Shown here: positions 1 to 64,000 of the stretch, piece after piece | How the letters are laid out: each line of letters opens with the position of its first letter | Position numbering within the stretch: position 1 is the stretch's first letter | Source of the DNA: Streptomyces sp. DvalAA-14 | GTDB taxonomy: Bacteria > Actinomycetota > Actinomycetes > Streptomycetales > Streptomycetaceae | Assembly: GCF_900091855.1 (NCBI RefSeq) | Contig: NZ_FMCH01000325.1 | Coordinates: forward strand, 62,001 to 126,000 | Reading direction: 5' to 3' | Length of the DNA stretch: 64,000 bases | The notes under the pieces: generated by a model | The model's database searches: none | Told to the model about the DNA's origin: nothing | Seen by the model: only the letters and a program-made list of their open reading frames with translations | Translations under genes and position numbers: made by a program

Positions 1-1
1 A

Positions 2-130
2 TCGGAAAAGCAGTCACTGTTCTCCCGTTCCGCACTACGACGCGCCGAGCTCATCCAGCTGCTACTGGATGCGATGGCCTGCGAGCCGCGCCCGCTCTAC
101 GGAAGACGGAACGGACGCGGCTCATGGTAG
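2..130 (+). CDS. 3' end of a truncated hypothetical gene (cut by window edge)
   Basis: An open frame enters from the left edge and stops at a TAG at 128-130. It reads 42 residues with a helix-like stretch (RRAELIQLLLDAMA) and a basic tail. Third-position G/C bias is present but weaker than in neighbouring genes. I do not recognise a family. It could also be a chance frame, as the part in view is short. Confidence 0.25.
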   Translation, partial: SEKQSLFSRSALRRAELIQLLLDAMACEPRPLYGRRNGRGSW

Positions 131-168
131 CGGGGAGGATTCTCCGGCACTATTTCAGCCTCGTGACC

Positions 169-363
169 TCACCTGCTGCCGGATGTCCTTGAGGCCCGCT
201 GCCGTGTGAGCGCGAGAACGAGACCGGCCCCGAGTCCTGATGCACCAAAAATCAGGGCCGCTTGGATCAATGTTCCATCGAGTATCCCGACTGCGGTTGC
301 ACCGACCCCCAGGGCCGCTGCGACGACCCCCGTTCCGATGACCAATCTCAAGGTCTTTCCCAT
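169..363 (-). CDS. Small two-helix membrane protein, 64 aa
   Basis: The ATG at 363 is preceded by AGAAGAAGGGCAACG, a usable ribosome binding site. The product is 64 residues with two hydrophobic segments (about residues 6-28 and 33-55) separated by a short turn, and an Arg-rich C-terminus (RQRASRTSGSR). This looks like a small membrane protein of unknown function. The frame can be extended upstream, but that extension lies in the end of the IS remnant at 386-578, so I chose the internal ATG. The insertion is about 20 bp upstream and has probably replaced the native promoter. Confidence 0.5.
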   Translation of the reverse strand: MGKTLRLVIGTGVVAAALGVGATAVGILDGTLIQAALIFGASGLGAGLVLALTRQRASRTSGSR

Positions 364-385
364 CGTTGCCCTTCTTCTGTAAGAG

Positions 386-578
386 GACGGTATGAGAGCT
401 GATGCCCGATTCTTCGTTTCGTGCGCGACAAGCGGGCAGGTCGGGGCGTCGTCGGTCAACTACGGCCGGGGCTGGGTGAACAAGCCCGGCTCGGTCTCGG
501 CCAGGATTCCGCGGTCGGCCAGCCGCTTGAGGTTGAGGCGGGCGTTGGTGTTGTTGGGCGCGACCGGCAGGTCCATCG
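386..578 (-). mobile_element. Truncated, inverted remnant of a second IS5-type element
   Basis: Read on the minus strand, this is the last part of the passenger gene and the right end of the IS at 1413-2847, with only a few substitutions and a short indel. It encodes the same C-terminal 38 or so residues (from MDLPVAPNN to FTQPRP and TAG), then the same non-coding end down to GACGGTATGAG. Homology stops abruptly at 578, about 10 bp from the methyltransferase stop codon, so the rest of this copy has been deleted. Confidence 0.75.
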
Positions 579-588
579 ACGCCCGTGG

Positions 589-1371
589 CTAACGCTTCGG
601 CCGGGCGAGCATGCAGTGGAAAACAAGCGTCTCCGGATGCGAGTCAGCCGGGGACAACTCCCGGAGCCGGTCCCGGAGCGTGGCCTCGAAGGCTGCCTTG
701 CGGTCGCCGAGCACCACGGGATTGCAGAATGACGTCGAGTAGAGATATCCGACGATCTCGTCGGCCGTCCAGACCTTCTCGGCGGTGTACTGCCGGGACT
801 CCACAACGAAACCGGCCAGCTCCAGGTAGTCGTCGTGGCGGCCCGCGGCGACGAATGGCTGGTTCCCCGCGCGGCGCCGCTCGCCGACGTATTCGCGGAT
901 CGTGCGCACCGCGACGGCGTGCCAGGGTGCCCGCTCGTCCCATACGTCGCTGCCGCCGCCGAGCAGGCCGAAGACACCGGTGTCGGTCAGCCAGGTCCGG
1001 ACCCGCCCGACGAGCAGTTCGCGGTCCATCCAGTGGAAGGACGATCCCGCGACCACGAGATCGGTTGACCCGGCCGGCAGGTCGAGGGACTCGGCCGCCC
1101 CCACCGTCCACGCGACGTTGCGGATCTGCCGCTCGGTGGCCTTGCGCTCGGCGATGGCGGCCATGTCCGGGTCGATGTCGATCGCCGTCACCGTATCGAA
1201 CGACGCGCTCAGGGGCAGGGCGACCTCGCCGGTGCCGGAGCCGAGGTCCACAAGCCGCCGTCCGTGCGGGCCGACGCTGAGATCGACCAGGTCGGTCAGC
1301 ATCCGGTCGGGATATACGGGGCGGTATCGCGCGTAGTAATCGGCGGTACCGGCAAAGATGGGCGAGTTCAT
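589..1371 (-). CDS. Class I SAM-dependent methyltransferase
   Basis: The 260-residue protein has a Rossmann-fold methyltransferase core. Motif I is LVDLGSGTGEVALPL (about residues 40-54), the acidic end of strand 2 is AIDIDP, and motif IV is in DLVVAGSSFHWMD (UbiE/Methyltransf_11 type). The substrate cannot be told from sequence; relatives include small-molecule and SAM-dependent methyltransferases of secondary metabolism. The ATG at 1371 has GGAAG about 6 nt upstream. The gene is hemmed in by an inverted IS remnant on one side and an intact-looking IS about 40 bp upstream of its start, so it may be cargo or a gene separated from its promoter. Confidence 0.85.
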   Translation of the reverse strand: MNSPIFAGTADYYARYRPVYPDRMLTDLVDLSVGPHGRRLVDLGSGTGEVALPLSASFDTVTAIDIDPDMAAIAERKATERQIRNVAWTVGAAESLDLPAGSTDLVVAGSSFHWMDRELLVGRVRTWLTDTGVFGLLGGGSDVWDERAPWHAVAVRTIREYVGERRRAGNQPFVAAGRHDDYLELAGFVVESRQYTAEKVWTADEIVGYLYSTSFCNPVVLGDRKAAFEATLRDRLRELSPADSHPETLVFHCMLARPKR

Positions 1372-1523
1372 CGTCTTCCGTCGTTCCTCTGCAGCGGCTG
1401 GCCGGACTTCGGGACCGTATCAGGGGGCGGAATAAGAGTGCGTAGGAGTTTGTCGTCGCCTGAACGTGTGGTGGTGGGGCAGCCCGGCCGTTCGGCGGCC
1501 ATGGGCATGTTGGGCTGGTTGCC

Positions 1524-2354
1524 GTGAGCGAGCGCAAGCCCTACAAGACCGATGTGAGCGACGGGCAGTGGGCGCTGGTCGAGCCGGTGATCGCCGCGAG
1601 GAAGGCCGCACATCCCTCGGTTAGCGGCCATCAGGGCCGGTACGCGATGCGGGAGATCGTCAACGCACTGCTCTACCAGGGCCGGACCGGTTGCCAGTGG
1701 GACCTCCTCCCGCACGACTTCCCGCCGCCCGGCGCGGTGAAGTACTACTTCTACACCTGGCGTGACGACGGCACCGACCAGACCATTCACGACCTGCTGC
1801 GCTGGCAGGTGCGGGAGATGACGCGTCGGAAGGCGGACCCGAGCCTGGTGGTGCTCGACACCCAGAGCGTGCACGCGGCGGCCGGAGTGCCCGCTGAGTC
1901 GACGGGGCGCGACGCGGCAAAAAAAGTACCGGGCCGCAAGCGCGGCCTGGCCGTTGACGTTCTGGGGCGGGTGATCGCGGTGGTGGTGGTGGCCGCGTCG
2001 GCGCACGAGAACGCCGTCGGCATCGCGCTGCTGGACAAGGTCGCCGCCGACACCGACAGCGTTCAGAAGGCCATGGTCGACCAGGGCTTCAAGAACGCCG
2101 TTGTCGCGCACGGGGAGAAGGTGGGCATCGGGGTGGAGGTCGTGGAGCGCAATCCCGCGCAGACCGGGTTCGTTCCCCAGCCCAAGCGGTGGGTCGTTGA
2201 GCGTGCCTATGGGATCCTGATGCTGCACCGCAGGCTGGTACGCGACTACGAGCACAGGCCCCGCAGTTCGGAGTCGCGGGTGTACTGGGCGATGACCGCG
2301 GTGATACTGCGCCGGCTGACCGGGGAGACTACACCGGCCTGGCGCACCGCGTGA
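1524..2354 (+). CDS. IS5 family DDE transposase
   Basis: The 276-residue transposase has an N-terminal DUF4096-like segment (SDGQWALVEPVI ... GCQWDLLPHDFPP), typical of IS5-group enzymes. The catalytic acidic residues are visible: D112 in VVLDTQSVH, D186 in MVDQGF, and E226 in RWVVERAYG, followed by the usual RRLVRDYE. No frameshift is seen, so it may be active. It ends in a GTGA overlap with the next gene, indicating translational coupling. It starts at a GTG whose only upstream alternatives run into the IS end. Confidence 0.9.
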   Translation: MSERKPYKTDVSDGQWALVEPVIAARKAAHPSVSGHQGRYAMREIVNALLYQGRTGCQWDLLPHDFPPPGAVKYYFYTWRDDGTDQTIHDLLRWQVREMTRRKADPSLVVLDTQSVHAAAGVPAESTGRDAAKKVPGRKRGLAVDVLGRVIAVVVVAASAHENAVGIALLDKVAADTDSVQKAMVDQGFKNAVVAHGEKVGIGVEVVERNPAQTGFVPQPKRWVVERAYGILMLHRRLVRDYEHRPRSSESRVYWAMTAVILRRLTGETTPAWRTA

Positions 2355-2773
2355 CCGGCGGGGAGATGACCTTCGGCGCGGTGCTGGCACGGCTGGAGGA
2401 GCGGGAACGAGAGATTACCGCGCAGGCCGAGACGATGCGGGAACAGATCACGCAGCTGACCGCACGGCTGGACGAGCTCGGCCGGGCCGCCGAGGAAGTC
2501 CGGATCACCCGCAAGACACTGCTGGCGCTGCCCGACCCGCAACCGCCCGCGCCGCCGGCCCCGAAACTGCCGGACCACCCGGCCTATCAGCAGATCATGG
2601 CGGTGTTCACCGCCGCCGACCACCCGCTGCGGGCCCGGCAGGTGTGCGAAGCGATGGACCTGCCGGTCGCGCCCAACAACATCAACAATGCCCGCCTCAA
2701 GCTCAAGCGGCTGGCCGACCGCGGAATCCTGGCCGAGACCGAGCCGGGCTTGTTCACCCAGCCCCGGCCGTAG
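2351..2773 (+). CDS. IS passenger protein: coiled coil plus winged-helix-like C-terminus
   Basis: The 140-residue protein overlaps the transposase stop by 4 nt (GTGA). Residues about 8-58 form an Arg/Glu-rich amphipathic helix (EEREREITAQAETMREQITQ), likely a coiled coil. A Pro-rich linker (PQPPAPPAPKLP) follows. The C-terminal 60 residues resemble a small winged helix: AYQQIMAVFTAAD ... VCEAMDL ... INNARLKLKRLADRGIL. The fold suggests a DNA-binding dimer that could help or control transposition, but this is inference. A second, truncated copy of this gene survives at about 460-578, so it travels with the element. Confidence 0.75.
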   Translation: MTGGEMTFGAVLARLEEREREITAQAETMREQITQLTARLDELGRAAEEVRITRKTLLALPDPQPPAPPAPKLPDHPAYQQIMAVFTAADHPLRARQVCEAMDLPVAPNNINNARLKLKRLADRGILAETEPGLFTQPRP

Positions 2774-3002
2774 TTGACCGACGACGCCCCGACCTGCCCG
2801 CTTGTCCCGCACGAAACGAAGAATCGGGCATCAGCTCTCATACCGTCCTCTAAGGAAATGACTGAGGCGAGTGGGCCAGCAAAGGCGTCCAACGAGACCA
2901 TCCGGCGTGCCGTACCCGGCCTCCTCGGAGTCTCCACCGGTTGCCAGTTGCAGGCCGGTTACGAGAGGGGCGGCGGTCGGTGGGCGGATCACGCGGGAGT
3001 AG

Positions 3003-3395
3003 TCGTGCTGGCTGTGGGGCAACGCGAAGCCTGCCACCAGGGTATGTTCCCGGTGCCGGGCGGCCGGGCAGATCGATCGACCGTCGGGTCCGCTGTACGA
3101 GCTGCTCAAAGTCGAGGAGATCGGATGGTTCCCCGACGTGGACCCCGGGACGTGGGACGCGTGGTCGCACGACGAGGACCTCACCGAGCAGCTCAAGCGG
3201 TGCCTGCTCCTGTCGGGGCCCGCCGACGGCGACTACTGGCTGCTCGACGCGAACGGCGTCGGGTCGGACGGTGAGTGGACCGCGCACTGGTGGTGGGCGG
3301 GTGACGGGGAGGATCCTCATCCGTACGACAGCTTCGCCGCGCTGGTGGTCGGCGCGCGAGAGGCCTGGGCCCTTACCGGTGGGGGCGAGCCCTGA
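3003..3395 (+). pseudogene. 5'-truncated SMI1/KNR4-like (SUKH) protein
   Basis: The frame is open from 3003 to the stop at 3393-3395. From about 3063 it has a sensible sequence (PLYELLKVEEIGWFPDV, then LLLSGPADGDYWLLD, EWTAHWWWAGDG and a final SFAALVVGAREAW) that resembles the C-terminal half of actinobacterial SMI1/KNR4 proteins. Upstream of that the residues are not family-like and no good ATG with a binding site is seen. A GTG at 3138 is the only late start. I read it as the surviving 3' part of a gene broken near the IS insertion. SUKH proteins are often immunity proteins of toxin systems; no toxin gene is visible here. Confidence 0.5.
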
Positions 3396-3442
3396 CCTTC
3401 GCTGTACGCGGGGCGGGGCGGGGCGGGCGCGGCGGTCGGCTG

Positions 3443-3979
3443 CTACTCGCCGGTGGCGCCGTCGACGGCCTCGCGCAGGAGATCCGCGTGGCCGACGTGG
3501 CGGGCGTATTCCTCGATCACGTGCTCAAGCACGAACCGCACGTCGGTGGCGCCGAATTCCGGGTTCGGCACCACGCGTGCGAGATCGGCGGTGGCCTCCG
3601 TGAAGACCTGCCGCGACTCCTCGCACGCCGTCAGGTAGTCCTGGTAGACCTCTTCGGCCGGTGTGGGATCCGACTCGTCGTACCACTCGCCGCCGTCGGC
3701 GGCGACGTAGGTCCGGTAGGGGAAGAAACGGGGCGTCGCGCCGGCCAACGTCCGCTGGAACCAGGCACGCTCCACGCCCTGCAGGTGGCGCATGAGCCCC
3801 AGCAAGGTCAACGCCGAGGACCGCAGCGGACGCTGCCGCAGTTGGGCCTCCGAGAGGCCCTCGCACTTCCACAGGAAGGTCGCCCGGTGGTAATCGAGAT
3901 TCGACGCGATCACCTCCAGCCACGGGCCGGACACCACCCGCTCCGGCCGGACGATCTTCTGGACCACCACGTCGCTCAC
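3443..3979 (-). CDS. DinB/DUF664-family protein
   Basis: The 178-residue protein is helical throughout and has the DinB-like four-helix pattern: LDYHRATFLWKCEGLSE, LGLMRHLQGVERAWF, and C-terminal EEYARHVGHADLLRE. The histidines of LMRH and RHVGH fit the metal site of the DinB/mycothiol-transferase superfamily. Some members use mycothiol or bacillithiol; others have no known role. I chose the GTG at 3979 because GAGGAGA lies 7 nt upstream. A longer frame exists but lacks a binding site and starts with a non-family Asp-rich segment. It stands alone between the broken SMI1-like gene and the ABC operon. Confidence 0.8.
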   Translation of the reverse strand: MSDVVVQKIVRPERVVSGPWLEVIASNLDYHRATFLWKCEGLSEAQLRQRPLRSSALTLLGLMRHLQGVERAWFQRTLAGATPRFFPYRTYVAADGGEWYDESDPTPAEEVYQDYLTACEESRQVFTEATADLARVVPNPEFGATDVRFVLEHVIEEYARHVGHADLLREAVDGATGE

Positions 3980-4432
3980 GCCGAAGTCTCCTCGCCGGTC
4001 ATCGGGGTCGGCCAAGTATCCGCCCAAGTGCCGGTCCAAGTGTCCGTCCAAAGAGACTCTTCCACGTACCGGAACTCATCTGCGTGCCCCGTCGGATTCG
4101 GTGATCGCCCGCATCGTGAACATGGTCGAGGACGCTTCTCGGACCCAGGCGCCGCCGCTGCTGTCCGCGATCGCCGTGCGGGCCGTCGTGCCGTCCTTCT
4201 CAGCCGAACGGGCCGTGGTGTGCGACCCGTCCGGCGCGGACCGCGCAACACCCCGACCCGCCGGGACCAGATCGTTCGCGCACGGCGGGGCCGGCCCAGC
4301 GAGCCCACAACTCGTCACCTACGCACGCTGTAGGTGGTCGTCGCCGCCCGTTCCACGACTGTTCAACCAGGCGTTCATCCCTGTGATGTGTGTGGTCCCT
4401 AAGTTGCGTGGGGGGTGTGGAAGGAGGGACTC
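3980..4432. other. Intergenic region, about 450 bp, no gene supported
   Basis: The region separates the divergent DinB-like gene and the ABC operon and must hold both promoters. Short open frames on both strands lack binding sites and family features. The last 20 bp carry GGAAGGAGGGACTC, the strong ribosome binding site of the ABC ATPase gene. Confidence 0.4.
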
Positions 4433-5374
4433 ATGGACGTACAACTCGCAGTCCGGGCGCGTGGGATCACCAAGTGTTTCGGCGACGTGGTCGCACTCGA
4501 CGGCATCGACCTGGATGTGGCGCGGGGTCAGATCCACGGCCTGGTCGGGCCGAACGGTGCCGGCAAAACGACGTTGCTCGGCCTGCTGCTGGGGCTGGCG
4601 GTGGCCGACAGCGGCGGGCTCGAGATCCTGGGCACGCCGGTCGGGCGGGCGCTGGCCGCTCCCGACGGGGTGGCCGGTTTCGTGGACGGCCCGGGGCTTT
4701 ACCCGTCGCTGACGGCCAGGCAGAACCTCGCCGCGCTGGCCGCTCTGCGTGGCCACGACAAGCGCAGTGTGCGGATCGACGACGTGCTCGGCCAGGTCGG
4801 GCTCACCGATGTCGCCGACGACCGGGTCCGCGGCTTCTCGCTGGGTATGCGTCAGCGGCTCGGACTGGCCGCCGCTCTGCTCACCGAGCCCCGGCTCCTG
4901 GTGCTCGACGAACCGTCCAACGGTCTCGACCCGGCCGGCAAGAAGCACGTCCACGGCGTGCTCACCCGGCTCGCGGCGTCGGGAACCGGCGTCGTGCTCT
5001 CGAGCCACCGCATGGACGACCTGGAGGCACTGTGCTCCGAGGTCACCATCCTCGCCACCGGACGCGTCGTCTTCTCCGGCCCCCTGACCAAACTGGCCGC
5101 CGAGAATCCGGAACTCGACTACCGGCTGCTCACCTCCGACCCGCGGGCCGCCGCTGCGCTGGCCGCCGAGGTCGCCGGGATCCGCGTCGTGGACGACGCC
5201 GCGGCATGGCGCGGTACCGATGCCCTCGTCGTGCGCGCACTGGTGCCGGCCCTCGACGAACTGGTGACCCGGCTCGTGCACGCGGGCATCGCGGTGCGCG
5301 AGCTGGCCCCCGTGGTCTCGCCCCTCGAAGCCGCGTTTCTCACCCTCACCGAGCAGCAGGAGGCCGGCCGATGA
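4433..5374 (+). CDS. ABC transporter ATP-binding protein (CcmA/DrrA type)
   Basis: The 313-residue protein has all ABC motifs: Walker A GPNGAGKTT (about residues 41-49), signature SLGMRQRL, Walker B LLVLDEPSNGLDP and the switch His in SSHRMDDLEAL. The C-terminal extension of about 100 residues is typical of antibiotic/lipid exporter ATPases of the DrrA/CcmA group. The ATG at 4433 is preceded by GGAGG. Its stop overlaps the permease start by 4 nt (ATGA), so the two form a single exporter. The substrate is unknown; the gene after the permease encodes a secreted phosphoesterase. Confidence 0.9.
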   Translation: MDVQLAVRARGITKCFGDVVALDGIDLDVARGQIHGLVGPNGAGKTTLLGLLLGLAVADSGGLEILGTPVGRALAAPDGVAGFVDGPGLYPSLTARQNLAALAALRGHDKRSVRIDDVLGQVGLTDVADDRVRGFSLGMRQRLGLAAALLTEPRLLVLDEPSNGLDPAGKKHVHGVLTRLAASGTGVVLSSHRMDDLEALCSEVTILATGRVVFSGPLTKLAAENPELDYRLLTSDPRAAAALAAEVAGIRVVDDAAAWRGTDALVVRALVPALDELVTRLVHAGIAVRELAPVVSPLEAAFLTLTEQQEAGR

Positions 5375-6747
5375 CCGCGACCGCGACAGCGCCCCCGGGC
5401 GTCGCCGAGAACGACGTGGCCAGGGCCCACCCCGTCTCGGTGGCGCGCGGCTACCGCTTCGAGCTGGTCAAACTTGTCTCGCAGTGGCGTGTCCGGCTGC
5501 TGGTCCTCGTCTGCTGGATCGCGCCGGCGCTCTTCGTCGCGGCGGTGAGCCAGCAGAGCTCCCTCCCCTCCGACACCCTGTTCGGCCGCTGGATGCATGC
5601 CACGGGGTGGGCCGGCCCGCTGATGATGCTCGGCTTCGCGGGCAGCTGGGCGCTGCCGCTGCTGACCTCGCTGGTCGCGGGCGACGTGTTCGCGGCCGAG
5701 GACCGGCTCGGTACCTGGCGGCACCTGCTGGTGGCGGTCCGGTCGCCCCGGCGCATCTTCGCGGCGAAGGCACTGGCCAGCCTCACCGTCATCCTGCTGC
5801 TCGTGCTGGGGCTGGCCGCCTCCGGCGTGGTGGGCGGCCTCGCAGCGGTCGGCAACCATCCGCTGGTCGGCCTCGACGGCCACCTGCTGACGCCCTCCGA
5901 CGCTGCCGGGAACGTCCTGCTGGCCTGGGCCTGCGCTCTCGCCCCGACGCTCGCGCTGGCGGCGATCGGACTTCTCGGGTCGGTCGCGCTCGGCCGGTCC
6001 CCGATGGGCCTGCTGCTGCCCGCGCTCGTCGCGCTGGCGATGCAGCTCGCCCAGATGCTGCCGCTGCCCGTGGCACTGCGCCTTGCCCTGCCCGGCTACG
6101 CCTTCATCGCGTGGCACGGTCTGTTCACCAGCCCGGCGCAGCTCGCCCCGCTGCTGATCGGCGTCGCGGTCAGCCTGGTGTGGGCCGTGACCGCGACAGC
6201 GCTGGCGTATCTGCTGTTCGTGCGGCGGGACTTCACCAACCAGACCGGTGACGGGTCCGGCCGCCGCGCGGTCACCATCGGCCTCGTGCCGCTGGTCGTG
6301 CTGCTCGCGGCCACCTTCGGGGTCGTCGCCGCGGCGACCCCTTCCCTGGGCTCCGGAATCAACCAGGACAAGATCCAGCGGTCGGTGGCGACGGCATTCG
6401 CCCACCTCTACCGCGTACAGACCGATCAACTCAACCGCCCCGCTGTCACCGAGGCGCAGCTGCGGGTCACGGCGGCGTGCAACAAGGGCGCCGGCCAAGT
6501 CGCCGCCCACGGGCCGGGCAACGACTGGCGCTGCGTCGTCACCTGGCACCTCCCTGGCGTCGCGGCCGCGGGGACGGCCATCTACCAACTCGACGTCACC
6601 TCTGACGGGCGGTACGTCGCCGACGGCGACGGGCCGAAGGAAGTGAACGGCTACTTCCTGGTGCGGACCCCGATCGGGGACGCGCCGAACCCGCTGTGGC
6701 AGTTCGACGGCGACGTCGATCTGCTCTCCACCGGCTCGAAGGGATAA
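5371..6747 (+). CDS. ABC transporter permease with extracytoplasmic C-terminal domain
   Basis: The 458-residue protein has about six membrane segments in the first 300 residues (for example LVLVCWIAPALFVAAV, LMMLGFAGSWALPLL, VILLLVLGLAASGVVGGL) like ABC-2 permeases. A final helix (LVPLVVLLAATFGVVAA) then leads into a soluble tail of about 140 residues with Asp- and Thr-rich sequence, probably outside the cell. It overlaps the ATPase gene by 4 nt. The next gene begins 3 bp after its stop, so all three are likely one transcript. The tail is longer than in the usual half-size permease and could contact an exported partner. Confidence 0.85.
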   Translation: MTATATAPPGVAENDVARAHPVSVARGYRFELVKLVSQWRVRLLVLVCWIAPALFVAAVSQQSSLPSDTLFGRWMHATGWAGPLMMLGFAGSWALPLLTSLVAGDVFAAEDRLGTWRHLLVAVRSPRRIFAAKALASLTVILLLVLGLAASGVVGGLAAVGNHPLVGLDGHLLTPSDAAGNVLLAWACALAPTLALAAIGLLGSVALGRSPMGLLLPALVALAMQLAQMLPLPVALRLALPGYAFIAWHGLFTSPAQLAPLLIGVAVSLVWAVTATALAYLLFVRRDFTNQTGDGSGRRAVTIGLVPLVVLLAATFGVVAAATPSLGSGINQDKIQRSVATAFAHLYRVQTDQLNRPAVTEAQLRVTAACNKGAGQVAAHGPGNDWRCVVTWHLPGVAAAGTAIYQLDVTSDGRYVADGDGPKEVNGYFLVRTPIGDAPNPLWQFDGDVDLLSTGSKG

Positions 6748-6750
6748 CCC

Positions 6751-9507
6751 ATGCAGGTAACACGCCGTCGAAGGCGTGTCGAGAAGACACATTTCGTCCT
6801 TCTCGGTCAGCGCGTCGGCCGCCGTGTCACACTCGTCACGGCAGGCATCACCGCGGTCGGTCTGGCCGCCACGGGAACCGCTTTCGCCCAGACCCACCAG
6901 TTCGGCACCCAGCAGGTCGGCCAGACCACCGCCAAGGGTCAGGTCATCTCCAGCGACCAGTACATCGACCCGTACGGCAGCCACCTCGTCATCAACGACG
7001 GCAAGATCATGTCGTCCTCGGTCAGCCCGGACGGCACCCACCTCGCCGCCTCGGTCACCGACGGCGACGGGGCGCTGACCATCGTCGACCTCAAGAGCTG
7101 GAAGGTCCAGCAGCTCGTCGGCAACAACGCTGCCGCCGACCTGAAGATCAGCGGCAACGACGTGGGCCAGGAAGGGCCCACCTACTCGCCCGACGGCAAG
7201 CAGCTGTGGCTCGGCCGGACCGACGGCTACACCAAGTTCACCGTGAATGCCGACGGCACCCTCGCCAACCCGACGGACATCAAGATCCCGGCGGACGGGC
7301 CCAAGCACGCGCTGGTGGGCGCGGCGGTGTTCTCGGCCGACGGCGCCACCGTCTATTCGGCGGTCAACGGCCAGAACCGGGTCGTCGCCATCAACACCTC
7401 GACCGGGGCCATCCAGCAGAGCTGGACCGTGGGCAACGCCCCGCGCGGCATCGTCAAGGTCGGCAACAAGCTCTACGTCAGCAACGAGGGCGGGCGCGCG
7501 GCCAGGCCCGGCGAGACCACGATCAACTCCTACAACACCCAGGTGCCGGCGAGCCCGGTGACCGCGGCCACCACAACCGGCACGGTCAGCGTCATCAATC
7601 TGGCCAAGCCGGACGCCGCCGTCGGAAGCATCAACGTCGGCCTGCACCCGACGGCGCTGTACGCCGCCAAGGGCGCGGTGTTCGTCACCAACACCGCCAC
7701 CAACGACGTGTCGGTCATCAAGACCTCCAACGACAAGGTCGTGCAGACCATCGCCACCCGGCCCTGGCCGGAGGCGTCGGTGGGCTACGAGCCGGACGCC
7801 GTGACGCTCACCGCCGACGGCCACCTGCTGGTGACGCTCGGCCGCGCCAACGCGGTCGCGGTCTACCGGTACACCAGCCCGCAGCAGCCGGTCAGTTACG
7901 TCGGCCTGCTGCCGACGGACTACTTCCCCGCGGAGATCGCCACCGTCGGGAACCAGGTGGTGGTGTCCAACACCCGTGGTATCGACGCTCTGCGCCCCAC
8001 CACCAGCGCCGGGCACGGCACCCACGACACCACGTCGAGCCTCCAGCACTTCACGCTGCCGAGCGACAAGACCATCAAGTCCGAGACGGCCAAGGTCTTC
8101 CAGCAGAACGGCTGGACGAGCGGAGCCGTCAAGGAGGCCAAGGCCAAGAGCAAGGCGAAGCCGGTGCCGGTCCCGGTGCGGCTCGGCGACCCCTCGACGA
8201 TCAAGCACGTCTTCCTGATCGTCAAGGAGAACCGGACCTACGACCAGGTCCTCGGCGACATCCCGCAGGGCAACGGCGACCCGGCGCTGACCCAGTTCGG
8301 CGAGAACGTGACGCCGAACCAGCACGCGCTGGCCGAGCAGTTCGGACTGTACGACAACACGTACGACATCGGTACCAACTCGGCCGAGGGCCACAACTGG
8401 CTGATGCAGGCCGACAACCCGGAGTACACCGAGTCCTCGGCCGGTGAGTACCTGCGCAGTTACGACACCGAGGACGACGCGCTCGGCCACCAGGAGAGCG
8501 GCTTCCTGTGGACCGGTGCGCAGGCGGCCGACAAGACGGTGCGGGACTTCGGCGAGTTCCAGCAGTTCCTGACCAAGCCGGCCGCCGCGAGCTGGCAGAA
8601 CCTGTACTGCGACGCCAAGAACATGGCCGCCACCGGGCAGGGCACCGCCTACCCGCTGGACTCCTCGTCACCGATCCCGTCGCTCAACGACGTGTCGGTG
8701 CCCGGCTTCCCGAAGTTCGACACCAGCGTCCCGGATGTCTACCGGGAGCAGATCTGGCAGCAGGACTTCGCGAAGAACGGTCCGGCGAACCTGAACATGT
8801 TCTGGCTGTCCAGCGACCACACCGGCGGCCCGGCGAGCCCGGCCGCCCAGGTCGCCGACAACGACCTCGCGGTCGGCAAGATGGTCGACACCATCTCGCA
8901 CAGCCCGTACTGGAAGGACTCGGCGATCTTCGTCGTCGAGGACGACTCGCAGGCCGGCCTCGACCACGTCGACGGCCACCGCGCCCCGATCCAGATCATC
9001 AGCCCCTACGCCCAGCACGGCGTGGTCGACAGCCACTACTACTCGCAGATCACCATGATCCGCACCATCGAGCAGATCCTCGGCATCCAGCCGATGAACC
9101 AGAAGGACAGCGCGGCCACCCCGATGACCGGCGCGTTCACCCAGAAGGCGAACCTCAAGCCGTTCAACGCGCTGGCCAACCGGACCTCCCTGACCGACGG
9201 TCTGAGCACTCCGCCCGCGTGCGGTGTCGACACCCCGGCGCCGCAGGACCCCAGCGCGGCGCCCGTGCCGTCCACGAAGGTGCCGGCGGCCGCGCAGAAG
9301 GTCGCCGCGCAGTGGAACACCTGGAAGTCGCACCAGCGGCTGACCGGCCCCAACGCCGTCCCCGACTACGCCAATCCCGCCCAGATGAACCACCTCACGT
9401 GGTACGAGACGCACAACTGGGCCAAGCCCTACCCCGGCGAGGCCAAGGTCTTCGCGCCGAACGACGTGCCCGGCGCGTACATCCCGTCGTCGGACAACGA
9501 CGACTGA
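6751..9507 (+). CDS. Secreted YncE-like beta-propeller fused to phosphoesterase
   Basis: The 918-residue protein has a signal peptide (VTLVTAGITAVGLAATGTAFA, about residues 29-49). Residues about 55-450 carry YVTN-type propeller repeats (PDGTHLAASVTDGDG, FSADGATVYSAVNGQ, TNDVSVIKTSNDK, LTADGHLLVTLG). From about residue 485 a phosphoesterase domain of the phospholipase C/acid phosphatase type begins (HVFLIVKENRTYDQVLGD) and includes NSAEGHNWLMQ and the metal-site-like FVVEDDSQAGLDHVDGHRAP. This matches the known bifunctional YncE/alkaline-phosphatase-like architecture. The substrate is likely a phosphate ester outside the cell. It follows the ABC exporter genes by 3 bp. Confidence 0.9.
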   Translation: MQVTRRRRRVEKTHFVLLGQRVGRRVTLVTAGITAVGLAATGTAFAQTHQFGTQQVGQTTAKGQVISSDQYIDPYGSHLVINDGKIMSSSVSPDGTHLAASVTDGDGALTIVDLKSWKVQQLVGNNAAADLKISGNDVGQEGPTYSPDGKQLWLGRTDGYTKFTVNADGTLANPTDIKIPADGPKHALVGAAVFSADGATVYSAVNGQNRVVAINTSTGAIQQSWTVGNAPRGIVKVGNKLYVSNEGGRAARPGETTINSYNTQVPASPVTAATTTGTVSVINLAKPDAAVGSINVGLHPTALYAAKGAVFVTNTATNDVSVIKTSNDKVVQTIATRPWPEASVGYEPDAVTLTADGHLLVTLGRANAVAVYRYTSPQQPVSYVGLLPTDYFPAEIATVGNQVVVSNTRGIDALRPTTSAGHGTHDTTSSLQHFTLPSDKTIKSETAKVFQQNGWTSGAVKEAKAKSKAKPVPVPVRLGDPSTIKHVFLIVKENRTYDQVLGDIPQGNGDPALTQFGENVTPNQHALAEQFGLYDNTYDIGTNSAEGHNWLMQADNPEYTESSAGEYLRSYDTEDDALGHQESGFLWTGAQAADKTVRDFGEFQQFLTKPAAASWQNLYCDAKNMAATGQGTAYPLDSSSPIPSLNDVSVPGFPKFDTSVPDVYREQIWQQDFAKNGPANLNMFWLSSDHTGGPASPAAQVADNDLAVGKMVDTISHSPYWKDSAIFVVEDDSQAGLDHVDGHRAPIQIISPYAQHGVVDSHYYSQITMIRTIEQILGIQPMNQKDSAATPMTGAFTQKANLKPFNALANRTSLTDGLSTPPACGVDTPAPQDPSAAPVPSTKVPAAAQKVAAQWNTWKSHQRLTGPNAVPDYANPAQMNHLTWYETHNWAKPYPGEAKVFAPNDVPGAYIPSSDNDD

Positions 9508-9527
9508 CCTGATCCGAACGCGTCAAA

Positions 9528-9561
9528 GGCCCCCGGCCGGCGTCACCGCCGGCCGGGGGCC
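9528..9561. terminator. Perfect 14-bp hairpin, bidirectional terminator
   Basis: GGCCCCCGGCCGGC at 9528-9541 pairs exactly with GCCGGCCGGGGGCC at 9548-9561 around the six-base loop GTCACC. It sits 20 bp after the phosphoesterase stop and before the convergent gene ending at 9669. It has no U-tract, as is usual in streptomycetes. Confidence 0.85.
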
Positions 9562-9668
9562 CACGCTTCGGCGCCGTTCGCCGGCCGGTGCGGGAAGTTG
9601 CCGGTCGCGCGCACGCCGACCGGGCGGGAGAACGACGCCGACCCTTGGCGACGGGACCTCCCGTCGAG

Positions 9669-9878
9669 TCAGCGGTCGCGGGCCGACCTGACCGCGCGGC
9701 GCAGCGAGTCGGCCAGCGCGCCGGCGGCGGCGATCGGCGGCAGCCACCACGCGTTCACCCCGCCCGCCGCCAGTGCGGCGGTGGCGCCGAGCGCCAGCAG
9801 CACCCAGAGGGCGACCCGCCAGTCGTCGCCGATGACGAAGTCGTACCAGAAGAGGCCGAAGGCCCGGAGCCGCTTCAT
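9669..9878 (-). CDS. Small two-helix membrane protein, 69 aa
   Basis: The ATG at 9876-9878 overlaps the stop of the upstream membrane gene (ATGA), and GGAAGGG lies 9 nt before it; an earlier ATG at 9887 is too close to that site. The protein begins with a short amphipathic helix and YDFVIGDDW. Two hydrophobic segments follow (VALWVLLALGATAALAAGGV and WWLPPIAAAGALA) and a basic tail. It is probably a membrane partner of the COG4280-like protein, to which it is translationally coupled. Confidence 0.8.
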   Translation of the reverse strand: MKRLRAFGLFWYDFVIGDDWRVALWVLLALGATAALAAGGVNAWWLPPIAAAGALADSLRRAVRSARDR

Positions 9879-10645
9879 CGCGGACATCCCTTCCCCGCCG
9901 GACGCGCGGTGGCAGTACGGACCGCGGCGGCACGCAGCACGCGCGTGCAACCGAGGGCGAACAGCGCCACGGCCGGCACCAGGACCAGCAGCGCCGCATC
10001 CGACCCCGGCCATGTCACCTGCGCGCCCTCGGCGGACCAGAAGATGCCGAAAGCCGTCAGCAGGGTGCCGACGGCGAATTTCAGGGTGTTCTCGGGCACG
10101 CGGGCCAGCGGCGCCCGGACGGCGAAGCCCGCGCCGGCCACCACGACGACGGCCAGCACCGCGCCGAGCGCGGCCAGCGGCACGTCGTGCTGGCTGCCGC
10201 CGAAAGTGACCACGATGAAAGCGACTTCGAGACCTTCCAGCGCGACGCCTTTGAAGGCGAGGCTGAACGCGTACCAGTCCTGCACCGTGCCGCGCCGCTC
10301 GGCCGGTGCCCGCGCGGCGGCGGCGACGCCCCGGGCGAAAGCGGCCGACTCGTCGCGCTGTTCCTTCCAGCCGGACGCGCGCAGCACCGCCTTGCGCAGC
10401 CACTGAAGGCCGAAGAGCAGCAGCAGCGTGCCGACCACCACCCGCAGCGCGCCCAGCGGGATCTGTGCGACTGCCGGGCCGAGCGCCCCGACCACGGCGG
10501 CCAGGGCGAGCAGTGCGGCGCCCGCCCCCTGGAGCGCGGACCGCCAGTGGCGGCCACTGCCCGCCGCCAGGACCACGGTCAGCGCCTCCACTCCTTCCAC
10601 CGCACAGGCGAGGAACACGGTGAGGACCAGCGCCACCGGACTCAT
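9875..10645 (-). CDS. COG4280-like polytopic membrane protein with duplicated E-G-x-E motif
   Basis: The 256-residue protein has about six to seven membrane helices. It contains two copies of an acidic motif inside a helix: E17-G-V-E20 (AVEGVEALTVVLA) and E137-G-L-E140 (ALEGLEVAFIVVTFG). This suggests an internally duplicated transporter fold. The motif recalls the R-E-G-L-E of Ftr1 iron permeases, though the Arg is absent and I do not claim that function. The ATG at 10645 has a perfect GGGAGGT 7 nt upstream. The gene is divergent from the one at 10893, with two dyad operators between them. Confidence 0.75.
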   Translation of the reverse strand: MSPVALVLTVFLACAVEGVEALTVVLAAGSGRHWRSALQGAGAALLALAAVVGALGPAVAQIPLGALRVVVGTLLLLFGLQWLRKAVLRASGWKEQRDESAAFARGVAAAARAPAERRGTVQDWYAFSLAFKGVALEGLEVAFIVVTFGGSQHDVPLAALGAVLAVVVVAGAGFAVRAPLARVPENTLKFAVGTLLTAFGIFWSAEGAQVTWPGSDAALLVLVPAVALFALGCTRVLRAAAVRTATARPAGKGCPR

Positions 10646-10740
10646 GCCGTACCTCCCTTTCGCGGACGCCCGCCCAGGAGCGGAGCGGAGCGGTTGTCGG
10701 GCGCGGACGTGCGGGCTGGTGCCCATCGGGCCGCCACTAC

Positions 10741-10758
10741 GTCTACAGTCTTGTAAAC
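10741..10758. promoter_or_regulatory. Dyad operator site 1 (BlaI-like)
   Basis: GTCTACAGTCTTGTAAAC is an imperfect 8+2+8 inverted repeat (6 of 8 arm positions pair) with the TACA/TGTA core expected for BlaI/MecI-type repressors. It lies about 95 bp upstream of the COG4280-like start and shares its left arm exactly with site 2. Confidence 0.6.
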
Positions 10759-10834
10759 GATGCTCCTCGCAGTGTGCCACGGGACGTCGACACGTCCTTG
10801 CGCGAGGGCCGGTGATGCCGCCGGCCCGCTCATC

Positions 10835-10852
10835 GTCTACAGTGCTGTAGAC
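10835..10852. promoter_or_regulatory. Dyad operator site 2, perfect arms (BlaI-like)
   Basis: GTCTACAGTGCTGTAGAC has perfect 8-bp arms around TG. It lies about 40 bp upstream of the chosen start of the 10893 gene and would overlap its promoter or leader. The likely regulator is the BlaI-type protein encoded at 12794-13186. Confidence 0.7.
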
Positions 10853-10892
10853 ACTGATGGATGTGGCGCACGGTAGCGCCGGGAGAACGGCG

Positions 10893-11741
10893 GTGCCCAT
10901 GGAACACGGCGGACGCGGCTACGGCACGGCCACCGGCGCAGGCCCGGTGACGGATCCGGGGCCGGCCGGACCCCGCGGGACCACCGGGCCGGCAACGGCC
11001 CAGGTCTGGAGCAAGGTACCCGAGGTCACCGTCCTCTTCTGGGTGACCAAGATCCTCACCACCGGGATGGGTGAGACCACCTCCGACTTCCTGTCGAAGT
11101 CCCCGGCGCTGGGTGGCGCGATCGGCCTGATCGGCATCGTCGGCTTCATGTGGCTCCAGTTCCGCTCCACCCGCTACTCGCCGTGGACGTACTGGTCCGC
11201 GATCGTCATGGTCAGCGTCTTCGGCACCATGGCCGCCGACATCGTGCACGTCGTCGGCATCCCCTACCTGGTGACCACCCCGGTGTTCATCCTGGTGCTG
11301 GCCGGCGTGCTGATCGCCTGGTACCGCAGCGAGGGCACGCTGTCGATCCACAGCATCCGCACCCCGCGCCGCGAGAAGTTCTACTGGGCGACCGTGCTGG
11401 CCACCTTCGCCCTCGGCACCGCGGCCGGGGACCTGACCGCCACCACCTTCCACCTCGGCTACTTCTCCTCGGGCGTACTCTTCGCCGTGCTGATCGCCGT
11501 CCCGGCACTGGCCCGGCTGCTGGGTCTCAACGCGGTGGCCGCCTTCTGGTGGGCGTACGTCCTGACCCGCCCACTGGGCGCCTCCTTCGCGGACTGGATG
11601 GGCGTCTCCAAGGACCGGGGCGGCCTCGGCTGGGGCACCGGCCCGGTCAGCCTCGCGCTCACCGTCCTGATCGCCGCGCTCGTCGCCTGCCTGGCCGCCC
11701 AGCACCGGCGCCGCGCGCGGGCGGGCCTTCCGCCCGCCTGA
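10893..11741 (+). CDS. COG4705-like polytopic membrane protein
   Basis: After a 50-residue Gly/Pro-rich N-terminus, the protein has about seven to eight helices. It has two related acidic motifs, KILTTGMGETTSDFL and LGTAAGDLTATTFHLG, and the paired FGTMAADIVHV, suggesting repeated units. This pattern is that of the uncharacterised COG4705 membrane proteins. I chose the GTG at 10893 because GGGAGA lies 6 nt upstream. An ATG at 10857 lies almost inside operator 2 and would need a leaderless message; an ATG at 10899 is also possible. The role is unknown. The shared divergent control region suggests it works with the COG4280-like protein. Confidence 0.75.
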   Translation: MPMEHGGRGYGTATGAGPVTDPGPAGPRGTTGPATAQVWSKVPEVTVLFWVTKILTTGMGETTSDFLSKSPALGGAIGLIGIVGFMWLQFRSTRYSPWTYWSAIVMVSVFGTMAADIVHVVGIPYLVTTPVFILVLAGVLIAWYRSEGTLSIHSIRTPRREKFYWATVLATFALGTAAGDLTATTFHLGYFSSGVLFAVLIAVPALARLLGLNAVAAFWWAYVLTRPLGASFADWMGVSKDRGGLGWGTGPVSLALTVLIAALVACLAAQHRRRARAGLPPA

Positions 11742-11867
11742 CATCCGCGGTGCGGGCCACAGGTGCTCTGCGCCGGGCAACCGCCGACTCCCGGCCTTCG
11801 AAGCCCGGTCGGTGCCGGACCGCGGGGCCGGGGCCGGGGCTGTGTGCGGAGTCCGGGCCGTCCATGG

Positions 11868-12797
11868 CTACGCCTCGGAATGCTCCATCAACGCGTGCAG
11901 GTGACCGATGGCGACAAAGGTCGCCGACCAGCACACCAGGATCGTTGCCGCGATCACGGCCCAGGCGAGCCACCGGCGGGCCGGCGGGCGAAGCAGGAGA
12001 TCGACCCGCCGACCCACGTCGTTCCACGCGCCGCCGAGGCTCCCCTCGGGCGCGGGCCGCGCAGCGGACGCGAGGGCCGCGGCCGCGAGGGCGCGGGCGA
12101 CGGCCCCGCGATCGCCGAGCTCCCGTGCCGCGCTCTCGTCGGCCCACCGCTCGACGGCCAGATCGACGGCGCGCGAAACCGGGCGCAGCGACGGGTTGGC
12201 CGCCGCGGCCAGCCGTCCCAGCTGGACGTAGCGGTGGTGGTGATGCCGCAGATGGGAATCCTCGTGCGCCAGCAAGGCGCGGCGCTGCGGAGCGGGCAGG
12301 TGTCTGAGCATGCCCGTGGAGACCACGATGCGACGATGACGGCCGGGGATCGTGTAGGCGACGGCCGCGTCGTCCTCGACGAGAGCCAGGTCCCCGCCCA
12401 GCGACGGCAGCGACGCGGCGGCCACGGACGCACGGCGGGCCTGGCGTACGACCCGCAGCAGATGGGCGCCCGCGGATGCGAGCAGCACCGCGGCGACCAG
12501 TCCGGCAACGGCGCACAGGGCGGGAGGCACCGGCAGGATGGCACGCAGGGCGGCCGGGGACCAGTGGTGCAGCCCGGACAGGAAGGGCGCCTCGGCCAGG
12601 GCTATGACGGCCCCGAGGCAGAGCAGCAGCCCGGTCGCCAGCGCGACGGTCAGGGCGAGGCAGGTCAGCAGCACGGTCGCTGTCGCGGGCGTCAACCGCG
12701 TGCCCAACCGGCCGGCCGACCACGCACTCAGTACCCCGAGCACGAAGGGCACGGCAGCCGCACCGAGGACGGCCCAGTCGTTCAAGGCGGCCGTCAC
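11868..12797 (-). CDS. M56 (BlaR1-like) membrane metalloprotease
   Basis: The 309-residue protein has three to four N-terminal helices and a zinc-protease motif H178-E-D-S-H182, followed by a His-rich run and a downstream acidic VERWADESAA that fits the third ligand. A final helix (LAWAVIAATILVCWSATFVAI) closes the protein. It lacks the C-terminal penicillin-binding sensor of true BlaR1, as is common in actinobacterial M56 proteins. It overlaps the BlaI-type gene by 4 nt. The family cleaves or inactivates the partner repressor in response to a signal; the signal here is unknown. Confidence 0.85.
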   Translation of the reverse strand: MTAALNDWAVLGAAAVPFVLGVLSAWSAGRLGTRLTPATATVLLTCLALTVALATGLLLCLGAVIALAEAPFLSGLHHWSPAALRAILPVPPALCAVAGLVAAVLLASAGAHLLRVVRQARRASVAAASLPSLGGDLALVEDDAAVAYTIPGRHRRIVVSTGMLRHLPAPQRRALLAHEDSHLRHHHHRYVQLGRLAAAANPSLRPVSRAVDLAVERWADESAARELGDRGAVARALAAAALASAARPAPEGSLGGAWNDVGRRVDLLLRPPARRWLAWAVIAATILVCWSATFVAIGHLHALMEHSEA

Positions 12798-13186
12798 GGC
12801 TTGTCCTGCCGCTCGGACTCGTCGAGCAGCGCGCGCAGCAGGATCTCGGTCTCCTCGTCCAACGAGCCGACGAAACGGGCCAGAACGCTCGTGCGATCCT
12901 TGCCCGCCTCCAGCAGCATGCGCATCCGATGGGCGGTGACGGCCGCTTCGGCATCGACCGCGCCGCCGCCGGCCAATCGGTAGGCGAACGCCCGCCCCCG
13001 CGGGGAGCGTTGGAGCACCCCTTTCACATACAGCCGGGACAGGGCGGTCAGCACCGTGTTGTACGCGAGGCCGTCCCCCAATTCCGCCTGGACCTCAGAG
13101 GCGGTCCTCGGGTCGCCCGCCGCCGCCAGACACGCGATGACCTCCCGCTCCAGACCGCCGGGCGAACGACTCCGCCTCGCGTTCAT
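12794..13186 (-). CDS. BlaI/MecI/CopY-family transcriptional repressor
   Basis: The 130-residue protein has a winged helix (LEREVIACLAAAGDPRTASEVQAEL, then YNTVLTALSRLYVKGVLQR and AFAYRLAG) and a C-terminal dimerisation region (LARFVGSLDEETEILLRALLDE) typical of BlaI. It is translationally coupled to the M56 protease gene. In the family, dimers bind TACA/TGTA dyads and release them when cleaved. The two dyads at 10741 and 10835 are the best local targets, and a weaker one lies in front of this gene at 13241. Confidence 0.9.
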   Translation of the reverse strand: MNARRSRSPGGLEREVIACLAAAGDPRTASEVQAELGDGLAYNTVLTALSRLYVKGVLQRSPRGRAFAYRLAGGGAVDAEAAVTAHRMRMLLEAGKDRTSVLARFVGSLDEETEILLRALLDESERQDKP

Positions 13187-13240
13187 CTCGGCCTTCCGCT
13201 ACGCGCCACGCCGCACCGCTCCGGACCGCGGGTGCTGTGT

Positions 13241-13256
13241 TCTGCAGTTTGTCAGA
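13241..13256. promoter_or_regulatory. Weak dyad upstream of the BlaI-type gene
   Basis: TCTGCAGTTTGTCAGA has matching TCTG/CAGA ends and partial similarity to the two stronger dyads (TCTACAG). It lies about 55 bp upstream of the repressor start, where an autoregulatory site would be expected. The match is poor. Confidence 0.25.
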
Positions 13257-13298
13257 TCCGCTCCCCGGTGTTCAGTGGGCGCCCGGTCTTATAGCGTG

Positions 13299-13312
13299 CA
13301 CCGATATCGGTG
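13299..13312. promoter_or_regulatory. Perfect 14-bp palindrome upstream of the APC permease
   Basis: CACCGATATCGGTG is a perfect palindrome about 38 bp upstream of the permease start and just after TATAGCG, a possible -10 element. It is unlike the BlaI dyads. It probably binds a repressor not encoded nearby. Confidence 0.45.
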
Positions 13313-13349
13313 TCCGTAACGCCGGAACCGTGGCTGCGGGGGGTGAGCG

Positions 13350-14615
13350 ATGGGTATCCCGGCGAGGCCCGCCGACGCGGGTGAACTGAAGCGGCACCTG
13401 GGGTTGTTCGACGCCGTGGTGATCGGACTCGGGTCGATGCTGGGCGCGGGCGTCTTCGCCGCGCTCGCGCCGGCCGCGGCAGCCGGCGGGTCCGGGCTCC
13501 TGCCGGGTCTGGCGCTGGCCGCGGTGGTGGCGTACTGCAACGCCACCTCCTCAGCCCGGCTGGCCGCGCGTTACCCGCAGTCGGGCGGGACCTACGTCTA
13601 CGGCCGGGAACGGCTCGGCGAGTTCTGGGGGTACCTGGCCGGCTGGGGCTTCGTGGTCGGCAAGACCGCCTCGTGCGCGGCGATGGCCCTGACCGTCGGT
13701 TCCTACGTATGGCCCGGACACACGCACGCGGTCGCGGTCGCCGCCGTGGTGGCGCTGTCCGCGGTGAACTACCTGGGTGTCCAGAAGTCCGCCTGGCTGA
13801 CCAGGGGAATCGTCGCGGTCGTCCTGGCGGTGCTCGCCGCCGTGGTCGTCGCCTGCGTGACCGGCGGCGCAACCGACGCCGCTCACCTGCGCATCGGCGC
13901 GGACGTCGGCTTCGGCGGGGTGCTCCAGGCCGCCGGGCTGCTGTTCTTCGCCTTCGCCGGCTACGCGCGCATCGCCACCCTCGGCGAGGAGGTCCGCGAC
14001 CCGGGGCGGACCATCCCCCGGGCGATCCCGCTGGCGCTGGGCATCACCCTGGTCGTGTACGCGGCCGTCGCCGTCGCGGTCCTCCTGGTCCTCGGGCCGC
14101 AGCGGCTCGCCCACGGCGCCGCGCCGCTCGCCGACGCGGTGCGCACGGCCGGCCTGCCGGGGCTCGCCCCCGTCGTGCGGGTCGGCGCGGCCGTCGCGGC
14201 GGTGGGATCCCTGCTCGCCCTGATTCTCGGCGTCTCGCGCACCACCTTGGCCATGGCGCGGGACCGGCATCTGCCCCCTGCCCTGGCCGCCGTCCACCCG
14301 CGCTTCCAGGTACCGCACCGGGCCGAGTCGGCGGTGGGCATTGTCGTGGCCGTGCTGGCGGCCACCGCGGACATCCGCGGCGCGATCGGCTTCTCCTCCT
14401 TCGGTGTGCTGGCCTACTACGCCGTCGCCAACGCCTCGGCCTGGACCCTCAGCCCGGCCGAGGGACGGCCCGCGCGGATCGTGCCGGCCGTCGGCGCGGC
14501 CGGCTGCCTGGCCCTGGCCTTCGCCCTGCCGCCGGCCTCGGTCCTGTGGGGAGCCGTCGTGCTGGGGGCCGGCGCGGTCGGCTACGGCATACGCAAGGCC
14601 ACCGGACACGCCTGA
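13350..14615 (+). CDS. APC-superfamily amino acid/amine permease
   Basis: The 421-residue protein has about 11-12 helices. The first helix carries the APC signature GLGSMLGAGVFAALAPAAAAGG (about residues 26-47), followed by SARYPQSGGTYVYGRERLGEFWG, the usual second conserved block. The substrate is likely an amino acid or amine. The ATG at 13350 lies after GGGGG. It stands alone, convergent with the propeller gene at 14656, and may be controlled through the palindrome at 13299. Confidence 0.85.
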   Translation: MGIPARPADAGELKRHLGLFDAVVIGLGSMLGAGVFAALAPAAAAGGSGLLPGLALAAVVAYCNATSSARLAARYPQSGGTYVYGRERLGEFWGYLAGWGFVVGKTASCAAMALTVGSYVWPGHTHAVAVAAVVALSAVNYLGVQKSAWLTRGIVAVVLAVLAAVVVACVTGGATDAAHLRIGADVGFGGVLQAAGLLFFAFAGYARIATLGEEVRDPGRTIPRAIPLALGITLVVYAAVAVAVLLVLGPQRLAHGAAPLADAVRTAGLPGLAPVVRVGAAVAAVGSLLALILGVSRTTLAMARDRHLPPALAAVHPRFQVPHRAESAVGIVVAVLAATADIRGAIGFSSFGVLAYYAVANASAWTLSPAEGRPARIVPAVGAAGCLALAFALPPASVLWGAVVLGAGAVGYGIRKATGHA

Positions 14616-14655
14616 CGGGCCGGTCACGGCTGGAGCCGATCCGCGTCGTGGCCTG

Positions 14656-15843
14656 TCAGCCCGCCGTGCGCCCGGAACCGCGCCGGACCTTCACCGGCGC
14701 CGACTCGACGGTCGTCGACGTACCGTCGGCCCAGGTACCGGTCACCTCGACGGTCACCTTGTCCCCGAGGTACTTGCTGAGGAGGTCGAACCGGTGCCCG
14801 GTGGCGTGCGCCAACGGCGTGCCGTCGAGGAGCCACTGGTAGCTGAACTTCGCAGCTGGGGTCCACTTGCCTGGGTTCGCCGTCAGGAAGCTGCCGACCT
14901 CGGGCGTGCCCTTGATCACCGGCTTGCCCGGCGTCTGCAGCAGATAGTGGTAGAAGGTGACGTTGCCGGGAGCGTTCGGATCGGGCTGCTCCCGGTTGAG
15001 GATATTGAGGGTCAGACCGTCTCGTGTCTCCAGGAACGCCAGGCCCTCGACCTCTTGGGGGTAGGGGACGGTGAGGTTGAAGAGCACCTGGACTTCGCCG
15101 GTCTTCAGGTCGGCGCGGGCAATGGTCTGCTCCGCGTCGTTGCAGGAGAAGTACATCCAGCCCTGGTGGACTTTGCCGCCCTGGGCTTCGTTGATCGGCT
15201 GGGAGATCGAGATGTACTTCTTGAAGGTGAAGTCGGACAGGCTGTAGACGGCGATCTGGGTGGCGTCCGCGTAGGCCATGCCGTAGGCGAGGCCCTTCTC
15301 GGCATCGACGGCCACCCAGCTCGCGATGTCGTGCACGCCGTGCGCGTCCAGGGCGGTGGCGCGGCCGGTGAAGGTCAGATCCCCGGCGTTGTAGAGGGCG
15401 AACACCGGTGTGTTGTATTCGTAGGGGTATTCATGGGGACTACCGGGGTCGGATGCGCTGCTGTCGAGCGGGATGTAGAGGTGGCCGTTTGCGTAGTCCA
15501 AGTCACCGATGTGGTTCAGGCCTTTTGAGGAAAGCTGAGAGGGGTCGGCCAGTTCGGCTGGAATCGCCGGCGAGGTCTTGAGGACGGTGTTGTATTTCAT
15601 GTCGGTGATCTCCAGCCCGTTGCTGCTGGAGAAGTACCAGTGGCTGCCGTCGGTGGTGACGCCCTGGCCGCGCGAGCTCCCGGCGTCGCCGGTGAAGACG
15701 TCCTTGCCGATCAACTGCCATGTCTCGACATCCGATGCGGCCTTGGGTGCCGCTTGTGCCGGTCCCGCCGTCGCGGGTATCGCCACGGCCGCGCCGGCCA
15801 GGGCGAGTCCGCCGATGAAATTCCTTCTCGTCAAAGCTTCCAT
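14656..15843 (-). CDS. Tat-exported beta-propeller protein with C-terminal Ig-like domain
   Basis: The 395-residue protein starts with a Tat signal (TRRNFIGGLALAGAAVAIP, cleavage likely after AQA near residue 31). Residues about 45-310 form propeller-like blades with repeated short strands (LDYANGHLYIPLD, VAVDAEKGLAYGMAY, HQGWMYFSCND). Residues about 310-390 form an Ig-like module (GSFLTANPGKWTP, SYQWLLDG, VTVEVTG) common in surface proteins. GGAGCC lies 5 nt before the ATG. It probably binds or acts on an extracellular ligand, but I cannot name it. Confidence 0.8.
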   Translation of the reverse strand: MEALTRRNFIGGLALAGAAVAIPATAGPAQAAPKAASDVETWQLIGKDVFTGDAGSSRGQGVTTDGSHWYFSSSNGLEITDMKYNTVLKTSPAIPAELADPSQLSSKGLNHIGDLDYANGHLYIPLDSSASDPGSPHEYPYEYNTPVFALYNAGDLTFTGRATALDAHGVHDIASWVAVDAEKGLAYGMAYADATQIAVYSLSDFTFKKYISISQPINEAQGGKVHQGWMYFSCNDAEQTIARADLKTGEVQVLFNLTVPYPQEVEGLAFLETRDGLTLNILNREQPDPNAPGNVTFYHYLLQTPGKPVIKGTPEVGSFLTANPGKWTPAAKFSYQWLLDGTPLAHATGHRFDLLSKYLGDKVTVEVTGTWADGTSTTVESAPVKVRRGSGRTAG

Positions 15844-16026
15844 GCTGGCTCCATTTGGTGCGCAGGCGGACGAATCACGTGTGCAGAGTCGGCTGCAAAC
15901 GCTAGTCGGGCGAGTTTGCGCCACTGCGGCGGAAGCATGACTGCATGATGAACGGAGTTTTCCCGGGGAGTCGGTCGGTGCCGAACGTCTGTGGGGGATT
16001 ACGGGCCGCCCCGTGGTGACGGGTGA

Positions 16027-16821
16027 TCACGTCGAAGTGTCCGCAGCCGCCGCCGGAGACGCACGCCCGGTCTGCGAAGGCGCCGACGGAGCCGTCCGGT
16101 GCAGCCGGGCTCTGGCCACGATCAGGATCACGGCGAGTATCACCAGCGGCGGCACCGCCGCCAGGACCGGCACCTCCTTGGAGAGCACACCGCCGAGCGC
16201 GGCACCGACCGGCAGCGCGAGCAGCACCAGGGCCGGACGGCCGGTGCCCGCGAAGTTGCGGTGCGCCACCGCACGGGCCACCGACGTGAGGGTACCTGTG
16301 AGGAATGTCGAGGACAGCCCGGAGAGGTTGAGCCGCATGACCGCGCTGCTCTGGGTACCCATGGCGAGCGTGGCCACCACCAGCAGCACGGTGCGTTCGA
16401 CGGATCCGACATGCGCGTCCTGACACCACCAGGTGATGTTTAAGCCGAGAAGCAGCATGAACTCGGCGAGCAACGCCGCCGTGACCTGAAGGGGCCAGAT
16501 CGGATCGTCGTCGCGGGCCACCCCCGACAGCCTTCCTCCGGCCATCACACCGACGACGTAGGCGATCACCGCGACGGCCGCGTGCTGCAGCCCGGACAGG
16601 TCGCTGCGCCCGACGGACAATCCCATCAGGACCATGTTGCCGGTCATGACGCTGGTGAAGACCCCACCGAGTCGGGTGAACGCGATGACGTCGGTCATGC
16701 CGGTGACCACCGTCAGCGAGACGATCAGTCCGATCCGCAGCCGAACCTGATCGGTCGCCCGGCCGACGCTGCCGAGGGTCGCGATCGCAGCCGACGCACC
16801 GGTTCGTCCGCGGACCGTCAC
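16027..16821 (-). CDS. DUF1275 (YoaK-like) membrane protein
   Basis: The 264-residue protein has six to seven helices and the family hallmark GMTDVIAFTRLGGVFTSVMTGNMVLMGLS (motif TGN) near residues 40-68. A C-terminal helix (LVILAVILIVARA) completes it. Function is unknown; the family is linked loosely to transport. It overlaps the hydrolase gene by 4 nt and so belongs to the end of the transporter operon. Confidence 0.85.
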   Translation of the reverse strand: MTVRGRTGASAAIATLGSVGRATDQVRLRIGLIVSLTVVTGMTDVIAFTRLGGVFTSVMTGNMVLMGLSVGRSDLSGLQHAAVAVIAYVVGVMAGGRLSGVARDDDPIWPLQVTAALLAEFMLLLGLNITWWCQDAHVGSVERTVLLVVATLAMGTQSSAVMRLNLSGLSSTFLTGTLTSVARAVAHRNFAGTGRPALVLLALPVGAALGGVLSKEVPVLAAVPPLVILAVILIVARARLHRTAPSAPSQTGRASPAAAADTST

Positions 16822-17651
16822 TGAGCATCACCGAAGCCCTGAAGGAACCGGGTCATCCGGCGGCCGGCGTCGCCGGCCGCCGCCGAATCCGGGTGCTTGC
16901 GCAAGAACCCATGCGGGGCGCTGTCGTAGACCGCGAGTTCGGCGCTCCCGCCGCGCCGGCGGTACGCCGCGACGAACCTGTCCGCCATATCGGGAGTGAG
17001 GTTCTGGTCGTCGCGGCCCTGAATGGCCAGGATCGGCGGCAGAACGGCCGACTCGCCGCGCTCCAGGATCCGCTGCGGGCTGCCTTCGTCCATGTCGCCC
17101 TCGCTCGGCCAGTAGGCCGCGTGCCCGGCCAGCAAGGCCGACTTCGCCTCCCGCCGGGCCATGCGGTAGCGCTCCAGCGGATCCAGCACGGCGTAGCACA
17201 GGGCGGCGAACGCCAGACTCGCGTCGAAGTCCGCCGGGTCCGGGTCGCGGTAGCGCGGATCGCGCGGGCGCATCGCGGCGAGCATCAACTGGTGGCCGCC
17301 GCTGGAGAAGCCGAGGCCGCCGACGAGCCCGGGGGCCGTCTTCGCCTGGTCGGCATGCCGCTTCAGCCAGCTGATCGCGGACCCCACGTCGCTGACCGGA
17401 GCCGGGTACCGAGCGGTCGGCGGCATCCTGAAGTCGATCGCCAGTACCGTCACCCCGTTCGCCGCGAGTTCGCGCACGGTCGCCTCATTGCTGAATCGCG
17501 AACCGCCGACCCAGGTGCCGCCGTGCACGTACACCGCGGCCGGGAACGGGCCGTCCGCCCGTGGGGTGTACAGCGTCGCCGGCAGGTCCGCACCGGGGAC
17601 CGTGCGGTAGACGAGTTCGGTCACCGTGACCGCTTCGCCGGGTGCGGGCAT
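16818..17651 (-). CDS. Alpha/beta hydrolase (esterase/BD-FAE type)
   Basis: The 277-residue protein has the oxyanion segment VYVHGGTWVGGSRF, the nucleophile elbow GFSSGG, and the C-terminal DSAPHGF with the catalytic His. ILAIQGRDDQNLTP carries the likely acid. This is the HSL/BD-FAE-like esterase layout. I chose the ATG at 17651 because GGAGG is 5 nt upstream; an ATG six codons earlier lacks one. It follows the permease gene by 33 bp, overlaps DUF1275 by 4 nt, and may release the imported compound from an ester. Confidence 0.85.
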   Translation of the reverse strand: MPAPGEAVTVTELVYRTVPGADLPATLYTPRADGPFPAAVYVHGGTWVGGSRFSNEATVRELAANGVTVLAIDFRMPPTARYPAPVSDVGSAISWLKRHADQAKTAPGLVGGLGFSSGGHQLMLAAMRPRDPRYRDPDPADFDASLAFAALCYAVLDPLERYRMARREAKSALLAGHAAYWPSEGDMDEGSPQRILERGESAVLPPILAIQGRDDQNLTPDMADRFVAAYRRRGGSAELAVYDSAPHGFLRKHPDSAAAGDAGRRMTRFLQGFGDAQ

Positions 17652-17684
17652 GATCGCCTCCACTTCCATCGGGATACGCCGGTC

Positions 17685-19457
17685 TCACGCGGCGGAACGA
17701 GAGCCGGCGTTCGTGCCCGATCCGCGCAGCGCGGCGGCGATGACCATCGTGAGGACCGTCATCATCACGCTGAGGGCACTGGCACTCTGCACGAAGCCGA
17801 GCTGGTACCGGTTCCAGATGAGGGTCGCCATCACGTCGTTCCCCGGTGAGGAGAGCAGCAGCGGCAAGGTGAGGTTCTGGATACTGACCAGGAAGACGAT
17901 CAGGAAGCCGTTGGAGGCCACCGACCGCAGCAGCGGAATCAGTACCCGCATCCAGATGTGCCGCACCGCGCCGCCGGAGACCGCCGCCGCCTCCTCCAGG
18001 CTGACATGCACCTGGGCCATGCCGGGATTGGTGATCCGGGTGCCCAGCGACATGTACTTGGTGATCATCGCGATCACCATGATCCAGATCGTGCCGTATA
18101 CGCCCACCGGGAGGATCAGGTACACCAGCAGCACGGCCAGCCCGATGACAATGCTGGGAATCATGTGCGGGAAGAACATCAGGAAGTCCAGCCAGCCGGC
18201 CGCCCGGTTGCGCGCTCGCACCACCAGCCAGCTCGACAGCAACGACAGCACCATCGTGCCGGCCGCGGCGCACAGCCCGAGGACAATCGTGTTCACCACC
18301 GTCGACGTCAGGGTCGAGGAGCCGAACAGGTTGCTGTAGGCGGTCCAGTTGCTGCGGTGGAAGGCCTTGCTGTTCAGGCCGGAGTAGTACGGCTGGATGC
18401 TCGACCAGAAGAGCATCAGCAGCGGCAGCACCAACACGATCACGATGTAGAGCAGCGCGATGCCCAAGGTGGGATAGCGCATCCGGCCGAGCTGGATGGG
18501 CCGCGGGCGGTAGCCCTTGCCGGTCACCGTGGCGAACCTGCTGGAGCGGCGGATCAGCCGTTGGTAGAGGATCAGCGGCACGAGCGAGAGCACGACGAGC
18601 AGCAGGCCGTACGAGCTGGCCAAGCCGTAGTCGGGCAGTCCGCTGGGCGGCTGAACGGTCAGGAACACCTGGGTGCTCAACACCGAGACGTGGCCCGGCA
18701 GTCCGAGCACCAGCGGGATGTCCACCCACTCGATGATGTTCACGAAGTTGTAGATCATCGCGCCGAGCAGCGCCGGGGCGAGCATCGGCAAGGTGATGCG
18801 GAACAGCGTGGTCCGCATCGGCGCGCCACTGGCCGCCGCGGCGTCCTCCAGCGATCCGTTCATGCCCCGGAACGCGGCCCCGATGAGCAGGAACATCAGC
18901 GGGACCAGCTGCACCCCCTGCACGAAGATCATTCCGGGCAGCGAGAGCACATCGAACCGGAAGCCGAACACCGCGTGCAGAACCTGATTGACCGCCCCGT
19001 TGTTCGGGTTGAGCAGCAGACTCCAGGAGATCGCGAAGATCAGGCCGGGAATGCCGGAACTCGCGACGACGAGCACGTACAGCGTCCGCCGCATCGGGAT
19101 GTTGGTCCGTTCGACCAGCCAGGCGAAGGCGATGCTGAAGAAGCTGGCAATGAGCAGCGAGCCCAGCGCGTATTCCACGGTGGTGAGCAGCAGGTGCCAG
19201 GTCTGGCTCGCGCCCAGCACACTCGTGACATTGCTCAGCGTCCAGGTACTGCCCGAGGACAGGGGCAGCGCGAGCGAGGTGTCCTGGAAGGAGCTGGCCA
19301 GCAGGATGACCAGCGGCCCGAAGACCAGGTACACGACGACGAGGCTGACCACGACGGCCAGCAGCACGCGGGCGGTGGGCCGTCGGCGGGCCGGCAGCGG
19401 CGGCGGTGATGCCGCGACGCGCGACGGAGGCGGCGCGGCGTCCAGCAGATCGGTCAT
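17685..19457 (-). CDS. Fused ABC permease (two BPD_transp_1 domains)
   Basis: The 590-residue protein has about 12 helices in two halves, each with an EAA loop: EDAAAASGAPMRTTLFRITL (about residue 210) and EEAAAVSGGAVRHIWMRVLI (about residue 490). This fused layout is that of FbpB/PhnU-like importers for ferric iron, putrescine-like amines or 2-aminoethylphosphonate. It overlaps the ATPase gene by 4 nt (ATGA). With the binding protein and ATPase it forms a complete importer. Confidence 0.9.
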   Translation of the reverse strand: MTDLLDAAPPPSRVAASPPPLPARRRPTARVLLAVVVSLVVVYLVFGPLVILLASSFQDTSLALPLSSGSTWTLSNVTSVLGASQTWHLLLTTVEYALGSLLIASFFSIAFAWLVERTNIPMRRTLYVLVVASSGIPGLIFAISWSLLLNPNNGAVNQVLHAVFGFRFDVLSLPGMIFVQGVQLVPLMFLLIGAAFRGMNGSLEDAAAASGAPMRTTLFRITLPMLAPALLGAMIYNFVNIIEWVDIPLVLGLPGHVSVLSTQVFLTVQPPSGLPDYGLASSYGLLLVVLSLVPLILYQRLIRRSSRFATVTGKGYRPRPIQLGRMRYPTLGIALLYIVIVLVLPLLMLFWSSIQPYYSGLNSKAFHRSNWTAYSNLFGSSTLTSTVVNTIVLGLCAAAGTMVLSLLSSWLVVRARNRAAGWLDFLMFFPHMIPSIVIGLAVLLVYLILPVGVYGTIWIMVIAMITKYMSLGTRITNPGMAQVHVSLEEAAAVSGGAVRHIWMRVLIPLLRSVASNGFLIVFLVSIQNLTLPLLLSSPGNDVMATLIWNRYQLGFVQSASALSVMMTVLTMVIAAALRGSGTNAGSRSAA

Positions 19458-20557
19458 GCGACCACGACACAGCGGCGCGGATCCAGCGCGACGTAGACGC
19501 TGTCGTCGGCGGCGTAGCTGCGCCCGCCGACCGGTACCTGCGCCCGCAGCAGCACGCCGCCGGCCTCCAGGTGCAGGTCCATCGCCCCACCGAGGTAGAG
19601 CACGTTGCGGACCTTGGCGGGGAAGACGTTGTCGGTCGAGTCCGGTGGTCTGTCATGGACCGCTACGTCCTCGGGCCGGATGGCCATCGACACCGCGCCG
19701 CCCACGGCATGTCGGTGGTGCGAGACGGCGCTGACCGGGCCGAGAGAGGTCTCCACCAGCAGTCCGGTGTCGCCGCGAAGTTCGAGCACCGTCGCGTCGT
19801 AGAAGGTGCCCGACCCGACGAACTCGGCGGCGAACTTGTTGGCGGGGCGCTCGTACAGCTCGCGCGGGGTGGCGATCTGGACGACTTCGCCGTCCTTCAT
19901 CAGTGCGATCCGGGTCGCCATGGACAGCGCCTCGACCTGGTCGTGGGTGACCAGCACGGTGGTGATCCGGACTTCCTGCTGGATCTGGCGCAGCTCGCCG
20001 CGCATCCGTTCCCGCAGGGCGGCGTCGAGGTTGGACAGGGGTTCGTCCAGCAGGAGCACCGCGGGCTTGCGCACCAACGCGCGGGCCAGTGACAGCCGTT
20101 GCTGCTGCCCGCCGGACAGCTGCGTCCCCGCCCGGTCGGCCAGGTGGTCCAGGCCGACCATCGCCAACGCCTCCTCGACCATCGGGCGGACGTTCTTGCG
20201 CGGGGTCCGGCCGATGGTGAGCGGGAAGGCCACATTCTGATACACGGTCATGTGCGGCCATACCGCGTAGTCCTGGAAGACCATCCCGATGTCGCGGCGG
20301 TGCGTGGGCACCGAGCGCTTGCCCTCCACGACCGGGTCGCCGTTGAGGCGGATGGTGCCTGACGAGGGCCGCTCCAGGCCCGCTATGCAGCGCAGCGTCG
20401 TCGTCTTACCGCAGCCGCTGGGTCCCAGGAGCGCGAAGAACTCGCCCTCCCCGACCTCGAAGGAGACGTCGTGCACGGCGAAGCCCGCACCGGACTGGGG
20501 ACCGCCGGGGTAACGATGGTTGAGATCAACTACCTGAACGACGCTGTTCATGGGCAT
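19454..20557 (-). CDS. ABC importer ATP-binding protein with TOBE domain
   Basis: The protein is about 367 residues. Walker A is GPSGCGKTT, the signature LSGGQQQRLSLARAL, Walker B VLLLDEPLSNLD and the switch THDQVEAL. About 110 C-terminal residues form a TOBE-like domain (VSMAIRPEDVAVHD). This matches the FbpC/PotA/PhnT group. The start lies 4 bp beyond the binding-protein stop; ATG at 20557 or 20551 are both possible and neither has a strong binding site, consistent with coupling. Confidence 0.9.
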   Translation of the reverse strand: MPMNSVVQVVDLNHRYPGGPQSGAGFAVHDVSFEVGEGEFFALLGPSGCGKTTTLRCIAGLERPSSGTIRLNGDPVVEGKRSVPTHRRDIGMVFQDYAVWPHMTVYQNVAFPLTIGRTPRKNVRPMVEEALAMVGLDHLADRAGTQLSGGQQQRLSLARALVRKPAVLLLDEPLSNLDAALRERMRGELRQIQQEVRITTVLVTHDQVEALSMATRIALMKDGEVVQIATPRELYERPANKFAAEFVGSGTFYDATVLELRGDTGLLVETSLGPVSAVSHHRHAVGGAVSMAIRPEDVAVHDRPPDSTDNVFPAKVRNVLYLGGAMDLHLEAGGVLLRAQVPVGGRSYAADDSVYVALDPRRCVVVA

Positions 20558-20561
20558 CCGT

Positions 20562-21611
20562 TCACTTGCTCTGGTCGGCGATATCCGTGGAGAACTTCGC
20601 GGCGGCGTCACCGTCCGCCGCGGTCGTCAGGGCAGCGACCGAGGCCGAGGCGGCGATGCCGGTGGGCCGGGTGCTGTTGGGCTTGCTCTCGATCGCCACC
20701 CGCTGGGCGGTGCCCTGCGGTCCGGCCCACCAGGACATGAAGCAGGCGGCCGCGTTGGCGTGCGGCGAGTTCTTGGTGATGTAGGCGTAGTAGTCGAGCG
20801 TCGGCACCACGTCGAGGTACTTGATCGCGATCGGCGCCCCGGAGGCGTGCAGTTGCGTCACGTTGTCGACCGTCGCGCTGGTGGACAGCTCCGCCTGCCC
20901 GGACGCGACCTGCTGGAGGCTCGCGGTACTGCCCTGGAGCGCGACGGGCTTGTCCTCGGCCAGGAACTTCTTCAGCCAGCTGTCGGCCTTGTCGTAGCCC
21001 CAGGCCACGCCGAGTCCCTGCAGGTAGTCACCGCGGGGGTCGTAGATGACCTGGCCCTTCCACCGGGAGTTGGCCAACTCGTCCCAGGTCGAGGGCAGGT
21101 CCGAAGCCTTGACCTTGTCGGTGTTGTACGCCAGACCGATCGGCAGCCGGTAGGTGCGCACGCCCTGAACCGCCCCGCCGCCGGCCAGTTGGGAGGCCGG
21201 CAGTCCGAACTTCGTCCAGTCGACGTTCTGGACCAGATTCGCCGAGACCAGCGGAGCGAGGGAGGGCAGGTCCGCTTCGACGAGGTCGGCGCTCAGCGCA
21301 TGGCCGGCCTGGGCCTCGGCACTGAGCTTGGGCGTGATGTCGGTGCCGTGGTAGACGCCCTGGACGATCTTGATCTTCGGATACTTCGCTTCGAACGGCG
21401 CGATCTCCTTCTTGAAGGTGTCCGGGTCGTAGGAAACCCAGTAGTTGACCGTGCCCTCAGCCGCGCCCTGTGTGCAGGCGGCCGACACCGAGTCGGCGAG
21501 CGGAGCGGCCGCGGCGGTGCTCTTGCCGGTGGACGAACCGCAGGCGGTCGCCGCGAACAGCGCGGCCACCGACACGGCAGCAGCAGTGAAACCTCTTCGA
21601 CGTGCGCTCAA
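20562..21611 (-). CDS. Extracellular solute-binding lipoprotein
   Basis: The 349-residue protein starts at TTG (21611), chosen because GGAGG is 7 nt upstream. It has a lipoprotein signal ending FAATACGSS with the lipid-modified Cys at residue 24. The mature part is a family-1/FbpA-like binding protein: VNYWVSYDPDTFKKEIAPFEAKYP, PIGLAYNTDKV, PSTWDELANSRWKGQVIYDPRGD. Homologues bind metal complexes or small phosphonates/amines. Ligand residues cannot be assigned by eye. Confidence 0.9.
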   Translation of the reverse strand: MSARRRGFTAAAVSVAALFAATACGSSTGKSTAAAAPLADSVSAACTQGAAEGTVNYWVSYDPDTFKKEIAPFEAKYPKIKIVQGVYHGTDITPKLSAEAQAGHALSADLVEADLPSLAPLVSANLVQNVDWTKFGLPASQLAGGGAVQGVRTYRLPIGLAYNTDKVKASDLPSTWDELANSRWKGQVIYDPRGDYLQGLGVAWGYDKADSWLKKFLAEDKPVALQGSTASLQQVASGQAELSTSATVDNVTQLHASGAPIAIKYLDVVPTLDYYAYITKNSPHANAAACFMSWWAGPQGTAQRVAIESKPNSTRPTGIAASASVAALTTAADGDAAAKFSTDIADQSK

Positions 21612-21635
21612 CGTGATGCCTCCGATAGCGGTGGA

Positions 21636-22493
21636 TCAGAAAGTGGGGAGCTTGACGTAGAACACGGTGGTTGCCTCGGTGGCGGTGAGGCCCACCGGTT
21701 CGTCCTCCTTCGACGACCCGAAAGCGGTCAGCGCCGGGTGCTTGTCCCCGTTGAGGTCGAGTTCGCCCCGCACGACGAAGGCGATCTCGTTCGACGGCTC
21801 CTGGCCGAACGCCAGGGTGGCGCCGGGCTCCAGCCGGGCGAACGCGATCTTCGTCAGCCGCTCGCTGAAGACCCCGAGCGACTTCCAGGCGACGCCGGGC
21901 GCGGCCGGGTCGTCGCGCCAGCCGAAGTTGTCCGGATTCATCAGGATGATGTCGGCGTAGCGGGACGGCGGGTACTCGATCGTGCGTCCGTTCATCTGCT
22001 CCCAGACGGCCTCGAACGCATCCTGGTTGTGATGGGTGCCGTTCTCGTCGACCCAGGAGAAGATGCCGTTCTTGAGCTCGCCGTCGGCGCGGGCCTTGAG
22101 GTCCTCCAGACCCTTCTTCCGCTGGGCGATGCTCGCGTAGCCCTGCCCGCTGGGGCCGCCGAACTGCAGGATCAGCATGGTCAGGGTGGGATTGATGTCC
22201 TGCGGGCCGTAGTAGGCGCTCTCCGGGAAATAGCCCACCCAGCCGGCCGGGAGGGTGCGGCGGCTGGCCACGGAGTACTCGCCGTCCAGCACGAAACGCA
22301 CTTGCTCGAAGTTGTGGTGGTGGCGGGGGGTCGTCCACTGCGCGTCGTCGCCGCCGTAGGAGTAGCCGAGCCGGAAGTTGTCCGGCGCGTCCTCCTTCCC
22401 GGTGAGCAGGGTGCGGGAGATGCGGGTGCCGGTCCGGAGATTTCCGGCCTGGTCGTAGTAGTTGGGTGCTGCCTCGGGATGTCCTGTCTGCAT
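21636..22493 (-). CDS. Cupin-like protein of the uptake locus
   Basis: The protein is about 285 residues with two apparent beta-barrel halves. The first has RHHHNFEQVRFVLDGEYSV followed by LPAGWVGYFPE, a cupin metal site (HHH ... E). The second has FARLEPGATLAFGQEPSNEIAFVVRGELDLNG without the His set. This resembles bicupin hydroxylase/isomerase-like proteins. It lies 24 bp before the binding-protein gene and may process the imported molecule. The start is uncertain between 22493 and 22514. Confidence 0.7.
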   Translation of the reverse strand: MQTGHPEAAPNYYDQAGNLRTGTRISRTLLTGKEDAPDNFRLGYSYGGDDAQWTTPRHHHNFEQVRFVLDGEYSVASRRTLPAGWVGYFPESAYYGPQDINPTLTMLILQFGGPSGQGYASIAQRKKGLEDLKARADGELKNGIFSWVDENGTHHNQDAFEAVWEQMNGRTIEYPPSRYADIILMNPDNFGWRDDPAAPGVAWKSLGVFSERLTKIAFARLEPGATLAFGQEPSNEIAFVVRGELDLNGDKHPALTAFGSSKEDEPVGLTATEATTVFYVKLPTF

Positions 22494-22528
22494 GTCAGTC
22501 CGTCTCTCGTCCATGGGTCCGGCGCCGT

Positions 22529-23485
22529 TCAGGCACCGATCCGTTCGAGTTTCTGCAGGCAACGCAGCGGTTGGGGCAGGGGCTCGCCCGGAAACAGCTG
22601 CGGCCACGCCGTCTCGCCGACCTCGGCGACATAGAGATCGCCACGGGAGTCGCAGGCCATCGCGTGCGGCGACAGGAACTGGCCGGGGCCGACTCCGGCC
22701 GTGTCCGTGCCGATCCGGGCCAGTAGCTCGCCCGTGTCGCTCAGAACGCTGAGCCGGGGGCCCAGGTTGGGCGCGCCACGGCTGAACCGCATGACCGGGC
22801 CGAGTTCGCCGACCAGGAACACCGGATCCGGACCGGGCGTGCGGTACAGCGACGACGGACGGTGCAGGTTCCCCCACATCGTCTCGAAGCGGCCGTCGCC
22901 GTCGAAGACTTGGATGCGGTGGTTCTCCCGATCGGCGACGTAGACCCAGCCGTCCGGGTCGCAGACGATGTTGTGCGGCAGGTTGAACTCCCCCGGTCCC
23001 ATGCCGGCCGTGCCCCAGGAGAGGACCAACTCGCCATCGGGCGCGTACTTGTGCACCCGGGCGTTTCCGTAGCCGTCCGTGACGTAGACGGCCCCGTCCG
23101 GGCCGACCGCCGTGTGCGTGCACCGATGGAACGGCCGGCCGCTGTGGAACGGGCTGGGGCCGTCGACCGGGCCCACGTGGCCCAGCAGTTGTCCGTCACG
23201 GGTGTAGTGGCTGACCCGGTGCGAACCGTCGTCCGTGCACCACAGGGTGCGGTCGGGCGCGACCGTCACCGAGTGCGGGTGGGTGAACTCGCCCTCGCCC
23301 CAGGTGCGTAGCAGTCCGCCGTCGGCGTTCAGCACGGCCATCGGGTGCGTGCTGCGGGAGAACACGAAGATCTCGTCACCGTCGACCGCCACCCCGGCGA
23401 CGTCGCCCACGCCCCAGTCGGCGGGCAGGTCACCCCAGCCGGGGACGACGCGGTAGGCGTAGCGACCCTGTCCGACGACGGTCAT
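22529..23485 (-). CDS. NHL-repeat six-bladed beta-propeller protein
   Basis: The 318-residue protein contains repeated NHL blades: FTHPHSVTVAPDRTLWCTDDG, AVGPDGAVYVTDGYGNARVHKY, FNLPHNIVCDPDGWVYVADREN and FLSPHAMACDSRGDLYVAEVG. Blade His residues recall the peptidyl-hydroxyglycine lyase/SMP-30-like lyases, so an enzymatic role (lactonase or lyase) is possible. No signal peptide is seen. GGAGG lies 7 nt before the ATG. It is the first gene of the minus-strand uptake operon, 177 bp from the divergent GntR gene. Confidence 0.8.
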   Translation of the reverse strand: MTVVGQGRYAYRVVPGWGDLPADWGVGDVAGVAVDGDEIFVFSRSTHPMAVLNADGGLLRTWGEGEFTHPHSVTVAPDRTLWCTDDGSHRVSHYTRDGQLLGHVGPVDGPSPFHSGRPFHRCTHTAVGPDGAVYVTDGYGNARVHKYAPDGELVLSWGTAGMGPGEFNLPHNIVCDPDGWVYVADRENHRIQVFDGDGRFETMWGNLHRPSSLYRTPGPDPVFLVGELGPVMRFSRGAPNLGPRLSVLSDTGELLARIGTDTAGVGPGQFLSPHAMACDSRGDLYVAEVGETAWPQLFPGEPLPQPLRCLQKLERIGA

Positions 23486-23524
23486 CTGTGCCTCCCGGGT
23501 GGCTGAATATCGTTGACCCGCAGA

Positions 23525-23542
23525 ACGTATAACGTATAATTT
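23525..23542. promoter_or_regulatory. GntR-type operator/promoter, uptake operon
   Basis: AACGTATAACGTATAATT is an AT-rich tandem element in a GC-rich context, overlapping a likely -10 hexamer of the minus-strand operon. It shares TATAACG and CGTATAAT with the site at 26231. It lies between the divergent GntR regulator and the NHL gene. Confidence 0.55.
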
Positions 23543-23661
23543 GACTGCACAAGGTTACTGCGACCACGACTTCTGGTTGAATCACAGCGATCAGCCCGCT
23601 GTGCACGCAGGCGCGAATCACCCGCTGCACGATGAACAGCGGCCGGCAAACAGGGAACTTG

Positions 23662-24360
23662 ATGTCCGAGCGTGACCACGGCACCAGCAACGCGACCACG
23701 CCCACGAGGCCCGCGCGCCGACCGATCGAGCGGCCCGGTCCACTGCGGCAACTGGTCTTCGACGCGATCGCCGAAATGATCATCAATCAGGACCTTTCGC
23801 CCGGCGAACACCTCAACGAGGCCGACCTCGCCGCAAACCTCGGCGTCAGCCGGCAGCCGGTGCGCGAGGCTCTGCAGCAACTGCAGTCCGAGGGCTGGGT
23901 GAACCTACGGCCCGGTCAGGGTGCCTTCGTGCACCAGCCGACCGAGGAGGAGACCGACCAGCTGCTGGGTGTGCGGGTGATCCTCGAAGCCGAATCGGCG
24001 CGGCTGGCGGCGCTGGCACGCACCGATGCCGATGTCGCCAAACTCTGGCTGCTCTGGCAGGCCGGCAAAGACGCGGTCGCATCCCACGAGCGCAGCCGGA
24101 TGGTCGCGGCCAACGCCGAACTGCACGCCTGCATCATGGCCGTTGGCGGCAACGCCGTGCTGGCCGAACTCGGCCGCACGGTCGACCGGCGGGTGCGCTG
24201 GCACTACACGCCGCTCGCCGTGGTGCGCGGCGACGACGCCTGGGAGGAGCACGCCGACCTCATCCGCGCCATCGAGGCCGGGGCGGCCGACGAAGCTGCC
24301 GCGATCATGCGGGAGCACACCGAGCGCACCCGGAAGATCGCGCACCCGAACGGATCCTGA
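23662..24360 (+). CDS. GntR-family regulator, FCD (FadR) subgroup
   Basis: The 232-residue protein has an N-terminal winged helix (LRQLVFDAIAEMIINQDLSPGEHLNEADLAANLGVSRQPVREALQQL, split here into its motif parts HLNEADLA and VSRQPVREAL). A C-terminal all-helical FCD domain follows, with metal-site-like Asp/His residues (ANAELHACIM, DAWEEHADLIRAIEAG). The ATG at 23662 has GGGAA 5 nt upstream; an ATG ten codons earlier is less likely. FCD regulators sense organic acids. It is divergent from the uptake operon and probably represses both that operon and the 25310/26202 pair. Confidence 0.9.
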   Translation: MSERDHGTSNATTPTRPARRPIERPGPLRQLVFDAIAEMIINQDLSPGEHLNEADLAANLGVSRQPVREALQQLQSEGWVNLRPGQGAFVHQPTEEETDQLLGVRVILEAESARLAALARTDADVAKLWLLWQAGKDAVASHERSRMVAANAELHACIMAVGGNAVLAELGRTVDRRVRWHYTPLAVVRGDDAWEEHADLIRAIEAGAADEAAAIMREHTERTRKIAHPNGS

Positions 24361-24434
24361 CCGAGCACCGGGCCCGGGGCGGCGGGCAGTTCGGGCCCCC
24401 GGGACGAGCCGAGCCGGTGCCGTGGCCAGAACAG

Positions 24435-25310
24435 TCACCTCGTGCCGGATGCCTCCTCGACCTGCAGCAGCAGCGCTGAATGGTCGAGACCGCCATGGCC
24501 CTGAGCGCGCAGCGAGGCCATCAACTGCGCCACCCGCTCGCCCAGCGGAATGGCCACCGCGGCTTCGCGCGCGGCCGCCAGCACGATGCCCATGTCCTTG
24601 TGGTGCAGATCGACACGGAAGCCCGGCGCGAAGTGGCGATCGATCATTGCCGCACCCTTGCGGTCCAGGATCGCGTTTCCGGCCAGCCCGCCCGCGAGGA
24701 CCGTGAAGGCGGCCCGGGGGTCGACCCCGTACGCCTCCACGAGGACCAGGGCCTCGGCGACCAGCTCGATCGTGCCGGCGACGATCAACTGGTTGGCCGC
24801 CTTTACGGTCTGTCCGGACCCCGCCGGCCCCACGTGCACGATCGTCTTGCCGACGATCTCCAGATAGGGCGTGGCCCGCGCCACCGCGTCCGGCTCACCG
24901 CCCACCATGATCGAGAGCGTGCCCTCGATCGCCCCGGACTCGCCCCCGCTGACCGGGGCGTCGACGACCTGCACACCGCTGGCCGCGCCGGCCACGGCCA
25001 GGGCCCGGGCTGTGTCCGGGCGGATCGTCGAGCAGTCGATGTGCAGCGTCCCGGGGGCGACGTTGGCATAAATGCCCTCGGAGCCCAGGGCCACCGACTC
25101 GACGTCCGGGCTGTCCGGCACCATCGTGATCACGACGTCGGCGCCGGTGACCGCCTCCCGGACGTTCGCGGCACCCCGCCCGCCGCGCTCGACCAGCTTC
25201 TGGACGGCCTGGGCATTGGCCACGCCGACGACCTCGTGCCCGGCGTCAGCCAGGTGCCGGGCCATCGGGCCGCCCATGATGCCCATGCCGATGAAAGCGA
25301 TCCTGGCCAT
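24435..25310 (-). CDS. 2-hydroxy-3-oxopropionate (tartronate semialdehyde) reductase-like
   Basis: The 291-residue protein is a beta-hydroxyacid dehydrogenase: N-terminal NAD(P) motif IAFIGMGIMGGPMARHL, substrate motif VDAPVSGGESGA, and catalytic Lys in GSGQTVKAANQLIV. LHHKDMGIVLAAA is the usual C-terminal block. GarR-type enzymes reduce tartronate semialdehyde to glycerate. Other family members act on 3-hydroxyisobutyrate, but the adjacent hydroxypyruvate isomerase-like gene favours the first. It is 4 bp downstream of that gene and in the same transcript. Confidence 0.8.
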   Translation of the reverse strand: MARIAFIGMGIMGGPMARHLADAGHEVVGVANAQAVQKLVERGGRGAANVREAVTGADVVITMVPDSPDVESVALGSEGIYANVAPGTLHIDCSTIRPDTARALAVAGAASGVQVVDAPVSGGESGAIEGTLSIMVGGEPDAVARATPYLEIVGKTIVHVGPAGSGQTVKAANQLIVAGTIELVAEALVLVEAYGVDPRAAFTVLAGGLAGNAILDRKGAAMIDRHFAPGFRVDLHHKDMGIVLAAAREAAVAIPLGERVAQLMASLRAQGHGGLDHSALLLQVEEASGTR

Positions 25311-25314
25311 CGGG

Positions 25315-26202
25315 TCAGCTCCTTGTCGTCGTGCTCTGGGCTGCGGTTTCCGGCATCGGCGCGGAGGGGTCCGGCGCGGTCGGACGCAGCGCGGGCGGAT
25401 CCAGTGCGGTCGGGTCCAGTGCGGTCAGGTCCAGCGCCGCCAGGGCGGCTGCCGTGGTCGTGGCCGGGCTGAACTCCAGTGCGGCATAGCCGTCGTAACC
25501 ACCGGCGGCCAGCGCGGCCAGGTGACCGGTGATGTCCAGCCCGCCGGTGCCGGGCTCGTGCCGCCCCGGGGAGTCGGCGATCTGGACGTGCCCGATGCGG
25601 TCGATGTCGCGGACGATCACCGCGGCCACGTCGTCGCCGTTGGTCGCGAGGTGGTAAAGATCGGCCAGCAGCCGGACGTTGTCCGCCGGCACCCGGTCGA
25701 TGACGGCGAGCACGTCGGCCGTGGTACGCAAGGGATAGCGCGGCGCACCGCTGACCGGCTCGACCAGGACGGTCCCACCCAGCGGCTCGACCTGCCGGGC
25801 CGCGTAGGCCAGGTTCTCCACCGCGAGTTCGTCCTGGGCGGCGGCGTCCACCGCGTCGATCCGGTTGCCGTACAGCGCGTTGAACGCCCGGGTGCCGAGT
25901 CGGGCGGCGATGCCGGAGGCGACGGCCACGCTGTCGCGGAACTCCGCCTCGCGCCCGACCCAGGACACCAGCCCGCGATCACCACCCGGCATGTCGCCCG
26001 CGGCGAAGTTGAGACCGATCAGGTCGACGCCTGCGGATCCGACAGCGGAGACGAAGGCGTCGACATCGCCGTCGGCCGGGACCGAGACCGGGAACGGCCA
26101 CCAGAACTCGATGTGCTGGAACCCGGCGGCCGCTGCGGCGGCCGGCCGTTCGAGGATCGGGATTTCCTGGAACAGGATCGAGCAGTTCAGCGCCCAGCGC
26201 AT
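25315..26202 (-). CDS. Hydroxypyruvate isomerase-like TIM-barrel protein
   Basis: The 295-residue protein opens with MRWALNCSILFQEIPILERPAAA, the Hyi signature, and has conserved acidic/His sites (GTVLVEPVS, LLADLYHLATNGDD, IGHVQIADSPGRHEPG, YAALEFSP) of the xylose-isomerase-like superfamily. It would convert hydroxypyruvate and tartronate semialdehyde. I chose the ATG at 26202 (GGGAGA 4 nt upstream). The last 40 residues are Ala/Pro-rich with a repeated pentapeptide and are not family-like. It is the first gene of its operon, behind a GntR-type site. Confidence 0.8.
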   Translation of the reverse strand: MRWALNCSILFQEIPILERPAAAAAAGFQHIEFWWPFPVSVPADGDVDAFVSAVGSAGVDLIGLNFAAGDMPGGDRGLVSWVGREAEFRDSVAVASGIAARLGTRAFNALYGNRIDAVDAAAQDELAVENLAYAARQVEPLGGTVLVEPVSGAPRYPLRTTADVLAVIDRVPADNVRLLADLYHLATNGDDVAAVIVRDIDRIGHVQIADSPGRHEPGTGGLDITGHLAALAAGGYDGYAALEFSPATTTAAALAALDLTALDPTALDPPALRPTAPDPSAPMPETAAQSTTTRS

Positions 26203-26230
26203 CAAGTCTCCCTCAGAACGGCGGTGTTCC

Positions 26231-26250
26231 TATAACGCATATCGTATAAT
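26231..26250. promoter_or_regulatory. GntR-type operator/promoter, isomerase-reductase operon
   Basis: TATAACGCATATCGTATAAT lies about 30 bp upstream of the hydroxypyruvate isomerase-like start. It contains an imperfect inverted repeat (TATACG against CGTTATA on the minus strand) and shares both halves with the site at 23525, suggesting the same regulator. Confidence 0.55.
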
Positions 26251-26486
26251 ACATACGGCCAGTGAAACCGGAAGAGCGCCGACGGTTGCTGTGATCAGGC
26301 TGTGGACACCGCTTCGGCAGCCGGGATCGTCGGTTGCGAGCGGCGGGAACCCGGCGATCTCGGCGTGGCTGCACGCGACGTGTCCCCGGGCGGACCCAAA
26401 ATGACGGAAGGATTCCGGGCCTGCGCCCGCGACACCACCTCCACCGTGGTGCGATCCGTCCATCACGGCTTCAACGGGAGCAGGAA

Positions 26487-28157
26487 GTGCCCGACGCAGC
26501 GTCCGCGCCCGTCCCGGTCAGGTCTCCGGCTCCAGTTCCGGCTCCGGCCAGGGGACTCAAGGTCGCCGACTGGTTCGACGCGCGAACCGGAATGTACCGC
26601 TGGGCGAAGACCAACATGCGCAAGATCTTTCCGGACCACTGGTCTTTCATACTGGGTGAGATCTGCCTGTACAGCTTCGTCCTGCTCGTGCTGACCGGCC
26701 TGTATCTGACGCTCTTCTTCACTCCGTCGATGACCACGGTTGTCTACCACGGAAGCTACGGCCCGTTGCAGGGCGTCCGGATGTCCGAGGCGTACCAGTC
26801 GGCGCTGCACATCAGCCTCGATGTGCGGGGCGGCCTGTTGATGCGGCAGATGCACCACTGGGCGGCGCTGATCCTGGTGGCCGGCATTCTCACCCACATG
26901 ATGCGGAGCTTCTTCTCGGGCGCGTTCCGCAGGCCCCGCGAGATCAACTGGCTGGTCGGCTTCACCCTGCTCCCACTGGCCATGTTCGAGGGACTGACGG
27001 GTTACGACCTGCCGGACGACCTGTTGTCGGGGACCGGGACCCGGGTCGTGCAGGGCGGAATCCTGTCGGTGCCGATCGTCGGCACCTACCTCTCGTCGTT
27101 CCTGTTCGGCAGCGAGTTCCCGGGCACTTCCTATGTGCCGCGCTTCAACGCGATCCACGTCCTGCTGTTCCCCGGCGCCATGTCGGTCATGCTCGCGGCT
27201 CATCTGGCGCTGCTCTTCTTCCACAAGCACGCCCAGTATCCCGGGCCCGGACGCACCAACAAGAACGTCGTCGGCTTTCCGCTGCTCTGGGTGCGGGCCG
27301 CCAAAGCGGGGGGATATTTCCTCCTCGTCTCCGGCACGGTCGCGCTGGTCGCCACGCTCGGCCAGATCAACCCCGTGTGGGCGTACGGACCTTACCGGCC
27401 CGACCAGGTGTCGGCCGGATCCCAGCCCGACTGGTACATGGCGTTCGCCGACGGTCTGGAACGCATCATGCCCGGCTGGGAGATCCGGCTGTGGGGGCAC
27501 ACCCTGGTTCTCGGCGTGCTGATCCCGCTGGTGGTCTTCGGCCTGGTTCTCGCCGTGATCGGCGCCTATCCGCTCTTCGAGGCCTGGGTGACCGGGGACG
27601 ACGGCGACCACCATCTTCTCGACCGGCCACGCAACCGGCCGGTGCGGACCGGCTTCGGGGTGGCGTGGATCAGTCTTTACATCCTGCTGTTCGCCGGCGC
27701 CGGCAACGACATCATCGCCACCCGCTTCCGGGTCTCGGTCAATGTGGTGACCTGGGTGGTCCGGATCGGATTCTTCGTGCTGCCGCCCGCGGCCTTCGTC
27801 GCCGCCAAGCGGATCGCCCTCGGCCTGCAGCGCCGCGACCGCGACCGCGTCCTGCACGGGCGGGAGACCGGCGTGCTCAAGCGGCTGCCGAACGGCGGGG
27901 TCATCGAGGTGCACGCACTGCTCCCGCACGACAAGCTGCACACCCTGACTGCGCACGACCAGCCCGCACCGCTGACCGACCCCCCGCTGTCGCCGTCGTG
28001 GGCCGGCTCCCGGCTGCCGCCGCTGCTCAGGCGGCTGCGGGTCCGGCTGTCCCGCGCCATGTACGGCCCGCACGGCCGCGTCCCGAAACCCACCGCGCGC
28101 GAGTACCAGGAGCACCACCCCGCGCCACAGAAGGAGAAAACCGAATCGCCGTTGTGA
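26487..28157 (+). CDS. Stand-alone cytochrome b subunit of the bc1 type (QcrB paralogue)
   Basis: The 556-residue protein has about nine helices. Haem b ligands are visible as His123 and His137 (QMHHWAALILVAGILTHMM) and His224 and His239 (AIHVLLFPGAMSVMLAAHL). The quinol-site PEWY motif appears as PDWY (QPDWYMAFADG). A long hydrophilic C-terminal tail (about 110 residues) is typical of actinobacterial QcrB. The GTG at 26487 has GGGAG 7 nt upstream. No qcrA or qcrC is adjacent, so this is a second copy rather than the main respiratory gene. Confidence 0.9.
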   Translation: MPDAASAPVPVRSPAPVPAPARGLKVADWFDARTGMYRWAKTNMRKIFPDHWSFILGEICLYSFVLLVLTGLYLTLFFTPSMTTVVYHGSYGPLQGVRMSEAYQSALHISLDVRGGLLMRQMHHWAALILVAGILTHMMRSFFSGAFRRPREINWLVGFTLLPLAMFEGLTGYDLPDDLLSGTGTRVVQGGILSVPIVGTYLSSFLFGSEFPGTSYVPRFNAIHVLLFPGAMSVMLAAHLALLFFHKHAQYPGPGRTNKNVVGFPLLWVRAAKAGGYFLLVSGTVALVATLGQINPVWAYGPYRPDQVSAGSQPDWYMAFADGLERIMPGWEIRLWGHTLVLGVLIPLVVFGLVLAVIGAYPLFEAWVTGDDGDHHLLDRPRNRPVRTGFGVAWISLYILLFAGAGNDIIATRFRVSVNVVTWVVRIGFFVLPPAAFVAAKRIALGLQRRDRDRVLHGRETGVLKRLPNGGVIEVHALLPHDKLHTLTAHDQPAPLTDPPLSPSWAGSRLPPLLRRLRVRLSRAMYGPHGRVPKPTAREYQEHHPAPQKEKTESPL

Positions 28158-28221
28158 CGGCCATCAGTCCGGACCGCCGCCTGCGGCTCACCGGGGACCG
28201 AGTAGCTGATGGACTCGTGCC

Positions 28222-28713
28222 ATGACGACCTTGCCGCGCCGCATCGGGCGCGCCCTCGAGCAGTTCCATGCCACCCGCCCCTGGGACCACAACGCCCACT
28301 ACCACCGGTGGTTGCTGCGCCAGCTCCCCAGGCGTTTCACCACGGCTCTGGACATCGGATCAGGCAGCGGTGACCTCGCCAGACTCCTGGCCGCACGGGC
28401 CGGAGCAGTGCGCGGGATCGACGTCGATCCCGCGATCGTCGATCGCGCCCGGGAACTCACCGACCCTGCTGCCCCGGTCCCGGCGAACGTCGCGATGGCC
28501 TGGATCAGGAACAGGGGCCGCAAGGCGCCGCGACCATCCTCAATGACCGCTTCGACCCGACCGGCGACGACGACCTTTGACGACATCGTTCGCGACGCCC
28601 GCCAGGCGCTTCCCGGTGCACGGCTGCGCCGACGACTGTTCTGGCGCTACACGCTGGTCTGGCACCGGCAGGAGGACGTCGGCCCCACGACGCGGCCCGG
28701 GGCCCAGCAATAA
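28222..28713 (+). pseudogene. Internally deleted SAM methyltransferase
   Basis: The frame is open for 163 residues. It begins like a class I methyltransferase (HYHRWLLRQLPRRF, TALDIGSGSGDLARLLAARAG, VRGIDVDPAIVDRAREL) and ends with a family-like tail (DDIVRDARQALPGARLRRRLFWRYTLVWHRQ). Between PAAPV and PANVAMAWI the protein jumps from the end of strand 2 straight to the C-terminal part. Motifs IV-VI of the fold, roughly 80 residues, are missing. The join is in frame, so it is still translatable but unlikely to be active. Confidence 0.6.
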
Positions 28714-29117
28714 AGGTCGGATGACCATGCGGACGCCGACCACACGGCATTGACGTCGCGCACCCGGACAATGCAGCCATTCGCACTGATCAGCGCCGTC
28801 GTCTTACGCCAATGCGCGAAGTCCGTTACGTGGCAGGGCAGTTGGTGCTTCGACGGCATCCCAAGATCCTTGCACAAAGGTAGGGTCTTTCGTCTTGACA
28901 GTACGCAACGACGGTGGAACCTTCTGCTTGGGATTCTGATAACGATGTCAGATTCCTACCGGAGCCCGGCGCCCGCCGGCACCCGACATGATCCCCGCGC
29001 CGCGCCCCCTTGCCCGCACCTGGGTCGGGAGCGCCTCGGCGGCCTACCCTCGCCGCCCTTCCACGTCGCAAGCCCTCATCCGACTCATGGTCCGAGTCCG
29101 AACCCGAGGAGCCTTTC
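28714..29117 (+). other. Intergenic leader of the GH130-like gene, about 400 bp
   Basis: No gene is supported here. It holds TTGACA at 28895-28900 (a possible -35), the LacI-type dyad at 28935-28952, and GAGGAG 6 nt before the ATG at 29118. Confidence 0.4.
28935..28952. promoter_or_regulatory. LacI-family-type operator
   Basis: TCTGATAACGATGTCAGA has TCTGA/TCAGA arms and a TGATAACG core with the central CG typical of LacI/GalR operators that control sugar-hydrolase genes. It is about 165 bp upstream of the secreted GH130-like gene. No LacI gene is in the window. Confidence 0.5.
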
Positions 29118-30860
29118 ATGCGCCGAGCGCGTGACAGCACCAGGAGAAGCAGCTTCCATCCGCTCCGTCCGCTGATCTCGTACCTCACCGGACGTGCGAC
29201 ACCGCCGAGAACGATCCGGATGCGCCGGTCGGTGCGCCGCCTGCTGGTGCGGGCCTTGGCGATCGCCGGTCTGCTGGCGGCCTCCCTGTTGACCTCCGGC
29301 GGGGCCGCGCACGCCGACTACACCGCCTCCAACCTGCCGGACTGGGCGATCGGCCCGTTCTCCCGCGCGACGCAGAACCCGGTGATGAGCCCGGAGGGCA
29401 GCGGCTGGGAATCCGCTGACGTGCTCAACCCCGGCGTGGTCTACCGCAACGGGGCCTTCCAGATGCTCTACCGCGCCCAGAACAGCTCAGGGGTGTCCCA
29501 GGTCGGCTACGCCTCCAGCACCAACGGGACCGCCTTCACCCGGTCCGCGAGCAACCCCGTCATTCCCAACACCGTGCAACCGTACGAGAGCGGCGGGGTG
29601 ATGGACCCGCGGCTGTACGAACTGAACGGCACGTACTACAGCTTCGTGGCCGGCTACGACTGGTCCAAGAGCCCGCCGCAGACCATCATGGAGACGACCT
29701 CCACCGACATGGTCCACTGGACCACGGCGGTCCCGGTGGTGAACACCAACTACGATCCGTCGGTCGTCACGGACTCCAATGACACCCCCGTGCTGATGAA
29801 CACCAAGTACGGCCCCAGGTACGTCATGTATTACGGCGACAGCGATCCCGCCAAGGGCCGCTTCGTGGCCTACTCCACCGACATGGTGCACTGGACCGAC
29901 AACACGCCGTTCAACATGAACTTCCCGGCGAGCTACAATCCGTGGGAGATCTGCATAACGGTCACCAACTACCAGACGGTCCAGAACGGCCCGGTCAACC
30001 AGAACATCGTGATGTTCGTGGCCGGCACGCTGATGGCCCAGGGCAAGTGGTACTACGGGATCAGCGAGGTCGAGTTCTCCAGCAGCGACCCGACCCAGCA
30101 ACTCGGCCAGCTCACCAACGCGGCACTGAGCCCGTCCGCACCTTATGAGCTCACCGGGCAGACCGCGAACACCGTGTTCATGAACTCGATCCTGTTCCAC
30201 AACGGCCAGTGGTACATGTACTACGGCGCCGCCGACCATGTCATCGCCCTGGCGACATCGCCGCTGCGCGCCAGCAGCCAGGCACCGTTGGCCTCCACCG
30301 GCTTCGAGAACGGCCAACGGCTCCCCGACGCTGTCGACCAGGTCGACAACAGCGGCGGCCAAAGCGGCGGGATCAGCAACGTCGGCGGCTATCCCGGGTA
30401 CGGACTGACCGGACCGGAAACCGGGTTGAGACAGGAGACGGCGCACACCGGAAGCACCGCCCTGCTGTACTCCGGCGCGGCGAACGGCGCGGCCGCCGAC
30501 TACGCCTACACCAAGGTCTTCGACACCTCGGCCCATCCACCCACGATCGACGCCAACACCACACTGTCGTACTGGATCTATCCACAGAACTCGAACAACA
30601 GCACCTGCGTGGCGCTGGACATGATCTTCAGTGACGGCAGCGCACTGCGCAACCTCGGCGCGGTCGACCAGAACGGCAACCGATTGCACCCGGACGGTCA
30701 GTGCGGCCACCTCGCGCTGAACCAATGGAACCTGGTCACCGCCAAGATCGGCACCGTCGCCGCCGGCCGGACCCCGGTCCGCATCGACCTCGGTTACGAC
30801 CAGCCCGGCGGCAACGGCGGGTACCGCGGCTACGTCGACGACATCAGTATCTCCGGCTGA
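29118..30860 (+). CDS. Secreted GH130-like glycosidase/phosphorylase with C-terminal sandwich domain
   Basis: The 580-residue protein has a long Arg-rich N-region and signal peptide (LALAIAGLLAASLL-type core, ending AAHA near residue 66). The five-bladed propeller resembles GH130: NPVMSPEGSGWESADVLNPGVVYRNG, FQMLYRAQNSS, then GGVMDPRLYELNGTYYSF. The Asp of DPR corresponds to the GH130 general acid. The residue before it, usually Glu, is Met here. Residues about 420-580 form a carbohydrate-binding-like beta-sandwich ending YRGYVDDISISG. GAGGAG is 6 nt before the ATG. It acts outside the cell, probably on mannosides. Confidence 0.75.
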   Translation: MRRARDSTRRSSFHPLRPLISYLTGRATPPRTIRMRRSVRRLLVRALAIAGLLAASLLTSGGAAHADYTASNLPDWAIGPFSRATQNPVMSPEGSGWESADVLNPGVVYRNGAFQMLYRAQNSSGVSQVGYASSTNGTAFTRSASNPVIPNTVQPYESGGVMDPRLYELNGTYYSFVAGYDWSKSPPQTIMETTSTDMVHWTTAVPVVNTNYDPSVVTDSNDTPVLMNTKYGPRYVMYYGDSDPAKGRFVAYSTDMVHWTDNTPFNMNFPASYNPWEICITVTNYQTVQNGPVNQNIVMFVAGTLMAQGKWYYGISEVEFSSSDPTQQLGQLTNAALSPSAPYELTGQTANTVFMNSILFHNGQWYMYYGAADHVIALATSPLRASSQAPLASTGFENGQRLPDAVDQVDNSGGQSGGISNVGGYPGYGLTGPETGLRQETAHTGSTALLYSGAANGAAADYAYTKVFDTSAHPPTIDANTTLSYWIYPQNSNNSTCVALDMIFSDGSALRNLGAVDQNGNRLHPDGQCGHLALNQWNLVTAKIGTVAAGRTPVRIDLGYDQPGGNGGYRGYVDDISISG

Positions 30861-31016
30861 GATCTGCGGCGAGCCGGAGCGGACGGCGGCGAACGGGCGG
30901 ACGCGCGCACAGCCCGCGCGTGGACCGCACGCCGCGGGCGGGCCTGGCAGGATCGATCGGATCCCGTCAGGCCCGCTCCCGCGGGTGCATCATGTGTGGG
31001 CGACGCCGAAGCACTC

Positions 31017-31145
31017 CTACGCGCTGAGCATCCACCGCAGCAGGTCGGGGGTGGCCCAGGTGGCCAGGAACCACAGGGCGGCCGCCGCGCCAGCGGCCGC
31101 GGCGAACTGGCTGACCACGGCCCACCGGCTGTTGCCTTTTCTCAT
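31017..31145 (-). CDS. Small single-helix membrane protein, 42 aa
   Basis: ATG at 31145 with AGGGG 7 nt upstream, TAG at 31017-31019. The protein is a basic N-terminus (MRKGNSRWAVV), one hydrophobic helix (QFAAAAGAAAALWFLATWA) and a short tail (PDLLRWMLSA). Codon use has the strong G/C third position of real genes here. Function unknown. Confidence 0.5.
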   Translation of the reverse strand: MRKGNSRWAVVSQFAAAAGAAAALWFLATWATPDLLRWMLSA

Positions 31146-31306
31146 GAGACACCCCTGGTCGACACCATAGCGTTCGGGTCGAACGGTTCACCTGTCCTGG
31201 GATCAGCGGCCCGGATCTTCCCGGCCGCACGAGCGCTTCGCCCACCGGTTCAGCCGGCCGGCGGACCACTTCACCCAGGGGCGGGCCCGCGCCGGACAGC
31301 GCGAGG

Positions 31307-31519
31307 CTAGGAGGTCACCTCGTACTGGCCGTACTCCACGAAGTACCGCAGCGCCTCGGGTGTGCCGTCGTCGAGGGCCTGTTCCGCGGCCGTCCGGAGT
31401 GCCGGGCTGATGGTCGGATCGGCAAGGATACGGAAGACGGCGACGCGGTCGTCCTCGGTCTGGGCCGTCCAGCGGCCGGTCTCCAGGAAGTACCGCTGGT
31501 CCTCGATGGTGCCGTTCAT
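31307..31519 (-). CDS. Small ALF-repeat-like protein, 70 aa
   Basis: The sequence MNGTIEDQRYFLETGRW, then DDRVAVFRILADPTISPALRTAAEQALDDGTPEALRYFVEYG (seen here as parts), has the alternating pattern of ALF short repeats: two copies of a block ending in a Phe-Leu-Glu-Thr-Gly or Phe-Val-Glu-Tyr-Gly turn. Such repeats usually occur in long secreted actinobacterial proteins, so this may be a stand-alone repeat protein or a fragment. The binding site before the ATG is weak. Confidence 0.5.
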   Translation of the reverse strand: MNGTIEDQRYFLETGRWTAQTEDDRVAVFRILADPTISPALRTAAEQALDDGTPEALRYFVEYGQYEVTS

Positions 31520-31917
31520 CGCCGCCTGAGCGGCGGGTCCGGCCGGCGGCAGTGGCGCTGGTTCGGGCGCGGGATCACTTCGGGACCACCGGAGTACTGG
31601 GCCGCTTCCGGCTCACGCAGGAGCCCGCTCGGAGAGTGAGCCCGCGCCAGCGATGCCCTTTCGGGATGCGGTTGCTGCGGCCCAGCGGCGGATCGGGCGA
31701 TCCGGCGCCGTCCTCCTGCCCGTGCGGCGAGGACCATCTCACGCGCTTCACCGGTGACCGGGACCCCTCCGGCTCGTCCGGATGAGAAGAGGTCCCGGAC
31801 CGTCGCTCCGCGCCAAGCAGGTACGCCGGACGTACTCGGGGTCGGCTCGCACGAGCGCGGCGGCGGTGGAGCTACGGATGTCCCGGCGTCACCCCCGATC
31901 CTGGTCGGTCACCCCGG
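31520..31917. other. Intergenic region, about 400 bp, no gene supported
   Basis: Short frames on both strands show no family features or good binding sites. It lies between the ALF-repeat-like gene and the SRPBCC gene, both on the minus strand. Confidence 0.35.
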
Positions 31918-32418
31918 TCAAGGCCCCGGCTGGATCGGTGCGGGGGCGGGCGGTTCCCCGTGCTCCGCTGTGTGCTCGGCGTGCTCGGCGTACTGCTCGG
32001 CGTACGATGCGAGGCCCTGTGCGAAGCGTGTGACGAATCGTCGCATGTACCGGCGCAGCCACCATCCCGTGCCGGGAACGGCGGCCGTGAAGGACAGTTG
32101 CCAGCGGACGCGGCCCGGCCGGAAGGTTCCCGTGCCGCGGTAGTCGCGCACGGGCAGCCCGGACAGCAGACGGTAGCTGTAGCGGCTCGCGGGCACGCAC
32201 TCGGTGACCTGCACGCGACTGGCGACCGGGCCCACGCGGAACACCCGGATCGCACCGACACCCTCGCGCTCCACGTCGCCCGGCCGCTCCAACGTGAAGG
32301 CGCGCACCCCGGCCCACACCGGCCAGGTGGCACCCTCGGTCACCAGCGCGTACACGGCATCCGGGCCGGCCGCTGTCGGCACGCTGACATCGACCGTCTG
32401 CCGACGTGGCACAGGCAC
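31918..32418 (-). CDS. SRPBCC-fold protein (polyketide cyclase/dehydrase-like)
   Basis: The 166-residue protein has the helix-grip pattern: VDVSVPTAAGPDAVYALVTEGATWPVW at the N-terminus, central strands (GVGAIRVFRVGPVASRVQVTECVP, YSYRLLSGLPVRDY) and a long C-terminal helix (WWLRRYMRRFVTRFAQGLASYAEQY). Members bind lipids or polyketides or act as cyclases. It is divergent from an SDR gene of the type III PKS locus and could act on its product. The start is a GTG with a weak binding site. The tail repeats AEH/AEQY. Confidence 0.75.
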   Translation of the reverse strand: MPVPRRQTVDVSVPTAAGPDAVYALVTEGATWPVWAGVRAFTLERPGDVEREGVGAIRVFRVGPVASRVQVTECVPASRYSYRLLSGLPVRDYRGTGTFRPGRVRWQLSFTAAVPGTGWWLRRYMRRFVTRFAQGLASYAEQYAEHAEHTAEHGEPPAPAPIQPGP

Positions 32419-32722
32419 TCCAGAGCGGGAGGGATGGACAGCGTGGCAAGGGCGGGGACGGCGGCACCGTGAGCGCCGCGCGGGGTACGCCCGCCTCGGC
32501 GGTGATCACTGCGGGTGATCCTAGGGAATCCATCGGCAGGTGGGATCGCGACACGGCGGACGGTGGGCGGACCTTCCGGCATCGGGGCGTCTCCTGCGCC
32601 CGGTCGGGCGATCATCCGGCGGAATCAGGTGCCCTTGCCCGGTCTGCGGTGTTATCAGATGCAAACTGGCCGAGGCGGATTCACCGCTGTCCGGCCTTCT
32701 GACCATGGGATGGGGAGTACGC
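32419..32722. other. Divergent promoter region of the SRPBCC and SDR genes
   Basis: The 304-bp spacer shows no gene. It is less GC-rich near 32650-32670 (TTATCAGATGCAAACTGG), a likely promoter. It ends with GGGGAG 5 nt before the SDR GTG. No clear dyad is seen. Confidence 0.4.
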
Positions 32723-33607
32723 GTGCACGGAGCGGTTGTGGTGACCGGGGCGACCGGTGGGATCGGGCGGGCGGTGGCCTTGCGGCTGGCCCGCAATGGC
32801 CTGCAGGTGGTGGGCACGGCGCGTGACGAGGCCAAGGCGTCGGCCCTGCGGAAGGAGTCCGAGCAGCGCGGCGGACGGTATCCGCTGCGTACCGTGCTGC
32901 TGGACGTGACGGACGAGACCTCCTGCAAGCAGGCACTGGAGGAAGCCCTGGACATCGGTGGCGGAACGCTGGGCGCGGTGGTGAACAACGCCGGGGTCGG
33001 CATGGGAGGGGCGATCGAGGACATCAGCGAGGCCGATGCCCGCGACGTACTGGAAGTGAATCTGCTCGGCCCGATGCGGATGGCGCGCCTGGCACTGCCG
33101 ATGATGCGGCGTCAGGGCGGCGGCCGCATCGTGAACGTCTCCTCGCTGGCCGGGCGGGTGTCGATGCCGCTCATGGGCTGGTACTGCGCCTCCAAACACG
33201 GGCTGGAGGCGGCGAGCAACGCACTGCGGATGGAGAGCGCCCGGGACGGCGTCGAGGTCGTCGTCGTGCGGCCCGGCAGCTATGCCACCGATCTGTGGAA
33301 CGGCGTCTTCGCCCGGATGGACTCCGCGGGCGGCTCGACCTACGCCGCGTGCTACCGCCTGGCCGACACGGCTCGTCCCTGGGTCGCCAAGCTCCCGGGC
33401 CCGGAGCCCGTGGCCCGCGCGGTGCAGCGCGCCCTGCTCGCCCCACGGCCCCGCGCCCACTACGCGGTGGGCGCCGACGCGCACGTGGGCCTCGTCCTCG
33501 ACGGCCTGTCCCCCCGGCCGGTCGCCGACCTCAGCAAGCGGGTCATGTTCGGGCTGCGCCCCACCAGGGCCTTCCAACGGGTGACCGCCGCCCGCCCCGC
33601 CCGCTGA
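32723..33607 (+). CDS. Short-chain dehydrogenase/reductase
   Basis: The 294-residue SDR has the cofactor motif TGATGGIG (residues 8-15), VNNAGVG near residue 88, catalytic Ser140/141 (VNVSSLAG), and Tyr154-x3-Lys158 (YCASK). ARDEAKAS after strand 2 suggests an NADP preference (Arg34). I chose the GTG at 32723 (GGGGAG 5 nt upstream) over an ATG six codons earlier. It is the first plus-strand gene of the type III PKS locus and may reduce a ketone in the product or precursor. Confidence 0.85.
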   Translation: MHGAVVVTGATGGIGRAVALRLARNGLQVVGTARDEAKASALRKESEQRGGRYPLRTVLLDVTDETSCKQALEEALDIGGGTLGAVVNNAGVGMGGAIEDISEADARDVLEVNLLGPMRMARLALPMMRRQGGGRIVNVSSLAGRVSMPLMGWYCASKHGLEAASNALRMESARDGVEVVVVRPGSYATDLWNGVFARMDSAGGSTYAACYRLADTARPWVAKLPGPEPVARAVQRALLAPRPRAHYAVGADAHVGLVLDGLSPRPVADLSKRVMFGLRPTRAFQRVTAARPAR

Positions 33608-33721
33608 GGCCGTCCGCCCCGGCCGTCTCCCGCCGTGCGGGACGGTGCGAACGGCAGCTCCGGACACCCCCGGCTCCCGGTGAGGACCGGCACCCGGAAC
33701 TACGTGAGGAGTTCTCCGCCC

Positions 33722-34783
33722 ATGTCCACGATCCTTGCCGTCCACAAACTGCTGCCGCCGCATCGCTACACGCAAAAGGAGCTGGCCGACGCCTTCAGCG
33801 AGGAGCTGGAGGTCGAAGGCCCGATGCGCGAGCTGCTGTACCAGTTGTTCGAGGGAACCACCGTCCGCACCCGGCACCTGGCGCTGCCGATCCCCGAGTA
33901 CCGCGAACTCAACTCCTTCCGTGACTCCAACAACCGGCACCAGCAGCTGGCCCTCGACTACACGGAACAGGCCGTCCGGTCGGCGCTGGACACCGCCCGG
34001 GTGGCGCCGCACGAGGTGGACATGCTCATCACCCAGTCGGTGACGGGCATCTCGGTTCCGCCGTTCGACATCGGCCTGATCGACCGCCTCGGCCTGCGCC
34101 GGGACGTCAAGCGCATGCCGCTGTTCGGCTTCGGCTGCGGGGGCGGCGGCGCGGCACTGGCCAGGCTGCACGACTATCTGCGGGCCTGGCCCGGACACAC
34201 CGCCGTGCTGGTCTCCGCCGAACTGTGCTCGATGACCGTGCAGCGGGGTGTGCGCACCTCGGAGAACCTGCTCGGCGCGGCGCTGTGCGGCGACGCGGTG
34301 GCGTCGGTGGTGGCGTGCGGCGCGGACGCGGCGGTGGCCCGCGGTGTCGACGGGCCGCGGATCCAGGCGACGCGGTCCCATTTCTACCCGGACAGTACGC
34401 ACATGGCCGGCTGGCGCATCGGTGAGAACGGCTTCGAGGTCGTCCTGCACCGCGGACTGCCGGACGAGTTCGCCAAGCACGTCGGGGGCGACGTCCAGGC
34501 GTTTCTCGGGGACCACGGTCTGACCACGGGCGAGATCACGGCCTGGCCCTGCCATCCCGGGGGGCCCAAGGTGCTCGACGGAGTGACCAAAGCCGTGGGT
34601 CTCGCCGACGACGCCCTCGACCGCAGCCGCAAGCACCTGGCCGAGTGCGGCAACTGTTCCTCCGCCTCGGTCCTGCACGTCCTGGCCGACTCGATCGCGG
34701 ACCAGCCGCCGCGCGGGACGCCCGGGGTGCTGATGTCCTTCGGGCCCGGCCTGTTCAGCGAACTCGTACTGCTGCGCTGGTAG
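33722..34783 (+). CDS. Type III polyketide synthase (chalcone/stilbene synthase superfamily)
   Basis: The 353-residue protein has the complete triad: Cys139 in FGFGCGGGG, His278 in AWPCHPGGPKVLDG and Asn311 in CGNCSSASVLHVL. Length and the final GPGLFSELVLLRW are standard. It condenses an acyl starter with malonyl-CoA-type extenders without an ACP, giving a pyrone or resorcinol. Next to it lie an ACP and a FabF-like ketosynthase, suggesting that the starter is built on or handed over by a carrier protein. A GAGGAG lies about 10 nt before the ATG. Confidence 0.9.
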   Translation: MSTILAVHKLLPPHRYTQKELADAFSEELEVEGPMRELLYQLFEGTTVRTRHLALPIPEYRELNSFRDSNNRHQQLALDYTEQAVRSALDTARVAPHEVDMLITQSVTGISVPPFDIGLIDRLGLRRDVKRMPLFGFGCGGGGAALARLHDYLRAWPGHTAVLVSAELCSMTVQRGVRTSENLLGAALCGDAVASVVACGADAAVARGVDGPRIQATRSHFYPDSTHMAGWRIGENGFEVVLHRGLPDEFAKHVGGDVQAFLGDHGLTTGEITAWPCHPGGPKVLDGVTKAVGLADDALDRSRKHLAECGNCSSASVLHVLADSIADQPPRGTPGVLMSFGPGLFSELVLLRW

Positions 34784-34825
34784 ACCCGCCTCCCGTCCGG
34801 ACCACGCTGCCAAGGAGCCCCTCTC

Positions 34826-35170
34826 GTGACCGCCACCTACGACCTGATCACGGCAACCCTCGTCGAGACCTTCGAGCTGGACGCCCGACAGCTCACCCCG
34901 CAGAGCACCTTCGAAGACATCGGCCTCGACTCGCTCGCCCTGGTGGAGCTGGCCCTCGTGGTCCACGAACGCACCGGGACGGAGGTGGAGGGGATCACCG
35001 CGCAGTCCACGCTGGCCGAAGCGGCCGCCCTGCTCGCCTCGGCCACCGACGGCACCGCGGCCACCGCGGACGCTGCCGCCGCCGCGGACGGTGCCCCGCC
35101 GCGGCCCCCGCGGCCGGCCCGGCCGCTGAACCGCGCGACACGGCGGCACAGGGTCGATGAGCCCGCGTGA
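34826..35170 (+). CDS. Acyl carrier protein with Ala/Pro-rich tail
   Basis: The 114-residue protein has the phosphopantetheine site at Ser36 in DIGLDSLALVEL, with the flanking helices (DLITATLVETFELD, VVHERTGTEVEGI, TLAEAAALLAS). After residue 75 a low-complexity Ala/Pro/Arg tail (about 40 residues) is unusual for a free-standing ACP. It overlaps the ketosynthase gene by 14 nt, so the two are probably made together. Confidence 0.9.
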   Translation: MTATYDLITATLVETFELDARQLTPQSTFEDIGLDSLALVELALVVHERTGTEVEGITAQSTLAEAAALLASATDGTAATADAAAAADGAPPRPPRPARPLNRATRRHRVDEPA

Positions 35171-36380
35171 GGTCGCCGTGACCGGTGTCGGCCTGCTCAC
35201 GCCGGTCGGCGTCGGCCGGGAAGCCAGCTGGCAGGGAATGCTCGCCGGCCGGTCACCCGCGGCGAGCGATCCGGTACTGGCCGGCCTCCCGGTGGACTTC
35301 TCCTGCCGCCTGCCCGACTTCGACATCAGCGGGCAGCTCGGCAAGGGCCTGAAGTGGCGGCTGGACCCCTTCACCGCCATGGCGATCCTCGCCGCTCGTG
35401 AAGCAGTCGCGGACGCCGGCCTGGAGACGGACGACTGGGAGGCGAGCCGGGTCGGCGTCGTGATCGGGGCCGGGTCGGCCAGCATGGCCCGTTACGACAT
35501 GGAGTATGCCCGCCTGGGCGCCGGACGGGTCAGCGAGATCTCACCTCTGGCGATCACCCGCAGCGTCCCCAACATGGTCGCCGGTGAGGTGGGGCTCGCC
35601 CTCGGCGCCCGCGGACCGAACTTCTCCGTCAGCACCGCCTGCGCGTCCGGCGCCTCCGCGCTCGGCATCGCGCGGGACCTCGTCCGGGCGGGCACGTGCG
35701 ACGTGGTTGTCGCCGGGGGCAGCGAATCCGTCCGCGCCAGGATGGCCGCCGCCTGCTTCTTCCGGATGGGCGCCCTCTCCCGGCGGTCGAGCGACCCGGC
35801 GGCGGCCTGCCGGCCCTTCGAGAAGGACCGCGACGGCTTCGTCCTCAGCGAAGGCGCCGGCATGCTCGTCCTGGAGCGGATCGAACACGCCCGCGCCCGC
35901 CGCGCCCGGCCGCGCGCCTACCTCGGCGGATACGGCGCGAGCTGCGACGCCCACCACTACGCGGCGCCCCACCCCACCGGCGACGGCGCGGCCTCGGCGA
36001 TCCGTGCCGCGCTGCGCGACGCCGGCCTCGCCCCCGCGGACATCCAACACATCAACGCCCACGGCACCGCGACCCGCCTCAACGACAAGGCCGAGTACGA
36101 GGCCCTGCGCCAGGTCTTCTCCCGGCCGCCCGCCGTGACCTCCCTCAAGGGAACCATCGGCCACTGCATGGGCGGCGCCGGCGCCATCGAAGCCGCCTGC
36201 ACCGTCCTCTCGCTGGAACACCAGCAGATCCCGCCGACCGCGAATCTCGACCACCAGGACCCCGAGATCGATCTCGACATCGTCAGCAAAGCGCCCCGCC
36301 CCGCCCCGATGCGGGCGGCGCTGAGCAACTCCTTCGGGTTCGGCGGCCAGAACGCGGTGCTCCTGTTCCACAACGGGTGA
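35157..36380 (+). CDS. FabF-like beta-ketoacyl-ACP synthase
   Basis: The 407-residue KS has the Cys-His-His set: Cys162 in STACASGASALG, His302 in NAHGTAT, Lys331 in SLKGTIGH and His336 in GHCMGGAGAIEA. NSFGFGGQNAVL is the usual C-terminal block. It is the elongating type, not KASIII. Its start lies inside the ACP gene. With the ACP it could elongate an acyl chain for the type III PKS; no malonyl transferase, KR-DH pair or KASIII is seen close by, so it may draw on primary fatty acid enzymes. Confidence 0.9.
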   Translation: MSPREVAVTGVGLLTPVGVGREASWQGMLAGRSPAASDPVLAGLPVDFSCRLPDFDISGQLGKGLKWRLDPFTAMAILAAREAVADAGLETDDWEASRVGVVIGAGSASMARYDMEYARLGAGRVSEISPLAITRSVPNMVAGEVGLALGARGPNFSVSTACASGASALGIARDLVRAGTCDVVVAGGSESVRARMAAACFFRMGALSRRSSDPAAACRPFEKDRDGFVLSEGAGMLVLERIEHARARRARPRAYLGGYGASCDAHHYAAPHPTGDGAASAIRAALRDAGLAPADIQHINAHGTATRLNDKAEYEALRQVFSRPPAVTSLKGTIGHCMGGAGAIEAACTVLSLEHQQIPPTANLDHQDPEIDLDIVSKAPRPAPMRAALSNSFGFGGQNAVLLFHNG

Positions 36381-36529
36381 TGCGCAGTGCGCACCCCCTG
36401 CGGGACGTGCGGCAGCCCCCGTAGCGGGCCGGGCCCAGTGCGTGCCGAGCGTCGCGGGACCGTGCGAACGTCCGCCGCGCTCCCGCACACCGTAAGGTGC
36501 GCAGGGTGTCGACACCACAGGAGGAACCC

Positions 36530-37174
36530 GTGGCTCAGCTGCTGAGAGTTCAGAACATCACCGTCTCGAGCGACGGGATCGGTGCCGGTGAGGACCAGAC
36601 GCTGGAAAGACCGTTCGGCCATGTCGATCCAGCGAAGCTGTTCTCCTGGGCCGGTGCTACGGCGAGCTGGCCCGCCCGCAGCGGGCCCGGCGGGAGCCGA
36701 GGTCTCGACGACTACTTCACGCGGGACTTTTCCCGCAACATCGGCGCCGAGATCATGGGCCGCAACAAGTTCGGACCCCAGCGCGGGCCATGGCAGGACC
36801 ATGACTGGCTCGGCTGGTGGGGCGAGGTACCCCCGTTCCACACCCCGGTGTTCGTCATGACGCACCACAAGCGGCCGTCGTTCTCAACTTCCGACACCAC
36901 GTTCCACTTCGTCGAGGGCGACCCGGCCACGGTCCTGGAGCAGGCGCGGGAAGCGGCGCAGGGCAAGGACGTCCGACTCGGCGGCGGTGTCACCACCATC
37001 CGGCAGTTCCTCGACGCGGACCTCGTCGACACCATGCATGTGGCGGTCTCGCCGGTGGAGCAGGGGTCCGGCCTACGGCTGTGGGAGTCACCCGACGAGC
37101 TGCTCGACCGGTTCCACCTCGAGGTCGTGCCCAGCCCGAGCGGCGTGACGCACCACCTCTTCTGGCGGAAGTGA
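36530..37174 (+). CDS. RibD C-terminal/dihydrofolate reductase-like protein
   Basis: The 214-residue protein has the DHFR-like fold of YyaP/RibD-C proteins: LLRVQNITVSSDGIGAG, EIMGRNKFGPQRGPW, FHTPVFVMTHHKRPSF, GKDVRLGGGVTTIRQFLDADLVD and HLEVVPSPSGVTHHLF. Members reduce pterin or small carbonyl substrates with NADPH; most have no tested role. GGAGG lies 6 nt before the GTG. It follows the KS gene by 150 bp and ends in a strong hairpin, so it may have its own promoter. Confidence 0.85.
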   Translation: MAQLLRVQNITVSSDGIGAGEDQTLERPFGHVDPAKLFSWAGATASWPARSGPGGSRGLDDYFTRDFSRNIGAEIMGRNKFGPQRGPWQDHDWLGWWGEVPPFHTPVFVMTHHKRPSFSTSDTTFHFVEGDPATVLEQAREAAQGKDVRLGGGVTTIRQFLDADLVDTMHVAVSPVEQGSGLRLWESPDELLDRFHLEVVPSPSGVTHHLFWRK

Positions 37175-37187
37175 GACCAGGGCCCGG

Positions 37188-37218
37188 CCGCGGGTGTCGG
37201 CACGGCCGATGCCCGCGG
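37188..37218 (+). terminator. Hairpin terminator after the DHFR-like gene
   Basis: CCGCGGG (37188-37194) pairs with CCCGCGG (37212-37218), and inside it TCGGC pairs with GCCGA around ACG. It starts 13 bp after the stop codon. Confidence 0.75.
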
Positions 37219-37800
37219 TTCAGCGACTGATTGAGTAGTTGCGGGCGAGTCACCGGCAGCGGCAGAGGCACTCGCCCTCAACTCCCCAGCGACCAGGCCG
37301 CGATGGAGCCGGACCCCACCGCCTCCTGCGCGGGGGCGGCCACCCTCGGTGCGGCGCTGGGCCGTGACGGCGCGTTTCCCGCCCGGTTCGACCGCGGCAG
37401 CGTCGCCGGTGAGGTGCCGCGGCGCAGCCTGGTGGTCGTATCGGCGCAGTCCTTCGTCACCTTGTTCGCTGTGCTGTTCACCGGCTTCGGCACCAGGCCG
37501 CTGGTGCTCCTGACCGCCGGCTTGTTCGTCACCGTCTACGCGATCTGGCGGCGCCGCGGCCCTGCGGTTGCTGCCCCGGGCCAGCAAGGGCCGCCGGGTG
37601 GCGGCGCTGTGCGCGCTGTGCCCGGGCCGCCGATCCACCGCCGGGCCGGTCGGCACCACCCCGGGCCGCTCCCCGTGCGGCGGCGCGGCGGTCAAACAAC
37701 GCAGCCACGCCGGCCCGGTCAGATCGACGTGCCACCCGGTGACCATCACCGACCGTGATCTACTTCTGCTCACGATGCCGATCAACGAGAAGCCGAGATC
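37219..37800 (+). other. Non-coding or decayed region, about 580 bp
   Basis: A plus-strand frame starting with ATG at 37303 encodes two hydrophobic stretches (LVVVSAQSFVTLFAVLFTGF and PLVLLTAGLFVTVYAIW) and then loses protein-like character near 37560. It might be the remnant of a small membrane protein. Nothing else is supported. Confidence 0.3.
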
Positions 37801-38118
37801 ATGACCCAGCACTGCTGCGAGGAGATGACCAGCCGGGTGAACGTGCGCTGCGACCAGCACCACGATGACCCCTTCGCCTGCCCGGACGCCCTGATCGCCT
37901 TCAGTGCCGACTTCCAGGAGTACGGGCTGATCATCCATGACGGCGGCACGTCGAGCATCACGATCGACTTCTGCCCCTGGTGCGGACGACGCCTGCCCGA
38001 CTCGCAACGGGACCGATGGTTCGAGGAGTTGGAGCGCGCCGGGATCGATCCTGGGGACGACGAGGCGCCTGCCGAACTCCAGGACGACCGCCGGCCCGGC
38101 TCTGCGCAACGGGAGTAG
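37801..38118 (+). CDS. DUF6980-like small Cys-rich protein
   Basis: The 105-residue protein has an N-terminal HCCEEM, a middle ALIAFSADFQEYGLIIHDGG and a C-terminal FCPWCGRRLPDSQRDRWFEEL. The CPWCG pair with HCC suggests a zinc site. This layout is widespread in actinobacteria as a protein of unknown function. A GAGAAG lies upstream of the ATG. The last 20 residues are acidic and variable. Confidence 0.75.
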   Translation: MTQHCCEEMTSRVNVRCDQHHDDPFACPDALIAFSADFQEYGLIIHDGGTSSITIDFCPWCGRRLPDSQRDRWFEELERAGIDPGDDEAPAELQDDRRPGSAQRE

Positions 38119-38240
38119 CGGGCCGCGGGAGCGCGGCCCGGTGCGTCGGCCGCTGGGAGGGCTACCGGGCGGCAGGTCGAGCGCCTGGCCACCGCCACCC
38201 CCCTCGCCATCCGGCCGGCGCACATGATCGGCCGGCCAAC

Positions 38241-41200
38241 CTACCCCGTGACGCGGAATTGGTAGGTGCCCGCGCCGACGATGAAGTGGGCGTAGCCGTC
38301 TACGCGTTCGCCGCGTGTCGCGCCTGCCGGTGCGTGGGCCTGCTGCCGGCTGCCGACCGGCAGCAGGACGTCGGCGGTCGATCCCACCGGGATGTCGACG
38401 CTCAGGGTGAAGTCATCCCGCTTCTGGGTCCACGACGAGGCGATCCGGCCGAGCGGTGACTCGATGTGGGCGGAGGCGTGGGTCAAGCCGCCCACGGCGT
38501 GCGGTTGGATCGTCACCCTCGTGTAACCGGGCGCGGCGGCCTTGATGCCGGCGACATCCTGGTAGAGCCAGTCGTCCACCGTGCCCATGAAGGCATGGTC
38601 GTGCGAGCGCGAGTTGGCGTCCCACTCCTCCCACATGGTCGTGGCGCCCAGGCCGTCGAACCAGTAACCCCAGCCGGGATAGGTCGGATTGGTGGCCACC
38701 GTGTAGGCAAGGTCCGCGTGCCCGGCGTCGGTGAGGACCGGGAGGAGCACCTTGGTGCCCAGCGCTCCGGTGTCCAGGTGGTCGCCGCGGGCGTGGATGT
38801 CGGCGACGAGATGGTCGATCACGGTCTGGCGGTACTCCTTGGGTACCAGGCCGAAGCTCAGCGGGAGCAGGTTGGATGTCTGCCGGTAGCCCGCGGCCGT
38901 GTCGTCGAAGTAGGCGCCCTTGTCGTGGTCGTAGAAGGTGGTGTTGAAGGTGTCCTTGACCTGGGCGGCGAAGGCGTCGAAGTGCCGCGCGTCGCGGGCG
39001 TGGCCCAGCGCCGTCGCCATCGTCGCGAGTCTTGTCGCGGTGAGGTAGATGTAGGCGGTGCCCGACAGCCGGGTGCCTTCCGGCGCGTTGGAGCCTTCGG
39101 GGGAGAGCCAGTCGCCGTAACTGAAGCCGGTGTAGACACCGCCGGTGCCGGCGATGTCCTGCTCGTAGTACGACATCCAGGCTTTCATGCCGTCGTAGTT
39201 GTCGGCGACCGCCTGGGTGTCGCCGTAGTACCAGAACAGGTCCCAGGTGCCGAGTATGAAACTGGCCGACCAGACCGGGTCCTTGACCTGCTTGCCCGAC
39301 TCGGTGGTGGGCACGGTGGGGCCGATCGATCCGTCGGCGTTCTGGTCGTCCCGGTGCGAACGCATCCAGCTCGCGTAGAAGTTCTGCATGTCGAAGTTGG
39401 CGATCGCCGAGTCCGCGTAGAGGAAGCCGTCGGCGGTGTAGGGCCGCTTCTCGTACATGGGTGTGTCGGTCGGCACCGAGTACAGATTGTTGAGGATGGT
39501 GTTGGCCTGCGCGTCCTGGTAGCGGTTCAGCAGGTCGCTCGAACTGCTGAAGCCGCCGGTGGACGACACCGCCGTGTGGACCCTCATCCCGTCGACCGAC
39601 GCGAGGGTGACCCCCTGGGGGACGACGACCTGGGCGTAGCGGAAGCCGGCGTAGCTGTAGCTCGGCTGGTACTGCTCCACGCCCTCACCCTTGAGGGTGT
39701 AATTGTAGGTCTGCAGACCGAACCCGAAGGCGCCGGTGTTGTCGACGGTGCCGTCGGCACGCAGCTTCTCGCCGTACGTGACCGTGACCTTTGCTCCGGC
39801 CGGCCCCTGCACCGCGATACGCGCCCAACCGGCCGTGGGGCTGCCGTAGTCGTAGACGTGCGTGCCGTCGACCGGAGTGGTGATGCCCTGGAGCTTCAGC
39901 CGCTCGGTCACCTTGATGGGCGGAAAGTCCTCCGAACGGAGGGTTCCCGCGGGGCCGTCGACCGCCAGCGCGGGGTGCCAGGAGCTGTCGTCGAAACCGG
40001 TGTCGTTCCAGCCGGGCTGCTCCGCGCGGGCGTCGTAGGTCTCGCCGAACCACAGCGACTGGGTGGCCGTGGGTCCGTCGGACTGCTTCCACCCGCTGCC
40101 GCTGACTATTTGCTGCTGCGTCCCGTCGGCGTAGGTGATGTCGAGCTCCAGCTTGAGCTTGGGCTCGCTCCACCAGGGCGACGCCTCCCATTCGTCCGGG
40201 TCCGTCATCGCGTAGTAGCCGCGGCCCAGGCTGACGCCGATGGCGTTGCCGCCGGTGCGCAGCGCGTCGGTGACGTCGTACGTCGAGTACAGGACCGTCT
40301 TGTCGAACACGGTGAAGCCGGGTTCGAGTTCCCGGTCCCCGATGCGCCGGCCGTTCAGGTAGAGCTTGTTGTAGCCCAGGCCCGCGACATAGGCCCGCGC
40401 CGAGGCGATGTGCTTGCGGGCGGTGAAGTCGTCGCGCAGCAGCGTCTCAGGCGCGGGCGGAATCGACACCGATGTACCCCAGGGGCCCGCGCCGTAGTGG
40501 GCGGCCTCGAGGGCTTGCGGCCATGCCGAGTCGTCGTACCCGGGCTGCTGCCAGCCGTCGTCGGCGGAGTTCGATGCCCGCCAACTGGTGTCGGTGACCA
40601 GGTCCGTGGGTGCGGCCGTCCCTTCGAAGTGGAGACTGCCGAGCACGCCCGCCGGCCCCTGGACGCTGTTGGTCGCCTCCACCGCCAGTACGTTGGTCCC
40701 CGCGTGCAGGTACGGGGCGATGTCGACGACGCTCGCCGTCCGCCAGGAGTCCGCGACGCGCGGGGAACTCACGGCCTCGACGCCGTTGACGTACAGGGTG
40801 AAGCTGTCATCGGCGGTGAACTGCGCCTCCGCCGAGGAGATCTGCGCCCCGGACGGCAGCTCGAAGCTCCGGCGCAGGTAACGCGTCCCGGCCGGGGCCG
40901 AGTCGGACGGATCGCCTTCGGCGTACCAGATCCAGTTCGCGTCGCTGAGCCGCAGCACGGGCGCCTTGGCGTGCGCTCCGATCCACGCGCCCCGGAAGTC
41001 CTCGGGATGGACGAAGGCCGTCTCGAACGGCTCTTCACCACTCCACGGCGAAGCACTTCCCGAGCGGTCCCAGACCCGGACGCGCCAGGAGTAGCGCGTC
41101 CGCGACGACAGGGCGCGGCCGCCGTAGACCACGTCGAACGACCGGGAGGAGCGCACCCGACCGCTGTCCCACACAACTCCCCGGCCACCGGGGGACGTCG

Positions 41201-41480
41201 ACACCTCGATCTGGTAGGCCGTCTGCTCGACGGCGGCGCGGCCGGCCGCGTCACGACCCGGGGTCACCTGCCAGCTCAGCCTGGGCCGGAGGACGTCGAC
41301 GCCCAGGGGCTGGACCTGGTGCTCGACTTTCAGCCGGCCCACCGCCGGCCCCGATCCGCCCGGCACCCGGCCCTGCGCGGAATCCGGTCCGGCCGCGGCT
41401 GCCGCACCGGGCGTGGCCTCCAGCCCTGACGCGGCTGCCGCAACCGACAGCATCAGCCCGAGAGCTGCTCTGCGCTTCAT
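38241..41480 (-). CDS. Secreted GH78 alpha-L-rhamnosidase
   Basis: The 1079-residue protein has a signal peptide (ALGLMLSVAAAASGLEA, cleavage near AAAAAG). N-terminal beta-domains follow: LKVEHQVQPLGVDVLRPRLSWQV and a lectin-like region with WIWYAEGD. The (alpha/alpha)6 catalytic domain runs from about residue 650 to 960 with TPMYEKRPYTADGFLYADS, WFDGLGATTMWEEWDANSRSHDHAFMG and a C-terminal sandwich. The acidic residues after TDTPMYEKR and in WEEWD fit GH78. I chose the ATG at 41480 (GGAGG 8 nt upstream). It removes rhamnose from plant glycosides or polysaccharides outside the cell. Confidence 0.9.
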   Translation of the reverse strand: MKRRAALGLMLSVAAAASGLEATPGAAAAAGPDSAQGRVPGGSGPAVGRLKVEHQVQPLGVDVLRPRLSWQVTPGRDAAGRAAVEQTAYQIEVSTSPGGRGVVWDSGRVRSSRSFDVVYGGRALSSRTRYSWRVRVWDRSGSASPWSGEEPFETAFVHPEDFRGAWIGAHAKAPVLRLSDANWIWYAEGDPSDSAPAGTRYLRRSFELPSGAQISSAEAQFTADDSFTLYVNGVEAVSSPRVADSWRTASVVDIAPYLHAGTNVLAVEATNSVQGPAGVLGSLHFEGTAAPTDLVTDTSWRASNSADDGWQQPGYDDSAWPQALEAAHYGAGPWGTSVSIPPAPETLLRDDFTARKHIASARAYVAGLGYNKLYLNGRRIGDRELEPGFTVFDKTVLYSTYDVTDALRTGGNAIGVSLGRGYYAMTDPDEWEASPWWSEPKLKLELDITYADGTQQQIVSGSGWKQSDGPTATQSLWFGETYDARAEQPGWNDTGFDDSSWHPALAVDGPAGTLRSEDFPPIKVTERLKLQGITTPVDGTHVYDYGSPTAGWARIAVQGPAGAKVTVTYGEKLRADGTVDNTGAFGFGLQTYNYTLKGEGVEQYQPSYSYAGFRYAQVVVPQGVTLASVDGMRVHTAVSSTGGFSSSSDLLNRYQDAQANTILNNLYSVPTDTPMYEKRPYTADGFLYADSAIANFDMQNFYASWMRSHRDDQNADGSIGPTVPTTESGKQVKDPVWSASFILGTWDLFWYYGDTQAVADNYDGMKAWMSYYEQDIAGTGGVYTGFSYGDWLSPEGSNAPEGTRLSGTAYIYLTATRLATMATALGHARDARHFDAFAAQVKDTFNTTFYDHDKGAYFDDTAAGYRQTSNLLPLSFGLVPKEYRQTVIDHLVADIHARGDHLDTGALGTKVLLPVLTDAGHADLAYTVATNPTYPGWGYWFDGLGATTMWEEWDANSRSHDHAFMGTVDDWLYQDVAGIKAAAPGYTRVTIQPHAVGGLTHASAHIESPLGRIASSWTQKRDDFTLSVDIPVGSTADVLLPVGSRQQAHAPAGATRGERVDGYAHFIVGAGTYQFRVTG

Positions 41481-41612
41481 CTCGCTTGCCTCCATCGACT
41501 CCACCCGATTCGGCGCGGGTCCCAGCCACGCAATGAATCGTTTCAATTGCTCCGTATGTCACTCAACCACAGGCTGAGCGGCGAAGACAAGAGACGGTGG
41601 GGGATCGCCCCA

Positions 41613-41924
41613 TCAGGGTCCGGGTGCCGAGGCCGTCGTCGGTGGTTGCTGTGGCGGCGAAGTCGGCGAGGTCGGCGAGGTCGGCGCGCGGACGGGGGTT
41701 GCGGTGGGTCCTGTCGACCGAAGCTGCTCGCCGGGAGGCTGGGACAGCAGCACGTTCCGCAGCCGGCGGACGTTCCCGCGCCAGGGGCCGCCCTCCGACG
41801 CGGCCCAGAGGCTGATGAGTTCGGACGGTTCGGCCCTGACCCGGTCGACAACCTGAAGGGCGGGTTGCGTAGGCCAGTGACATCGGGGAGCGACTCTTTC
41901 GGCCCGTGGACGGGATCGGCCGGC
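41613..41924 (-). pseudogene. Coding-like C-terminal gene fragment
   Basis: A minus-strand frame open from 41924 to the TGA at 41613 has strong G/C third-position bias. Its middle is protein-like (LQVVDRVRAEPSELISLWAA, PWRGNVRRLRNVLLSQ), and its end is a Ser/Pro/Thr tail with the repeat SPTSPTSP, encoded by the 9-bp unit GTCGGCGAG at 41662-41688 as read on the plus strand. It has no start codon with a binding site. I cannot name the family. It is probably the 3' end of a decayed gene. Confidence 0.35.
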
Positions 41925-42001
41925 TCACCCCGGGGCACTGCGCGGCGCCGGTGCACGCCAGGAGCTCGGTCCCGCTGTCCCAGGCCGGACCCGGGCCGGG
42001 G

Positions 42002-42850
42002 TCACTCGCCTCCGGTGGGGCGCCAGATCCAGTCCTGGCGTTCGTACAGGACACGGAAGCCGAGCCGGAGCGTGTTGTGCAGGGAGGAGTTGCGGCTGCC
42101 GGGGGCGCCGGCCCTGGTTTCAGCGATCAGCCAACCGCAGCCCGCCGCCTGGGCGGCGCGGGCACGGGCGGCGAGAAGTGCGGACTGGCCGCCACGGCCT
42201 CGGGCCTGGGGAAGCGTGGCGCCGCTGAAGAACTGGGCCGTGTCCTGATGGACATGCATCGCTCCGCCGCCGACGAGGTCCGATCCGTCCCAGGTGGCGA
42301 ACGAATGCCAGCCCGGCCGCCCGACAGCGGCCCCCGCCATCTCCGCCAGACTGCCTTCCGGCATCCCGAAGGCCCGCAGCATGACCGAACCCCACATGCC
42401 GGCCTGACCGTTCTCCACGGCTGCCACCCGCAGCCCGGTCGGGGGCCGCTGCGACGCGGAGGCGTGCCGTACGACGACATCCGTTTCGCCCGCCAGCTTC
42501 AGCCAGGTCGAGCCGGCCGACAAACCCGCCTTCGCGCAGATCTCCGCCCAGTTCTCGGGCAGCACCGAAGGCGCCAGTTGCAACACCGCCGACGGCGTTT
42601 CCTGCGCCCGGTAGAAGGCACAGACTTCCTCGATCAGATCAGCGGTGACCGGCTCGTCGAATCCCATCCCCAGCGCTTTGCTCCAGAACCCGGTCGGGTC
42701 GCGACGCATCGACACCGCGACCCCGCCGCCCACCCGAGTTCCGGCTGTCCCCAGCGCAGCGCGGACAGGCTCGGGAGCGCCCACCACGACGTCGAAGAAC
42801 GCTTCGGCCTCGGACCGCTCCGCTGTCGCGGGTATGGGGACGGCAGTCAT
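42002..42850 (-). CDS. GNAT-family acetyltransferase
   Basis: The 282-residue protein has a C-terminal GNAT domain: the acetyl-CoA loop is QARGRGGQSALLAARARAAQAAG, followed by CGWLIAETRAG and LGFRVLYERQDWIW. The N-terminal half (residues 1-125) is a related but degenerate domain, so it is a two-domain GNAT. The substrate is unknown. It stands alone, with a hairpin between it and the upstream secreted-protein gene. Confidence 0.8.
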   Translation of the reverse strand: MTAVPIPATAERSEAEAFFDVVVGAPEPVRAALGTAGTRVGGGVAVSMRRDPTGFWSKALGMGFDEPVTADLIEEVCAFYRAQETPSAVLQLAPSVLPENWAEICAKAGLSAGSTWLKLAGETDVVVRHASASQRPPTGLRVAAVENGQAGMWGSVMLRAFGMPEGSLAEMAGAAVGRPGWHSFATWDGSDLVGGGAMHVHQDTAQFFSGATLPQARGRGGQSALLAARARAAQAAGCGWLIAETRAGAPGSRNSSLHNTLRLGFRVLYERQDWIWRPTGGE

Positions 42851-43034
42851 GGAACACCTCTACCGGTCGGCGGCGCGCAGGAGCCTCGATCCTACGTTCC
42901 GTGATCCCGGAGGCGGTTGCCGACGCCGCCGACGGGACCGGCCGCCGCCGCACTTCCACGGCGGCTGGGTGAACGGCCGCGACGGACCGGTCCTGTTGAC
43001 CGGCGCGGACTGCGCGGAGATCCGCTGACCACCA

Positions 43035-43088
43035 GGGAAGGCCGGAAGGCCGTTCCGGCCGGAGCGTGAGTGCCCGTCCGGCCTTCCC
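43035..43088 (-). terminator. Long hairpin between the GNAT and secreted-protein genes
   Basis: GGGAAGGCCGG (43035-43045) pairs with CCGGCCTTCCC (43078-43088); the 32-nt loop contains a nested GGCCG/CGGCC hairpin. It lies downstream of the small secreted protein gene on the same strand. Confidence 0.65.
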
Positions 43089-43178
43089 CGTGTGGCACAC
43101 AGGCGGTGGCGGCGCCCTGCCCCGCCGGCCGCGGACCGATCCGAGGGCCGCCCGAGGCGAGGTGTCGCCCAGGAGTGC

Positions 43179-43577
43179 TCAGTAGGCCGCGACCCCCCGG
43201 ATGCCCGTGCTGGTGAACAGCAGCCAGAACGCGGTGTGGTCCTTGACGTCCGTGGCCATGAGCGTCCAGGTGTTCGCCGGGATCACCCTCGGGTTGTTGC
43301 AGTACGCGGACCCGCTCGTGGGCTGGAAGCAGGTCTCCCCGAAGTCCGCCGTGGTGACCTTGACTTGGATGTCGTTGCAGTTGGCCGTGGTCCGCGCGGA
43401 ACTGTACGGCGGCCAGTGGCCGTTGGGGTCGGTGCCGTTGATGGACACGAGGTTGCTGCTGCTGAGACAGGCCACCGACGGAGCGGCGGCGGCGGACGTG
43501 ACCGTCGCGGCGGTCAGTCCGCCGGCGGTCAGAACCACGGCCGCCATGATCCTCGTGGTGCGCCGAGCAATACGCAT
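43179..43577 (-). CDS. Small secreted Cys-containing protein
   Basis: The 132-residue protein has a signal peptide (TRIMAAVVLTAGGLTAATVTS, cleavage near AAAAP at residue 32) and a mature part of about 100 residues with four Cys residues (VACLSS, ANCNDIQVKV, ETCFQP, AYCNNP), likely two disulphides. The strand-rich sequence ends HTAFWLLFTSTGIRGVAAY. AGGAGGGG lies before the ATG at 43577. I do not recognise the family; small secreted proteins of this build in streptomycetes include inhibitors and binding proteins. Confidence 0.7.
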   Translation of the reverse strand: MRIARRTTRIMAAVVLTAGGLTAATVTSAAAAPSVACLSSSNLVSINGTDPNGHWPPYSSARTTANCNDIQVKVTTADFGETCFQPTSGSAYCNNPRVIPANTWTLMATDVKDHTAFWLLFTSTGIRGVAAY

Positions 43578-43858
43578 GGCTTTCCCCTCCTGACGCCCGG
43601 CGACGCACGCCGAGCTCAACCTGGGACAAGCCTCGGGGCGTGCCCAGTCGCTGTCACCGTCATTCGGACCAGGTCAAAAGTCGCAGGCAAAGGGCGGCGG
43701 CGGCCGAGCTGCCCGTAGACGCCGAGTCATGCGATGCCGGGACGAGCCGTGGCCGGATTCGTGCCGCCGCGGACCGAAGTTGATGGTGCGCTTACCGGTA
43801 GGTGCCGCACACTGTCGTCACCGCGGGCGCGGAGCCTGCCACGAGGCCGGGGGGAATC

Positions 43859-44923
43859 GTGCTGCGGCTGCATTTCACCGCAGAGGATCTGGGCAGGGTC
43901 CGTTTCGCGCGGCACCCTGACCCGCTGTGGGAGACCGTGCTCAGCCTCAACCTGCTGGGTACCACCCGGGGCCGGGCGGTGTTCGCGCCGTGGCGGGCAC
44001 ACATCAAAGCCGATGCAAGCCGGTTACCGCCGTGGCAATCGCGGATGCTGCGAACCCTGGCTCCGCCGATCGGCGATTTCCCCGACTTCCTGACCCCGCC
44101 GCAGGCGTCCCAGGGGCTGGAGGCCGGCATAGACGCCGTCCTGTCGACGCCGCGCCGCCGGTTGCGTCGCGAACTGGCGGTGCTGACACGTCTTCCCGCA
44201 TGGGCCCGTCCGCTCGCCGAGGGAGAGCCGGAGGCGCTGACCCGGCTGGGGGACGCCCTGCGCGCCTATCACGCCGTGGCGGTGGCTCCCTTCTGGCCGC
44301 GAACGCAGGCGTTGCTCGACGCCGAGCGCGCGGTGCACGCCCGCGCCCTGCTCGACCACGGCGTCGAGGGCCTGCTGAACAACCTGGGGCCGACGATGCG
44401 GTGGCGGCCGCCCGTGCTGGAGGTCGACTACCCCATCGAACACGCCATCCACCTGGCCGGGCGCGGGCTGACCCTGGTGCCCTCGGCCTTCTGCTGGCAC
44501 ACGCCCATCACCTTCGTCGACCCCGGCCTGCCGCCGGTACTCGTCTACCCGCTGCCCCGCGGGCCGGTCTGGTGGACCGGTCCCGCCCACAGCGAGCGAA
44601 CCGGCGCGCTGGGGAACCTCCTCGGGCCCACCCGCGCGGCCTGCCTGCGGCTGATCGAGGACAACTGCACCACGGGGGAACTGGCCCGACGCAGTGGCGT
44701 CAGTCCGCCGTCCGCCAGCCAGCACGCCACCTCCCTTCGCGAGGCGGGCCTCATCGTCTCCGTCCGCCACGCCAACACCGTCATTCACGCGCTCACTCCG
44801 CTCGGCACGGCTCTGCTCCACCCCGCCTCCCATCACCCGGCGGGGCCACCGCCCGAGCCGTCGGGCCCGCCGACAGCACCTGACGCCGACACCGTTTGCG
44901 CGGACTCGCTCCGCCGGGCGTAG
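43859..44923 (+). CDS. ArsR-like winged-helix regulator with DUF5937-type N-terminus
   Basis: The 354-residue protein starts LRLHFTAEDLGRVRFARHPDPLWE, the signature of a streptomycete family with an N-terminal ligand-like domain. It ends in a winged helix: RLIEDNCTTGELARRSGVSPPSASQHATSLREAGLIV. I chose the GTG at 43859, where family similarity begins. It is a likely repressor of unknown target. Two hairpins follow the gene. Confidence 0.8.
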   Translation: MLRLHFTAEDLGRVRFARHPDPLWETVLSLNLLGTTRGRAVFAPWRAHIKADASRLPPWQSRMLRTLAPPIGDFPDFLTPPQASQGLEAGIDAVLSTPRRRLRRELAVLTRLPAWARPLAEGEPEALTRLGDALRAYHAVAVAPFWPRTQALLDAERAVHARALLDHGVEGLLNNLGPTMRWRPPVLEVDYPIEHAIHLAGRGLTLVPSAFCWHTPITFVDPGLPPVLVYPLPRGPVWWTGPAHSERTGALGNLLGPTRAACLRLIEDNCTTGELARRSGVSPPSASQHATSLREAGLIVSVRHANTVIHALTPLGTALLHPASHHPAGPPPEPSGPPTAPDADTVCADSLRRA

Positions 44924-44934
44924 CGGTCCGACCA

Positions 44935-44951
44935 GCCCGGCAGTGCCGGGC
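44935..44951 (+). terminator. Short hairpin after the ArsR-like gene
   Basis: GCCCGGC and GCCGGGC pair perfectly around AGT, 12 bp after the stop codon. Confidence 0.6.
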
Positions 44952-45027
44952 AGACCCCGTTGAGGTCGAGCCGGACCGTCCGTCCCCTCAGGCGCCGGAC
45001 AGGCCGCAGGACGGACCGCCGGACGGA

Positions 45028-45053
45028 CCCCCGAAGTCACCCTTCGGCGGGGG
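45028..45053 (+). terminator. Second hairpin between ArsR-like and chitosanase genes
   Basis: CCCCCGAAG (45028-45036) pairs with CTTCGG and GGGGG (45042-45053) with one bulged C. It may insulate the chitosanase promoter. Confidence 0.5.
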
Positions 45054-45177
45054 GCTGAGGGTGCGTCAGGCTGGGCTAGCGCGGCCCCGGTTGTGCACGG
45101 CGAGTGGGGACGCGGCATTTCCGCCGTTCCCGTCGGCGGACCGCCAGCCGCCTGACGGGTCCTGGCTCGGTATAGAT

Positions 45178-45190
45178 TCAGTAAAACTGA
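45178..45190. promoter_or_regulatory. Palindrome TCAGTAAAACTGA upstream of the chitosanase
   Basis: It has TCAGT/ACTGA arms around AAA, next to TATAGAT at 45171. The core AGTAAAACT recurs, inverted, in the dyad at 45235. Confidence 0.45.
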
Positions 45191-45234
45191 TGAACGAGAT
45201 GATTGCGTGACAGGGGTCACAGGTGCTTCCATTC

Positions 45235-45253
45235 GTTAGGAAGTTTTACTAAC
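45235..45253. promoter_or_regulatory. Chitosanase operator dyad
   Basis: GTTAGGAAGTTTTACTAAC is an inverted repeat with 7 of 9 arm matches, 25 bp upstream of the start codon. It is reminiscent of the AT-containing boxes bound by ROK-type repressors of chitosanase genes in streptomycetes. Confidence 0.55.
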
Positions 45254-45277
45254 GATTGATGGAGGCCCCCACCCGCC

Positions 45278-46465
45278 ATGTCATCGACCCGTAAGCGCTT
45301 CGCTGTATTAACTGCCGCGGCTCTCGCGCTCGCCGTCCCGCTCGCCATCGGGAACGCCACCGCCGCCACGACGCCCACCGCCGCCACGGCGGAGCCGGCC
45401 GCCGCGTCGGCCGCCGCCTCGTACACGGCCGCCCAGGTGCTGGCCGGCGTCCAGCAGAACTCGACGACCGCGAACAAGGTCAACACCAAACCCCACATCA
45501 ACACCATGACGCGGGCCCAGAACGTGAACGTGTACCAGGTCGCGACGGGTGTCTACGCCTACACCTCCAGCATGGCCATCGACACCGACGGCAGTGACCC
45601 GGATCCCGATCCCGATCACCAGGGCGAGACGACCTGGGAAGACAGCAACGGCCAAGCCCTGGGCGCCCACCACGTGCCGTTCTACGTGCTGGGCGACGAC
45701 TGCTGGGACCGCACGACCCCGTGCCCGCATTTCTTCTACAAGGAACGCGGCATGACGGGCCGGCAGTTCGCGCTGATGTTCTACAACGGCAAGGTCATCG
45801 GGTCGATCTTCGGCGACACCCAGACCGCGAACAACCAGACCACCTCGGACAACGACTCCCGCGAACTGGGCGAGGCGTCCGTGAAGGCGGCCCAACTGCT
45901 GGGCATCCCCAGCAGCGGCACCACCGGTGGGGTGGACAACGGCGTGACCGTCGTGATGTTCTCCGGTTCGTCCTGGGTGGTGAACGGCACCAACGCCAAC
46001 CTGAACGACAACGCCCAGGCCCTGGTCCAAAAGGCCCTGGACAGCCTCGGCGCGAGCATGCAGGGCACGACCCCGCCCTCGGGTGGCACGCTGTTCGAGG
46101 CGGAGACCGGCACCCTGTCCTCCGGTGGCACCTTCGACTCCAACCACCTCGGCTTCACCGGTACCGGTTTCGCCAATCCGGCCAACGCGGCCGGCTCGTA
46201 CGTCGACATCCCGGTCACCGCGGCCGCCGCCGGCACCAAGACCCTGACCTTCCGGTACTCCGACGGCACGACCGCGGCGCGGCCCGCGACCATCTCGGTC
46301 AACGGCACCTCGCGCGGCACGCTGAACTTCCCGACCACTGCCAACTGGGACACCTGGGCCACCGCGTCCATCTCGGTGCCCCTGACGGCGGGTACCAACA
46401 CCATCCGGGTCACCGGCACCGTCGCGGACGGCCCCGCCAACATCGACTCGGTGACCGTCTCCTAG
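45278..46465 (+). CDS. Secreted GH75-like chitosanase with C-terminal CBM35/CBM6 domain
   Basis: The 395-residue protein has a signal peptide (RFAVLTAAALALAVPLAIG, ending near ATAA). Residues about 75-265 resemble GH75 chitosanases: NVYQVATGVYAYTSSMAIDTDGSD, GHHVPFYVLGDD-type strands, and MTGRQFALMFYNGKVIGSIFGDT. The Asp of AIDTDG and a nearby Glu (GETTWE) are the likely catalytic pair. Residues about 275-395 form a CBM (FEAETGTLSSGG, TVADGPANIDSVTVS). It cleaves chitosan outside the cell. GGAGG lies 12 nt before the ATG, and two palindromes lie upstream. Confidence 0.85.
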   Translation: MSSTRKRFAVLTAAALALAVPLAIGNATAATTPTAATAEPAAASAAASYTAAQVLAGVQQNSTTANKVNTKPHINTMTRAQNVNVYQVATGVYAYTSSMAIDTDGSDPDPDPDHQGETTWEDSNGQALGAHHVPFYVLGDDCWDRTTPCPHFFYKERGMTGRQFALMFYNGKVIGSIFGDTQTANNQTTSDNDSRELGEASVKAAQLLGIPSSGTTGGVDNGVTVVMFSGSSWVVNGTNANLNDNAQALVQKALDSLGASMQGTTPPSGGTLFEAETGTLSSGGTFDSNHLGFTGTGFANPANAAGSYVDIPVTAAAAGTKTLTFRYSDGTTAARPATISVNGTSRGTLNFPTTANWDTWATASISVPLTAGTNTIRVTGTVADGPANIDSVTVS

Positions 46466-46580
46466 GAGATCCACCGTTCACGCACGTCCCGGCGCCGGCC
46501 GGCGGGCCACCTCCCGTCGTCCGGCGCCGGCGTCTTCGAGGAACTGCTGCGGGGAGCCGGGGCGGTGGCGGGCCGGCGCT

Positions 46581-47243
46581 TCACCGAGTCGGGGCGGCAG
46601 CGGTGAGGCCGGCGGCCATGGCCTGGAGCAGGCGGGTGAGGCGTGGTTCGAAGTCGAGTGCGGCGTGGCCCCAGCGGGGATTGGTGGCGTAGAGCTCGGC
46701 GAGGCTGGGCGTCGGGTGGGAGAGCTGCCAGAGATTGGCGGTCAGCCCCAGCGCGGCGGTGACGAGGTCCTGCACCTGGGCGGCGGTCATGGTGCCCGCG
46801 GCGGTCAGGGCGCCGACGATGGCGTCGTAGGCGCTGAAGGACGTGGTCTTGTACCGGCGGGCGCGTTCGATGCCGACGTCGCCTTCGAGGCTGAGCGGTA
46901 CGTGGGTGAGGAGGTCGCAGAACAGCGGCTGTGCGGCGAGGGTGGCGGCCACGGCCGCGGCGGTACGGGCCGGGTCGAGCTCGCCGGCGCCGATGCCCGC
47001 GAGGTGGGCGGTGAGGATGTCCCGCCACTCGTTCCAGCCGCGCTCGGCCAGTTCGAGCAGGAGTTCTTCCTTGCTGTCGAAGTAGCGGCGCACCGCCGAG
47101 GGGTGCAGGCCGGCGCTCTCGGTGACCGCGGCAAGGGTGACGTGGCGGACGCCGCCCCGCTCGGCGGCCAGGACGCGGGCGGCGTCCAGGAGGTCTTCGG
47201 CGCGGCGGAGTTTGGCCTCCTGCGAGCGGGCTCGGCGATGCAT
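46581..47243 (-). CDS. TetR-family transcriptional regulator
   Basis: The 220-residue protein has an N-terminal HTH (VTLAAVTESAGLHPSAVRRYFDSKEELLLEL, about residues 35-65) and an all-helical ligand domain. It is divergent from a quinone oxidoreductase, and two dyads sit in the 132-bp spacer. It most likely represses itself and that gene in response to a quinone or aldehyde-like compound. Confidence 0.9.
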   Translation of the reverse strand: MHRRARSQEAKLRRAEDLLDAARVLAAERGGVRHVTLAAVTESAGLHPSAVRRYFDSKEELLLELAERGWNEWRDILTAHLAGIGAGELDPARTAAAVAATLAAQPLFCDLLTHVPLSLEGDVGIERARRYKTTSFSAYDAIVGALTAAGTMTAAQVQDLVTAALGLTANLWQLSHPTPSLAELYATNPRWGHAALDFEPRLTRLLQAMAAGLTAAAPTR

Positions 47244-47253
47244 GTCCCCACTC

Positions 47254-47274
47254 TAACGCGTGCTGAATGCGTTA
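47254..47274. promoter_or_regulatory. TetR operator dyad A
   Basis: TAACGC-N9-GCGTTA is a perfect 6-bp-arm repeat, 10 bp from the regulator start, overlapping its promoter or leader. Confidence 0.6.
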
Positions 47275-47303
47275 TCGCCGCCGAAGGTGTTAGCGTGCAG
47301 ATA

Positions 47304-47320
47304 ACGCAATCCGATTGCGT
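47304..47320. promoter_or_regulatory. TetR operator dyad B
   Basis: ACGCAATCCGATTGCGT has perfect 7-bp arms around CCG, 55 bp upstream of the oxidoreductase start. With the bases just before it (GATAACGCA) it repeats one arm of dyad A. Confidence 0.6.
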
Positions 47321-47375
47321 CGGGAGCGGCGGCCGCCGCCGTGCCACCCGGCCAGTCGACGAGAGGAGACCGGCC

Positions 47376-48359
47376 ATGCACGCCGCAGTCGTCACGGAAT
47401 TCGGGGCACCGGGCGTTTTCGCGCTCACCGAGCTGCCCGACCCGGTCCCCGGACCCGGCCAGCTCGCCATCGACGTCAGCCATGCCGCCGTCGGCCTGAT
47501 CGACGTCTACATCCGCCAGGGCCTCTACAAGGACCGGGAGGGACTGCCGCAGCCGCCCTACGTCCCCGGGCTGGAGGTGGCCGGCACCGTCCGCGCAGTG
47601 GGGGCGGGCGTGGCGGGCTTCCGGATCGGGGAGCCGGTGGTGACGCTGTCCGGCACCGGGGCCGAGGGCGGCTACGCCTCGATCGCCGTGGTGGACGCCG
47701 CGCTGACCGCCCGGCTGGACGGCACCGGGGTGGACCCGGCGGTGGCGGTGGCGGCCGTGCCCAACGCGGCCACCGCCTTCCTGGCCCTGACCGAGGTGGC
47801 CCACCTCAAGCCGGGCGAGCGGCTCCTGGTCCACGGCGCCCTGGGCGGCCTGGCCTCCACCTTCCCCGGCGTGGCCCGCACCCTGGGCGCCGCCGCCGTG
47901 GTCGGCACCGTGCGCCGTTCCTCGCTCGCCGCGGCGCGGGCCTCCGCCCTGCCCTACGACGAGATCGTCGCCGGCGAGGATCTGCTCGACGTGGTGGGCC
48001 GGCAGCGCTTCGACGTCGTCGTCGACCCGGTCGGCGGCCGGCTGCGCACCGACAGCCTGCAGGTGATGGCGCCAATGGGTCGGATGCTGCTGGTGGGCAA
48101 CGCCAGCGGCGACTGGGAGCACACCGTACCCACCAACTCCCTGTGGTTCGGCAGCCTCGCCCTGCTCGGCTTCTCGATCGGCTTCTACCTTCCCGCCCAC
48201 CCCGAGCAGGCCGCCCCCGCCGCCCGGGGCGCCGTGGAGGCCATCGGGCAGGGCCTGGTCGACATCACCACCCGGACGCTGCCGCTGGCCGAGGCCGCCG
48301 AAGCGCATCGCCTCGTCGAACAGGGCTCGGTGCGCGGCCGTATCCTGCTGGCGCCCTGA
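47376..48359 (+). CDS. Zinc-independent quinone oxidoreductase (MDR family)
   Basis: The 327-residue protein is a medium-chain reductase: N-terminal GroES-like domain (PGPGQLAIDVSHAAVGLIDVYIRQG, PYVPGLEVAGTV) and Rossmann domain (GERLLVHGALGGLASTFPGVARTLGA). It lacks the Cys/His zinc ligands, which is typical of quinone oxidoreductases. It uses NADPH to reduce quinones or enones. GAGGAG lies 9 nt before the ATG. Control by the divergent TetR is likely. Confidence 0.9.
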   Translation: MHAAVVTEFGAPGVFALTELPDPVPGPGQLAIDVSHAAVGLIDVYIRQGLYKDREGLPQPPYVPGLEVAGTVRAVGAGVAGFRIGEPVVTLSGTGAEGGYASIAVVDAALTARLDGTGVDPAVAVAAVPNAATAFLALTEVAHLKPGERLLVHGALGGLASTFPGVARTLGAAAVVGTVRRSSLAAARASALPYDEIVAGEDLLDVVGRQRFDVVVDPVGGRLRTDSLQVMAPMGRMLLVGNASGDWEHTVPTNSLWFGSLALLGFSIGFYLPAHPEQAAPAARGAVEAIGQGLVDITTRTLPLAEAAEAHRLVEQGSVRGRILLAP

Positions 48360-48412
48360 CTTCCCGGCCCTTGACTTTCCGGCCCCTGACTACCCGGCCC
48401 CTGACCCGCCGG
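48357..48412 (+). repeat. 15-bp tandem repeat after the oxidoreductase stop
   Basis: The unit TGACTTCCCGGCCCT is repeated as TGACTTTCCGGCCCC and TGACTACCCGGCCCC, then a partial TGACCCGCCGG. The first TGA is the gene's stop codon, so the array places an in-frame stop at the start of each unit. Confidence 0.8.
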
Positions 48413-48460
48413 CAGGCGGGGCCGCCGGAGGGCCGCGGGTCCATGCGGGCCCGCAGCCGC

Positions 48461-49714
48461 TCACGCCGCCCCGCTCTTCCCGCTGTCGCACAAGGCGTGG
48501 TCGGTGAGGGTCTCGACAGCGCGGTTGACCTTGTCCTGGTCGATGAGCGCCGTGGTGGTGGTCAGCGAGATGGTCACCGCGCGGCGGCCGTCGGCGCCGA
48601 CGGCCGGGCGCGCGTACGTGCCGAGACCGTCCCCTTCGTGCATGTAGTACGTTCCGCCGCAGGTCAGCGGGACCGTGCGCAGCCCGAGGCCGTAGCCGCC
48701 CCCGGTGCCGGCCGGCGGCACGGGGAGGTCGTCGTACGGCACGGTGCGCCGCATCTCGGCCCACTGGGCGGCGGGCAGGAGCCTGCCCGTGGCGAGCGCG
48801 CGGAAGAAGGTGTCGAGGTCGGCGGGGGTGCTCACGACGCCGGCGTCCGCGTTGTGCTCGAAACTCTGGTCGGTGAGGTCGATCGCCGCGCCGTCCGGCC
48901 CGGTGATGGTCACCCGCTCGTGCGGGCCGACCAGGTACGGGTCGGCGCCCGGCAGATACGTGTGGCGCAGGCCGAGCGGGGCGATCACCCGGTGCTCCAC
49001 GAGCTCCCGCCAGCTCTGTCCGCCACTCGCCTTCTCGGCGATCATCGAGGCGAGCAGGTAGTTCGTGTTGGAGTAGGCCCACCGGCCGCCGCCGGGGGCG
49101 AACACCGGCGGATGCGTCATTGCGACAGCGACGAGCCGCTCGGGCGAGGAGTCGTCGAAGCGGTTCTCCGTGAAGTGGTTGATCATCGCGTCCGCGATCG
49201 CCGGGTCGTTGACGTAGTCGAACAGGCCGCTGGTCTGCTGGAGCAGGTCGCGCACGGTGATGCGGGCGCCGTCATTGCCGTGGCCGGCCACGACGCCGGG
49301 CAGCCAGTGCTCCACCGTCTGGTCCAGGGACAGCTGGTGCTCGGCGGCGAGTTGGAGGACCACGACCGCGACGAACGTCTTGGTGGTGCTCGCCACCCTG
49401 AACTCCGGGTCCCACGGGACCGGTGCCTTCGAGCCGAGGCCCGCGGTGCCGAACCTGGCCAGCAGCGGCGCCTGCCCCCGGCGGTCCACCCGTGCCACCA
49501 CGTTGACGTCACCGCCGCCCGCCGCGCGCACCGCCGCGAGGTCCGTGCGCAGGTCCGCCGCCGAGTAGCCGCCGGCCCCCCGGCTCCCGCCGCCCTTGCC
49601 CGCGTCGGCCCCCGCCGGCACCACCACCAGCGCGGAGGCGGCCAGAGCCACCGCCCACGCCACCACGACCCCGCGCTTCCCCGTCACCGCACCACGCATC
49701 GCTGTCCCCGTCAC
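48461..49714 (-). CDS. Secreted serine hydrolase (beta-lactamase/D-Ala carboxypeptidase family)
   Basis: The 417-residue protein has a signal peptide (VVVAWAVALAASALVVVPAGA). The class C/DD-peptidase motifs are present: Ser109-T-T-Lys112 (VASTTKTF), Tyr214-S-N216 (WAYSNTNYL) and H-E-G in YYMHEGDGLGTYARP in place of KTG. This makes it an R61-type carboxypeptidase or esterase acting outside the membrane. ATG at 49714 or 49699 are both possible. It is convergent with the quinone oxidoreductase gene, separated by the tandem repeat. Confidence 0.85.
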   Translation of the reverse strand: MTGTAMRGAVTGKRGVVVAWAVALAASALVVVPAGADAGKGGGSRGAGGYSAADLRTDLAAVRAAGGGDVNVVARVDRRGQAPLLARFGTAGLGSKAPVPWDPEFRVASTTKTFVAVVVLQLAAEHQLSLDQTVEHWLPGVVAGHGNDGARITVRDLLQQTSGLFDYVNDPAIADAMINHFTENRFDDSSPERLVAVAMTHPPVFAPGGGRWAYSNTNYLLASMIAEKASGGQSWRELVEHRVIAPLGLRHTYLPGADPYLVGPHERVTITGPDGAAIDLTDQSFEHNADAGVVSTPADLDTFFRALATGRLLPAAQWAEMRRTVPYDDLPVPPAGTGGGYGLGLRTVPLTCGGTYYMHEGDGLGTYARPAVGADGRRAVTISLTTTTALIDQDKVNRAVETLTDHALCDSGKSGAA

Positions 49715-49932
49715 ATCGTCCTGGCCGCCGCGTTTTTTCGCGGGCAGGACGATTCAACGTCGGACGCGGCCGACGGGCGATGCGGCTGCCACCCGGGCCG
49801 GGGGTGGGGGCAGCCCCCGCGGGCCGGTGTCTTTTCGTTGTGCCGGGTCCGGCGGTGTGCCGTGTCAGGCGCTCGACGGCCCGGGCCCGACCGGCGGGAC
49901 ATCCGCGGCGGGCCCGGCTCCGGGGTGGCCTG

Positions 49933-51039
49933 TCAGTTCGTCAGCAGCTCGGACTTCAGCTCGTTGATGTCCTTGGCGTCCAGACCGAGTGCCTTCTTCT
50001 CGTACGACGTGAAGGAGCCGTACGTGTCCTGCACCTCCTTGAAACCGGCGTCCAGGTATTGCGAACGCACGTCCAGGAGCGGCTTGTACACGGCGGCCTG
50101 GGCGGCCGGCATCGCGGCCAGGGCCGCGGCATTGGACGCCGCGCGGTACGTGTTGGACGCGAGGTAGTCCGTGTACACGGTGTCGCGGGGCACGCCCAGT
50201 GCGGTGAGCAGCGCGGCGCTCGCCCAGCCGGTACGGTCCTTGCCGGCCGAACAGTGGTACAGCGAGCCGTCGGTGTCCGCGATGATCCCGCTGAAGACCC
50301 GGGAGTAGGCGTCCTTGGCGGTGGTCGAGCCGACCATCGACTTCTCGCCGTCGATCATCAACTGCTCGGCGCCGGCGACGGTCGTGGGCAGGTCGGTGCT
50401 GGAGGAGTCGCCGGTGACGTTGGCGACGACGTAGCGCACCCCGCTGGGCAGGCGGTCCGGGCCGGCGGTCCGCTCCGAGGTCATGCGCAGGTCGTAGTCG
50501 ACCGAGATGCCGAGGCGCTTGAGCTTGGCGAGGTCGGCGTCGGTGAGGTTGTTCAGGGCGCCCGAACGGTAGACGACGCCCATCTTCACCCACTGGCCGT
50601 CGGCGGTGCGGTAGCCGCCGACATCCCGGAAGTTGTCCATCCCGTCGAGTTTCACCAGCCGGTCGGCCAGGTGGAGCTTGTCGCCCTGGTCGGGCACCAG
50701 GTCGAACCACTGCCGGTCGGCCGTGGCGGGCAGGCCCTTGACCGTGACGGAACCGGTCGAACCTCCCGTGGCGACGATCCTGCCGTTGGCGTGCACGGCG
50801 ACATGCCGCACCCCCGGCGCCTTCCAGGTGATCTTGTACGAGCCGTTGTCCTGCGCCGTGACCACGGCGGCGGTGAACGGAATGCGGTGCGCGCTCCCGT
50901 GCGAGGGGCCCGGGCGGGAAGAGGGGGACGAGTGGGACGCCGGAGCCGCGCCGGCGCTCTGAGCGCTCACGCTCGTGAGGACGGCGACCGCAGCCAAGGC
51001 GATGGAAGCCGATCTGACGTGTTTCGTGCGAATAGCCAT
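49933..51039 (-). CDS. Secreted tyrosine phosphatase (Y_phosphatase3 family)
   Basis: The 368-residue protein has a signal peptide (SIALAAVAVLTSVSAQSAGA), a Ser/Pro-rich linker and a fibronectin-like strand region (YKITWKAPGVRHVAVHANG). The phosphatase domain begins MDNFRDVGGYRTADGQ and has the P-loop HCSAGKDRTG (catalytic Cys263, Arg269). The N-terminal DNFRD and the P-loop Lys are typical of lipid-active MptpB-like enzymes. Being exported, it may act on phosphoinositides or phosphoproteins outside the cell. The binding site before the ATG is weak; a TTG at 51063 is possible. Confidence 0.85.
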   Translation of the reverse strand: MAIRTKHVRSASIALAAVAVLTSVSAQSAGAAPASHSSPSSRPGPSHGSAHRIPFTAAVVTAQDNGSYKITWKAPGVRHVAVHANGRIVATGGSTGSVTVKGLPATADRQWFDLVPDQGDKLHLADRLVKLDGMDNFRDVGGYRTADGQWVKMGVVYRSGALNNLTDADLAKLKRLGISVDYDLRMTSERTAGPDRLPSGVRYVVANVTGDSSSTDLPTTVAGAEQLMIDGEKSMVGSTTAKDAYSRVFSGIIADTDGSLYHCSAGKDRTGWASAALLTALGVPRDTVYTDYLASNTYRAASNAAALAAMPAAQAAVYKPLLDVRSQYLDAGFKEVQDTYGSFTSYEKKALGLDAKDINELKSELLTN

Positions 51040-51110
51040 GCCGCGATCGTCATGCCCGAACAAGGTCGGGAGGTGGCCGTTTCATTAATTGCAGACAGCA
51101 CGTGGTCCGC

Positions 51111-51177
51111 GCGGCCACCGTACGACGGCCGCCACCGTACGACGGCCGCCACTGTACGACGGCCGCCACCGGCCGTC
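51111..51177. repeat. 17-bp tandem repeat between the phosphatase and GAPDH genes
   Basis: The unit GGCCGCCACCGTACGAC occurs about four times (51111-51126 partial, 51127-51143, 51144-51160 with one change, 51161-51177 diverged). It lies about 160 bp upstream of the GAPDH gene in a divergent promoter region. Confidence 0.85.
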
Positions 51178-51336
51178 GGGCCGACAAGTAGGCCCCCGGT
51201 TGCCGTTGCCTTCCGGCGGCGCGACGCTGAAGAAGGCGCCCGTCCGACTCGCCGGTCGGCGGCATTCTCCTCCGCATCGATCCGCTCGGCCGGCGGGTGC
51301 TGAGCCGAGCCGGAGGATACGGAAAGGATTCGTCCC

Positions 51337-52332
51337 ATGACGCGTATCGCCATCAACGGATTCGGCCGCATCGGCCGCAACGCGCTGCGAGCCCTGCTGG
51401 CCCGCGAGAGCGGGCTGGACCTCGTCGCCGTCAACGACCTGGCCGATCCGGCCGCGCTCGCGCGGCTGGTGGCTTTCGACACCACCGCCGGGCGGCTGGG
51501 GCGCCCGGTGTCGGTCGACGGGGACGATCTGGTGGTCGACGGCCGGCGTATCCGGGTGCTGGCCGAACGTGAACCGGCGCGGCTGCCTTGGGCCGACCTC
51601 GGTGTCGAGATCGTGCTGGAGTCCACCGGCCGGTTCTCTTCCGCCGAGGCCGCCGGCGCCCACCTCACCGCGGGCGCGAAGAAAGTCCTGGTCAGCGCAC
51701 CCTCAAAGGGCGCGGACGTGACCATCGCCTACGGCGTGAACACCGAGGCGTACGACCGGGACGCGCACACGATCATCTCCAACGCCTCCTGCACCACCAA
51801 CGCGCTCGCCCCGCTCGCCAAGGTCCTGGACGACCTGGCCGGGATCGAGCAGGGTTTCATGACCACGGTGCACGCCTACACCCAGGAGCAGAACCTGCAG
51901 GACGGCCCGCACCGTGACCCCCGCCGCGCCCGGGCCGCCGCCGCGAACATCGTGCCCACCACCACCGGCGCCGCCAAGGCCATCGGCCTCGTCCTTCCGG
52001 GCCTGGACGGCAAACTGTCCGGCGACGCCCTGCGTGTCCCCATCACCGTCGGCTCGATCACCGAACTCAACGCGTCGGTCGCCCGCGACGTGACACGCGA
52101 CGACATCCTCGCCGCCTACCGCGCCGCCGCCGACGGCCCGCTGGCCGGCATCCTCGAATACTCCGAGGACGCACTGGTCTCCTCCGACATCACCGGCAAC
52201 CCGGCCTCGTCGATCTTCGACTCCGCCCTCACCCGCGTCCACGGCCGCCACGTCAAGGTGGTCGCCTGGTACGACAACGAATGGGGCTTCTCCAACCGCG
52301 TGATCGACACCCTCGAACTGCTCGCCGCCTGA
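51337..52332 (+). CDS. gap: Type I glyceraldehyde-3-phosphate dehydrogenase
   Basis: The 331-residue enzyme has INGFGRIGRNALRALL at the N-terminus, the catalytic Cys152 in SNASCTTNALAPL and His179 in TTVHAYTQEQ. WYDNEWGFSNRVID is the C-terminal block. Asp34 in VNDLADP suggests NAD use. It oxidises glyceraldehyde-3-phosphate. No pgk or tpi is next to it, so it is probably an extra copy rather than the main glycolytic gene. The start follows GGATAC.. AAGGATT. Confidence 0.95.
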   Translation: MTRIAINGFGRIGRNALRALLARESGLDLVAVNDLADPAALARLVAFDTTAGRLGRPVSVDGDDLVVDGRRIRVLAEREPARLPWADLGVEIVLESTGRFSSAEAAGAHLTAGAKKVLVSAPSKGADVTIAYGVNTEAYDRDAHTIISNASCTTNALAPLAKVLDDLAGIEQGFMTTVHAYTQEQNLQDGPHRDPRRARAAAANIVPTTTGAAKAIGLVLPGLDGKLSGDALRVPITVGSITELNASVARDVTRDDILAAYRAAADGPLAGILEYSEDALVSSDITGNPASSIFDSALTRVHGRHVKVVAWYDNEWGFSNRVIDTLELLAA

Positions 52333-52477
52333 CCGGACACCGGCCGGCCGCCCCCGCCGGGTCGGCTGCCCGAGTCACTGGCATGGTGCCGACCGTGGCC
52401 GCCGGGCACCCTCCTGGGACTCGCCCGCGGAACCTTCCTGCCCCGACGCGGCTGAGTCACCGTCGCGGTTGCTGGCC

Positions 52478-52501
52478 GGGAGCCCGGGAGCCCGGGAGCC
52501 C
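52478..52501. repeat. 8-bp tandem repeat, GGGAGCCC x3
   Basis: Three exact units lie in the 278-bp spacer between convergent GAPDH and enoyl-CoA-hydratase-like genes. Each unit can pair with the next, so the RNA may fold into small hairpins. Confidence 0.7.
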
Positions 52502-52610
52502 GGGGGGTCTGCTCGGTCGCCGGGGCCGGGTTGGCGCCGGCCCACCGACATGTGACGAGTACGTCCTCACCGAGGCGGGCCGTGATCCCCGGCGCGCCGG
52601 AGGCCGGAGG

Positions 52611-53426
52611 CTAGTCCGGTGCGATGAACTCGCCGAGCCGCTCCTCGGCGGGGCCGGGCTTTTGCAGGCCCTGTTCGAAGAGCCAGCCGATGCGTGCCAT
52701 GACCTCGGGCCGCTGCACCGCGGCGAAGAAAGCCCTCAGCTGCGGCGGGAACTCTTCGTCGTCCGGAAGCGTCAGCGGATTCACCCACTGCTTGAGCTCT
52801 TCGACGGCGCGGCGGTCGAAGCGGGCGACCCGCTGCGCGAAAGCCGTGACGAAATCCTCGAACTCGGCGTCCGGGATCGCGCGGTTCACGTACCCGTAGC
52901 GTTCGGCGAGGTCCGCGTCGAAGTCTTCCGCGCCGGCCAGGATCTCGATCGCGCGTCCCCGGCCGACCAGTCGCGGCAGCCGGGCCGGCGCGCCGCCGCC
53001 CGGGACGACGCCGGTGGTCATCTCGAACTGGCCGAGAACGGCCTTCTCCCGGCTGGCGAAACGCACATCCGTCGCGAGGACGAACTCGCTTCCCGCACCC
53101 CGGGCCCGGCCGCGGATCGCGCTGATGGTCACGACCGGGAGCTTGCTGATCCGGATCAGCGCATCCACAAAGGGATGCTGCCCCGTGGTCCCGGCGGGCA
53201 GGGCCTCTTGCGGTGCGCCGTCGTCGGCGAGATCCCAGTGCGCGAGGAAATAGTCCGGGTTCGCGCTCTCGAACAAGATGACCGTGACGTCGGGGTCCGC
53301 CTCCGCCGCCTCCACGAGCGAACGCAGCTCCACGACCATCTGCGAGCCGATGAGATTGATCGACGGGTTGTCGAAGCTGACACGCCACAGGGACGGCGAC
53401 GGTTTATTGATCTTGACCTGTGCCAT
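52611..53426 (-). CDS. Enoyl-CoA hydratase/isomerase-family protein
   Basis: The 271-residue protein is a crotonase-fold enzyme: NPSINLIGSQMVVELRSLVE, the oxyanion segment AIRGRARGAGSEFVLATDVRFAS, and QFEMTTGVVPGGGAPARLPRLVG. The Glu in EFVLATDVRFA corresponds to the usual ELALACDLR. The second Glu of hydratases is not evident, so isomerase, hydrolase or other activity is possible. No Shine-Dalgarno lies before the ATG at 53426, so a leaderless or longer start cannot be excluded. Confidence 0.8.
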   Translation of the reverse strand: MAQVKINKPSPSLWRVSFDNPSINLIGSQMVVELRSLVEAAEADPDVTVILFESANPDYFLAHWDLADDGAPQEALPAGTTGQHPFVDALIRISKLPVVTISAIRGRARGAGSEFVLATDVRFASREKAVLGQFEMTTGVVPGGGAPARLPRLVGRGRAIEILAGAEDFDADLAERYGYVNRAIPDAEFEDFVTAFAQRVARFDRRAVEELKQWVNPLTLPDDEEFPPQLRAFFAAVQRPEVMARIGWLFEQGLQKPGPAEERLGEFIAPD

Positions 53427-53697
53427 GAGGTGAACGTAACAGCCTGACCTGCGGATCAAGAGGCAGACACGGTAGGGGGCTATTCTTCCGCGCGCCCGAC
53501 TGGATTCTCGAAAAACGTGAATACCGGGAAGCCGGATCACCCCCCGAAGGAGCGGCTTGCGGGAAACCCCGCAGGAAACCCCGCAGGAAAGCGGACGGCA
53601 CCGATTCGCCCGACCGGCGCACCGGCTTCATCGGGCGCAAAATGGAGAGCGGACCACCACACCCCGGGAAGCGTGTGCCGGCGCATCGATCGATGGG

Positions 53698-55937
53698 ATG
53701 CAGGGGATGGCCGAATCCAGTAAAGGAAAGCCCTGGTCCGCGGAGGACATTCTCGGCCTGGTCGGTGCTGCCACCGCGGTGGTCGGTGGCGACGGGATCG
53801 TCCTGGGCTGGACGGTGGCCGCCGAGCGGGCCACGGGCTACCGCGCGGAGGAAGTGGTGGGCCGGCCCGCCGCGCGGCTGCTGGCCGAGACGTCCGTCGA
53901 GCTCGCCGCCTGGGCGGCGCGCGTCCGGGCCCGCGAACCGTGGTCGGGCGCGATCCGGCTGCGCACCAAGGGCGGCTCGGCCGTCCGGATGACGGTGGAG
54001 GCGTCCCCGCTGGCCGGCCGAGGCCGCGGGGACTGGTTCGTGACCGTCACCGATCCCACCGGGGCGCTGTCCTGGCGGCCGGCGCGGCCGTCGGCAGCGG
54101 TGGGGCCCCTGGCTCGCTCGCCGGTCGGGCTGTCCATCTGGGACACCGATCTGCGCTGCGTGTGGCTCAACGACGCGGCCGAGCGGCAGGACGGCGTACT
54201 GCGGCGCCGGCGGCTGGGGCGCCTGATGACCGAGGTGCAGCCCGGCGACATGGGCAGGTCGGTCGTGGTCGCGATGCGGCAGGTGCTGGAGACCGGTGAG
54301 CCCGTCATCGAGCGGGAGTACACCTGGCGCATCCCGGGTGAGGACGAGGAGCGCCTGCTGTCGGCCTCGTACTTCCGGCTGGACGGGGCGGACGGCAAGC
54401 CGATCGGGGTGGTCAACATGGCCACCGACATCGAGAACTCCCGGGTCCGCCAGCATCTGATGATCCTCGGCCAGGCCGGCAACCGCATCGGCACCACCCT
54501 GGATGTCATCAGGACCGCCCAAGAGCTCGCCGACGCCGCGGTGCCGCTGATAGCCGACTTCGTCACCGTCGACCTGGGGGAGACCGTCCCGCTCGGCGAG
54601 GAACCTCTGCAGCGGCTCCCGTCCTCCGAAGCCGGCATTCCGGTATTCCGCCGCGCGGGCATGGCCTCCGTCCACGAAGGGGTGCCCGAAGCGGTGTGGC
54701 GGGTCGGCGACGCCGTCCTCGTGCCGTCCGACTCCCCTTTCACCCGCACGCTGGTCACCGGGAAGCCGTATCTCCAGGCGGCGGTCGACTTCTCACCCGG
54801 CAGCTGGTTGAACCGCGACCCCAACCGCTTGCGAGCGGTGCGGGAGACGGGCATGCACTCGCTGATGATCGTCCCGCTGCGGGCGCGCGGGACCCTGCTC
54901 GGGGAAGCGGTCTTCGTCCGCAACGAGAACAAGGTGCCGTTCTCCGGGGACGACCTGCTGCTGGTCGAGGAGTTGGCGGGCCGGGCCTCCCTGAGTCTGG
55001 ACAACGCGCGCCGGTACACCCGGGAGCGGGCCGCGTCCATCGCGCTGCAGCGCAACCTGCTGCCGCACAACCTGTCCGGCGGCGGCGCGGTGGAACTGGC
55101 CTCGCGGTATCTGCCGGCCGACACCCACGAAGGGGTGGGCGGCGACTGGTTCGACGCGATCCCGCTGCCCGACGCCCGGGTCGGCCTGGTGGTCGGCGAC
55201 GTCGTCGGCCACGGCATCAACGCCGCCGCCCTGATGGGCCAGCTCCGCACCATCATCCGCACTCTCGCCGACCAGGACCTGCCGCCCCAGGAACTGCTCG
55301 CCCGGCTCGACCGGCTGATCCTGCCGGTGACCGAGCAGGACGGCAACGCCGAGGGCTTCGCCGGCCCGGTGATGAGCTGCACCTGCGCCTACGCCGTCTA
55401 CGACCCCGTCACCGGCACCTGCACCATGGCCTCGGCCGGCCACCCGCCGCCCGCGGTGCTGTGGCCCGACGGCCACGTCACCTTCCCCGACGTGCCGCCC
55501 GGACCGCCGATCGGCATGGGCCTGATGTCCTACGAGCCCTTCGCGCTGGAACTCCCCGAGAACAGCACCCTGGCCCTGTACACCGACGGCCTCATCGAAA
55601 CCCGCACCGCCGACCTCGACACCGGCATGGGCCGGCTCCGTTCGGCCCTCAGCGGACCTTCGACCCCGCTGGAGCAGCTCTGCACGCGAGTGATCGACAC
55701 CATGACTCCGCGGCGCCGGGACGGGGTGATGGTGCCGGACGCCGAGACGGGCGTGTACGCGGACGATGTCGCCCTGCTCATGGCCCGCACCCGGGTGCGG
55801 CAGGAATTACCGACGACCGGCCGCCGCCACTTCGGCTCACGCGTCGGGTCCTGCGCGTCCGACGCACCACCTCCGCCCGGGCTCACCGGGCAGGAACGGC
55901 ACATCGAAGCGGAGACCGGTCCACCCGTCGGGAGTAG
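53698..55937 (+). CDS. PAS/GAF/SpoIIE-type PP2C phosphatase, 3' end disrupted
   Basis: Two PAS-like domains (residues about 10-110 and 130-245), a GAF domain (about 260-430, LLLVEELAGRASLSLDNARRYTRER) and a PP2C/SpoIIE phosphatase domain follow in order. The last has EGVGGDWFDAIPL, VVGDVVGHGINAAALMGQLRT, SAGHPPPAVL and ALYTDGLIETR. The usual DDVALLMARTR end is reached at about 55797. Instead of a stop, the frame stays open through the amidase to 58186-58188. The end given is the first stop in another frame (TAG), 23 bp before the amidase, so a frameshift near 55800-55930 is likely. It lacks the C-terminal ATPase domain common in relatives. Confidence 0.7.
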
Positions 55938-55960
55938 ACCGATCCAGGAAAGGGTGCAGC

Positions 55961-57367
55961 ATGACGATCGACCTCACGTACTCGGACGCGACCGAACTCG
56001 CCGAGCTGATCCGTACCCGCAAGGTGTCTTCCGTCGAGGTGGTGCAGGCACACCTCGACCGCATCGAGGCCCTGAACCCGAGGCTCAACGCCGTCGTCAC
56101 CCTTGCCGACGGTTCGCTGGAGGCCGCGCGGGCGGCGGACGAGGAACTCGCGGCGGGCGGCGACGTCGGGCCGCTGCACGGCGTGCCCTTCACCGCCAAG
56201 GACTCGTTCGACACCGCCGGAGTGCTCACCCAGCGCGCCTCGCCGATCTTCGCCGGTCGCATCCCGGACACCGACGCCACCGCCGTGGCGCGCATCAAGA
56301 GGGCCGGAGCGATCCTGCTGGCCAAGACCAACCTCCCGGAGTTCTCCTACTGGATCGAGACCGACAACCTCCTGACGGGCAGGACGAACAACCCCTGGGA
56401 CCTCGACCGCTCGCCCGGCGGTTCCAGCGGCGGGGAGTCCGCCTCGATCGCGACCGGGATGTCACCGCTCGGACTGGCCAGCGACCTGTCCATCTCGGTG
56501 CGCGGGCCGGCCGCCGACACCGGCGTCGTGTCCTTCAAGCCGACGCACGGACGCATCCCGATGACGGGCATCTGGCCGCGGGCACCGCGCCGCAACTGGC
56601 ACGTCGGCCCCATGGCCCGCAGCATCCGCGACCTCGCACTGGCCTACTCCCTGCTGGCCGGCCCGGACGGCGCCGACGGCTTCGCCACCGCCCCGCGCGA
56701 GTTCGACACCGGCCTGGGCGCCGCGCCGAACCGGCCCGTGCGGGTGGGCTGGCTGACCGACTCCGGACTCGGCCCGACCGACCCGGAGGTCGCGGCAACC
56801 GTGCAGGCAGCCGCCGACGCCCTGCAATCAGCCGGCCTCCCCGTCGACGCCGTGAACATCCCCGCTCTCGCGCGGGACAACTCCAACGACATCTGGACCA
56901 AGCTGAGCACCATGGAGATGAAGCCGGCCTTCGCCGAGGTCACCGCCGGCCACGAGGACCAGCTGTTCAGCTACTCGAAATTCCTGTTCGGCCTGCCCGA
57001 CACACCGGTGGAGGACTACGTCCGGGCCGAACAGGGCATCGAGCGGCTCCGGGACGGCTTCGCGGAGTACTTCCACCAGTACGACGTCCTGCTGCTCCCG
57101 GTCACCACGATCCCCGCCCACCAGCACCAGCTCGAGGAGTTCACCGTGAACGGGAAGACGGTCAACGCCTTCCACGTCCAGTCGACGACCGTCCCGTTCA
57201 GCCTGACCGGACATCCGGCCCTGTCGATGCGATTCGGCACGAGCAGCGACGGCATGCCGATCGCCGTACAGGTGGTGGCCAACCTGCACGCGGAATCGAC
57301 CGTGCTGCACATCGCCTCGCTGCTGGAGTCACTCAGCCCCGTCCGCGGCCAGCACCCCGCCCTCTGA
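55961..57367 (+). CDS. Amidase-signature-family hydrolase
   Basis: The 468-residue protein has the AS-family Lys80 (PFTAKDSF), cis-Ser155 in SPGGSSGGES and Ser179 as nucleophile. The block before the nucleophile reads SDLSISVRGPA, where the family has a Gly-Gly pair (usual TDxGGSxRxPA). KPTHGRIP follows normally. It cleaves an amide; the substrate is unknown. GGAAAGGG lies before the ATG, and the phosphatase frame reads through it in another frame. Confidence 0.85.
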   Translation: MTIDLTYSDATELAELIRTRKVSSVEVVQAHLDRIEALNPRLNAVVTLADGSLEAARAADEELAAGGDVGPLHGVPFTAKDSFDTAGVLTQRASPIFAGRIPDTDATAVARIKRAGAILLAKTNLPEFSYWIETDNLLTGRTNNPWDLDRSPGGSSGGESASIATGMSPLGLASDLSISVRGPAADTGVVSFKPTHGRIPMTGIWPRAPRRNWHVGPMARSIRDLALAYSLLAGPDGADGFATAPREFDTGLGAAPNRPVRVGWLTDSGLGPTDPEVAATVQAAADALQSAGLPVDAVNIPALARDNSNDIWTKLSTMEMKPAFAEVTAGHEDQLFSYSKFLFGLPDTPVEDYVRAEQGIERLRDGFAEYFHQYDVLLLPVTTIPAHQHQLEEFTVNGKTVNAFHVQSTTVPFSLTGHPALSMRFGTSSDGMPIAVQVVANLHAESTVLHIASLLESLSPVRGQHPAL

Positions 57368-57486
57368 CCGCCGGAACGGCCTCGTCCCCCAACGCCCAGG
57401 GGGCGGAGCGCACTGGCCGGCGCGCAGCGGTACGGGGGGGGCCGCCGGCCGGTCGCGGCTCGGGCGGGCCGGGCCGCGTGCGGACG

Positions 57487-58071
57487 CTACGTGCGCCAGT
57501 GCCATCCGAGGGCGAAGTCGACGGCGACCGCGTAGGACACGTACATCAGCCACGCTCCCGTCGCCATGTGGAAGAAACCCAGCACGCGTTCGGCCACGGA
57601 CAGGCCGACCGAGAGGAAGAACTCGCTGAAGTAGACGGCGAACAGACCGAGGAACACCAGGCCGACCGGCCAGTCGCCGACCCGGAAGAACACGGTCGCG
57701 CCCATGGCCGAGATGAGCATGAAGGCCACACACATGCCGGCGTTGGGCCGGGAGTCGTTGCCGCGGTAGCGGTTCCAGCCGATGCTGAACCAGTGGATGC
57801 CGTAGGCGGAGAAGGCGAGGGCGGCCATGTAGAGGGCGCGGTCCTGGAACACCTGGAACCACGTCAGCCCGATGAACAGGATGAAGCCGGAGATGAACTG
57901 GCAGAATCCCGGCAGCCAGACGCCCCACACGCCGAGCGAGCGGTCCACCCGCTCGTCGCGTCGCGGCCAGCCGAGCAACTCGTGCGGCGCCCAGATGAGG
58001 TAACCCGTGCCCAGGCCGAAGAAGCCCAGAGCCAGCGGGGGGAAATTCGAGGGAGCGAAGGTTACCTGCAT
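57487..58071 (-). CDS. Six-helix membrane protein, GPR1/FUN34/YaaH-like
   Basis: The 194-residue protein has six hydrophobic helices and begins FAPSNFPPLALGFFGLGTGYLIW, which resembles the N-P-x-P-L-G-L start of acetate/succinate transporters of the AceTr family. IHWFSIGWNRYRGNDSRPNAG and the final AVAVDFALGWHW fit a streptomycete branch. It may carry a small organic acid such as acetate or formate. It is divergent from the formate dehydrogenase operon, 236 bp apart. GAGGAG lies 10 nt before the ATG. Confidence 0.6.
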   Translation of the reverse strand: MQVTFAPSNFPPLALGFFGLGTGYLIWAPHELLGWPRRDERVDRSLGVWGVWLPGFCQFISGFILFIGLTWFQVFQDRALYMAALAFSAYGIHWFSIGWNRYRGNDSRPNAGMCVAFMLISAMGATVFFRVGDWPVGLVFLGLFAVYFSEFFLSVGLSVAERVLGFFHMATGAWLMYVSYAVAVDFALGWHWRT

Positions 58072-58307
58072 GCCGTCATGTCTCCTCTGACCTGTCCTGC
58101 CCCCCGGTGCCCTGTGCGGAACCGCGGCCTCCGGCGAACTGCTCAGCTGATATGTAACGCATATGGGCGGCCCGCACACCGTGAGTAACCCATACGGCGC
58201 TGGCCGCGCCGCCCCCCGGCGCTCCTGACTTGCGTACCGCCCGCCCGCCGGTACCGTCGGCAGCAAGCGGTCGTGCCGCGACGGTCCGGGCCGGAAGGAG
58301 CAGGCCG

Positions 58308-61300
58308 ATGGGTGTGAAACGGTGGATCGGGCGGTGGCCTGTGTACCGTCAGCTCACCGGGGAGGACCCGTTGGGCCGCGGCAAGGCGGCCCAGTCCCCG
58401 CGCTCGGCCGGACTGGCGCCCCGCACGGAGAGCGCCGACCGGGTGGTGGACTCGATCTGTCCCTATTGCGCCGTGGGGTGCGCCCAGCGCGTCTTCGTCA
58501 AGGACGAGCAGGTCATCCAGATCGAGGGCAATCCGCACAGTCCCATTTCGCGCGGCCGGCTGTGCCCGAAGGGCTCGGCCAGCAAGCAGCTCGTCACCGG
58601 CCCGCAGCGGGTGCAGAAGGTGCGCTACCGGCCGCCCTACGCCACCGAATGGCAGGACCTGGATCTGGACACGGCCATGGACATGGTGGCCGACCGGGTG
58701 CTGGACGCCAGGCGCAGGGGCTGGCAGGACGTCGACGAGGCGGGAAAGACACTCCGGCGGACCATGGGCCTGGCCAGCCTGGGCGGCGCGACCCTGGACA
58801 ACGAGGAAAACTACCTGATCAAGAAGTTGTTCACGGCCCTGGGAGCACTCCAGGTCGAGAACCAGGCCCGTATTTGACACTCCGCCACGGTTCCCGGTCT
58901 GGGAACCTCGTTCGGTCGCGGTGGTGCCACCGACTACCAACAGGACCTGGTCAACTCCGACTGCATCATCATCATGGGCTCGAACATGGCCGAGGCCCAT
59001 CCGGTCGGGTTCCAGTGGGTCATGGAGGCGAAGAACCGCGGCGCCCGGGTCATCCACATCGACCCCCGGTTCACCCGTACCAGCGCGCTGGCCGACCAGC
59101 ACGTCACGCTGCGGGCCGGCACGGACATCGCCTTCCTCGGCGGGGTGATCCACCACATCCTGTCCAACGACCTGTACTTCCGGGAGTACGTGCAGGCCTA
59201 CACCAACGCCTCGTTCCTGGTGGACGAGCGGTTCCAGGACACGGAGGACCTGGACGGACTGTTCGGCGGCTACGACGCGCGCACCGCCGCCTACGACGCG
59301 TCCGTGTGGGCCTACGAGTCCTGCCCGACCGAGGAGCAGCCGGGCCGCCGCTCGAAGGAGCAGTCCCACGGGTACAGCCACGGGGCGAGCGGCCCCGTCA
59401 TGGAGGGATCGGCGCAGGACATCGCCGCCGACCCGACCCTGGAGCATCCCCGGTGCGTCTTCCAGGTGCTCAAGCGGCACTTCTCCCGCTACACCCCGGA
59501 CATGGTGGAGCGGATCTGCGGTGTGCCGCAGGACCTGTTCGCAGAGGTCTGCCGGGCCTGGACGTCGAACTCGGGGCGCGAACGCACCGCCGGCCTGGTC
59601 TACAGCGTGGGCTGGACCCAGCACTCGACCGGCGCCCAGTACATCCGGGCCGGGGCCATCATCCAGCTTTTGCTGGGCAACATCGGCCGTCCGGGCGGCG
59701 GGATCTACGCGCTGCGCGGCCACGCCAGCATCCAGGGCTCCACCGACATCCCGACCCTGTTCAACCTGCTCCCCGGCTACCTCCCGATGCCCGACACCAC
59801 CCACGAGGACCTCAACAGCTACGTGGAGGGCATCAGCGGCCACAACCAGAAGGGATTCTGGGGCAACGCCGGCGCCTACACCGTCTCGCTGCTCAAGGAG
59901 TACTGGGGCGAGGCCGCGACCGCGGACAACGACTACTGCTTCGACTACCTGCCGAGGATCAACGGCGACCACGGTACCTACCGCACCGTGATGGACATGG
60001 TCGACGGCAAGGTGTTCGGCTACTTCCTGCTCGGTCAGAACCCGGCGGTCGGCTCGGCCCACGGCAGGCTGCAACGCCTGGGCATGGCCAACCTCGACTG
60101 GCTGGTCGTCCGCGACCTGGCCATGATCGAAAGTGCCACCTTCTGGAAGGACGCGCCCGAGATCGAGACCGGGGAGATCGCCACCGAGCGCTGCCGTACC
60201 GAGGTGTTCTTCTTCCCCGCCGCCTCGCACGTCGAGAAGTCCGGCACGTTCACCCAGACCCAGCGGATGCTGCAATGGCGCGACCAGGCCGTCGAACCCG
60301 CCGGGGACCAGCGCTCCGAGCTGTGGTTCTTCCACCAGCTCGGCCTGAGGCTGAAGGCCAAGCTCGCCGGCTCGACCGACGAGCGGGACCGTCCGCTGCT
60401 CGACCTGGCCTGGGACTACGACGTGGAGGGCGACGAGCCGTCGTCGGCGGACGTGCTGCGTCACATCAACGGCATCGACCTGCGCACCGGCCGCACGGTC
60501 AGCGGCTACACCGATCTGCGGGCGGACGGCAGCACCTCCTGCGGCTGCTGGATCTACAGCGGTGTCTACGCCGACGAGGTCAACCAGGCCCGCCGCCGGG
60601 TCTCCCGCTTCGAGACCGGCCCCTACGACGGGGAGTGGGGCTGGACCTGGCCGATGAACCGGCGGGTGCTCTACAACCGCGCGTCGGCCGACCCGCAGGG
60701 ACGCCCCTGGAGCGAGCGCAAGAAACTGGTCTGGTGGGACGCGGAGCGCGCCGAGTGGACGGGCCACGACATCCCGGACTTCGAGAAGAACAAGCCGCCG
60801 GAGTACCGACCGCCCGACGGGACGTCGGGACCCGAGGCGCTGCGCGGCGACGACGCGTTCATCATGATGTCCGACGGGAAGGCGTGGCTGTTCGCCCCGG
60901 CCGGGCTGGCCGACGGCCCGCTGCCCACCCACTACGAGCCCGCCGAGTCCCCGGCGCGCAACCTCCTGTACGGCCAGCAGGCCAACCCGGTACGCAAGGT
61001 CTACGGGCGCGCCGACAACCCCGCCAACCCGGCCGCACCCGAGGCGCACGGCGACATCTTCCCCTACGTCTTCGGCGCCGCCCGGCTCACCGAGCACCAC
61101 ACCGCGGGCGGAATGAGCCGCCAGCTCCCCTATCTGGCGGAGCTTCAGCCGGAGCTGTTCGTGGAGGTGTCGCCGGAACTGGCCGCCGAGCGGGGTCTGC
61201 GCCATCTCGACTGGGGCCATGTGATCACCAGCCGGACCGCGGTGGAGGCCCGGGTGGTCGTCACCGACCGGATGGCGCCGCTGCGGATCGACGGCCGGGT

Positions 61301-61598
61301 GGTCCACCAGGTCTGGATGCCCTACCACTGGGGGCAGACCGGCCTGACCACCGGGGACGTGGTCAACGACCTGATCGGGGTGGTGGCCGACCCGAACGTG
61401 TTCATCCAGGAGAGCAAGGTGCTGACCTGCGACGTCCGGCCCGGACGTCGGCCCAGGGGCCCGGAACTGCTGCGGTACGTCGAGGACTACCGGCGGCGCG
61501 CCGGCATCACCCCGCAGACCGGCACCCGCCTGGTGACATCCGGGGACGGCGACAGACCAGCCCACGCGGAGAACGACCGGCCGGAGGAAACACCGTGA
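58308..61598 (+). CDS. Formate dehydrogenase catalytic subunit, selenocysteine-containing
   Basis: This is one gene read through the in-frame TGA at 58875-58877 as selenocysteine (residue 190), giving about 1096 residues. The N-terminus has a [4Fe-4S] site (Cys51, 54, 58 and 86; ICPYCAVGCAQ, RLCPKGS). Around residue 190 it reads NQARI-U-HSATVPGL, matching the Sec-His site of molybdopterin formate dehydrogenases. GRGGATDYQQDLVNSDCIII and HPVGFQWVMEAK, then IDPRFTRTSA, follow. AAGGAG is 8 nt before the ATG. It oxidises formate to CO2 and passes electrons to FdhB. No Tat signal is seen, so the subunit faces the cytoplasm. Confidence 0.9.
58878..58910 (+). promoter_or_regulatory. Bacterial SECIS element within the formate dehydrogenase gene
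   Basis: GGTTCCCGGTCTGGGAACC at 58889-58907 folds as a perfect 7-bp stem with loop GGUCU, starting 11 nt after the UGA. The apical GGUCU loop and the distance are those of the E. coli fdhF/fdnG SECIS bound by SelB. It is inside the coding sequence and reads as SATVPGLGTSF. Confidence 0.9.
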
Positions 61599-62611
61599 CG
61601 CAGGAGCACAGCCTCTACGGGTTGCTCACCGACCCCGCCGCGGACGCCGGCCACCGCGATCACCCGCCCAGGGTGGGTTTCTTCACCGACACCTCGGTGT
61701 GCATCGGCTGCAAGGCGTGCGAGGTGGCCTGCAAGGAGTGGAACGGCGTCCCCGAGGACGGTGTGGACCTGCTGGGCATGTCCTTCGACAACACGGGCAT
61801 GCTGGGCGCGAGTTCCTGGCGGCACGTCGCCTTCATCGAGCAGGACGCCCCGCTGGGCAGGCAGGACGCGGGCCTGCCGGGTCTTCCCACCGGCCCCTCC
61901 GCCACCGGGACCGCGGACCGGACGGTGGCCGCCGCGATGCCCGCGGCGCCGCGGGCCGGCGCCGAACTGGGCACCGGCCCCGTCGACCTGGGATTCCCCT
62001 CGTTCGACCTGCCCGGCGCGGCGACCGGCACGGAGAGCCGCACCGCCTTCCGCTGGCTGATGTCCTCGGACGTGTGCAAGCACTGCACACACGCCGGCTG
62101 CCTGGACGTCTGCCCCACCGGTGCGCTGTTCCGCACCGAATTCGGCTCGGTGGTGGTCCAGCAGGACATCTGCAACGGCTGCGGCTACTGCGTGTCCGGC
62201 TGCCCGTACGGCGTCATCGACCGGCGGCCCGACGACGGCCGGGCCTTCAAGTGCACCCTGTGCTACGACCGGCTGCGCGGCGACATGGAGCCGGCCTGCG
62301 CACAGGCGTGCCCGACCAAGTCCATCCAGTTCGGCCCCCTGGACGAACTGCGGGAGCAGGCCGGCCGGCGGCTGGAACAGCTCCACGAGGCCGGGGTCGG
62401 CGAGGCCCGGCTGTACGGGCACGACCCCGACGACGGGGTGGGCGGCGACGGCGCGTTCTTCCTGCTGCTGGACGAGCCGGAGGTGTACGGACTGCCGCCG
62501 GACCCGGTGGTGCCGACCCGCGACCTGCCGGCGATGTGGAAGTCCGCCGGGCTCGCCGCCTCCGCGCTGCTGGCCGCCTCGGTGGCCGTCTTCCTCGGCG
62601 GTTCGCGTTGA
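61595..62611 (+). CDS. Formate dehydrogenase iron-sulfur (beta) subunit
   Basis: The 338-residue protein has four [4Fe-4S] Cys sets: CIGCKACEVACKEWNG, CKHCTHAGCLDVCPTGA, CNGCGYCVSGCPYG and CTLCYDRLRGD with CAQACPTKSI. A C-terminal helix (GLAASALLAASVAVFLGG) anchors it. It passes electrons from the catalytic subunit to the membrane subunit. The GTG start overlaps the catalytic gene stop by 4 nt, and GGAGG lies 8 nt upstream. Confidence 0.95.
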   Translation: MTQEHSLYGLLTDPAADAGHRDHPPRVGFFTDTSVCIGCKACEVACKEWNGVPEDGVDLLGMSFDNTGMLGASSWRHVAFIEQDAPLGRQDAGLPGLPTGPSATGTADRTVAAAMPAAPRAGAELGTGPVDLGFPSFDLPGAATGTESRTAFRWLMSSDVCKHCTHAGCLDVCPTGALFRTEFGSVVVQQDICNGCGYCVSGCPYGVIDRRPDDGRAFKCTLCYDRLRGDMEPACAQACPTKSIQFGPLDELREQAGRRLEQLHEAGVGEARLYGHDPDDGVGGDGAFFLLLDEPEVYGLPPDPVVPTRDLPAMWKSAGLAASALLAASVAVFLGGSR

Positions 62612-63672
62612 GCGCGGGACAGGTCCGGCCGGCGACCCCCCGCGCCGGGGCCGCCGGGCTGTGGGCGCGCGCCGTGGCCCGCATCGGTACGGGACGGCAC
62701 GAGCCGGCCACCGGGACACCGCCCGGGCACCGCTCCTACTACGGCCGGCCCGTGCTCAAACCCCCGGTGTGGGAGTGGGGGGTCCCGGCGTACTTCTTCA
62801 CCGGCGGACTTTCGGCCGGCTCCGCGCTGCTGGCGGCCGGCGCCGACCTGACGGGGCGACCGGCGCTGCGCAAGGCGGGCCGCCTGGGCGGTTTCGCCGC
62901 CCTCCTGGTCAGTTCGTACCTGCTGGTCGCCGACCTCGGCAGGCCGGAGCGCTTCCACCACATGCTGCGCGTCGCCAAGCCGACCTCGCCGATGTCGGTG
63001 GGCACCTGGATCCTGGTGGCCTACGGGCCGGGCAGTGCGCTGGCCGCCGGGGCCGAACTGCTCCCGCGCTCGGTGCGCGCCACCCTCCCGGGCCGGCTGC
63101 TGGTGACGGCCGCCCGCCCGGCGGGGATGTCCGCGGCCCTGCTCGCCCCGGCGCTCGCCTCCTACACGGCGGTGCTGCTCTCCCAGACGGCGGTGCCGGC
63201 CTGGCACGAGGCCCGCGCGGAGCTGCCGTTCGTCTTCACCGGATCGGCGGCGGCCAGCGGCGGCGGGCTGGGGATGCTGCTGGCGCCGGTGACCGAGGCG
63301 GGCCCGGCCCGACGGCTCGCCGCGGCCGGCGCCGCGGCCGAACTCCTCGCGTCGCGGCTGATCGAACGGCGTCCCGGGCTGGTGCCCACCGCGTTCACCA
63401 CCGGCCGGGCACACCGGCTGCGGCAGGCGTCGCAGTGGCTGACGCTGGGCGGCGCGGTCGCCGCGGTCACGGTGGCCCGGCGCAGCCGGCCGGCCGCGGC
63501 CGCGGCGGGAGCGGCCCTGCTGGCCGGCAGCGTGCTGCAGCGCTTCGGCGTGTTCGAGGCGGGCGTGGCCTCCACCAAGGATCCGGCCTACGTGGTGGTG
63601 CCGCAGCGGGAGCGGCTGCGGACCACCGGCGGGGTGGCCCGGGAGGCGGGGGCGTCCGACCCGGGCCGCTGA
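62608..63672 (+). CDS. NrfD/PsrC-like membrane subunit of formate dehydrogenase
   Basis: The 354-residue protein has about eight to nine helices, opening PPVWEWGVPAYFFTGGLSAGSALLA, the NrfD pattern, and containing DLGRPERFHHMLRVAKPTSPMSVGTWILVAYG. NrfD proteins transfer electrons to quinones without haem. The start is a TTG overlapping the previous stop (TTGA). With the catalytic and beta subunits it completes a quinone-reducing formate dehydrogenase. No further formate dehydrogenase subunit follows on this strand. Confidence 0.9.
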   Translation: MSAGQVRPATPRAGAAGLWARAVARIGTGRHEPATGTPPGHRSYYGRPVLKPPVWEWGVPAYFFTGGLSAGSALLAAGADLTGRPALRKAGRLGGFAALLVSSYLLVADLGRPERFHHMLRVAKPTSPMSVGTWILVAYGPGSALAAGAELLPRSVRATLPGRLLVTAARPAGMSAALLAPALASYTAVLLSQTAVPAWHEARAELPFVFTGSAAASGGGLGMLLAPVTEAGPARRLAAAGAAAELLASRLIERRPGLVPTAFTTGRAHRLRQASQWLTLGGAVAAVTVARRSRPAAAAAGAALLAGSVLQRFGVFEAGVASTKDPAYVVVPQRERLRTTGGVAREAGASDPGR

Positions 63673-63676
63673 CACC

Positions 63677-64000
63677 TCACATGAAGTTGCGAGTGTGCAG
63701 GGCCGAGAGCTCGGCCGCCTCGTCGGCGGGGAACCCGAGCCGCAGGAGCCGGCGCTGCCGCCCTTCGTCCATCGCCGCCAGCAGGCCGCGGACGGCCCGG
63801 TGACCGCGGCCGATGGCGGCGGGCTCCCAGCCGCCGGCCGCCAGCAGGACCAGAGCGTCCAGGACGTCCTGGTTGAGACCGGCGGTGTCCCGCAACATGT
63901 CGTGACGACGTTCGACCGCGCCGCGCAACCGGCCCCGCAGGCCCGGGTCCACGGACGACTGGTGCTCCAGATGGGCGATACCGAAGGCGACATGGCGGGC
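63677..64000 (-). CDS. 3' part of a ferritin-like/diiron protein (cut by window edge)
   Basis: The frame enters from the right edge and stops at 63677. Its first residues read ARHVAFGIAHLEHQ, similar to the DEARHVAFG helix of diiron ferritin-like oxygenases and ribonucleotide-reductase-like proteins. The rest is helical (MLRDTAGLNQDVLDALVLLAAGGW) and ends FPADEAAELSALHTRNFM. The N-terminal metal helices are outside the window. It is convergent with the formate dehydrogenase operon, 4 bp from the NrfD stop. Confidence 0.5.
   Translation of the reverse strand, partial: ARHVAFGIAHLEHQSSVDPGLRGRLRGAVERRHDMLRDTAGLNQDVLDALVLLAAGGWEPAAIGRGHRAVRGLLAAMDEGRQRRLLRLGFPADEAAELSALHTRNFM

Follow-up and report, generated by a model that had tools for sequence, protein, structure and literature searches.

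A predicted selenocysteine-containing formate dehydrogenase encoded with a conserved SECIS and a complete sel gene set in Streptomyces sp. DvalAA-14

Results

A formate dehydrogenase operon interrupted by a single in-frame UGA

Analysis of a 64,000-nt stretch of the Streptomyces sp. DvalAA-14 genome (hereafter, the window) uncovered a three-gene operon for the alpha, beta, and gamma subunits of a putative formate dehydrogenase (FDH; Table 1). The alpha frame starts at an ATG immediately preceded by a Shine-Dalgarno sequence (GGAAGGAG) and continues to a stop codon at 61596-61598, with the UGA at codon 190 as its sole interruption. Third-position GC is 90% on the 5′ side of the UGA and 94% on the 3′ side, and both halves of the frame therefore look coding. 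The downstream frames are open and each overlaps its predecessor by 4 nt, and the occurrence of a 4Fe-4S beta subunit and a membrane gamma subunit in one operon is the arrangement of a membrane-bound FDH complex. Directly upstream, a long frame on the forward strand (53557-58188) contains PAS, GAF, and SpoIIE phosphatase domains, and is a typical streptomycete sensor phosphatase.

Table 1 Features of the FDH operon and the sel genes. The sel genes lie a few kb beyond the operon on one and the same contig, and their coordinates continue the window numbering.
Feature	Position	Strand	Basis
fdh alpha subunit, predicted selenoprotein, 1096 aa with Sec190	58308..61598	+	NF041513, 1926 bits, E = 0; alignment spanning the UGA with 1KQF and 1H0H
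UGA codon, probably read as selenocysteine	58875..58877	+	UGA in 80/80 close relatives; aligns with Sec (X) of 1KQF and 1H0H
Bacterial SECIS, loop GGUCU	58889..58907 (conserved core stem 58890-58906)	+	Predicted fold; synonymous-site covariation; absent in Cys homologues
fdh beta subunit (4Fe-4S iron-sulfur protein), ATGA overlap with alpha	61595..62611	+	Fer4_11, E = 3e-23; other Fer4 families
fdh gamma subunit (NrfD-type membrane anchor), 4-nt overlap with beta	62608..63672	+	NrfD, E = 5e-16
selD	about 67191-68120	-	Above curated cut-off
selC (tRNA-Sec)	68294-68387	+	Above curated cut-off; ARAGORN call, anticodon UCA
selB	68444-70234	-	Above curated cut-off; Pfam SelB with C-terminal winged-helix domain
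selA	70241-71626	-	Above curated cut-off; Pfam SelA

When translated through the UGA, the alpha protein matches the NCBIfam model for actinobacterial formate dehydrogenase (NF041513, formate_DH_Act) over its whole length (profile positions 2-1067 of 1067), at 1926 bits against a curated cut-off of 1400. The model also scores cysteine (Cys) forms above that cut-off, and the present gene is the selenocysteine (Sec) form: in the alignment, residue 190 falls opposite the Sec, shown as X, of both E. coli FDH-N (1KQF) and a Desulfovibrio FDH (1H0H). A UGA at the known Sec position that is conserved among homologues is one mark of a selenoprotein gene, and the alpha gene has it.

The SECIS is conserved by covariation at synonymous sites

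Eleven nucleotides 3′ of the UGA begins a 7-bp stem, all Watson-Crick, composed of a 5′ arm (58889-58895), a GGTCT loop (58896-58900), and a 3′ arm (58901-58907). The gene thus contains a second mark of a selenoprotein, a SECIS with a GGU-type loop directly after the UGA. The two strands of the window contain 1261 TGA triplets. A perfect 7-bp stem at 9-13 nt spacing follows six of them, and only the alpha UGA has a GGU loop in addition. The sequence folds into this stem-loop, although the 49-nt stretch has a minimum free energy that is ordinary for GC-rich sequence when compared with shuffles (z = -0.23). Folding energy alone therefore proves nothing; the placement of the stem is telling, and conservation becomes the real test. 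A scan of the window against Rfam gave no match at the gathering threshold and no bacterial SECIS family.

In order to assess conservation, the window sequence was considered along with 80 close relatives recovered from genome contigs. The UGA is present in 81/81 sequences, and the loop reads GGUCU in 80 and AGUCU in one. At UGA offsets +17/+29, the paired bases are CG in 42 sequences, UA in 30, UG in 6, and GU in 3, with no mismatch; both offsets are third codon positions, so synonymous changes stay paired. In the set reduced to 22 distinct sequences, pairing holds in 132 of 132 cells, and the observed covariation score exceeds that of every shuffle; in slid controls, 33-69% of cells pair. 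The outermost (seventh) pair is not kept in the relatives, and the conserved core stem is therefore 6 bp.

These results bear out the initial annotation, which had read an in-frame UGA at the FDH Sec position, a GGUCU loop on a 7-bp stem 11 nt beyond it (6 bp of which are conserved in relatives), two full-length halves, and intact, overlapping downstream subunits. It had also considered that close homologues might carry Cys and show no SECIS conservation; instead, the UGA and the SECIS are kept in all 80 relatives.

A complete set of selenocysteine genes accompanies the operon

The initial annotation had proposed a search for selA, selB, selD, and a selC tRNA, and all four are encoded in the genome, scoring above curated cut-offs; this is the gene set that defines the bacterial Sec-decoding trait. 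The interval between the FDH operon and selD (L016 7888-9914; 64888-66914 in window coordinates, past the window end) contains genes for a substrate-binding protein of the phosphonate type and for an acyl-CoA dehydrogenase-like product. The distance from the FDH gene to the tRNA-Sec is ~3 kb shorter in three Streptomycetaceae relatives (L023-L025). A genome search with a model built from the alpha SECIS recovered the FDH gene as the only significant match (77.6 bits; next match 19.1 bits, E = 0.33), although the model is FDH-specific and a different selenoprotein could escape it.

The UGA form co-occurs with tRNA-Sec, and cysteine forms have lost the SECIS

Across 35 genomes of the genus, seven encode a UGA-type FDH (G000, G001, G008, G010, G014, G025, and G026), in G014 as two pieces. 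A tRNA-Sec above the cut-off occurs in exactly the same seven genomes, and the other 28 contain neither; if shared ancestry is disregarded, so exact a match would arise by chance about once in 6.7 million. One of these genomes, G026, contains two tRNA-Sec genes above the cut-off (C1:2647701-2647792 and C1:9281910-9282001). The initial annotation had called selenoproteins uncommon in streptomycete-like genomes; the trait is indeed a minority one, but at this frequency it is not rare.

Other genomes of the genus encode an FDH homologue with TGC (Cys) at the Sec position. In these homologues the loop has mostly shifted from GGTCT, for example to GGCCT or GGGCT, and the stem-forming Pro codon is changed to Ala or another residue. 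The Cys homologues, which have no UGA, have thus lost the SECIS, and the stem-loop is retained only alongside the UGA. In a tree of 68 sequences, all Cys forms make up one group (SH-aLRT 97) that lies beside Sec forms and is flanked on either side by Sec lineages. This topology suggests that Sec was converted to Cys once; the tree was rooted at the midpoint after a short search, and serves as a lead only.

Together, these patterns bear on two other ways of reading the UGA. Were it a real stop, arising from a nonsense mutation or sequencing error, the locus would be a pseudogene or encode two split proteins, and a mechanical ORF call does yield separate products of 215 aa and 874 aa. However, the identical codon is present in 80/80 relatives, the SECIS is lost only where Cys replaces the UGA, and a full sel set is encoded nearby, making a genuine stop exceedingly improbable. 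The pseudogene and sequencing-error readings were rejected because the UGA and SECIS are conserved. Near-cognate suppression, in which Cys or Trp rather than Sec is inserted, has nothing specific in its favor, although Cys serves the same position in homologues and might conceivably replace Sec when selenium is limiting; the conserved SECIS and a dedicated tRNA-Sec whose distribution across genomes matches that of the UGA form exactly make it very unlikely.

Discussion

We consider it nearly certain from sequence comparison that 58308-61598 encodes the alpha subunit of a membrane-bound formate dehydrogenase that depends on molybdopterin and has Sec as its catalytic residue 190. The sequence yielded nothing that speaks against this reading. 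Alongside the observed gene structure, SECIS conservation, and complete sel set, a route to the active enzyme can be proposed. SelA and SelD would make Sec-tRNA and selenophosphate, and SelB with Sec-tRNA (selC, anticodon UCA) would bind the GGUCU stem-loop after the UGA and decode that codon as Sec. The enzyme would then oxidize formate, its expected substrate, to CO2, and electrons would pass through beta and then gamma to the quinone pool as the likely acceptor.

In E. coli FDH-N, the gamma subunit is a cytochrome b. The present alpha protein is homologous to that of FDH-N (1KQF) over nearly its full length, with Sec at the same position, but differs in that no twin-arginine motif was seen in the alpha N-terminus and in that its gamma subunit is of the NrfD type. 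Because the motif was not seen, the active site is probably cytoplasmic.

Sec-type FDH is already known from many actinobacteria, and the present gene adds one genome to a known selenium trait. FDH alpha is the most widespread bacterial selenoprotein, occurring in 822 organisms in a survey of >5200 genomes, and it is frequently the sole selenoprotein of genomes that acquired the Sec trait by transfer, where the sel genes lie close by (PMC5029168). A Sec-FDH (FDH-O) with a SECIS and selABCD close by was reported in 2015 from Streptomyces incarnatus NRRL8089, in which, as here, the SECIS directly follows the UGA and the sel genes cluster near the alpha gene (PMC4498112); the species differ, but nothing of substance is known to distinguish the two systems. 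In Actinomycetospora chiangmaiensis (2020), formic acid removal is selenite-dependent, and the proteins detected include FDH, SelA, SelB, and SelD (PMC7176365). We infer Sec incorporation and activity for the present organism; in A. chiangmaiensis both have direct support. Its FDH1 is likewise a membrane-bound FdhABC with Sec, where selA and selB belong to the same, expressed cluster (PMC7176365), but selD is unlisted in that cluster and A. chiangmaiensis encodes three Sec-FDHs versus the one found here.

Within about 29.5-39.4 kb of the Arthrobacter sp. YA7-1 plasmid pYA7-1a (NZ_CP110115.1; L148 / L152), a Sec-FDH operon, selA, selB, selD, and tRNA-Sec are encoded within 10 kb. The plasmid is 130 kb in length and is typed as conjugative; a Tn3 transposase adjoins the Sec trait and an integrase lies a few kb away. 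It may be that the FDH operon and selABCD constitute one transferable block among actinobacteria, and that in Streptomycetaceae and relatives the enzyme became independent of the selenium machinery through a single conversion of Sec to Cys, a scenario to which we give an even chance.

RefSeq annotates an Arthrobacter Sec homologue as a single 1110-aa CDS across its UGA. The expectation in the initial annotation that a standard pipeline would miss the gene is therefore too strong as a general claim, since for at least one homologue the RefSeq annotation continues across the UGA, and NCBIfam provides NF041513. The analysis confirms the correct reading of a recoded gene, a finding that is correct but ordinary. 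The Sec block of pYA7-1a represents a portable extension of the genetic code together with its one user, and the side-by-side occurrence of Sec and Cys forms within one genus, both of them in G001, would offer a clean system for measuring the benefit of Sec to FDH in an aerobic soil bacterium.
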